Part shown: positions 1 through 29,802 of the stretch, one piece after another | Layout: each line of letters starts with the position of its first letter | How positions within the stretch are numbered: the stretch's first letter is position 1 | Origin: a virus | Reading direction: 5' to 3' (one strand) | Length of the DNA: 29,802 nt | IMG/VR virus record: IMGVR_UViG_3300010885_005508 | Location: 1-29,802 of that record | Made by a program: the position numbers and the translations under genes | The notes under the pieces: generated by a model | Databases searched by the model: none | Seen by the model: only the letters and a program-made list of their open reading frames with translations | Told to the model about the DNA's origin: nothing

Positions 1-348
1 AAATCCGTCGCCCGTGACTAACTTTTTAAAATCCGAAAAATCGCGTTTGTATCCGTCCGGGCGAAAAACCCCGGCGGACATATCTTTGACTTGTTGGAAT
101 GTTTTCGCGCCCGAAAAAACCGCGATATTGTGTTCGTAATATTGAACCAATAATTTGTCCGCGGAACCGTCCACAAAATCGCGCGACGAACCGCCGAACC
201 CTTTCCAAACGGCGTCCAATAATCGCGCGTTAATGGCGTGATATAGATCCACGGGCAAAACCGACGCCGAAATCGATCCGGAATAAATTTCATTGATCAA
301 TAATTCCAATTGATCGTTTGTGTAATCGATAAATTTGTTTTTCGCCAT
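1..348 (-). CDS. Mu F-like minor head (head morphogenesis) protein, partial N-terminus
   Basis: The ATG at 348-346 opens a frame that stays open for 116 codons and runs off the left edge, so only the N-terminus is present. It starts just after the portal stop (TAAC-ATG spacing), which fits translational coupling. The reading MAKNKFIDYTNDQLELLINE continues with a stretch containing NIAVFSGAKTFQQVKDM, which resembles the 'F-S-x-x-K' region near the N-terminus of SPP1 gp7/Mu F-like minor head proteins. Position directly after a Mu gp29-type portal is the expected place for that protein, which binds the portal and is ejected or structural in the head. Assignment rests on context plus this weak motif. 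The conserved C-terminal domain lies outside the window. Confidence 0.6.
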   Translation of the reverse strand, partial: MAKNKFIDYTNDQLELLINEIYSGSISASVLPVDLYHAINARLLDAVWKGFGGSSRDFVDGSADKLLVQYYEHNIAVFSGAKTFQQVKDMSAGVFRPDGYKRDFSDFKKLVTGDGF

Positions 349-350
349 TG

Positions 351-1610
351 TTACAATTTCAACGCGTTTTTATATAAATCGACAACGTCCGCGATCACGG
401 ATTGATCCGCGTTTGGATTGGTTGTTTCGATCCCTTGTTTCGCTTCAACCGGGACGTTGAACGTTTCCGCGATCCATTCCGGCGAAATGTCGTAAAATTT
501 TAATAATTCTTTTGTGATTTCGAAATGTTTTTCAACCGGGATTTTTTCGTCGTTTTCCCATTTGAAATAAATATTCGCATTCGGTAACATTCCCAATTTT
601 TTCATTTTTGGAATGATAACGGCGTGAACGTGATCCGCGATTTGTTGTTTTATTGCGGAAATGTAATCCGATAAAATCCCGGCGTGAACGTTTGCGGATC
701 CCGTGAATGATTTTTCGTCGGTTGTCCCGGTTTGTCCCAATATCAATTTTGATAATTCGGAATTTACACGATCGATCAAACGATCGTAAACTTCGAACGC
801 GTCGGATTGTGAAACCTCGATAAACTCGATCATATCGTCGATGTTAAAAACGCCCCACGACGCCGAACCCATATTCGCCAACATTTTTTCCATATTCGCG
901 CGATTGGTTGGATTCAATATGTCGGTTTTTCCTAATCGAACCGGCATTCCGAATAATTCCGCATATTGTGACCACGATCCGAAAACGCCTTTTTTCCATA
1001 AAATTAATGGCGTCGCTTTGTGCAAAATTCCCAAATCCCGCGGATCGCCTATTTCGATCAACCAATCGGAATAAGGTTCCGACCTAAAATCGACGCCGTC
1101 CGTTGAATGTGACCAACTTTCGCGTTTCACGATCCCGGTTTCCGGACAAACGTTTTCCCTTGGAACCAATTCCAAATCGACGAAAACGTCGTTTTTTATT
1201 CCGCCTAATTGGATCAACGAATGACCGTAAAACAACGCGTCCGCGTAATGTTCCAAATATTTACGGAACCATTGATCACGAAAACGATCCGACAATTCGT
1301 CGTTTTCCGTCCCGTCCGCGTTACAAATATAAACTTCGCCCGTTTGGATTTTTAATTTAATCGTGTTCATTAAACTTGACAAATGCGCGTCCAATACGAC
1401 GTCCCGGTAAATTTCCAACAAACCGACGCGTTGCGGGTTTATTATGCTTTCGGCTTGGATTGTTGACGAACGCCATTTCGCGATCGTTTGTTGCGTTCGT
1501 GACAATTCCCGGCGTACAATTTGCGAAATTATTTTCGCGCGTTGCGGTGTTTCTTTTGATACGTTTTCGACGCGTCCCGGCGTGAATAATTTTTGAATGA
1601 AATTTGCCAT
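351..1610 (-). CDS. Portal protein, Mu gp29-like (DUF935 family)
   Basis: This 419-residue protein would form the dodecameric portal ring through which DNA is packaged and the tail is attached. Family-like features are the segment around residues 195-230 with AELFGMPVRLGKTD, then LILGQTGTTDEKSFTGSANV near residue 290, followed by an Asp-rich helix (DYISAIKQQIADHV). This order (FG-P-R, then LGQT, then a G-S-x-A-x-VH turn) is typical of DUF935/Mu gp29 portals, and the length fits a compact portal. The neighbours agree: gp36-like protein and terminase upstream, minor head protein immediately downstream. The start is the ATG six bases after the upstream stop region, with an A-rich leader. Confidence 0.87.
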   Translation of the reverse strand: MANFIQKLFTPGRVENVSKETPQRAKIISQIVRRELSRTQQTIAKWRSSTIQAESIINPQRVGLLEIYRDVVLDAHLSSLMNTIKLKIQTGEVYICNADGTENDELSDRFRDQWFRKYLEHYADALFYGHSLIQLGGIKNDVFVDLELVPRENVCPETGIVKRESWSHSTDGVDFRSEPYSDWLIEIGDPRDLGILHKATPLILWKKGVFGSWSQYAELFGMPVRLGKTDILNPTNRANMEKMLANMGSASWGVFNIDDMIEFIEVSQSDAFEVYDRLIDRVNSELSKLILGQTGTTDEKSFTGSANVHAGILSDYISAIKQQIADHVHAVIIPKMKKLGMLPNANIYFKWENDEKIPVEKHFEITKELLKFYDISPEWIAETFNVPVEAKQGIETTNPNADQSVIADVVDLYKNALKL

Positions 1611-1614
1611 TTTT

Positions 1615-2304
1615 TTAATATGTATGATTTGAAATATTTGTCGACGTTCCGAACGATATGTCGAAACCTTTGTTTTCGCCGTGATCTTTGATCGGTAAAT
1701 TTACGGCAAAATTCAATCTCGGATCCGCGCAATTTTTTAAAAATTTAATCGCGTCGTCGCGACGTTGGATCCGGTGTTCCGGTATGTTCCGAGGATTGAT
1801 CCGTGAATGAATTTCGTATAAAACCAAATCGCACAATTGACGAACGATTAACGGATCGCGCGCGTCCATTGCGTCGAAATATGTCGCGTTGTTCGGAAAA
1901 AATCCCGTCGATTGAATTTTCGTTTTGTATAATTGATTTTGTTTTCCGATCGGTGTCCAATATGTCGCGTTTGTTAACGGTTGATTTGTTGTTGTCAAAA
2001 TGCAAATGTAAACCGTCAATGATACCGGATCCGACGCGATTTTTCCCGCCGTGTAACTTTGATTTTTCCACGTTTCCGCAAATAACAACACGATGTCGCC
2101 CAATTGGAACGTTGTCGTTGCCGTCCACGGCAAAACGTTGTAAAATATCAAATCCGTATCGAACCGCCCGCCTAAATACGCGATCATTTCATTTGTTGAA
2201 CTTGCGATCGCTTCATTCAAAATATGTTCGTCCGAATTAATAATCAAATTCAAATCGGTTTGATCGATCATTGGATCAAAATCCGTTCTTAATATTAAAC
2301 CCAT
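1615..2304 (-). CDS. Head-tail adaptor candidate, Mu gp36-like (DUF1320) with an inserted carbohydrate-binding-like segment
   Basis: This 229-residue protein splits into three parts. The N-terminus (about residues 10-55, helical, ending IAYLGGRFDTD) and the C-terminal third (about 148-200, with VRQLCDLVLYEIHSRI and then DDAIKFLKNCADPRLNF) together match the DUF1320/Mu gp36 pattern. In that pattern a helix pair is followed by an 'Ai-wL-x-x-G-x-x-L' motif. Between them, about residues 57-125 read as a beta-rich segment with W60, FQLGD (66-70), VYICIL and YWTPIG. This resembles a small carbohydrate-binding or decoration domain. The gp36 family is a neck or connector component in Mu-like phages. 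The position between terminase and portal supports a head role; the function of the insert is inferred only from its sequence pattern. Confidence 0.65.
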   Translation of the reverse strand: MGLILRTDFDPMIDQTDLNLIINSDEHILNEAIASSTNEMIAYLGGRFDTDLIFYNVLPWTATTTFQLGDIVLLFAETWKNQSYTAGKIASDPVSLTVYICILTTTNQPLTNATYWTPIGKQNQLYKTKIQSTGFFPNNATYFDAMDARDPLIVRQLCDLVLYEIHSRINPRNIPEHRIQRRDDAIKFLKNCADPRLNFAVNLPIKDHGENKGFDISFGTSTNISNHTY

Positions 2305-2326
2305 AATTATTTCATTTTTTGAATTA

Positions 2327-2334
2327 CAAATATA
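2327..2334 (-). promoter_or_regulatory. Possible Bacteroidota -7 box
   Basis: The minus strand reads TATATTTG in the 36-bp gap between the large terminase stop and the gp36-like start. This matches the TAnnTTTG element. No TTTG -33 box is found at the right distance upstream, so it is a weak candidate for extra transcription of the head genes. Confidence 0.25.
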
Positions 2335-2340
2335 TTAAAA

Positions 2341-3765
2341 CTAATATGAATAACTTTCGTTTGTTCCCTTAAATCCGACCACAACGTGATCGAATGTTTG
2401 TCGCCCGGTTCGATATGTGTTGAAATCGTTTTCCATTGCTTTACAAATGAAATAATCGCACGCGTCGGACGTGTGTCCGTATTTTTCGAACGTGACGCCC
2501 GTCGCCGGGTTTTTTTCCCGTTCTTTTTTCTTTGTTCCGTCGGCATCTTCTTTTACGTTGTTGAAATCCGCGATCGTTTTTTCGCAACTTTGATCAATTG
2601 AAATCGTGATCCCTTGGAACCCTTTTTCCAAAATTTGATTTATAAAATTCCCCCGCATAACAACGGACGGGTTCGACGCCGGGACGCGCAAAACGGGATT
2701 AAATTCCGATAAATAATCGCGTATTAATGTAAAAAAATTATGTCCTTTTTCCAACTTTGTATCCGCTTTTTTTGACGTTGCGTCGCCGTAAATGAAAACC
2801 CCGGAATTGTGATGTCGGAAATCGACGGCGATTTTTTCGCATAATTTGCGGACGGTATTGTTCGGCGTTTCCAAACAATATTCCGCGATCATTCGCAAAT
2901 CTTTTTTAAAATGTTCGTTCCCGGAAATTTGCCAAACGACCGCCGTAATGTATGGATTGACGTTTTCGTCAAATGAAATATGAATGGCGTTTTCGGGATC
3001 GTATCGATTGGATCCGGTGTGTGTGTCCAAATCAAACGATTTGTAAAATTCGCCCCCGGATTTCAATTCGATGTCCCAATTTCCGTTCACGAAAACGTCG
3101 TATTCAAACGCCGGCATATTTTGCAACGCGCGACGGTATTCGTCCGAAATAAACGGATTGTCGAATATTTTCGCCGGAATATATTTCCAACGTTCCGGCA
3201 ACGTGGCGTTTTTCCATTTGTTGTAAACGATCTTTTTAATCCAATTTTGCGACGGGTTGCACGTTCCCGCGATCAACGGGGACGGTTGTTTCGCGCCCCC
3301 GGGAATTATATGTGATCCGGCGCGTTCGATCGCTTTGTAAAATGTTTTTTCTTGTAATTCGTTGATTTCTTCCAACAAAAAACCGTTAACCTCTAATCCT
3401 TTCCAACGGTTCAATTCTTTGTCGTCCGTGAAATTTTCCCCAAAAAACAAAATTTGCGATCCGTTTTTAAACGTCACGATTTGTTCATCTTGTTTATATT
3501 TTTCCACGAACGATCGCGGAACAATTTTCCAAAACGACGGGATCGTGTTCCGTTTCAATGTCATTAAATCGGTTCGGACAATCGCCCAACGGGAACCCGG
3601 GAACGCGCGACAAAGGATCAACAACAAACCAATCCCGGCGAATGTTTTCCCGCCCCGGATCGATCCGCCATACATAACGAAATCAAAATTCCCGGACAAA
3701 CACGATTCCAAAAATTCGATTTGTTTCGGGAACGGTTCAAATAATACGGAGTTTTTTTCGTCCAT
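2341..3765 (-). CDS. terL: Terminase large subunit (packaging ATPase and nuclease)
   Basis: The 474-residue protein is the DNA-packaging motor that pumps DNA into the head and cuts the concatemer. Visible ATPase parts are the Walker A motif GGSIRGGKT at residues 33-41, Walker B GFLLEEINE at about 128-136 with the catalytic glutamates, and a coupling motif TCNP at about 168-171. The C-terminal RNase H-like nuclease region shows HISFDENVNP (Asp266), IYGDAT (Asp328) and HTSDACDYF near residue 440, which supply acidic metal-binding residues in the expected order. Length is normal for the family. The start overlaps the end of the upstream lipoprotein gene by 29 bases. Small terminase lies one gene upstream. 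Confidence 0.95.
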   Translation of the reverse strand: MDEKNSVLFEPFPKQIEFLESCLSGNFDFVMYGGSIRGGKTFAGIGLLLILCRAFPGSRWAIVRTDLMTLKRNTIPSFWKIVPRSFVEKYKQDEQIVTFKNGSQILFFGENFTDDKELNRWKGLEVNGFLLEEINELQEKTFYKAIERAGSHIIPGGAKQPSPLIAGTCNPSQNWIKKIVYNKWKNATLPERWKYIPAKIFDNPFISDEYRRALQNMPAFEYDVFVNGNWDIELKSGGEFYKSFDLDTHTGSNRYDPENAIHISFDENVNPYITAVVWQISGNEHFKKDLRMIAEYCLETPNNTVRKLCEKIAVDFRHHNSGVFIYGDATSKKADTKLEKGHNFFTLIRDYLSEFNPVLRVPASNPSVVMRGNFINQILEKGFQGITISIDQSCEKTIADFNNVKEDADGTKKKEREKNPATGVTFEKYGHTSDACDYFICKAMENDFNTYRTGRQTFDHVVVGFKGTNESYSY

Positions 3766-3946
3766 TTTTTTTTCGGTTTTGTTTGTGTTTCGCGCGTGAC
3801 GAAATGATTTTTTGTTGTTTTTTGATCGAATTTTTATCGCGCCGGATCATTGTCCTTTGTTGATCGATCAAATTTTGTTCGTGAATGATTTCGTTCGATT
3901 TGCACGATACTAAAAAAAACGCTAAAAAACAAATAAAATTTTTCAT
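3737..3946 (-). CDS. Small putative lipoprotein between terminase genes
   Basis: This 69-residue product has a short signal peptide of the lipoprotein type: MKNF, a hydrophobic run and the lipobox LVSC with Cys15. The rest is strongly basic (Lys/Arg-rich) and probably helical. Its ATG overlaps the small terminase stop (TAATG), and its 3' end overlaps the large terminase start, so it is very likely a translated gene. The family is not recognised. A small basic lipoprotein could be an outer spanin, a superinfection-exclusion lipoprotein or an accessory protein. It is far from the lysis genes, which argues weakly against a spanin. Confidence 0.6.
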   Translation of the reverse strand: MKNFICFLAFFLVSCKSNEIIHEQNLIDQQRTMIRRDKNSIKKQQKIISSRAKHKQNRKKNGRKKLRII

Positions 3947-4350
3947 TAATCAAACGAAATAATTTGATCGCCTATTTTGAAAACTTGTTTTTGTTCCGTG
4001 ATCGTTTGTTCAACTTCTGTTTTATCGATCCAACCCATATTTTTGAGGGCAAAAATCGCCCCGGCGTTGTTGTGTCCTTGGATCAATTGTTCGTAGTGGT
4101 GTTCAACCATTGTTCGCGCCCTTTTTATTGTGTGAGAAAACGGGGACGTTTTTTCGTAATCGTAAAACGAACGGCGATCGCAAAACCCTAAAAACAAGGT
4201 TAATCCCGTGATCGTTGGTTTTTGATCGTATTCCATTAAGAAATCAAAATAATTGTTTACGGCGGTTTGAAACGCCTTTTCGGTTGCATATTTGCGGGGA
4301 CGTCCGCCCCTTTCGCCGTAAATTTGCCAAATTGTTTTTTGTTTTTTCAT
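3946..4350 (-). CDS. terS: Terminase small subunit
   Basis: The 134-residue protein would recognise phage DNA and recruit the large terminase. The N-terminal part has GRPRKYATEKAFQTAVNNYF, then a helix-turn-helix-like stretch PTITGLTLFLGFCDRRSFYDYE (about residues 45-67). After it comes the family-like segment FSHTIKRAR...VEHHYEQ...NAGAIFALKNMGW (about 71-108), which is common in phage small terminases of the gp3/'DNA packaging' type. Length is typical. It starts three bases after the stop of the nuclease gene (TAATCAATG), and its stop overlaps the next start. Order small terminase, lipoprotein, large terminase supports the call. Confidence 0.82.
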   Translation of the reverse strand: MKKQKTIWQIYGERGGRPRKYATEKAFQTAVNNYFDFLMEYDQKPTITGLTLFLGFCDRRSFYDYEKTSPFSHTIKRARTMVEHHYEQLIQGHNNAGAIFALKNMGWIDKTEVEQTITEQKQVFKIGDQIISFD

Positions 4351-4353
4351 TGA

Positions 4354-5100
4354 TTAAATTTTAAAATCGTTTTTATACCACCGCCCGAACAACATTTCGC
4401 GCGTTTCTTTTTTTCTTTTGTTGTACGCGTCGATTGATTCGAATTTTCTAAATTTAGTATATTCCGAATTGAAATCAATATTAAATCCGTCCGCTTTGTC
4501 CATTTCAAAGATAATAAAACGTTTTACGCAATCGATAAATTTGTCTTTATTGGACGGATCGCAAATTTGATCAATGATCGTTATTTGATCGAATTCCATA
4601 TCATAAATATATTTCCAAACCTTATTTTGATACAAAAATAATTCCTTTGAAATTCCGTAAATTTCCAAATCGTAAACGTGTTCTAATCGATTAAATTTTT
4701 CCAATATTTGTTCCATAATTATAAAATAAAAAATTTGTTTAAATTGTTCAACTGATCGGATCACGAAAACAAAAAATCCGTTTTGTTTGAATTTTGCGTG
4801 TATCAACTTTTGATCCGGGGACGTTTTTCCGGCGGTTGTTTTCAATTCGAAAAAAAACGTTTGCGATTGAATGCAAAAAATCAAATCCGGGATCCCGGCG
4901 ATCGTTCCGGATTGTTTCAATCGTGACGCTTCGATCCGGGAACGTTTTCCGCCGTTTGGGACGTGAAACAATTGTTTTCGGTATTCGGGGAATTTTTTGT
5001 GTGTCCATTGGAAACAATCGTTTTGCAAATTAAATTCAATCGTGACCGCCAAATCCGGCGTTTTTGCATTTTTGAACTTGTTCGTTGATATATTTTCCAT
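4354..5100 (-). CDS. VRR-NUC domain nuclease with an extra C-terminal domain
   Basis: Residues 1-125 carry the VRR-NUC pattern of the PD-(D/E)XK nuclease superfamily: Gln27 region (FNLQND), HVPNGGKR, then AGIPDLIF (Pro71-Asp72), FFFELK (Glu85, Lys87) and a downstream Gln97. Phage VRR-NUC proteins of about 100-130 residues are thought to act in recombination or as junction-processing nucleases. Here the frame continues for another 120 residues with no recognised motif. Met129 (ATG at 4716) is preceded by the AATTATGG context seen at other starts in this genome, so the tail may also be made as a separate protein. The gene begins at the edge of the iteron region and leads into the terminase genes. 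Confidence 0.82.
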   Translation of the reverse strand: MENISTNKFKNAKTPDLAVTIEFNLQNDCFQWTHKKFPEYRKQLFHVPNGGKRSRIEASRLKQSGTIAGIPDLIFCIQSQTFFFELKTTAGKTSPDQKLIHAKFKQNGFFVFVIRSVEQFKQIFYFIIMEQILEKFNRLEHVYDLEIYGISKELFLYQNKVWKYIYDMEFDQITIIDQICDPSNKDKFIDCVKRFIIFEMDKADGFNIDFNSEYTKFRKFESIDAYNKRKKETREMLFGRWYKNDFKI

Positions 5101-5152
5101 ATTTAAAAATTCTCTTTAAAATCAATATTATTTTTTTCATTTTTTCATTTTT

Positions 5153-5448
5153 TTAGGTGTGAACGTTTGTTGCCGTTGTTGCCATTAAAAAATCGTAACG
5201 TTCACATAACGTTCACACGTTGGATCGCCCGGCGTTGTTGACTTTCGGCGTTTTGTTGCCGTTGTGAACGTTAAAAATTGAATAAAAGTTTATATTTTTA
5301 TTTATTAGAGAATAGGCGATCCCGCGCAATATAAAAGTTTTCAATTTTTTAACGGTAACGTTCACAACTTCGATTATTTTATTCATTTTCAATTAATTAG
5401 GTGTGAACGTTAAAAATTTCGTTAACGGCAACGTTCACACGTTGGATC
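5153..5448. repeat. Gene-free iteron array, candidate replication origin
   Basis: The 346-bp gap between the primase and nuclease genes has no supported gene. It holds seven copies of TGTGAACGTT. Three are in plus orientation (5158-5167, 5263-5272, 5402-5411) and four are inverted (5197-5206, 5208-5217, 5357-5366, 5430-5439). They form matched inverted pairs: GTGTGAACGTT/AACGTTCACAC twice, and TTGTGAACGTT/AACGTTCACAA once, where the outer base co-varies. Longer repeats are AACGTTCACACGTTGGATC at 5208-5226 and 5430-5448, TTAGGTGTGAACGTT at 5153-5167 and 5397-5411, and TTTGTTGCCGTTGT at 5166-5179 and 5252-5265. An A+T-rich core lies at 5273-5350. Location beside the primase gene suggests an origin; a multi-operator control region is the alternative. 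Confidence 0.7.
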
Positions 5449-7636
5449 AAAACGGCAATTCCCCGCGTTCGATGTCGGGTTCGTTTTCGTTGACGTATTG
5501 TCCGCGTATTTCTTGCGCGTAATATCCGCGAACGATGTTTCCGTTTATTCTTTTACGATCGTTTAAAAACCCTAATTGGATCATATTTTTTCCGACAATG
5601 CGATCGTTGAATTTCACGCGTCCGTCGGTGTTAAATGTCAATTGTTGAACGATGTCGGCGATCGTGTAAAATTGCGCGCCTTGGACGTCACGATCACAAA
5701 CGCGGAAATATTTCGCAATTAATTCTTTGCCGACGTCGGAAACCTCGAAAATTTTATTTTTTTGCGATTGGTGTTCGTTTTCGTCCGGCGTTAATTGGGC
5801 GTTGAAACCCGTTTTCCATAGCGCGAACGCTTGCGACCACAAATCGGAAATATCAATTTTTGAATAATTCCAATCGATTGATTTCACGTTGTGACATAGC
5901 CAACGCGTGTTTTCGGTATCCGTTAAAAAATTTTGATTATTGGTTGATCCGAAAAAATTCGCGCGTCGGACAACGGGTTCCACGTCGTGCGCGTATGGTT
6001 TCCGTTCTTTTATGATCGCTTGCGAAATGATCGCCTTTAATCGATTGACGTCGGTGTTTTTCATATCGGATAATTCTTCGATATTGTAAATAAAATTTTC
6101 CGCGAATGCGAATTGTCCGTCTTTGTCGTCCCGAACTTTTGATTCGGTGTAATATTCCCCGGCGGGAAATGGCGACAACGATCGAATAAATGTCGATTTT
6201 CCCGTGGATTGTTTTTCCCCCACCAAAACGAAAACGAAACGATTAACGGAATAATCCATAATTTGCGCAACTGATCGAACTAAATGTTTTTTGAACATTG
6301 ACAAATAAAACGGTTGATCGTCGGTTTGAATATAATTTGCGAATTCGGAAATATAATCCCGGGAATTGTCCCAATCGTGCAAATTAATAAAATAGGATTT
6401 CAACGGATCGTATTCCGGGACGAAATCCGATCGCAATAACGATTTTATTTTATCAACCGATGTTATTTGTCCACAATGCAACGCGAAACGTGTCACGGTG
6501 TCGAAATTCACTTTTTGAAATTTTGCGTTTTGATCCGCCCGGACGCGACAATCGATCGATTGCGTTACGACGTTTCGTTGAAATTCCCATTTGTCCGCGA
6601 TCACAATTTCCGTTTTGACGTGTTTCGGTTTGTCGTCGAACCCGTGGAAATGTTTTTCCGTTTCGAATACGTCGCGGAATATTTGTTCAACGCGTTGTTT
6701 TCCGATCAAAAATTGTTCACACATTTGAACGATGTCGTTCCCGTCGAAATCACGTCCGGCGCGATTAATTGCGCGCGCGTTGGCGAATATTTTCGCGATA
6801 TGTTTTTTATTTTCGGCGGATTTTTTGATTTGTTCGTGATAATGTTCCGCCGTTATTGGGGCGGTTTTTCCATACTTTATTCCGTCGGCGATCGTTTGTT
6901 TAAAATTATAATTTTGATCGAAATCGCGTTCAACCCAAACGGACGCCAAACGGTTTTCGGTGTCGAATTCGTCGATCAATCCCGAACCAATATATCCACC
7001 CATTAATCGCGACGCTTTCAATAATTTATTATGTCGTTCGCCGTCGGTTGAATTACGGATCATATTTTCGGCGATTGAAATAATTTTGTCCGGGTTGAAT
7101 TCGCGTTCGCGATCCATATCCAAACGAACGGCGGAAACGTTCAAAACGGCGTTTGGATCAAACGTCACAAATCGCGGGCGTGAAATATCTTTACACGCGG
7201 GATCGATTGTCAATTGATAATTTGTCAAATAATAATCGGACAAAAAATCAAAACTTTCACGATGTCGCGTTGGATCAATTTTCACGAAAACACATAAACC
7301 GCCCCCGGATACCGAAATACAAGTGAACCACGAAAAACGATCGCAACCGATAAACGATTTCACGTCGTCCACGTCGTCCAAATTATCGAAATCAATCGCA
7401 ATGATTCCCGAATGATTTTTGATCCCGTCGTCGCGTCGGTGTGTGAATGTCCCGGACGCCGTAAAATATGGAACCGATTTTTTCAAATCCCTTTGTTCGG
7501 TTTTGTCTTTTGCCCCGCGAACGCGTTCGACGTGTTCAACCCATTGTCCGGATTGGATCGCGTCGAAAACGTCGTTTATTGCGACTTCGTGTCCGCCGGT
7601 TGTGTCCTTAATTGTTTTAAAAATTGATACATTCAT
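5447..7636 (-). CDS. Primase-helicase: BT4734/VirE-type primase domain plus VapE/D5-like P-loop ATPase
   Basis: The 729-residue protein probably primes and unwinds phage DNA. The N-terminal domain (about 1-175) resembles the BT4734-like/VirE_N primase fold: PYFTASGTF, then the metal-binding strand IIAIDFDNLDD (Asp82, Asp84), the SVSGGGLCVFVKI loop (108-120) and ISRPRFVTFDP (151-161). A linker is followed by a VirE/VapE-like ATPase. This has Walker A GEKQSTGKS at 473-481, Walker B FIYNIEEL at 515-522 and the sensor region STNNQNFLTDTENTRW (about 564-579). The C-terminus is probably a DNA-binding winged domain. The start overlaps the helicase stop by ATGA. The stop lies inside the last iteron-associated repeat. 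No DNA polymerase gene is seen, so a host polymerase is presumably used. Confidence 0.88.
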   Translation of the reverse strand: MNVSIFKTIKDTTGGHEVAINDVFDAIQSGQWVEHVERVRGAKDKTEQRDLKKSVPYFTASGTFTHRRDDGIKNHSGIIAIDFDNLDDVDDVKSFIGCDRFSWFTCISVSGGGLCVFVKIDPTRHRESFDFLSDYYLTNYQLTIDPACKDISRPRFVTFDPNAVLNVSAVRLDMDREREFNPDKIISIAENMIRNSTDGERHNKLLKASRLMGGYIGSGLIDEFDTENRLASVWVERDFDQNYNFKQTIADGIKYGKTAPITAEHYHEQIKKSAENKKHIAKIFANARAINRAGRDFDGNDIVQMCEQFLIGKQRVEQIFRDVFETEKHFHGFDDKPKHVKTEIVIADKWEFQRNVVTQSIDCRVRADQNAKFQKVNFDTVTRFALHCGQITSVDKIKSLLRSDFVPEYDPLKSYFINLHDWDNSRDYISEFANYIQTDDQPFYLSMFKKHLVRSVAQIMDYSVNRFVFVLVGEKQSTGKSTFIRSLSPFPAGEYYTESKVRDDKDGQFAFAENFIYNIEELSDMKNTDVNRLKAIISQAIIKERKPYAHDVEPVVRRANFFGSTNNQNFLTDTENTRWLCHNVKSIDWNYSKIDISDLWSQAFALWKTGFNAQLTPDENEHQSQKNKIFEVSDVGKELIAKYFRVCDRDVQGAQFYTIADIVQQLTFNTDGRVKFNDRIVGKNMIQLGFLNDRKRINGNIVRGYYAQEIRGQYVNENEPDIERGELPF

Positions 7637-9153
7637 AAATCTATATTATTAAAAATTTTCTTTTTTGCGAAATGGATCCAACTTTTTTTATATCCCATAA
7701 ATTCGGCGAATTTCGTCAAATTTTCGTCCGTTTGATCGATTTGATGTAAAATCCAATGTTTTTTAAATCCCTTTATTTTTTGGATTTCCAACAATTCGTC
7801 GAAATTCATTTCGGAATACGGTTTTTTCAAATGATCCGGAACAACAACTATCCCGGACGAACCGTCGATCATTTCGTTTATTTCCGTTTCGATCATTTTA
7901 CGTTCGTTTTTAGGAAATTCAAATCCGCAATCCGAACAAACGGGCGCGGACGCGTGAATAAATGATCCGCAACCGTGTTTTTTTCGTTTTTCCGGCGTTA
8001 ATTCGTCGCGCGTATATTCACGGAACGAACCGTCGTCGAAATGTTCCACAAATGGATCCGGACATTGTTTTTCCGGCGCGACGCCTTTACCTTTGATCGC
8101 GTGCCACAATGAAAAATTTCGTTTTCGTTCCCAAAATCCCAATTCTATCACGTTTCCCCCCATATCCAAAATAATAAATTCATTTTTATTTCGAAACAAA
8201 CGGGATCCACGTCCGCACATTTGCAACCACAACGGAACGGATTTCGTTCGTCGGTTAATTACAACACATTCGATCGACGGTTCGTCGTATCCGGTTGTCA
8301 AAATTTCGACGTTGCAAAGGACGGAAAATTTTCCGAATTTGAAATCCCGCAATATTTTTTCCCGTTCGGATTTTGGCGTCGTTCCGTCGATATGTTCACA
8401 ACTAATTCCCGCGGAACGAAACGCGTCCCGGGTTTTTTTTGAGTGTTCGACGTTGATATTAAAAACAAGTGTTTTTTTTCCGTTTGCGAATTTATTCCAA
8501 TGCGAAATTAATCCGTCGTATAAAAACGGCTTATCGTAAACGTCGAACATTTGATCGGATTTGTAATCGCCCCCGGACAATCCAACGCCTTTAATATCAA
8601 CAACGGATCCAAAGGTTCGCGCGGGACATAAAAACCCGTCCGAAATTAGATCCGCGATGTCCACGGATTGAACCATTTGATCATATATCGATCCTAATTG
8701 TGTCATTGTTCGCCCCTTGCGTAATGGCGTCGCGGTTGCCCCAATGATAAACGATCCGCGATTTTTATATTCGATCGCCACGTCGTCAAAAATTTGTTTG
8801 TGTGCTTCATCGATCACAACCAATTCCACAAACGGAAATTTTCGTTTTTTCAACGTTTGCACGGTTGCGACATAACAACGGGACGAATAATTGATCCATT
8901 TTTTCCCGCCCGTTATTATTTCGGATTTCAATCCGTAATCGTTCAATTTTGCCACGGATTGATCGATCAATTCTTTGCGATCGACTACAATCATAACACG
9001 GAAACCGTTATCGACTGAATTTCGGCAAATGTCCGCAAACGTGACCGTTTTCCCGGATCCCGTCGGCGAACATAAAACCACGGATTTTTCCCCGCGTGAA
9101 AAACAATCCCGGACGTCGTTTTTTAATTCGGTTTGATATGGACGTAATTCCAT
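7633..9153 (-). CDS. SF2 DEAH-type DNA helicase with C-terminal zinc-ribbon-like element
   Basis: The 506-residue protein is a superfamily 2 helicase of the phage/RecG-UvrB-like 'YPYQ' group. Motifs in order: LRPYQ near the N-terminus, Walker A SPTGSGKT (29-36), DEAH (115-118), GATATP (138-143), the LTTGYDEPSIECVV motif V region (about 285-298) and motif VI QMCGRGSR (311-318). A possible metal site follows: CGSF...VCSDCGFEFP with Cys395, Cys406 and Cys409. The last 90 residues are helical and basic. It probably unwinds or remodels DNA in replication or recombination. It is coupled on both sides: the upstream micro-ORF stop overlaps its ATG (TAATG), and its own stop overlaps the primase start (ATGA). 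Confidence 0.9.
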   Translation of the reverse strand: MELRPYQTELKNDVRDCFSRGEKSVVLCSPTGSGKTVTFADICRNSVDNGFRVMIVVDRKELIDQSVAKLNDYGLKSEIITGGKKWINYSSRCYVATVQTLKKRKFPFVELVVIDEAHKQIFDDVAIEYKNRGSFIIGATATPLRKGRTMTQLGSIYDQMVQSVDIADLISDGFLCPARTFGSVVDIKGVGLSGGDYKSDQMFDVYDKPFLYDGLISHWNKFANGKKTLVFNINVEHSKKTRDAFRSAGISCEHIDGTTPKSEREKILRDFKFGKFSVLCNVEILTTGYDEPSIECVVINRRTKSVPLWLQMCGRGSRLFRNKNEFIILDMGGNVIELGFWERKRNFSLWHAIKGKGVAPEKQCPDPFVEHFDDGSFREYTRDELTPEKRKKHGCGSFIHASAPVCSDCGFEFPKNERKMIETEINEMIDGSSGIVVVPDHLKKPYSEMNFDELLEIQKIKGFKKHWILHQIDQTDENLTKFAEFMGYKKSWIHFAKKKIFNNIDL

Positions 9154-9302
9154 TATTTCGATTGTTTTATTTCTTTTATTTTATTGTATAATTCGACATT
9201 AAAACGATCAAAAAAACGGATCGTTTGAATAATTTTCGGCGTGTCGAATTGGTTTTTCAATTGAATTGAAATTGTTCTTTTTGATATTTTTAAAATTTCC
9301 AT
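9153..9302 (-). CDS. 49-residue hypothetical protein
   Basis: A 49-residue frame starting MEILKISKRTISIQLKNQFD, basic and probably helical. It begins two bases after the stop of the preceding micro-ORF, in the AATTATGG context common here. It ends in TAATG overlapping the helicase start. The tight coupling on both sides is the main evidence that it is real. The family is not recognised. A small helical, basic protein could bind DNA or the helicase, but nothing in the sequence proves this. Confidence 0.55.
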   Translation of the reverse strand: MEILKISKRTISIQLKNQFDTPKIIQTIRFFDRFNVELYNKIKEIKQSK

Positions 9303-9304
9303 AA

Positions 9305-9394
9305 TTATTTATTGTTTGATTCGTAAATTAATAATGTCACTAAGTAGATACTTGGCGCGCCAACGTCGCCGAATTCGTTAAATATTTCAATCAT
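9305..9394 (-). CDS. 29-residue micro-ORF
   Basis: The frame reads MIEIFNEFGDVGAPSIYLVT followed by nine more residues. Its ATG overlaps the stop of the RlpA-like gene (ATGA), and its stop is two bases before the next ATG. It could be a real micro-protein with a short hydrophobic part, or only a coupling device that carries ribosomes to the next start. No homology recognised. Confidence 0.4.
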   Translation of the reverse strand: MIEIFNEFGDVGAPSIYLVTLLIYESNNK

Positions 9395-9711
9395 ATTTTT
9401 TTGATTTTTATTGTTACTATTCCGATTTTTAGATCCGCAATTTTGCGGAACGCTTTTTTTGATAAATCCAACGTCACGCGTTGAAATCCGCCGGTGTCAT
9501 TTACGCGAACAACAACCGATTTTCCGTTTTCGACATTTGTCAATTTCAACCGGGTTCCGATCGGATAAATATTCGACGCACACGTTAATAAATTTTGATT
9601 GAATATTTCCCCGGATTTTGTCGGACGCCCCACAAAGTAATCCGAATAATACGTCGCGCGGTGTGTGAATGATAAACACGCCAAACCGCAAATTAAAACG
9701 ATCGATTTCAT
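9391..9711 (-). CDS. RlpA-like double-psi beta-barrel protein, exported
   Basis: This 106-residue protein has an N-terminal hydrophobic signal peptide (about residues 3-17; the sequence GLAC around Cys12 is an imperfect lipobox). A compact RlpA-like double-psi beta-barrel follows: ATYYSDYFVGRPTKSG, then LTCASNIYPIGTRLKLTNV, VVVRVNDTGGF with Asp72, and LDLSKKAFRKI with Asp82. RlpA proteins are septal lytic transglycosylases or peptidoglycan-binding proteins in the envelope. Here the domain is isolated and sits in the replication operon, overlapping the coiled-coil gene upstream by four bases. It could weaken or remodel the host wall, or act on cell division. Whether it is catalytic cannot be judged from sequence alone. 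Confidence 0.8.
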   Translation of the reverse strand: MKSIVLICGLACLSFTHRATYYSDYFVGRPTKSGEIFNQNLLTCASNIYPIGTRLKLTNVENGKSVVVRVNDTGGFQRVTLDLSKKAFRKIADLKIGIVTIKIKKI

Positions 9712-10811
9712 TTTCCTAAAACGATTTTTATTTGTTTAACCGCCCAAACCTTATAACTTTCGAATTTATCTATCAAATCAATTTCCAACGACATTGCGCC
9801 GAACGGTTGTTCCGACATTCTTTGTTTTTTGATCCAAACCATATATTCGTCGAACAACTGATCGGAATTTCCGATCGGTTCGATTGGTGTCGTTTCGAAT
9901 TTTGGTTCCGGGTTTGGTTCCGGCGTTGGTTCGGGTGTCGCCCGTGACGGTAAAATCGAAACCCCCACGCCGTCCGACATTGAATAATCGATTTGTTGAT
10001 TTTTTAATTTTTCAATTTCGCGATTTTGTTCGTCGATTTTTCGTTGTTGTTCGACGCGTATATCCTTAATTAATTTGATCGCGTCGTTCATTGCGTCGTC
10101 GAATTTTTCCGTTGTCATTTCTTTGACATTTTCCGGCGTTAATTCCAACGTTTCGAACTTGAAAACGGTTCCCGTCCATTCGAACCCGTTGTTTATTAAT
10201 AACGATTGACGGCGTTTTAATTCCATTGCGAACGCTTGTTGTTCCAATTCCGCCCGGTGTTGTTGTTCGCGTTGGATTTCGTTTTCACGCTTTAATTTAA
10301 TACCGGATAAATAATATTTGAATTCTTCAACGCCCATATTTTCGACGGCGATCGCGTATAATTCCGAACTTTCGGTAAATTCCGACAATTGGGATAAACG
10401 TTCGGATCGTAAAATCGCGCGTTGTTCGGTTTCCCAACGTTCCGCGAATTTTTCTTTTTGTTCCAATTTCGTTTCCAAATTTTCAAACGTTGCGGAAATC
10501 ATTTTCCCGGCGTTCAAATAAAGTTTATCTAATAAAATTTGATCCGACATTTGTTGTTTTAATTCGTCCCGGTTGGATTTGATCAACTTTTGCGCGTCGA
10601 TCCTATATTGCCGTAACATTAAACGCGTTTCGCGTGCGACTTTCATTTCCGATTTTTGGTTCGGATCCGTGATCACAATTTGATCGATTTTGTCGTTCCA
10701 ATCGATCGCGACGTTAAAAAATTTTGTAAGGTTTTCGCCCAATTGAACGGTTTTTTCCTTTGATAATCCGGATTGATCAATCAATCGAATTAAATCGTTT
10801 TGTGTTTCCAT
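9708..10811 (-). CDS. Long coiled-coil protein, DUF1351-like; recombination or replication accessory candidate
   Basis: The 367-residue protein is mostly helical. About residues 30-130 (WNDKIDQIVITDPNQKSEMK, then ARETRLMLRQYRIDAQKLIK) resemble the DUF1351-type coiled-coil proteins often found beside phage recombination genes. Residues 165-215 and 240-280 are further charged heptad-rich helices (QREQQHRAELEQQAF, VEQQRKIDEQNREIEKLKNQ). A proline-glutamate spacer, TPEPTPEPNPEPKFE, follows at about 300, and then a final helical domain. It is the first gene of the leftward operon, starting 29 bases downstream of a good Bacteroidota promoter. Its role is not established; neighbourhood suggests DNA replication or recombination. 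Confidence 0.6.
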   Translation of the reverse strand: METQNDLIRLIDQSGLSKEKTVQLGENLTKFFNVAIDWNDKIDQIVITDPNQKSEMKVARETRLMLRQYRIDAQKLIKSNRDELKQQMSDQILLDKLYLNAGKMISATFENLETKLEQKEKFAERWETEQRAILRSERLSQLSEFTESSELYAIAVENMGVEEFKYYLSGIKLKRENEIQREQQHRAELEQQAFAMELKRRQSLLINNGFEWTGTVFKFETLELTPENVKEMTTEKFDDAMNDAIKLIKDIRVEQQRKIDEQNREIEKLKNQQIDYSMSDGVGVSILPSRATPEPTPEPNPEPKFETTPIEPIGNSDQLFDEYMVWIKKQRMSEQPFGAMSLEIDLIDKFESYKVWAVKQIKIVLGK

Positions 10812-10839
10812 ACTTAAAAAATTAAATTGTTTCGTTTTG

Positions 10840-10868
10840 CAAATATAGGAAAAATTTTAAATTACAAA
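10840..10868 (-). promoter_or_regulatory. Leftward early promoter (Bacteroidota type)
   Basis: On the minus strand a TTTG box (10868-10865) is followed after 17 bases by TATATTTG (10847-10840). This is a full match to TTTG-N17/23-TAnnTTTG. It would drive the 10811-to-5447 replication operon, whose first ATG is at 10811. The TTTG box lies inside the first operator copy. Confidence 0.75.
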
Positions 10869-10879
10869 AATTTTTGTAT
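10860..10879. promoter_or_regulatory. Operator candidate, copy 1
   Basis: AATTACAAAAATTTTTGTAT contains the perfect 16-bp palindrome TACAAAAATTTTTGTA (10863-10878). It covers the -33 box of the leftward promoter. A copy with one mismatch lies exactly 40 bp away. This looks like a dimeric repressor or activator site. Confidence 0.6.
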
Positions 10880-10894
10880 TTTTTTTTAGTATTC

Positions 10895-10924
10895 TTTGCA
10901 ATTACAAAAAGTTTTGTATATTTG
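10895..10924 (+). promoter_or_regulatory. Rightward early promoter (Bacteroidota type)
   Basis: TTTG (10895-10898), 18 bases, then TATATTTG (10917-10924) match the Bacteroidota vegetative promoter. It would drive the 10988-13524 gene cluster. The leader that follows carries three tandem hexamers CAACGG CAACGG AAACGG (10935-10952). A second operator copy overlaps the spacer and the start of the -7 box. Confidence 0.75.
10900..10919. promoter_or_regulatory. Operator candidate, copy 2
   Basis: AATTACAAAAAGTTTTGTAT is identical to copy 1 at 19 of 20 bases and starts exactly 40 bp later. The palindrome has one central mismatch. It occupies the spacer and the first bases of the -7 box of the rightward promoter, so a bound protein would block it. 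Confidence 0.6.
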
Positions 10925-10987
10925 CAATGTCGAACAACGGCAACGGAAACGGTAAAAAAATATTAACTAATTGAAAAACAGGAAATT

Positions 10988-11293
10988 ATGGAAAATTTAA
11001 ACACAATCAACGCAATGTTAACCGGATTTGATACGGAAAATTTCACATTAACAAAAAAAGAAACGGGACGTAAAACCGGGAAATTTTATTATGAAGTGAT
11101 CGACAACCGCACCGGCGAAATGGTAACGAACCGAAATTCAAATCGTGAATATATCGCGTGTACAACAAACGGGCGTTTCTTTTTTGGACGTTTGGATTTG
11201 ATCAACAAAGGCGATCATAAAAAAATGGTTGATTATGCGCGTCAAACGGGCGAATATCAAACAAATTTAGAAATTGCGATCCTAAAATTTTAA
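10988..11293 (+). CDS. Hypothetical early protein, 101 residues
   Basis: First gene of the rightward cluster. The ATG follows the A-rich leader ACAGGAAATT, about 60 bases downstream of the promoter. The protein has a short beta-rich middle with TGKFYYEVIDNRTGEM and NGRFFFGRLDL, and a helical end. No cysteines, signal peptide or membrane segment. It is not recognised. Position as first early gene suggests a role in host takeover or regulation, but no motif supports a specific function. A structured RNA element follows its stop. Confidence 0.65.
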   Translation: MENLNTINAMLTGFDTENFTLTKKETGRKTGKFYYEVIDNRTGEMVTNRNSNREYIACTTNGRFFFGRLDLINKGDHKKMVDYARQTGEYQTNLEIAILKF

Positions 11294-11297
11294 TATA

Positions 11298-11338
11298 AAA
11301 CCCGAACCGGCGGACGGGTTTCGATCCGCCGGATTTTT
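11298..11338 (+). ncRNA. Pseudoknot-capable RNA element with terminator-like tail
   Basis: The 58-base gap after the first early gene contains two perfect, interlocked helices. Stem 1 pairs AAACCCG (11298-11304) with CGGGTTT (11315-11321). Stem 2 pairs CCGGCGGA (11307-11314, exactly the loop of stem 1) with TCCGCCGG (11325-11332), and a T run follows at 11334-11338. The two can form an H-type pseudoknot or act as alternative hairpins. Stem 2 plus the T run would be an intrinsic terminator and stem 1 its antiterminator. No known riboswitch class is recognised. Confidence 0.6.
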
Positions 11339-11351
11339 AAAACTTATAATT

Positions 11352-11594
11352 ATGGACGGAAACAACAAATTTCCAACAATCCCAACCAAACAAAACGTTT
11401 CGCGCGCCGTCGCGATCGGTTGGGCGAATGATTTCGAACGTTTGTATCCGGAAACGGAAATGTTTATTGTTCGCGATTTGCATTATGATAATAAATACAC
11501 TTGCGGAAAATTGGTTTCAATGGAAAACGGCGTTTTCGAATTTATGGACGGGATCACGATTTCAAAAAAAACCCATTGTAAAGCAATGTTATAA
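11352..11594 (+). CDS. Hypothetical early protein, 80 residues
   Basis: The ATG is in the ATAATTATGG context and lies 14 bases after the RNA element's T run. The protein reads MDGNNKFPTIPTKQNVSRAV, then a mixed alpha/beta body with MFIVRDLHYDNKY and ending in two cysteine-containing segments (YTCGK, KTHCKAM). There is no clear metal-binding spacing. It is not recognised. The next gene starts one base after its stop, so they are translated together. Confidence 0.6.
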   Translation: MDGNNKFPTIPTKQNVSRAVAIGWANDFERLYPETEMFIVRDLHYDNKYTCGKLVSMENGVFEFMDGITISKKTHCKAML

Positions 11595-11595
11595 A

Positions 11596-11916
11596 ATGGG
11601 ACGAACAAAGGAAATTTTTATGGCGGATCGTGAACGCGAATTTTACGAAAATAATCGCGAATTGTATCAATGTAAAAACGAAATAATTTTATTACAAATG
11701 GAAAATTTATCACAAACCGACGCATTAAAACAACGCGTTATCACGGCAAAAAAAGATTTGCCAAAACAAATAATCCCGGTTTTTATTCATTGTTTCCCGG
11801 AATACAATTCGGATCAACAACGAACAAAATTGACGAATGTTTTACACTTAAAAACCGCGGATCAATTGATTACTGAAAAATTAGAATTATTAATTAAAAT
11901 TTTACAAAATGAATGA
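11596..11916 (+). CDS. Hypothetical early protein, 106 residues
   Basis: The frame is open from further upstream, but ATG at 11596 is chosen because it sits one base after the preceding stop and avoids a 165-base overlap with that gene. The product begins MGRTKEIFMADREREFYENN and is highly charged and mostly helical, with a probable coiled coil over residues 10-50. The C-terminal half has QIIPVFIHCFPEYNSDQQRT. Not recognised. The last bases overlap the next micro-gene start. Confidence 0.6.
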   Translation: MGRTKEIFMADREREFYENNRELYQCKNEIILLQMENLSQTDALKQRVITAKKDLPKQIIPVFIHCFPEYNSDQQRTKLTNVLHLKTADQLITEKLELLIKILQNE

Positions 11917-12016
11917 TTTTTTTAAAATAATTGCGTTCGCGCTTTTTTTAACTATTTGCGCCGTTTTTGTATATGTCGAAATACAAAAAATTAACAACGG
12001 AAACACAAACGACTAA
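11909..12016 (+). CDS. 35-residue single-pass membrane micro-protein
   Basis: A 35-codon frame, MNDFFKIIAFALFLTICAVF followed by VYVEIQKINNGNTND, overlaps the preceding gene by eight bases. It has one clear transmembrane segment (about residues 5-23) and a polar C-terminal tail. Overlap with the upstream gene and a normal stop support translation. Small phage membrane proteins of this shape can be superinfection-exclusion, holin-like or toxin-like proteins; nothing distinguishes these here. Confidence 0.55.
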   Translation: MNDFFKIIAFALFLTICAVFVYVEIQKINNGNTND

Positions 12017-12030
12017 ATTCAATAATTAAC

Positions 12031-12045
12031 CTTTAAAATTTAAAG
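12031..12045. promoter_or_regulatory. AT-rich dyad just upstream of the ssDNA-binding protein start
   Basis: CTTTAAAATTTAAAG is a perfect 7-bp inverted repeat around a central A, ending two bases before the ATG at 12048. It could be a protein-binding site or a weak hairpin over the translation start. With so A/T-rich a sequence, chance is a real alternative. Confidence 0.3.
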
Positions 12046-12047
12046 TT

Positions 12048-12713
12048 ATGGCTATCAATGCAACTGATAACGGATCGAAATCCGTTGATCCAATCAAACC
12101 GGGAACACATATCGCGCGTTGCGTTCAAATGATCCACGTCGGAACATTAACGGAAGATATTCAAGGGAAATCCACGACGCGAAATTTAGTTCGATGTACT
12201 TTTGAACTACCGTCCGAAATGCACGTTTTCGACGAATTAAAGGGCGCGGAACCGCGTTTCGTTTCAAAGGAATTCACGTTGTCGTTAAATGAAAAATCGA
12301 CATTGCGTAAATTTTTAGATACGTGGCGCGGAACGCCATTCACGCCGGACGAGGCGAAAAAATTCGACGTAACGCGTTTATTGGGCGTTCCGTGTATGCT
12401 TTCAATCGGTTTGAAAACGTCGGCGTCCGGGCGCGCTTATAATTCAATAGATAGCGCGTTGGCGGTTCCAAATGGGATTCCCGCACCGGAACAAATAACG
12501 CCGTCGTTAGAAATCAATTACGAAAACATTTCCGAAAATTGGGAAAAAATCCCGAATTTTTTACGCGAAAAAATGATCACAACGCCCGAATTTAAGGCGT
12601 CCGGATTTATTCCCCCGGTTGACGTACAAAACGACGGGAAATCAACGGAAACCGCGCAACCAACAAACGAATTCGCGCAACCGGGCGAACCAATTAAAAA
12701 AATGCCGTTTTAA
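12048..12713 (+). CDS. Probable single-stranded DNA-binding protein (phage type)
   Basis: The 221-residue protein has the outline of a phage ssDNA-binding protein. It opens with a beta-rich core (PIKPGTHIARCVQMIHVGT, LVRCTFELPSE), then FTLSLNEKSTLRKFLDTWRG, a segment I know from phage proteins annotated as ssDNA-binding or OB-fold. After LLGVPCMLSIG comes a low-complexity linker, then a tail ending EPIKKMPF. The hydrophobic MPF end is reminiscent of the SSB tail that recruits replication partners, though the acidic run is weak. It would protect ssDNA during replication with the primase and helicases. The largest gene of this cluster. Confidence 0.65.
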   Translation: MAINATDNGSKSVDPIKPGTHIARCVQMIHVGTLTEDIQGKSTTRNLVRCTFELPSEMHVFDELKGAEPRFVSKEFTLSLNEKSTLRKFLDTWRGTPFTPDEAKKFDVTRLLGVPCMLSIGLKTSASGRAYNSIDSALAVPNGIPAPEQITPSLEINYENISENWEKIPNFLREKMITTPEFKASGFIPPVDVQNDGKSTETAQPTNEFAQPGEPIKKMPF

Positions 12714-12714
12714 T

Positions 12715-12954
12715 ATGAATGTTTATATTGAATTTCACGGCGTCGATCTTTATTGTTCGGGATCGTTTGATCCGGGCGAACCTTGCGAATTTTACGATCG
12801 CAACGGGGAACCCGGAACCCCGGGCGAACCGGCGTCGTTTGATATTGAAACGATCGAATTGGGATCGGTTGACGTTTACACGTTATTCGACAACCTAAAT
12901 CAACTGAATGAAATCGAAAATATAATTTTAACTAAAATTTTAGATAATGAATAA
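12715..12954 (+). CDS. Acidic hypothetical protein with a short Gly-Glu-Pro repeat, 79 residues
   Basis: ATG at 12715 follows the previous stop by one base (TAATATG); the frame is open further upstream but would overlap that gene by about 95 bases. The protein is strongly acidic. It starts MNVYIEFHGVDLYCSGSFDP and contains RNGEPGTPGEPASFD, a short collagen-like stretch. I recognise this shape from small phage replication-region proteins but cannot name a family. It overlaps the next gene by eight bases. Confidence 0.6.
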   Translation: MNVYIEFHGVDLYCSGSFDPGEPCEFYDRNGEPGTPGEPASFDIETIELGSVDVYTLFDNLNQLNEIENIILTKILDNE

Positions 12955-13372
12955 CACGGAAATAATTTTGAAACAAATCGCGTCAATTGTGAACGCGGTT
13001 GAAAATGGAACGGTTGACGGATTGGACGCGTTTATCGAATTGAAAAAAATCGACAAAAAATTGTCGTCCGCGATCGACGGCGTATTCGAAACCGCGTTTT
13101 CGGACGCGTCGAAATATGGAACGGGCGAACATTTAAAAAACGGCGTTATTTTTTCCGTTCGTGCAACGGCGGGACGTTGGGATTTTAAAAATTGCGATAT
13201 GTGGATCGATCAAAAATCCCAATTGGAAAACGTCGAAAAACATTTAAAATCGCTTAAAAATTCGCATAAAATAGGCGATCCAATTGTGGATCATTCAACG
13301 GGCGAAATTATAACTTTGCCAACGTTTAACGCCGGAAAAGATACGATTTTCCTAAAAATCCCGAAAATGTAA
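12947..13372 (+). CDS. Hypothetical protein, 141 residues
   Basis: The start overlaps the previous gene by eight bases and the stop overlaps the next start (TAATG), so it is part of the early unit. The N-terminal half is helical (MNNTEIILKQIASIVNAVEN, LDAFIELKKIDKKLSSAID). The middle has GVIFSVRATAGRWDFKNC and the end is beta-like (GEIITLPTFNAGKDTIFLK). This looks like a soluble cytoplasmic phage protein of the small early type. No catalytic motif seen; function unknown. Confidence 0.6.
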   Translation: MNNTEIILKQIASIVNAVENGTVDGLDAFIELKKIDKKLSSAIDGVFETAFSDASKYGTGEHLKNGVIFSVRATAGRWDFKNCDMWIDQKSQLENVEKHLKSLKNSHKIGDPIVDHSTGEIITLPTFNAGKDTIFLKIPKM

Positions 13373-13524
13373 TGAATGAAAATTTTGATTATTTTTTGAA
13401 TTACTACGTTCTTTTATGTATATATCACGAAAAAATGAATTTTCATTTTGATTTCGTGACAAATGAAAAAATCGAACGGGAAAAAATCACGATCCGCGAA
13501 CACTTAAAAACATTAATTTTTTAG
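13372..13524 (+). CDS. 50-residue hypothetical protein, end of the early cluster
   Basis: ATG at 13372 overlaps the previous stop. The 50 residues begin MNENFDYFLNYYVLLCIYHE, aromatic-rich, and end in a charged helix (EKIEREKITIREHLKTLIF). It ends in TAG, a stop I noticed rarely here. Coupling and its place directly before the terminator support a real last gene. Not recognised. Confidence 0.5.
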   Translation: MNENFDYFLNYYVLLCIYHEKMNFHFDFVTNEKIEREKITIREHLKTLIF

Positions 13525-13535
13525 CGGAAAAATAG

Positions 13536-13600
13536 GGCGGTTCGCACGGTGTAGGAAATAAGGAAACACGAAAAATCCACCGGCGACCGCCTTTTTATTT
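13536..13600 (+). terminator. Intrinsic terminator between convergent operons
   Basis: The arm GGCGGTTCGCACGGTG (13536-13551) pairs with CACCGGCGACCGCC (13578-13591) over 14 base pairs with two single-base bulges. The loop is 26 bases and TTTTTATTTTATTTT follows. It ends the rightward early cluster. On the opposite strand the stem is followed by CTATTTTT, so it may also stop the lysis operon coming from the right. Confidence 0.7.
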
Positions 13601-13890
13601 TATTTTGAAAACAATTTCAATCCGACGAAAATGTCGTCCCACGTTATAAAATCAAATATTTTTCCGATAAAAATTCCCGTGAAAAATATCCAAAAAATAA
13701 AACGTACTTTGTCCAATTTCCCAATTCCGCCGTTTTCGTGTTTCAAATTATTTTCAATTTCCGAAACAATATGTCCGAACGGCGTCGCCTTTAAAACGCC
13801 CAATCCGATCGACATAAAAAAATTACTAATTTTCGAAATGATCCGATCCCGGCGAATTTTCCGAACTTGTTTATTTTCTTTTTTAAACAT
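13600..13890 (-). CDS. Holin candidate, small membrane protein
   Basis: The 96-residue protein has a basic N-terminus (MFKKENKQVRKIRRD), a moderately hydrophobic helix (about 22-45, ending TPFGHIVSEIENNL), the turn GGIGKLDK and one clear transmembrane segment, FIFWIFFTGIFIGKIFDFI (about 64-82). The 'V-S-E-I-E ... GG-GK-D' arrangement with flanking membrane helices resembles small phage holins of Bacteroidota. It is the last gene of the structural operon, next to the M15 endolysin. A holin would form the lesion that releases the endolysin. Confidence 0.5.
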   Translation of the reverse strand: MFKKENKQVRKIRRDRIISKISNFFMSIGLGVLKATPFGHIVSEIENNLKHENGGIGKLDKVRFIFWIFFTGIFIGKIFDFITWDDIFVGLKLFSK

Positions 13891-13893
13891 AAT

Positions 13894-14346
13894 TTAAAAT
13901 TTTACATATTTCGTTACTGATCCAATTTTGAACGCTTTTAAAACTTGTTTTCGGTTTGCGCGGTGTGTACAAAATGAAACGTGAACCCAATCCGGATTTT
14001 GTTCATTTCCGAATTCCCAAATCAACTGATCAAACAATAAATTTTCGCGAATATAGTTGAATAAATCCGCGTTTGTTTTTTTGCCCGTTGCGTCCATATC
14101 AACCGCGGATCCGTCGTTGGCGCAATGTTGGGAATTTTTCGCCCCACCAATCGCAACGTTTACCGCCTTGGATCTAAACATTGAATTTATTTTAATCGGT
14201 TCGCCCGCCCAAACGCGCAACGGTTCGAATACATTTTCGCACAAATCAATCATATTTTTTAACTGATCCGCGGACGGCGTATTGTCTAATTTTCGCGATG
14301 TTTGCGTTGCTTCATTGAACGAAACGTGTTTACTTAATCGATCCAT
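13894..14346 (-). CDS. Endolysin, peptidase M15 (L-Ala-D-Glu or D-Ala-D-Ala peptidase)
   Basis: The 150-residue protein is a zinc peptidase of the M15A type that cuts peptidoglycan stem peptides at lysis. Key features: INSMFRSKAVNVAIGGAKNS leading to QH with His74, GSAVDMD with Asp83, then DQLIWEFG and DWVHVSF with His122. His-x(8)-Asp and a distal His in WVH are the metal ligands of this family. No signal peptide is seen, so release through a holin is expected. It overlaps the upstream gene by 13 bases and lies four bases from the holin candidate. Confidence 0.92.
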   Translation of the reverse strand: MDRLSKHVSFNEATQTSRKLDNTPSADQLKNMIDLCENVFEPLRVWAGEPIKINSMFRSKAVNVAIGGAKNSQHCANDGSAVDMDATGKKTNADLFNYIRENLLFDQLIWEFGNEQNPDWVHVSFCTHRANRKQVLKAFKIGSVTKYVKF

Positions 14347-14762
14347 TTTTTTATATATTTATAATAATATTTCGTTTGGATCCTTTCGTCCAAACCGTAA
14401 TCCAACAAAACAATTTCGCCGTTTCTATTTTTGCCCCAATTTTCGATCCGGTAAATGTCCCCAAACATAAAATTAAATTGATCGAATGAAATTTTTATTT
14501 TGTCCGCGCGTTTGATTATTTCGGGATTTTCGACATTGTTTTTTATTCCCGTGCAACGTTCCGCGAAAATTATCGATCCGCGGGTTTTTAATATTTTTGC
14601 AAATGGAAAAAATTCCGCGTTTTTATTCTTATAAAAAAAATTTATTTCGGTTCGGGATTGTTCGATCCCGCATTTTGAAAACGGAATTTTTATCGCGATT
14701 TTTCCGATTAATAAAACAACCCGGGACGAACCAAATTTCAATTTAATCATTTTGACGTACAT
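14334..14762 (-). CDS. Small protein with kinase/phosphotransferase-like motifs, in the lysis cassette
   Basis: The 142-residue protein has motifs in the order of a protein-kinase or aminoglycoside-phosphotransferase fold. They are a beta-strand pair with GKIAIKIPF (Lys25, like the 'VAIK' lysine), a helix with Glu39 (RTEINFFYK), GDIYRIENWG (Asp102, Asn108, like the catalytic 'GD-x-x-x-x-N' loop) and IVLLDYGL (Asp121, like DFG). At 142 residues it is about half a normal kinase, and the Asp-Asn spacing is one longer than usual. It may be a minimal or inactive kinase-like protein. It overlaps genes on both sides (16 bases and 13 bases). Function unknown; the motif reading is mine. Confidence 0.55.
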   Translation of the reverse strand: MYVKMIKLKFGSSRVVLLIGKIAIKIPFSKCGIEQSRTEINFFYKNKNAEFFPFAKILKTRGSIIFAERCTGIKNNVENPEIIKRADKIKISFDQFNFMFGDIYRIENWGKNRNGEIVLLDYGLDERIQTKYYYKYIKKWID

Positions 14763-15037
14763 TTTTTTATTTCATTTAACAACGCTTTCATTTCGATCAT
14801 TTCTTCGCGCAACGATTTATATTGAATTTCGTTTATTTGTTTAAATGATTTTAATTCGTTTTTTATGTCCATTTCCAACAAATCAACCCGACCGCGCAAT
14901 TTCCCGTTTTCGCTTTCGGTTTTCGCTTTCCAAATGGCGAAATCCGATTGAATTCGTTTTAAATCCGTGTGCGTTTGGCGTAAAAAATATCCAATTATTA
15001 ATCCCGTTGCCGACAAAAATATTTCGTTTAATTCCAT
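14747..15037 (-). CDS. Membrane-anchored coiled-coil protein, lysis-associated candidate
   Basis: The 96-residue protein has one N-terminal membrane segment (about residues 5-19, IFLSATGLIIGYFL) followed by an almost continuous coiled coil (about 25-92). This N-in, helix-out shape fits an inner spanin or an XhlA/holin-associated protein. It begins the cassette that continues with the kinase-like gene, endolysin and holin candidate. No partner outer spanin is visible next to it. The family is not recognised. Confidence 0.5.
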   Translation of the reverse strand: MELNEIFLSATGLIIGYFLRQTHTDLKRIQSDFAIWKAKTESENGKLRGRVDLLEMDIKNELKSFKQINEIQYKSLREEMIEMKALLNEIKKCTSK

Positions 15038-15047
15038 AATTTTAAAT

Positions 15048-16250
15048 TTAATCTAATTCAATTTGAAACGATCCGCGTAATGAATAACTTGGATTGACCG
15101 TGAATTCCGGCGTTCCGTTGCCTTTTCTATTTATTGTTCCGGCTAATCCCGTCGTTAAAGTATAACTATAATTCCAACCGATACCGGATTCCTCGCCGAA
15201 ATTATTCATTCGAAATCCTATTAAATAGGCGAATAATTTTTCAATATACGCAACATTTGACGCCGGGGACGCTAAATTTCGTTCGCCGACATTGACCGTT
15301 CCGGAAATTTGATTGTTTAATGGTCTGCCTAATGCCAATAAACCGTCAAATTGAAACGTTATTTTTACAATAATTGAATTCGGGTTTGCAAACCCCGTAG
15401 CAATCCCGCCCGTTATTACTTGATCACACTTCGGGACGATTAAACTATGAACGTTAAAATTAACGAACATTGTCGATCCGATTATTTTCCATTTCACAAA
15501 CGACGAACTATCGAACGTACCAACCGGCGCGGAATACGCAATGGGCGACGAAAATGTTCCGTTTTGAAATTCCCAACCCAACGCGGATTTTAAGGCGGTT
15601 CCCGTGATTGTGTTCCACGGCGCGTCGATCGCGTCCAATCGACTTTCGTGTGCCGAAATATCGTTCGTATTTGTCGCGATGTTTGTTGTGTTTGTCCCTA
15701 TGTTTATAAACGCGGAATTTAAACCGGATTTTTGATTTTGTAAATATGTAAAATTTGCATTGTTTAAAATTTTCCAACCACTTGACGCGCCCGCGGAAAC
15801 CCATTGAAACGCTTGGAATTGTCCCGCGTACCCACCGCCCCCGCCGGAATTAGTGTTGATTCTATTTGCGATCCGTGTTTCGTATGTATTCAACGAAACG
15901 CCGTTTTGCAAAACTTTTAATCCGGGCGCAAAGTTTGTGTATCCGGTTTCGATAACTATATTAATAAAATTATTCGATCCGGACGGCGCAACGGGCAACG
16001 TGAACGAATTTAATGTGAAAATTTCGCCATTCATAAAAACGCCCATTTGCGGAATTGTCGTCCCGCCCGGCAATATTTGATTTTGATAATAATCCGCCGT
16101 TAACAAAAAACCGTCGGATCCCGTCCCGGACGTCCCGCCGTACATTCTAAACGTGTTTTTAAACGTTTCGCGAACACTATCGTCGACGAACCTCAAATCG
16201 TCCAATACAAACGGATAACCGCCGTTATTTGTTGTAATTAATTTATTCAT
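15048..16250 (-). CDS. Tail fibre or baseplate-distal structural protein
   Basis: The 400-residue protein lies directly after the gpI-like gene, where tail fibres usually are. The N-terminus (NGGYPFVLDDLRFVDDSVRE) resembles the baseplate-attachment region of fibres found in Bacteroidota phages. The rest is Gly/Ser/Asn/Thr-rich and beta-prone, with a Gly run NSGGGGGYAG, a short helical repeat NIGTNTTNIATNTND near residue 190, and a C-terminal beta domain ending in SFQIELD. It probably takes part in host recognition. No enzyme motif seen. Confidence 0.65.
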   Translation of the reverse strand: MNKLITTNNGGYPFVLDDLRFVDDSVRETFKNTFRMYGGTSGTGSDGFLLTADYYQNQILPGGTTIPQMGVFMNGEIFTLNSFTLPVAPSGSNNFINIVIETGYTNFAPGLKVLQNGVSLNTYETRIANRINTNSGGGGGYAGQFQAFQWVSAGASSGWKILNNANFTYLQNQKSGLNSAFINIGTNTTNIATNTNDISAHESRLDAIDAPWNTITGTALKSALGWEFQNGTFSSPIAYSAPVGTFDSSSFVKWKIIGSTMFVNFNVHSLIVPKCDQVITGGIATGFANPNSIIVKITFQFDGLLALGRPLNNQISGTVNVGERNLASPASNVAYIEKLFAYLIGFRMNNFGEESGIGWNYSYTLTTGLAGTINRKGNGTPEFTVNPSYSLRGSFQIELD

Positions 16251-16252
16251 TT

Positions 16253-16777
16253 TTAAAAATATTGAATTGAATACGTTTTCCCCGCTAAATTATAAAAATT
16301 AACGCGTTTTTTAAACTTTTGCTCGTTGAATAATTGTCCTTTGTAATCATTCGCCGTTTGACAAAACGTCGGTATTTTTATTAAATACGACGTCGCGAAT
16401 GATCCCGTTTGTTCGGCGGAATTTTGCAAATAAACCGGTTGCGAATTTTCGACATAATTGTAAACTATTAAATTTTGTTGTAATTCCGCAAAATTCCAAA
16501 CATAATCGAACGCCACGTTTGCGCCGTCTAAAATGTGAATATTGTTTGGATACGTCCCCGGGTTTGGATAAACTTCATTCAAATATTTTTCCAAATATAT
16601 AATTTGCGCGTTAAACGCCAACGCGAACGCCGTTTCCGTCCTTAAATATAGTAAACTATCGTTTATATATTTTAACGGCGTTACAATCGATTTTAACAAC
16701 CCCAAAAATTTTTCTTTTCGAAAAAAATACGGGATCACTTGTCGACATAAATCCAAAAAATTAATTAAAAAATTCAT
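16253..16777 (-). CDS. Baseplate protein, gpI-like candidate
   Basis: ATG at 16777 is preferred: it comes one base after the baseplate J stop (TAAAATG). The longer frame from 16840 would overlap J by 60 bases. The 174-residue product is aromatic-rich: MNFLINFLDLCRQVIPYFFR, then FALAFNAQIIYLEKYLNEVY. It ends in a beta-rich region with IKIPTFCQTANDYKGQLFN. In P2/Mu-like modules the gene after J is gpI, which joins the wedge to the fibres. Position is the main evidence; sequence similarity is not obvious. Confidence 0.55.
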   Translation of the reverse strand: MNFLINFLDLCRQVIPYFFRKEKFLGLLKSIVTPLKYINDSLLYLRTETAFALAFNAQIIYLEKYLNEVYPNPGTYPNNIHILDGANVAFDYVWNFAELQQNLIVYNYVENSQPVYLQNSAEQTGSFATSYLIKIPTFCQTANDYKGQLFNEQKFKKRVNFYNLAGKTYSIQYF

Positions 16778-16778
16778 T

Positions 16779-17672
16779 TTATAATAAAATAGGATTGTAA
16801 ATAATAACGGAAATGTCGTCCAATGGAAACGACGGATCAATTTCCAAATATCCGGCGTTTGCGGTGTAGTTTTGTGTTATTGGAATATATGGCGTTGATC
16901 CCGTTTGCGCGTCGCAACTGATAACAAACGGATCGATCACGCCGTCCGCGGATTGAATTTTGTCGATCATTGCGTTAATATTAAAAACGCCGTCAAACGG
17001 TAAATTCGCGATATATGTATTTATTGCGTTTTCAACCGGAAAAACGCCCGACGTTGAAATCAATTCGCCCGTTGACGTTAAAATTAAAGGGTTGTAATCC
17101 ACGCGGATCGATAATTTTAATTGATCCGGGTTTATGTTTGTGATTGCTAAATTCACGCCCGCAAATTTCACGCGGTTTATGTATGCCGTGAATGAATTTT
17201 GTTCGGTTCCCGACAATGGAACCAATTTCCCGGCGGTGTTTAATTTCGCGATTTTTATTCGGATTTGATTATTCGCCCCGACAACCTCGATCGTTGACGC
17301 CCTCGCGATTATCTTTTGACCGGTTGATCCGGACGAATATTCATATTTCAATAGATTGTTATTCCAAACCAAAATATCGCCGTATTGAAACGCCAACGCT
17401 TGTTCCGAATACCAACGCAACGTCCCCGTTATTAATTCGGACGCCCGTTTTTCAATTTCTAATTTATGCAAATCGAAAATTTGTTCGTGTGTCCAAATTG
17501 CAACGGCAACCGTGAAAAATATTAATCGCCAAATTGCAACTTTTGACGCCGACGTTAAATCCGTTAATAAATTTTGACCGCTTTCGATGTTCGGTTGTAA
17601 TCCCGTCAACGTCGCGTTCAATTGTTTTTCGGCGATCATTTCGTCGTAAATTTGAATTATTGTTCGTGCCAT
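16779..17672 (-). CDS. Baseplate J-like protein
   Basis: The 297-residue protein matches the baseplate wedge J family in its compact Bacteroidota form. It starts MARTIIQIYDEMIAEKQ and has a Trp-rich helix (FFTVAVAIWTHEQIFDLHK, about 52-70). LITGTLRWYSEQALAFQYGD comes next, followed by a series of beta-strands with NPDQLKLSIRVDYNPL and an ending SVIIYNP. J forms the wedge ring around the hub together with gp25-like and gpI-like proteins. Its neighbours support this. Confidence 0.8.
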   Translation of the reverse strand: MARTIIQIYDEMIAEKQLNATLTGLQPNIESGQNLLTDLTSASKVAIWRLIFFTVAVAIWTHEQIFDLHKLEIEKRASELITGTLRWYSEQALAFQYGDILVWNNNLLKYEYSSGSTGQKIIARASTIEVVGANNQIRIKIAKLNTAGKLVPLSGTEQNSFTAYINRVKFAGVNLAITNINPDQLKLSIRVDYNPLILTSTGELISTSGVFPVENAINTYIANLPFDGVFNINAMIDKIQSADGVIDPFVISCDAQTGSTPYIPITQNYTANAGYLEIDPSFPLDDISVIIYNPILL

Positions 17673-17676
17673 AATC

Positions 17677-17922
17677 TTAAATTATTTGTTCCGCCAAATA
17701 TACGGCTTTTAAATTATTTCCGTCGGTTCCGTAATATTCTAAAATTGGAAAATTGTCCAATAAAGATCCGTTTAATTCGATCGCAATTTCGTTTAATATT
17801 TCCGGCGTTGGATCGTTCACGATCAACGAAACAATCCAACGCGAAACGTCGTCGCCATTGTATCCGAAAAAATCGACCACGGCGCGCGTTTCTAATAATG
17901 TTTTTAAACTTGAAAAATCCAT
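17677..17922 (-). CDS. Hypothetical protein in the baseplate region, 81 residues
   Basis: The 81-residue acidic protein (MDFSSLKTLLETRAVVDFFG, then SRWIVSLIVNDPTPEILNEI) lies five bases from baseplate J and four from the interrupted adhesin-like gene. It is compact and probably alpha/beta. No family is recognised. Its tight packing in the structural operon suggests an accessory tail protein or a chaperone for the neighbouring adhesin. Confidence 0.55.
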   Translation of the reverse strand: MDFSSLKTLLETRAVVDFFGYNGDDVSRWIVSLIVNDPTPEILNEIAIELNGSLLDNFPILEYYGTDGNNLKAVYLAEQII

Positions 17923-17926
17923 TTTT

Positions 17927-18535
17927 TTAATAATTAAATTTTAACAATAACGGCGAATTGTCGCGGGTTCCGTTTCCGGTTGGAAACGCGGTGTCGGCGG
18001 TTTTTGACATTCCACGGGAAACAACGTTTCCGACTTGACATTCGCCAAACCCGGACGCCCACGCGCCGTCGTAATTTTTCCAAACAACGATTAAATTGTT
18101 TGTTCCGTCGTAACAATACGGAAAATCAAATCCGACCGTGTTCCACGTTAAATTATTGACAATTGAAACGTTTCGCGTTGTGACTTTTGTCAATGGTTTT
18201 ATAAACGTTAAATCGGAAAAATCGACCGCCGGCGTTGTTGTTGGAAATGTTGTGTTGGAAATTTCACCGATCCAAATTTCTTGGTTGTTCATAACATACG
18301 TTGTCGAAAAACTTCGCGGATAAAATTGTAATCCCGTTAATTGTTTTCCCCCGGTTCCAACTTGCGACGCGGTGTAAATCCCCGCCGTGATCCCGTAATT
18401 CCATAAACCGTAAAATGGTTTTAAATTAGAATATCCTTAATAGGTTCCGACTTGAATTTCTAAACTTTGCACGCCATACGCGCAACCCGAACCCCCGGAT
18501 TGCGCGCCACGCCCTAAAAATATTGAATGAAACAT
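17927..18535 (-). pseudogene. Adhesin-like tail protein interrupted by an in-frame TAA
   Basis: A single frame runs from ATG at 18535 to 17927 (203 codons) and is broken only by TAA at 18439-18437 (codon 33). Coding character is continuous across it. Before the stop is MFHSIFLGRGAQSGGSG ending VGTY. After it come NLKPFYGLWNYGITAGIYTA, LTGLQFYPRSF and MNNQEIWIGE, then a Trp/Tyr-rich beta-sandwich ending NSPLLLKFNY. The downstream part could also be made from ATG 18292 (121 residues). The pattern recalls beta-sandwich domains in secreted Bacteroidota proteins ('PFY...IYTA...F...N...I'). It may be a disrupted receptor-binding gene, a read-through gene or a sequence error. Confidence 0.6.
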
Positions 18536-18547
18536 TTTTAAAATTTT

Positions 18548-21331
18548 TTATGAATGATTAACAACCGCCGACGCAATAAATTTTCCGTTTAAATAAACGA
18601 TCGAAATTAATGTTTCTTGGTTGTTCGTTAAATTAATAAACAAAGGTTTACCGGACGAACCGCCCGACCAACGAACTGTTTGTGAAAACGTAATTTCGCG
18701 CGGTGTCGCCCCTTGAATAATATTTAATAAATACGGCGTTCCGTCGATCATATTTGCAAATGTAATCACAATAGTACCGGTTGCGGTGTCAATGTCTAAT
18801 TCTTGAGTATTTCCCAAATTGAAATCAATCGTTCGCGCCGTTGCCGTTGAAATTGCGTTGGTGTTTGTTTTGAAACCGATTTGTCCGTCGTCGACGCGTA
18901 AATTTCCATTTTTAACGCGCGTATGTCCGTCGCCGTCGATTGTTAGACGTGTTAATTTTGCCGAACTCGCGACGCCGTTCACGGTTTGAATTTCCCACGA
19001 AATCCCGCGAACCGTTGACGAATGGTTTGTTGTCGCCGTTACTAATTCGGAAAAAATTTGAGCAAACGCGGATCCATTAAAACCGAATTTTTGTCGTTCA
19101 TATAATACCGTCCCATTTGTCAACGCCGTTGGTGTTGTTTGCGATCCGTTCGCTTTAAATATTGAAAAAACGTTCGTTATTCCCGACGTACCCGAATAAT
19201 TCGCTAATTGTAAAACCGACGGATTTCCCGAATTCGTAACGCTACAAATCCCGGATCCTATCGTAACGGCGTCGTTTGTTCCGCCTATATTCAACGTATT
19301 TCCGCCGAAATCGAACCACAATTGCGCGTCGTTCATTATGTTTCCGGTTGCGTCAAAAATTGCAATGTCGCCCGGCGTCGATGTCCCTACTTTTTGAACA
19401 ACGGGAAAAAACGCAACGTCCCCGGTTGAATTTTGACAAATCAATGCTTTACCGGTATTGTCCGCCCCGGTTTCAATACGGAACGGAACCGCCCCGCCCG
19501 TCCCGGCGTTTGAAACAACAATATTAATTCCGACATTTCGCGCGGAATTATTCGCGTTTGAAATCGCCCGGATCGCCGTTTGTAATTCGTTTCCGCTTTC
19601 GCCATTTGACAAAAATAAACCGCCTATATTTTTAAACGATCCGACGTCCGGCGTTGTTCCCGCGGTTCCGGCATTTCCCCAAACGCCGACCAAAATCGAA
19701 CCAACAACCGCCGTTCCGTAAACGCCTATATTTTTGTCGGTTCCCGTGTTTAATCCATTTGCAATTCCCGCGATTCCGTATCCGTCGCCGTTTGTTTTTG
19801 TGTTTACGCCTATAATTGTATTTCTTTGTGTCGCCGAACTTTGAACCCACAATTTCGTATCACTTGACGCCGGCGATCCAATTCCAACGTTTATTCCGTC
19901 GTCATAAATTGAACCCGGCGACAACGTGTTGACGCTAATCGCGCGCGGAATAAAATTTGCCGACATTGATCCAAAAATTCCCGCGCCACCGATACCCGTC
20001 CAAACCGGAACCGATGTCGTTCCCGTGTTGATTTGAATTTGATTGACGTTTAAATCAAATAACATTAAACCCGTTGCCGGATTTGTTATTGTGTTTTTTT
20101 GCGCGGTTGTCATTCGGGGCATTAAAAAACCCTTTGTCGTTGAATGCAATTTCAAAATTGCGGAATTATCAATGTCCGACAACCCACCGCCCAAAATTGA
20201 CGGAACGTCGTTTTCCGATAAAATCGCAACGTTTTTTCCGCCCGCGCCGGACGCTTGCAACCATAACGCGACATTGTTCAACGTCGTAACGCCCCCCGCC
20301 GACGCGCCCGCTTTACCAAATAAACCGATCATTATTTGATTTGTTCCGGCGTCCCCAATTGCAATCCCAACAATCCCGGCGTCCGCTAAAATTGAAATGT
20401 CTAAATTTTGCCAAACAATATCGCCAACGGATCCGGCAACGCCGAAATTTTTTGTTGATCCAATTCCATATCCATTTAAACCAATATTTCGCGAAACGTT
20501 GGTTCCTTGCGAAATCCCAACAACCCCGACGCCATTTATCGCCGGATTTGAATTGAACGAAACGGATTTTATTCCGTACTGATCCGCCGTGTAAACGAAA
20601 AACGGCGTATCGGTTGACGCCCCCGCCCCAATCCAAACGCGCGTCCCGTCGTCGTTCAATGTTCCGCCCGTGATCGATTGTGTCGTGTCAAACCTTGGAA
20701 TTTTATTCAATGTTCCGGATCCCGAAATTCCGACCGCTTTTAAACCGATCCACGACGGAACCGCCCCGGATCCAATATTCACAAAAATATCGTTCAACGT
20801 TGTATCGTAAACAATTAATCCCTTTGCGGGCGTTGATATTGCGGTTCGTTGTGTCGTTGTCATTCGCGGGATCAACAAACCGGCGTTTGTCGAAACCATT
20901 TCCACAATTGCGGAATTGTCGCCCGTTGTCCCGCCGAAAATTGATTTCCCGGACGAAATGGACAACGCCACGTTTTCCGAAACCGATCCCGACGCCGAAA
21001 TTTTTAATCCATAATTTATTCCCGAATTAATCGCGTCGGCGATCAAATTTAAGGTTGTCGCGTTTCCGTTCGTTTTCGTTGCTTTTAATTGTTGAACAAT
21101 CGATTTCGCGGTTTGTATCGCAATTAAAACGTTTGCGTCGATCACGGCGTCCGCGATCGCAATATTTGATCCCGTGTCCGATATTTGACTATCTTCGTAA
21201 TTCCCGGAACCGTTATATTTCGAAATTTTATTCGCCGTCCCGGTGTGAACGTGTTTTTTGCTTTCGTGATCCGCAACCGTCGCATTTGACGAAATCGCCG
21301 AACCCAAATCCGATATTTGTTTCGCTTTCAT
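18548..21331 (-). CDS. Large tail fibre with repeated modules
   Basis: The 927-residue protein is Gly/Asn/Thr-rich. It has two long repeats with a period of about 250 residues: LIPRMTTTQRTAISTPAKGL near 153-172 and LMPRMTTAQKNTITNPATGL near 403-422. Each is followed by a VP-W-G strand, a spacer, then 'DDG-x-x-V-x-IG' (about 227-235 and 477-485). A third, partial copy is at about 655-690. The 'PRMTTAQ...A..GL..YD' module is common in Bacteroidota phage fibres and surface proteins. The N-terminus (MKAKQISDLGSAIS) probably attaches to the baseplate. The C-terminus is probably the receptor-binding tip. Confidence 0.78.
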   Translation of the reverse strand: MKAKQISDLGSAISSNATVADHESKKHVHTGTANKISKYNGSGNYEDSQISDTGSNIAIADAVIDANVLIAIQTAKSIVQQLKATKTNGNATTLNLIADAINSGINYGLKISASGSVSENVALSISSGKSIFGGTTGDNSAIVEMVSTNAGLLIPRMTTTQRTAISTPAKGLIVYDTTLNDIFVNIGSGAVPSWIGLKAVGISGSGTLNKIPRFDTTQSITGGTLNDDGTRVWIGAGASTDTPFFVYTADQYGIKSVSFNSNPAINGVGVVGISQGTNVSRNIGLNGYGIGSTKNFGVAGSVGDIVWQNLDISILADAGIVGIAIGDAGTNQIMIGLFGKAGASAGGVTTLNNVALWLQASGAGGKNVAILSENDVPSILGGGLSDIDNSAILKLHSTTKGFLMPRMTTAQKNTITNPATGLMLFDLNVNQIQINTGTTSVPVWTGIGGAGIFGSMSANFIPRAISVNTLSPGSIYDDGINVGIGSPASSDTKLWVQSSATQRNTIIGVNTKTNGDGYGIAGIANGLNTGTDKNIGVYGTAVVGSILVGVWGNAGTAGTTPDVGSFKNIGGLFLSNGESGNELQTAIRAISNANNSARNVGINIVVSNAGTGGAVPFRIETGADNTGKALICQNSTGDVAFFPVVQKVGTSTPGDIAIFDATGNIMNDAQLWFDFGGNTLNIGGTNDAVTIGSGICSVTNSGNPSVLQLANYSGTSGITNVFSIFKANGSQTTPTALTNGTVLYERQKFGFNGSAFAQIFSELVTATTNHSSTVRGISWEIQTVNGVASSAKLTRLTIDGDGHTRVKNGNLRVDDGQIGFKTNTNAISTATARTIDFNLGNTQELDIDTATGTIVITFANMIDGTPYLLNIIQGATPREITFSQTVRWSGGSSGKPLFINLTNNQETLISIVYLNGKFIASAVVNHS

Positions 21332-21334
21332 TAT

Positions 21335-21937
21335 TTATGAATTATAATTAATTGATAATTTGTCCGTTGTTTCTAAATTCCAACCCGTGATCGTGGCGTT
21401 AAAATAAAGTTTATCGCCCGCCGTTGTGTTCGCAAATGTTCGCGCGGTTGTTCCATTGTCCCCGGACAAATAAAAATTTTTCAATTTCGATCCGTCCCCA
21501 ATTTCCAAAAATTCGCCATTAACGAAAACGTCAATTCGACAATTTGCCGGCGGATCCGATGTCAACGTCAAACCGGTATATCCGGAATTTGTTGTCACGG
21601 ACAAAGGCGTTTGAAATCGGTTTCCGTTGAATGGATTCGACGTCGCCGACGTTCCCGTCAACGCCCAATTTGCCGTTTGAAATGTCCCGGTTGATCCCGT
21701 TGTCAAACAAATATATAATTGATTGTTGTATATACACGTTTGATCCAATGAATAAACTTTCGTTGGATTGTATGGACGTAATCCCAACAACCCGGCGTCG
21801 TTTGTTAAATTAGAATAACTATCGACAATATCAATCAACCGCGCGCGTAATTCCGACGCCGTGATCCCGTTGTTTCCGTTGCTATCGATAAACGTATTAA
21901 TTTCGTTTAATAACGTCGTTCTATCTTTTATACTCAT
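21335..21937 (-). CDS. Tail protein with carbohydrate-binding-like segment
   Basis: The 200-residue protein has a helical start (MSIKDRTTLLNEINTFIDSN, then ITASELRARLIDIVDSY). A short beta segment (about 55-92) with YNPTKVYSLDQ, LYICLTTG and ANWALTG follows. This resembles the insert in the gp36-like head protein and small carbohydrate-binding modules. The C-terminal part is a beta-sandwich-like stretch (LTSDPPANCRIDVFVNGEF). It is placed just before the big fibre, so it may be a fibre base or an adapter. Confidence 0.55.
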   Translation of the reverse strand: MSIKDRTTLLNEINTFIDSNGNNGITASELRARLIDIVDSYSNLTNDAGLLGLRPYNPTKVYSLDQTCIYNNQLYICLTTGSTGTFQTANWALTGTSATSNPFNGNRFQTPLSVTTNSGYTGLTLTSDPPANCRIDVFVNGEFLEIGDGSKLKNFYLSGDNGTTARTFANTTAGDKLYFNATITGWNLETTDKLSINYNS

Positions 21938-21954
21938 AAAATTATATTATTGTA

Positions 21955-22242
21955 TTAATTAAAAAAATCGTTTGAAAAATCGACGTTATAATCGCCGACA
22001 ATTGTTCCGATGTCGTTTTCGTCCGCGTTATTTACAACGAAATTTCGATTTCGAAAAAAATCAATGTTTTTAGTAATTCCCGCGTTTTCGTTGTTCACGA
22101 TCATTTTTTGACCGGAAACCAAATTGTCGGAAATGGCGATCGAATTCGATGTGATCAAATCAATCAAACCCGTTTCGATGTCGCCGAAATTTTGAACGCA
22201 AACGTCGAAAATATTTTGTCCGCTTTTTACTAAATATTCCAT
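21955..22242 (-). CDS. LysM-like tail protein
   Basis: The 95-residue protein shows a LysM-like module at the N-terminus: YLVKSGQNIFDVCVQNFGD, LIDLITSNSI and a LVSGQKMIV strand. The C-terminal half is Asn/Asp-rich. In contractile tails, small LysM proteins (T4 gp53-like, P2 gpX-like) bind the tail or baseplate and peptidoglycan. The position between gp25-like and fibre genes fits. Confidence 0.68.
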   Translation of the reverse strand: MEYLVKSGQNIFDVCVQNFGDIETGLIDLITSNSIAISDNLVSGQKMIVNNENAGITKNIDFFRNRNFVVNNADENDIGTIVGDYNVDFSNDFFN

Positions 22243-22260
22243 TTGATAAAGTTAAAAAAA

Positions 22261-22569
22261 TTAAGTATTTTTTCGATCCGCGTCGATGTCTATTTTTAAA
22301 CTATCGTTTGTATCGACGAAAATTTGTCGAACGTTGTATCCGTCCGATTCCAATTGCAATTTTACGGATTGTTTTATTTCTTGTTTGTTTACTGATCCGT
22401 GATAATAACGCGCAACGCCGACGCCTATCAACGGGAATTGTCTAAATTGACCTTTGTCCGTGATCAATATATGTTCGACGTGTTGTGTATCGCTTTCGTT
22501 GATCTTAATATCGCCGTTTATGAAAATCAAATCGCCGTCCGCGTCCATTATTAAATCTTTATAACTCAT
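22261..22569 (-). CDS. Baseplate wedge protein, gp25/gpW-like
   Basis: The 102-residue protein has the gp25-like lysozyme-related wedge pattern. It starts with DADGDLIFINGDIKI, followed by HVEHILITDKGQFRQFPLIG and VGVARY. A closing alpha/beta part has KLQLESDGYNVRQIFV. In T4 and P2 this protein joins the sheath initiator and baseplate wedge. It sits right after the spike protein and before the LysM-like protein, the usual arrangement. Confidence 0.8.
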   Translation of the reverse strand: MSYKDLIMDADGDLIFINGDIKINESDTQHVEHILITDKGQFRQFPLIGVGVARYYHGSVNKQEIKQSVKLQLESDGYNVRQIFVDTNDSLKIDIDADRKNT

Positions 22570-22573
22570 TTTT

Positions 22574-23146
22574 TTAATGTTTTATTTTATCGTTTTCAAT
22601 GTCCGTTTTTTGCGTCGGTGTGATCGTTGCCCCCGCCCAACTTGCGGACGCCGTTTTCAACGCCACGCCCCCGTCTTGCGGAACCGGAACCCACGTCGAC
22701 GACAAAATCGTTTTTAAATCGTTCAAATCGTTTTCAACGGCATTTAATTTTGTGATCAAATCGTTTATTTTTATCAATCCGTCGTTTGATCCGCCGTTGA
22801 ACGTTATTTTTTCGCAATCGATATTTATTTCGATTTCCGATTTTACGATCATTTTGTCGATCTTATTACAAACCGATAAAATTCCGGTTGTTCGATTTAT
22901 AAACGTAACGATACCAATCGAATTGATTGTCGGTATTAAAACAAATCCGTCGGTTGAATTCGCGTCCGATTGTAAACGAACGCCGTAAATTTCCGCGTCC
23001 CCGTTTGCCGGTTTTACGTCGCACGTTCGCGCCGTTTCGTCAATGGCGATTATTTCCCCAACAACCGAATAAATTTCGGCGTTTGGATCCTTTACAATTT
23101 CCCGCATTAAATCGCGGATCGATCGGTTTGTGTTGTTTTGTTTCAT
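22574..23146 (-). CDS. Baseplate spike/assembly protein, gpV-like
   Basis: The 190-residue protein has an N-terminal OB-fold pattern typical of gpV/gp5-like spikes: SVVGEIIAIDETARTCDVKP, GVRLQSDANSTDGFVLIPT and SIGIVTFINRTTG. A strand-rich middle (IEINIDCEKITFNGG) suggests a short beta-helix. A helical stretch and a C-terminal tail ending DKIKH follow. It forms the trimeric puncturing tip under the hub. Its start overlaps the end of the hub gene by four bases. Confidence 0.75.
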   Translation of the reverse strand: MKQNNTNRSIRDLMREIVKDPNAEIYSVVGEIIAIDETARTCDVKPANGDAEIYGVRLQSDANSTDGFVLIPTINSIGIVTFINRTTGILSVCNKIDKMIVKSEIEINIDCEKITFNGGSNDGLIKINDLITKLNAVENDLNDLKTILSSTWVPVPQDGGVALKTASASWAGATITPTQKTDIENDKIKH

Positions 23147-24096
23147 TGTTCCGCTTTACGTCCTAATTCAATTTTTTGTCGGAAACCATTTTGTCCGAAT
23201 GTCGTTTCCACGGTATCGACGAAATATGTTCCGTTTCGTTCCGGTAATTTATAACTTTTTAAGACAATAACGTCCCCGTGTTTTATTCGTGGCGATCCGA
23301 ACATTGTAAAACCGCCCCGGAAACCCGAAAATTTGAATTTTTTTATTTCACTTTCGGCGATTGTTTTCAATGTTTTTTCCGTCAAATCGTAATAGTGCGC
23401 CGTTCGTTGTTCCCCGTCCGAATCGCCGACTTCGATTTCGATTTTTTTGTTGTCCGGTAACATTGAAATTGCTTTCAATTTTATTTTTGTTTCGTCCTCG
23501 TTTTTCCAAATCAAATCGTTGTCGATCACGTCGCGTTCCATAACGATTTCGTGATCCACGCGATTTTCCGCGATGTATTGACGCCCGACATATAATGTCC
23601 CCCCTTGGATAAAACAATCCAAATAATACGTTTTTTTTAATTCGTCCAAAACTTGCAACGGCGTTACATTTGTGATCCTAAACGCCCCCAAATCCGCGTC
23701 GACTGAATTAATCGCAATTTTGCCCCCAATCATATCGTTTAATAAAGTTTTTAGATCAACTTTTTTGTATGATTTCGTAAACGTAGATTGTTTCAATAAA
23801 AACATTGCGTTTTCGATTTCGATTTCGATCGGTGTCGTTATTTTGACCGCGGAAATATATCCCGAAAATCTTAATGTCGACATTGGATAATAACCTAATT
23901 TAATTTGAACTTTGTCGCCCCGTTTAAAAATGGATCCGGTTCCGTTCGTGATCAATTCGCCGTTTTTCGTGATCCGTTTCGGGATCGTTAATTTTGCCGT
24001 GTCCGTGAATTCTTTCCACGTCGAAACAATTTCGATGTCCGTCACAAAATCGAATACGTTTTCGCCTATTTTTATTTCACAAAATAATCTTTCCAT
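23143..24096 (-). CDS. Baseplate hub protein, late-control gpD-like
   Basis: ATG at 24096 is chosen: it follows the previous stop by two bases, while the longer frame from 24225 would overlap that gene heavily. The 317-residue product has the outline of gpD/gp27-like hub proteins. It begins MERLFCEIKIGENVFDFVTD. KRGDKVQIKLGYYP and LRFSGYISAVK follow, with a central LQVLDELKKTYYLDCFIQGG containing the recurring 'Y-LD-F-x-GG-x-LY' pattern. The end has HGDVIVLKSYKLPERNGTYF and TFGQNGFRQKIELG. It forms the hub ring to which the spike binds. Confidence 0.8.
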   Translation of the reverse strand: MERLFCEIKIGENVFDFVTDIEIVSTWKEFTDTAKLTIPKRITKNGELITNGTGSIFKRGDKVQIKLGYYPMSTLRFSGYISAVKITTPIEIEIENAMFLLKQSTFTKSYKKVDLKTLLNDMIGGKIAINSVDADLGAFRITNVTPLQVLDELKKTYYLDCFIQGGTLYVGRQYIAENRVDHEIVMERDVIDNDLIWKNEDETKIKLKAISMLPDNKKIEIEVGDSDGEQRTAHYYDLTEKTLKTIAESEIKKFKFSGFRGGFTMFGSPRIKHGDVIVLKSYKLPERNGTYFVDTVETTFGQNGFRQKIELGRKAEQ

Positions 24097-24098
24097 TT

Positions 24099-24653
24099 TT
24101 ACAAATCCGCTAATTCGACCGGAACGTCCGACAATAAATTGATTGAAAATTCTTGAATATTTCGCGCGCCCTCGGTTTGTGGAAATGAATAATCCGTCAC
24201 GACAACCGAATGAATGTCGAACCAATTTAAAAATTCCGAAATTAAATTCAAAGCAACCGGCGCGCGCAAAATTTGAACTAATTCGTTGACGTCGGTTTCC
24301 GGATAATTGTTCGTTTGTGAACTTATTGTCCCCGTGATTTCGATTTGATAATCGCCGTCGGAAATATATTCCTTAACGGTTCCGTTTCGCCCTTGGATCG
24401 GTGTCGTGACAATGTTTTTCGTTTGCGAAACACTCATTAAAACGTGATCAATTATAATTCCGTTTTGAACGGAAATTGTTTCGCCCGAAATCGTTTGATA
24501 TTGGAACGGTTCGATTTCTAAATTTGAATAAACCGGCGTCCCTAAATACGAACTTCGCGACGGTTCGTCCGGATCGACGCCCGAAAACGAAAATAATTTC
24601 GGTTTTAATAACGCCAACCCCGCGCCCGTGAATGTAAATTTTCCAATACTCAT
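24099..24653 (-). CDS. Baseplate/tail protein, DUF6046-like
   Basis: The 184-residue protein carries the pattern I associate with DUF6046 proteins in Bacteroidota phages: TPVYSNLEIEPFQYQ, then QTKNIVTTPIQGRNGTVKEY, ISDGDYQIEITG and NYPETDVNELVQIL. The ending is VVVTDYSFPQTEGARNIQEF followed by a short acidic tail. Its position between tape measure and hub is the place of the tail terminus/baseplate adapter (Mu gp43 or XkdP/N-like). It probably caps the tube end at the baseplate. Confidence 0.7.
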   Translation of the reverse strand: MSIGKFTFTGAGLALLKPKLFSFSGVDPDEPSRSSYLGTPVYSNLEIEPFQYQTISGETISVQNGIIIDHVLMSVSQTKNIVTTPIQGRNGTVKEYISDGDYQIEITGTISSQTNNYPETDVNELVQILRAPVALNLISEFLNWFDIHSVVVTDYSFPQTEGARNIQEFSINLLSDVPVELADL

Positions 24654-24665
24654 TTTTTTACAATT

Positions 24666-26354
24666 TTATGTCGTTTGAACGTCGTTAACAACCCCCAACA
24701 ATAAACGCGACATTTCCGCCTTAATTTGTGTTTTAATTTCGGAAAAATCTTTATTCGTTGTGAATGATTGTTCGTTGATTAATGATCCAATATTTATGTT
24801 AAAAACTTTCGGCGCGCCCGCCGTTATTTCGGAAATCCCGGATTTTAAATTCGTGTCGGTTTTTCCCGTTTTCGCCTTTTTTTCCTTTGCTAATTTGCCC
24901 GCCGTTTTCAACGCGCTTTCGTTTCCGATCGCTTTCAATTGTGTATCGCCAACACCCGGGATTTTTTCGAATTTCAATTGGTTGTCCTTAACAACTTTTT
25001 TCGTATTTTCCGGAACGACTAATCCCAAATCTTTACGAAAATTTTTGATCCACTTTGCACCCCCGCCGGCGATATCCCCCATTCCGGGAATTTTTGCGAT
25101 CAATTCTAAAAGTTGTTGAATAGGCATTAATAAAACGTCCAAAATTACGGTTCCGATTTTTTTCAATCCCGCCAAAATTCCACCCCCGGAAAACGCGTCG
25201 ACAATGCCGTCCCAATTACGGCGCAACGATTGGATTAAACCAATAATTAAACCGAACGGAACCGATAAAAACGATAAAACCGCGCCGAATTCGTCGAAAT
25301 GGCGTATCACTAAAATAACGCCCGCAATCAACGACGCAATTCCAATCACAATTAAACCGATCGGATTTAAAGACATTGCTAAATTTAACGCATATTGTGC
25401 AATTGTCATTCCGGACGTTGCCAACGTGGACGCAAACATAGCAATTTTAAACGCTAAAAACGCCCCCGTTGCAATTCCGATCACGATTGCAATATCGCCC
25501 AATAATTTTTTATTGTCCATTATATAAGAACCAAAATCAATAAACGCGTTGATCGCCGGCAATAACATATCCGCCAATTTTAAACCTAATATTTTTAAAT
25601 TATCGACAAACGTCGACATTTTTCCCGCGGTTGTTTGTGATTGTTTTTGCATCATATCGTGGAAAATTCCGCCGTCCGACGTCATATTTGTAAACGCTTG
25701 GTTCATTACGTCGGACGTGATCGCCCCGGTTTCCGCTAATTTGAAAACTTCCGCGCGCGTAATACCGTACATTTTTGACAATTCCGCCATTAAAGGGACG
25801 CCACGTTCGGAAAATTGGTTCAATTCTTCCGCCATCATTTTTCCCTTGTTTGTCACTTTCATAAAAATTTGCGACATTTCCTCGATTGGAACGTTTGTCC
25901 CGGACGCAACGTCGCCGATCGCTTTCATATACGACGGAATTTTCGTCGCTTCGATCCCGGCGGACAATAACAATCGCGACGAATTTAATAATTCGGTTGT
26001 TTCGTATGGCGTAACTTTGCCGAACGCTTGCATTTGTGCAATTAACGTGTTCGCTTTTTGTTGATCGCCCATAAAAACGCCAAATGAAACGCGCGTTTGT
26101 TCCATTCCCGCGCCCAATTGGTAAATTTCACGCCCCAACATTCCCGCGCCCGCAATTAACGCGCCCCAACCAACGATTTTTCCCAATCCGCCCAACGAAC
26201 CCGCCAAACCACCGCCCCCGGGTTTCCCCACGGTACGATCCAAACCGTCCATTTTTTCGCGCAAACGTTGAACGTCCTTTGCGATGTCTTTCAATCCGGA
26301 CGTTACTCCGCGATCGACTAATTCAACGATGTATTGTTCCCTATTTGACGCCAT
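24666..26354 (-). CDS. Tail tape measure protein
   Basis: The 562-residue protein follows the chaperone genes and precedes the baseplate genes. It has a conserved tape measure region near the N-terminus (GAGMEQTRVSFGVFMGDQQK, then FGKVTPYETTELL, GTNVPIEEMSQIFMK and QFSERGVPLMAELSKMYG, about 80-190). Hydrophobic segments (about 290-400, including LGDIAIVIGIATGAFLAF and GLIVIGIASLIAGVILVI) suit passage through the host membrane. A charged C-terminal stretch ends in VNDVQTT. It sets the tail length, so the tail is probably short to medium for a myovirus. Confidence 0.9.
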   Translation of the reverse strand: MASNREQYIVELVDRGVTSGLKDIAKDVQRLREKMDGLDRTVGKPGGGGLAGSLGGLGKIVGWGALIAGAGMLGREIYQLGAGMEQTRVSFGVFMGDQQKANTLIAQMQAFGKVTPYETTELLNSSRLLLSAGIEATKIPSYMKAIGDVASGTNVPIEEMSQIFMKVTNKGKMMAEELNQFSERGVPLMAELSKMYGITRAEVFKLAETGAITSDVMNQAFTNMTSDGGIFHDMMQKQSQTTAGKMSTFVDNLKILGLKLADMLLPAINAFIDFGSYIMDNKKLLGDIAIVIGIATGAFLAFKIAMFASTLATSGMTIAQYALNLAMSLNPIGLIVIGIASLIAGVILVIRHFDEFGAVLSFLSVPFGLIIGLIQSLRRNWDGIVDAFSGGGILAGLKKIGTVILDVLLMPIQQLLELIAKIPGMGDIAGGGAKWIKNFRKDLGLVVPENTKKVVKDNQLKFEKIPGVGDTQLKAIGNESALKTAGKLAKEKKAKTGKTDTNLKSGISEITAGAPKVFNINIGSLINEQSFTTNKDFSEIKTQIKAEMSRLLLGVVNDVQTT

Positions 26355-26366
26355 AATTTTAAACTT

Positions 26367-26560
26367 TTATTTCGATGTCGGATCCATTGAAAAACGTTTG
26401 TTTTCGAATTCCAAACAATATCTTAATTCATTCCAAATTTTCGCGAACTCAAAATCCGATAATTCGTCCGGATTAATACGAAAATAAAACCGAATTAAGG
26501 CGGACATTTTACGCGTTTCGTCGTATCCGTCCGCCTTTCGAATTTCGGTTCGCTTTATAA
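26367..26560 (-). CDS. Tail-assembly chaperone, -1 frameshift extension (gpGT-like)
   Basis: After the slippery site at 26567-26561, the -1 frame stays open for 64 codons to TAA at 26369. It reads through TEIRKADGYDETRKMSALIR and PDELSDFEFAKIWNELRYC. Fused to the first 97 residues of the upstream gene it gives a protein of about 161 residues, the gpG/gpGT arrangement of long-tailed phages. An internal ATG at 26507 (46 residues) is possible, but the open -1 frame before it favours frameshift. The fusion would load the tape measure for tube assembly. Confidence 0.7.
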
Positions 26561-26851
26561 CTTTTTTAGTGTCGAATTTTTACGTTCGATCAATTGAACC
26601 GCATTTAAACACGCTTCACAATATAGATCTTCATTTGATCGGATTTCGGGATCCCCGTCCAACCAACACGCGTTCAAAATCATTTCGCCCGCCGTGATTA
26701 ATTTCGGCGATCCCGTCAACGGCATAACAAAGCCCAACGCTTGTTCCATAACGGGACGCGTGATTGATTTTAAATAACATTTGTATCCCTCAATTTCCAA
26801 AACGTATTTTGCGCCCGTTGGAATTGGCATTTCTTTTTTTTCGGTTTCCAT
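26555..26851 (-). CDS. Tail-assembly chaperone (gpG-like), frameshift donor
   Basis: The 98-residue protein lies between tail tube and tape measure, the position of the tail-assembly chaperone. It has a beta-rich start (PTGAKYVLEIEGYKCYLKSI) and a helical end that includes GDPEIRSNEDLYCEACLNAV. The last codons contain A-AAA-AAG followed by TTA TAA. It probably binds the tape measure during assembly and is not in the finished tail. A terminator lies upstream of it. Confidence 0.72.
   Translation of the reverse strand: METEKKEMPIPTGAKYVLEIEGYKCYLKSITRPVMEQALGFVMPLTGSPKLITAGEMILNACWLDGDPEIRSNEDLYCEACLNAVQLIERKNSTLKKL
26561..26567 (-). promoter_or_regulatory. Programmed -1 frameshift slippery sequence
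   Basis: The minus strand reads A-AAA-AAG in frame with the chaperone, six bases before the TAA stop. This is a classic strong bacterial -1 slippery heptamer. Slippage gives the long chaperone form used by tail-assembly proteins. Confidence 0.75.
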
Positions 26852-26889
26852 TGTGTGAAATTTTTTTAAATTAATAATCGTAAAAATAC

Positions 26890-26920
26890 AAAAAAACCGA
26901 CGAAAATTCCGCCGGTTTTG
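26890..26920 (-). terminator. Intrinsic terminator after the tail tube gene
   Basis: On the minus strand AAAACCGGCG (26919-26910) pairs with CGTCGGTTTT (26902-26893), a 10-bp stem with one G-U pair and a 7-base loop, followed by more T. It lies in the 91-bp gap after the tail tube gene. It would cut expression of the chaperone and tape measure relative to the abundant tube and sheath. Confidence 0.75.
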
Positions 26921-26942
26921 TGATCTTAATTTTTTAAAAAAA

Positions 26943-27356
26943 TTAATTCCATTTAATATGCGAAATAACTAAATCGAATTTTCTTTTTACGTCCGTGTCG
27001 CTTTGCGATGTTTCGATCCCGTCGTTTACGAATTCCGCGTTTTTTAAAACGTGTGTCACGGGATTTTGTAAATTCCCGAAAAATACCGTAATATCAAACG
27101 CCGGTATATTCAACAACGAACCGTTTAACGCAACCGCGCGAATTGATTCGACGTCGTTCATTGAAAATTCAATCGACGCTTTCGCTTCGATCGCGCCTTG
27201 ACCACGCGAAACCGGGCGATTTCCCGCGCCGTAATTGTTCGTTTTTTCTTGTTCCTCGGAATACTCGATCGACGAAACCGACGCCACGGGAACGCCTAAA
27301 ATTGTGACAATGATTTGACTAAAATCATACGCCGTTCCATTTATTAAAGGTATCAT
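26943..27356 (-). CDS. Tail tube protein
   Basis: The 137-residue protein has the size and position of a contractile-tail tube subunit, directly after the sheath. It begins MIPLINGTAYDFSQIIVTIL and has VSSIEYSEEQEKTNNYGAGN. KASIEFSMNDVESI comes next and the ending is KFDLVISHIKWN. This 'G-x-P-V-S-x-G-x-G' and 'K-A-S-I-E-F' arrangement is typical of Mu gpM/XkdM-like tube proteins. It makes the inner channel for DNA. Confidence 0.8.
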   Translation of the reverse strand: MIPLINGTAYDFSQIIVTILGVPVASVSSIEYSEEQEKTNNYGAGNRPVSRGQGAIEAKASIEFSMNDVESIRAVALNGSLLNIPAFDITVFFGNLQNPVTHVLKNAEFVNDGIETSQSDTDVKRKFDLVISHIKWN

Positions 27357-27372
27357 ATAAATAAATATTTAA

Positions 27373-28557
27373 TTAGTTAATACTTACGGCGAAACCAATA
27401 TTCACAACGATTACACGCGCAACGCCAACCGGAACCAATTTGATTGCGATTTCGATTTTTGACGTCGTTAAAACGTCTTGAATTGGATTAATGATCACAC
27501 TAAACGCCGACAATTCGCCGTCGCGTTGCATTGATTCCAAACCGCGTTCCGCGTCGTTTTTGAATTTTGAAATTACGTCTTCGGTTAACGTTCCGTCCGC
27601 GTTTACATACAATGGCGCGTTTACGCTTGGCAATAAAAACGCGCGAACATTTCGGATCGCTTTGTCAATTGTTCGATTGTTTTCGATATACGCATAATCG
27701 GACGTCACGGAAATTGCCGTCGGCGCGTCGTTGAAATACGTTCCATTTAATCCGACGTGTTTTTTCATAAAGATATATCCGTAATCGTTCAAACCGTCCA
27801 ACGCCGTTGTTGAAATTGTTTTCACTAATAACGACGACGTCGCGCAACTGATCGCCGGTTCGTCGAATTCGGATCCGTCAACAACGTTGAATTTTTCAAC
27901 CCAACCGATGTTTTCGTGAACTTTTGCATTCGCAACCGCACCCAAAACCGCCCCAATAATTCCCAACGTTTTCGATGTCGCCGTTGCGATCGCCGTTCCT
28001 AATCCCGCGCCGTCCTCGCCTATACAAACGGAAACGTTTTTCGCACTTAACGCGCGTAAATCAACAAACGCCCCAACGTTCGCAATTGCGCGCGTGTTCG
28101 CTTGATAAATGATCGAAACCGGTTTGTCCGCGTTTTCTAAATTCGTCGCGCTTGCTTGTAACGTCGTAACGTTCCCCGTTGCGAATGTCGTCGCCGGATC
28201 AAAAAATCCGATTTGTCTAATTTCCCCGGTTGCGAAATTTTGCAACGTTTCAACGCTTGCATAACTGATCGACGTCGACGAAATTAAATTCAAATATAAT
28301 TTTCCTTTCGGTTGTTTTTTGAAAAATTGATCCAAATGATACCAACTTTCACGCGTGTACGTTCCGCCTTGCGTGATCCCTAAACTTTCAACCTCACTAA
28401 TCGAATAAACGATTTTAATTCGGTTTGTTGTCGTGAAACCCGCCGGCAAATTCGCGTCCGCGTATGGTTGAATAAATCCGGAAATGTGATCGTTCGTCGC
28501 CAACGGACGCCCCAAACCGCCTTTTCCGCGGTTGATCGTTATTTTAGGTAAACCCAT
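27373..28557 (-). CDS. Tail sheath protein, DUF2586-like
   Basis: The 394-residue protein is the contractile sheath. The N-terminus reads MGLPKITINRGKGGLGRP, and later parts are typical of sheath cores: LGIIGAVLGAVANAKVHENI, then KHVGLNGTYFNDAPTAISVT (the conserved G-x-Y-F-x-D segment). RNVRAFLLPSVNAPLYV follows. The C-terminal alpha/beta part (SKIEIAIKLVPVGVARVIVV) exchanges strands between subunits. The DUF2586 assignment is by recall. Sheath presence shows this is a contractile tail. Confidence 0.85.
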   Translation of the reverse strand: MGLPKITINRGKGGLGRPLATNDHISGFIQPYADANLPAGFTTTNRIKIVYSISEVESLGITQGGTYTRESWYHLDQFFKKQPKGKLYLNLISSTSISYASVETLQNFATGEIRQIGFFDPATTFATGNVTTLQASATNLENADKPVSIIYQANTRAIANVGAFVDLRALSAKNVSVCIGEDGAGLGTAIATATSKTLGIIGAVLGAVANAKVHENIGWVEKFNVVDGSEFDEPAISCATSSLLVKTISTTALDGLNDYGYIFMKKHVGLNGTYFNDAPTAISVTSDYAYIENNRTIDKAIRNVRAFLLPSVNAPLYVNADGTLTEDVISKFKNDAERGLESMQRDGELSAFSVIINPIQDVLTTSKIEIAIKLVPVGVARVIVVNIGFAVSIN

Positions 28558-28572
28558 TATTTCGAATTATTT

Positions 28573-28875
28573 TTAATTATTAATATTTTTATTTTCGGTT
28601 GTCGCGCGTTTTTTTCGCTTTTTTTCGATCGCGTGTTCGATTGCGTCCGTGATCAAATGAAAAATCCATTTTGAACCCTCAAAAAATAATTGTTGTTTTA
28701 ATTCTTTGAAATTTTCATTTCGTGAAAAAACTTTTATTTCCGGATTGTCCAACCTTTGCGAATGTGCGTCCGCGAAATACGCGTCGTTGAAAATTGATCC
28801 GTCCGACGTACTAAATAAATTTTCCGCGCCCGCATTGGACGCGAAAAATTCTTTTGCTTTGTTTTCCGAAATCAT
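28573..28875 (-). CDS. Head-tail connector candidate, 100 residues
   Basis: The 100-residue protein is packed between capsid (three bases away) and sheath. It starts MISENKAKEFFASNAGAENL, then FSTSDGSIFNDAYFADAHSQ, and ends in a basic, Lys-rich helix with HAIEKKRKKRATTENKN. The position is where head-completion or connector proteins sit. No family is recognised; a head-tail joining role is inferred from context. Confidence 0.5.
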   Translation of the reverse strand: MISENKAKEFFASNAGAENLFSTSDGSIFNDAYFADAHSQRLDNPEIKVFSRNENFKELKQQLFFEGSKWIFHLITDAIEHAIEKKRKKRATTENKNINN

Positions 28876-28878
28876 AAT

Positions 28879-29787
28879 TTAAACGCCTTGCGCCAACGCA
28901 ACGATTCCTTTATTATCGTTTCTCAATTTTGTTGATCCGTGCATTAACAACGCGGAAAAAACTGATCCGTAAAATTCCGGTTTGTCCTCGTCCGCAAATA
29001 CTTTAATTGCGCCCAACGCTTGCGCAACGCTTTGTTTTTGGAATGCAAACGCCCCAATACAATCCGTTGTCGCGTCCGCTGATCCAACCGCTTTTTTAAC
29101 GCCCGCCGACGCTGAATTGAACAAAATTGTTGTTGGACGTTTGAAAACTTTAAATCCGAAAATTTCGTTAACAACGCCGTTCGTTTGATTCGCAACACGA
29201 CCGAAATCCGCACGAACCAACGCGTCAATTCCGAATAATTCGTAATACATTAATGTAGGCAAAACTAAAAAACGATCGTTCATTGGAACGTTGTCGTCGT
29301 CTAATTTACGCGCCATTCTCGCGATATCTTCTTTTGTGATCATTTTACGCGTTCCCGTTGCCGTTGAATTCGGTAATTGGGACGTTGACGCGCCCGACGT
29401 TCTTAATACTAACGACGAGGATCCCGACGGTGTCCAATCATACGCAACTTCAGTTCCGATACGTTCGTTTAAAACGTTCAAATGTTGTCCTAACACTGAA
29501 TTTCTTTTCGCATAACTAACTTGTAACGCGTCCAAATCCGTAATTAAAACCGGATCCGTTGTGTACTCGTTTAAATCGAACGTTAATTCCGTGTCGGTTC
29601 TTTGTGCGATTGTTGCCGGTAAAACCGAACGATTTTTCGCGATCGCGGACCCCGCGCCACTTTGCGGAATGTGAACCGTATGATTTGAAACAAACGCGGA
29701 ATAATCCGTCCCCGCCATAATGAATTCCGATCCTTGGTGTAACGTTTCTTTGATGTCCGCCACCCATATTTCTTTTTGTAATCCCAT
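28879..29787 (-). CDS. Major capsid protein
   Basis: The 302-residue protein begins MGLQKEIWVADIKETLHQGS, followed by YSAFVSNHTVHIPQSGAGSA and ELTFDLNEYTTDPVLITDLD. This N-arm, beta-hairpin and long-helix order is typical of HK97-fold capsid proteins of Bacteroidota phages. The middle has RFLVLPTLMYYELFG and an extended EIFGFKVFKRPTTI strand. The C-terminus shows FAFQKQSVAQALGAIKVF and the P-domain-like YGSVFSALLMHGSTKLRND. Abundance and place before the sheath fit. The ATG at 29787 is 15 bases from the window end. Confidence 0.87.
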   Translation of the reverse strand: MGLQKEIWVADIKETLHQGSEFIMAGTDYSAFVSNHTVHIPQSGAGSAIAKNRSVLPATIAQRTDTELTFDLNEYTTDPVLITDLDALQVSYAKRNSVLGQHLNVLNERIGTEVAYDWTPSGSSSLVLRTSGASTSQLPNSTATGTRKMITKEDIARMARKLDDDNVPMNDRFLVLPTLMYYELFGIDALVRADFGRVANQTNGVVNEIFGFKVFKRPTTILFNSASAGVKKAVGSADATTDCIGAFAFQKQSVAQALGAIKVFADEDKPEFYGSVFSALLMHGSTKLRNDNKGIVALAQGV

Positions 29788-29802
29788 TTTTTTAAATTTT
29801 AA

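Follow-up and report, generated by a model that had tools for sequence, protein, structure and literature searches.

A candidate replication origin of the SaPI Rep kind next to a VapE-type primase-helicase gene in a full-size Bacteroidota phage

What is the function of an array of short repeats that occupies the gap between the stop codon of a VapE-type primase-helicase gene and a VRR-NUC nuclease-like gene, 8 to 290 bp 3' of that stop? The array lies in IMG/VR virus record IMGVR_UViG_3300010885_005508, of which the stretch analysed here (the window) covers 29,802 nucleotides at a GC content of 40%. A sequence-only reading had proposed an initiator-binding origin, and this proposal now draws strong support from the conserved position and architecture of such arrays and from the homology of the neighbouring gene to SaPI Rep. 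We consider it highly probable that the array is the replication origin of the phage. By analogy with known systems, the C-terminal winged helix of the adjacent primase-helicase would bind the repeated word TGTGAACGTT, the helicase would melt the DNA and load itself, and the fused primase domain would prime synthesis.

The repeat array and its genomic setting

All seven copies of TGTGAACGTT are exact and lie within 5158-5439, with none elsewhere in the 29.8-kb record (Table 1). Allowing one mismatch gave 15 matches in the whole window against 4.7 expected, the eight additional ones being dispersed. In 1000 dinucleotide shuffles of the 346-bp gap (5101-5446), the highest copy number of any 10-mer was three, compared with the seven observed; chance does not explain the array. 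Other details of the earlier description were also confirmed. The starts of iterons 2 and 3 are 11 bp apart, the 19-mer AACGTTCACACGTTGGATC is present twice (at 5208 and 5430), its second copy (5430-5448) overlaps the primase-helicase stop codon (5447-5449), and an A+T-rich core separates the iteron sets. Three plus four copies flank this core, which forms a gap of 90 nt when measured between hexamer cores. An outer base said to co-vary between paired copies does so for pairs 1/3, 4/5 and 6/7 (bases outside copies 1 to 7: G, A, G, T, T, G, G) and carries little weight, copy 2 being omitted and the pairs few. No Rfam family match was obtained in 4900-5600.

The array also contains a second motif, GTTGCC[GA]TT, which had gone unreported. 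It is enriched within arrays, with p values of ~7e-5 in the window and of 1e-3 and 2e-4 in two close relatives (L009 and L010, respectively). In a sister phage, L008, the GTTGCC motif is the only iteron.

Table 1. Features of the array and of the neighbouring genes (window coordinates)
Feature	Position	Strand	Remarks
VRR-NUC nuclease-like gene	4354-5100	-	next gene downstream of array
Very A+T-rich flank	5101-5157		array to VRR-NUC start; up to 90% A+T (5101-5150)
Iteron 1, TGTGAACGTT	5158-5167	+	exact match
Two GTTGCC[GA]TT copies	5169-5187	+	starts 5169 and 5178
Iteron 2, TGTGAACGTT	5197-5206	-	exact match
Iteron 3, TGTGAACGTT	5208-5217	-	opens first 19-bp copy (5208-5226)
GTTGCC[GA]TT copy, GTTGCCGTT	5255-5263	+	
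Iteron 4, TGTGAACGTT	5263-5272	+	at edge of A+T-rich centre
A+T-rich centre	5273-5356		candidate unwinding element between iteron sets; AT 0.76, genome 0.60
Iteron 5, TGTGAACGTT	5357-5366	-	inverted relative to iteron 4 across A+T-rich centre
Iteron 6, TGTGAACGTT	5402-5411	+	
GTTGCC[GA]TT copy, GTTGCCGTT	5424-5432	-	overlaps iteron 7
Iteron 7, TGTGAACGTT	5430-5439	-	opens second 19-bp copy (5430-5448)
Primase-helicase gene, 729 aa	5447-7636	-	BT4734-like N domain, VapE AAA+ helicase domain, C-terminal winged helix; proposed initiator
Predicted C-terminal winged helix	5510-5752	-	residues ~629-709 (wing ~691-709); proposed iteron-binding domain
Second helicase gene, SF2 ResIII type	7633-9153	-	upstream neighbour of primase-helicase

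Pfam and PHROG assignments revealed capsid, Mu-like portal, terminase, tail sheath, tape measure and baseplate genes, indicative of a contractile-tailed phage. Since the window carries all of these genes itself, its classification as a PICI or satellite was rejected. The gene order VirE/VapE, VRR-NUC, small and large terminase, Gp36-like adaptor and Mu-like portal is present in the window and matches that of the Winoviridae phages FPSV-S1 and pippi8-1.

The sequence-only reading had further held that the genome encodes no polymerase. No DNA polymerase was identified when the majority of the larger proteins were compared with Pfam and PHROG, in agreement with that view, and absence is unproven because a short segment linking the two ends is probably missing from the record. 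A missing piece is suggested by the genes at those ends (1-348 and 28879-29802), which comprise a truncated gene beside the portal gene and the major head protein. Elsewhere, a plus-strand protein (12048-12713; phrog_862, no assigned function) has KKMPF at its end and is, on its sequence, a candidate phage single-strand-binding protein. GC skew across the window gave no usable minimum; it tracks gene strand and is therefore uninformative with regard to an origin.

The proximity of terminase genes (3946-4350 and on), together with the fact that pac and cos sites may contain repeats, invites the explanation that the array is a maintenance, packaging or partition element with no role as an initiation site. 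In phages, however, the VRR-NUC gene separates the array from the terminase genes, and the array is also found beside VapE in genome contigs in which a Toprim or RepB primase gene comes next. We regard such an element as extremely improbable and the replication origin as the better explanation.

The primase-helicase as the proposed initiator

The N domain of the primase-helicase belongs to PF08800 (BT4734-like). The only sequence relative found in the PDB is 7pds, the SaPI PriRep1 protein (phmmer E 9e-11). A model of residues 383-729 was generated with AlphaFold2 from a 35-sequence alignment, with a pLDDT of 87, and of ~90 for the C-terminal winged helix. Foldseek matched the model to 7pds with an E value of 3e-15, and its alignment with PriRep1 (Z 24.5, 290 aligned residues, rmsd 4.4) spanned model residues 27-330, winged helix included, a near full-length match of the predicted fold; the runner-up structure reached a Z of 15.0. 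Taken alone, the predicted winged helix resembles many generic winged helices, the best being RFX5 (Z 9.3). RFX domains read DNA via the wing. No PDB sequence match of weight was found for the isolated winged helix, and the matches listed did not include the P4 origin-binding domain.

Which part of the protein would contact the repeats? The primase N-terminal domain or a single-strand-binding protein had been suggested. Within the same primase-helicase, the predicted C-terminal winged helix is the likelier binder, because SaPI Rep and Cch2 bind via their C-terminal domain and P4 alpha via a winged helix. With their C-terminal domain, SaPI Rep helicases recognise the iterons of an origin that immediately follows rep, apparently as two hexamers (PMC7581432), and the winged helix of P4 alpha binds ori repeats (PMC4234260). 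Alternatively, the array could be an origin bound by the VRR-NUC protein, by the SF2 helicase (7633-9153) or by the primase-like N domain, and VRR-NUC and the SF2 helicase are indeed the usual neighbours in phages. Yet the array is kept where VRR-NUC is absent, and in FPSV-S1, pippi8-1 and phi17:1, which have a separate VirE N-domain gene, it still lies beside the VapE helicase. As the homologues also bind through a C-terminal domain or winged helix, we judge a different binder to be very unlikely.

Covariation between the repeats and the protein was assessed by partial Mantel tests. The association of iterons with the winged helix, helicase-core distance being held, was r 0.10 (p 0.05); that with the helicase core given the winged helix was 0.36. 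Column by column, winged-helix positions lay slightly above the core for association with iteron type (p ~0.03-0.04). The most strongly associated columns were 696, 620, 660 and 701, with 696 and 701 falling within the wing. Covariation of the iterons with winged-helix residues thus exceeds that with the helicase core by only a small margin and is confounded by descent; given that iterons follow lineage, it is no proof of the binder.

With the winged helix as the probable binder, initiation would most probably proceed as follows. The winged helix would bind the TGTGAACGTT iterons on either side of the A+T-rich centre, and AAA+ helicase hexamers would assemble on both sides of this stretch. The hexamers would then melt the centre, load themselves and move outwards, whereupon the fused BT4734-like domain would make primers for extension by the host polymerase. 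The helicase C-terminus, both in the window (5447-5490) and in L008, L009 and L010, bears an acidic tail with LPF or FPF (GELPF, ENLPF, ENELPF, ENFPF). The tail resembles the C-terminal tip of bacterial SSB, and it may recruit host replication proteins.

Position, architecture and repeat words in related loci

In the three closest relatives (L008, L009 and L010; 70-76% identity over the aligned helicase part), arrays likewise precede VRR-NUC. L009 and L010 share the iteron word of the window, L008 has GGTTGCCGTTA instead, and L010 contains additional DNA between the helicase gene and the array. Iteron words vary by lineage and include GTGAACGTT, GTTGCCGTTA, GTGTAACC, TGGAACA, GTGACCA and TGTAGTCA, amongst others. 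Flavobacterium FPSV-S1 possesses GTGTAACC, pippi8-1 TGGAACA and Cellulophaga phi17:1 GTGACCA, in each case between VapE and VRR-NUC. When viral contigs were screened for exact, inverted pairs of TGTGAACGTT at most 30 bp apart, none was returned, because words and spacing change.

A scan with a seven-sequence alignment yielded 25 VapE loci from viral contigs and 18 from genome contigs, partly redundant with earlier ones. When each whole locus was searched without regard to position, the strongest 7-mer cluster fell 3' of the VapE helicase in approximately three-quarters of 44 loci, and in most loci the repeats immediately 3' of the helicase were enriched at log10 p values of -7 to -20. Distant VapE phages with clear 3' arrays include APSE-7 (GTTGTTAC), Streptococcus SW30 (GGTAAC) and Paenibacillus GIW2016 (TGTTGCAG). 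A clear array (AGGTAACC) is also present 3' of the gene in Flavobacterium snusmum6-2, and a weak one in a Dorea phage. No array adjoining the VapE gene was found in phi46:1, P12024S, BT12, PY6, phi3ST:2, Arya, L039, L046 or L052-L054; the link between helicase and array is therefore not universal. The expectation of the sequence-only reading, that relatives with this primase would share such repeats, is borne out by all three of the closest and fails in several distant ones.

Strong repeat clusters lie further downstream of the VapE gene in phi3ST:2 (TTAGCTAC, 11 copies at ~5457-5724, 1.4 kb away) and in Arya (GGTGAC, 12 copies at ~6035-6326, 2.1 kb away), and these are possible displaced origins. 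In the APSE-7 record, a putative origin is annotated upstream of the VapE gene (1370-1470) and the GTTGTTAC array lies 3' of the gene (~3930-4190). One further VapE gene with repeats (L045) resides on a contig labelled Candidatus Saccharibacteria that is probably mis-binned, as its C-terminal region is near-identical to that of a Bacteroidetes locus, L051.

The arrays also share an architecture. The largest inter-copy gap is A+T-richer than the locus in 32 of 33 arrays (median AT 0.75 versus 0.62) and is bordered by inverted copies facing each other in 28, with the proviso that in L012, L022 and L023 this gap is defined by an outlying copy and is unreliable. Many words have AC or ACA as their last letters when read in the direction of the gap (GTGAAC, GTTACA, GGAACA, GACTACA, GGCTACA), as judged solely by reading the table.

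Conversely, the gene after the array varies. It is VRR-NUC in phages and a Toprim/zinc-ribbon (DnaG-like) or RepB primase gene in mobile elements, and because the helicase remains constant, the array goes with the helicase. VapE and an array followed by one of these primase genes were observed in four loci from genome contigs (L040, L043, L050 and L048), which look like mobile elements rather than phages. An operator array, at which the repeats bind a phage transcription regulator of VRR-NUC and then of the packaging genes, would be in keeping with the location of the array upstream of VRR-NUC, whose start (5100) is 58 bp below the last iteron, and with the inverted repeats typical of operators in promoter regions. 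However, the downstream gene may be VRR-NUC, a Toprim primase, a RepB primase or none recognised, beside a constant upstream helicase; promoter-like matches in the gap are solely on the plus strand and point away from VRR-NUC; and an array with 7-13 copies surrounding an A+T-rich gap suits an origin better. We therefore consider an operator very unlikely and favour a replication origin.

Described origins and the spread of the design

PICI origins lie 3' of rep and comprise two iteron sets around an A+T-rich region, with rep-ori driving replication (PMC6092414; for the SaPI rep-ori system, Ubeda et al. 2007, cited in PMC7581432). The window resembles SaPI/PICI in its putative self-loading AAA+ initiator helicase, homologous to VapE and with a predicted C-terminal DNA-binding domain, in the origin-like region directly 3' of the rep gene, as in most relatives, and in the two sets of short iterons flanking an A+T-rich region. 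It differs in being a full-size contractile-tailed Bacteroidota phage with other iteron words and a fused BT4734-like primase domain. P4 likewise possesses a primase-helicase with a winged-helix origin-binding domain (predicted in the window) and has crr, with TGTTCACC repeats, just 3' of the alpha gene. The hexamer GTGAAC of the window iteron recurs in the P4 type 1 repeats, GGTGAACA, which are present in both orientations; GGTGAACA itself is absent from the window and the hexamer is all that is common. Unlike the PF08800 domain of the window protein, the P4 alpha primase is of the Toprim type (PMC4234260), and P4 has a separate ori several kb from crr.

SCCmec Cch2, likewise a D5-type helicase, has a C-terminal domain that in isolation binds direct repeats in a putative origin just downstream of the gene (PMC7581432), but it has only three 5-nt iterons and its partner is an element-specific polymerase/primase, CCPol-MP. 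The origin of the crenarchaeal plasmid pRN1 lies just 3' of orf904, which encodes a primase-helicase with a winged helix at its C-terminus (PMC4234260), and is a stem-loop instead of iterons. A literature search for VapE together with iterons found no paper. An origin-like element has reportedly been described in the replication module of the S. thermophilus phage Sfi21 group. The earlier remark that no described origin has this motif holds for the 10-mer, whereas the layout had already been described (PICI/SaPI ori, PMC6092414; P4 crr). Judged on homology, predicted fold and analogy, the window, a full-size Bacteroidota phage, would carry an origin of the SaPI Rep kind, and as a type this is ordinary.

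What appears to be new, on sequence comparison, is that the design extends across mobile elements and full-size Bacteroidota phages and that its word turns over rapidly in a constant frame. The mixed GTGAAC/GTTGCC candidate origin of the window's clade is notable. A broader and more doubtful proposal, which we offer tentatively, is that a single origin design (a VapE helicase followed by iterons that surround an A+T-rich core) is common to these phages and elements, contrary to a 2018 statement that the PICI origin layout is found in no other known bacterial replicon (PMC6092414). Under this proposal, the word would have been swapped repeatedly and the frame kept, the window's clade (GTGAAC plus GTTGCC; GTTGCC only in sister L008) would represent a switch step, and initiator wing residues ~696-701 would set the word, amounting to a readable initiator-DNA code.

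The array points to a replication origin in an uncultured-phage record and provides a rule, namely to search 3' of the VapE helicase for candidate origins. This rule yielded candidates in Flavobacterium, Cellulophaga, Paenibacillus, Streptococcus and Hamiltonella (APSE) phages and in integrated elements. The more than 12 iteron words with matching initiators constitute a data set for how such initiators read DNA, which would be of use for predicting cross-initiating or competing replicons and for constructing replicating Bacteroidota vectors.
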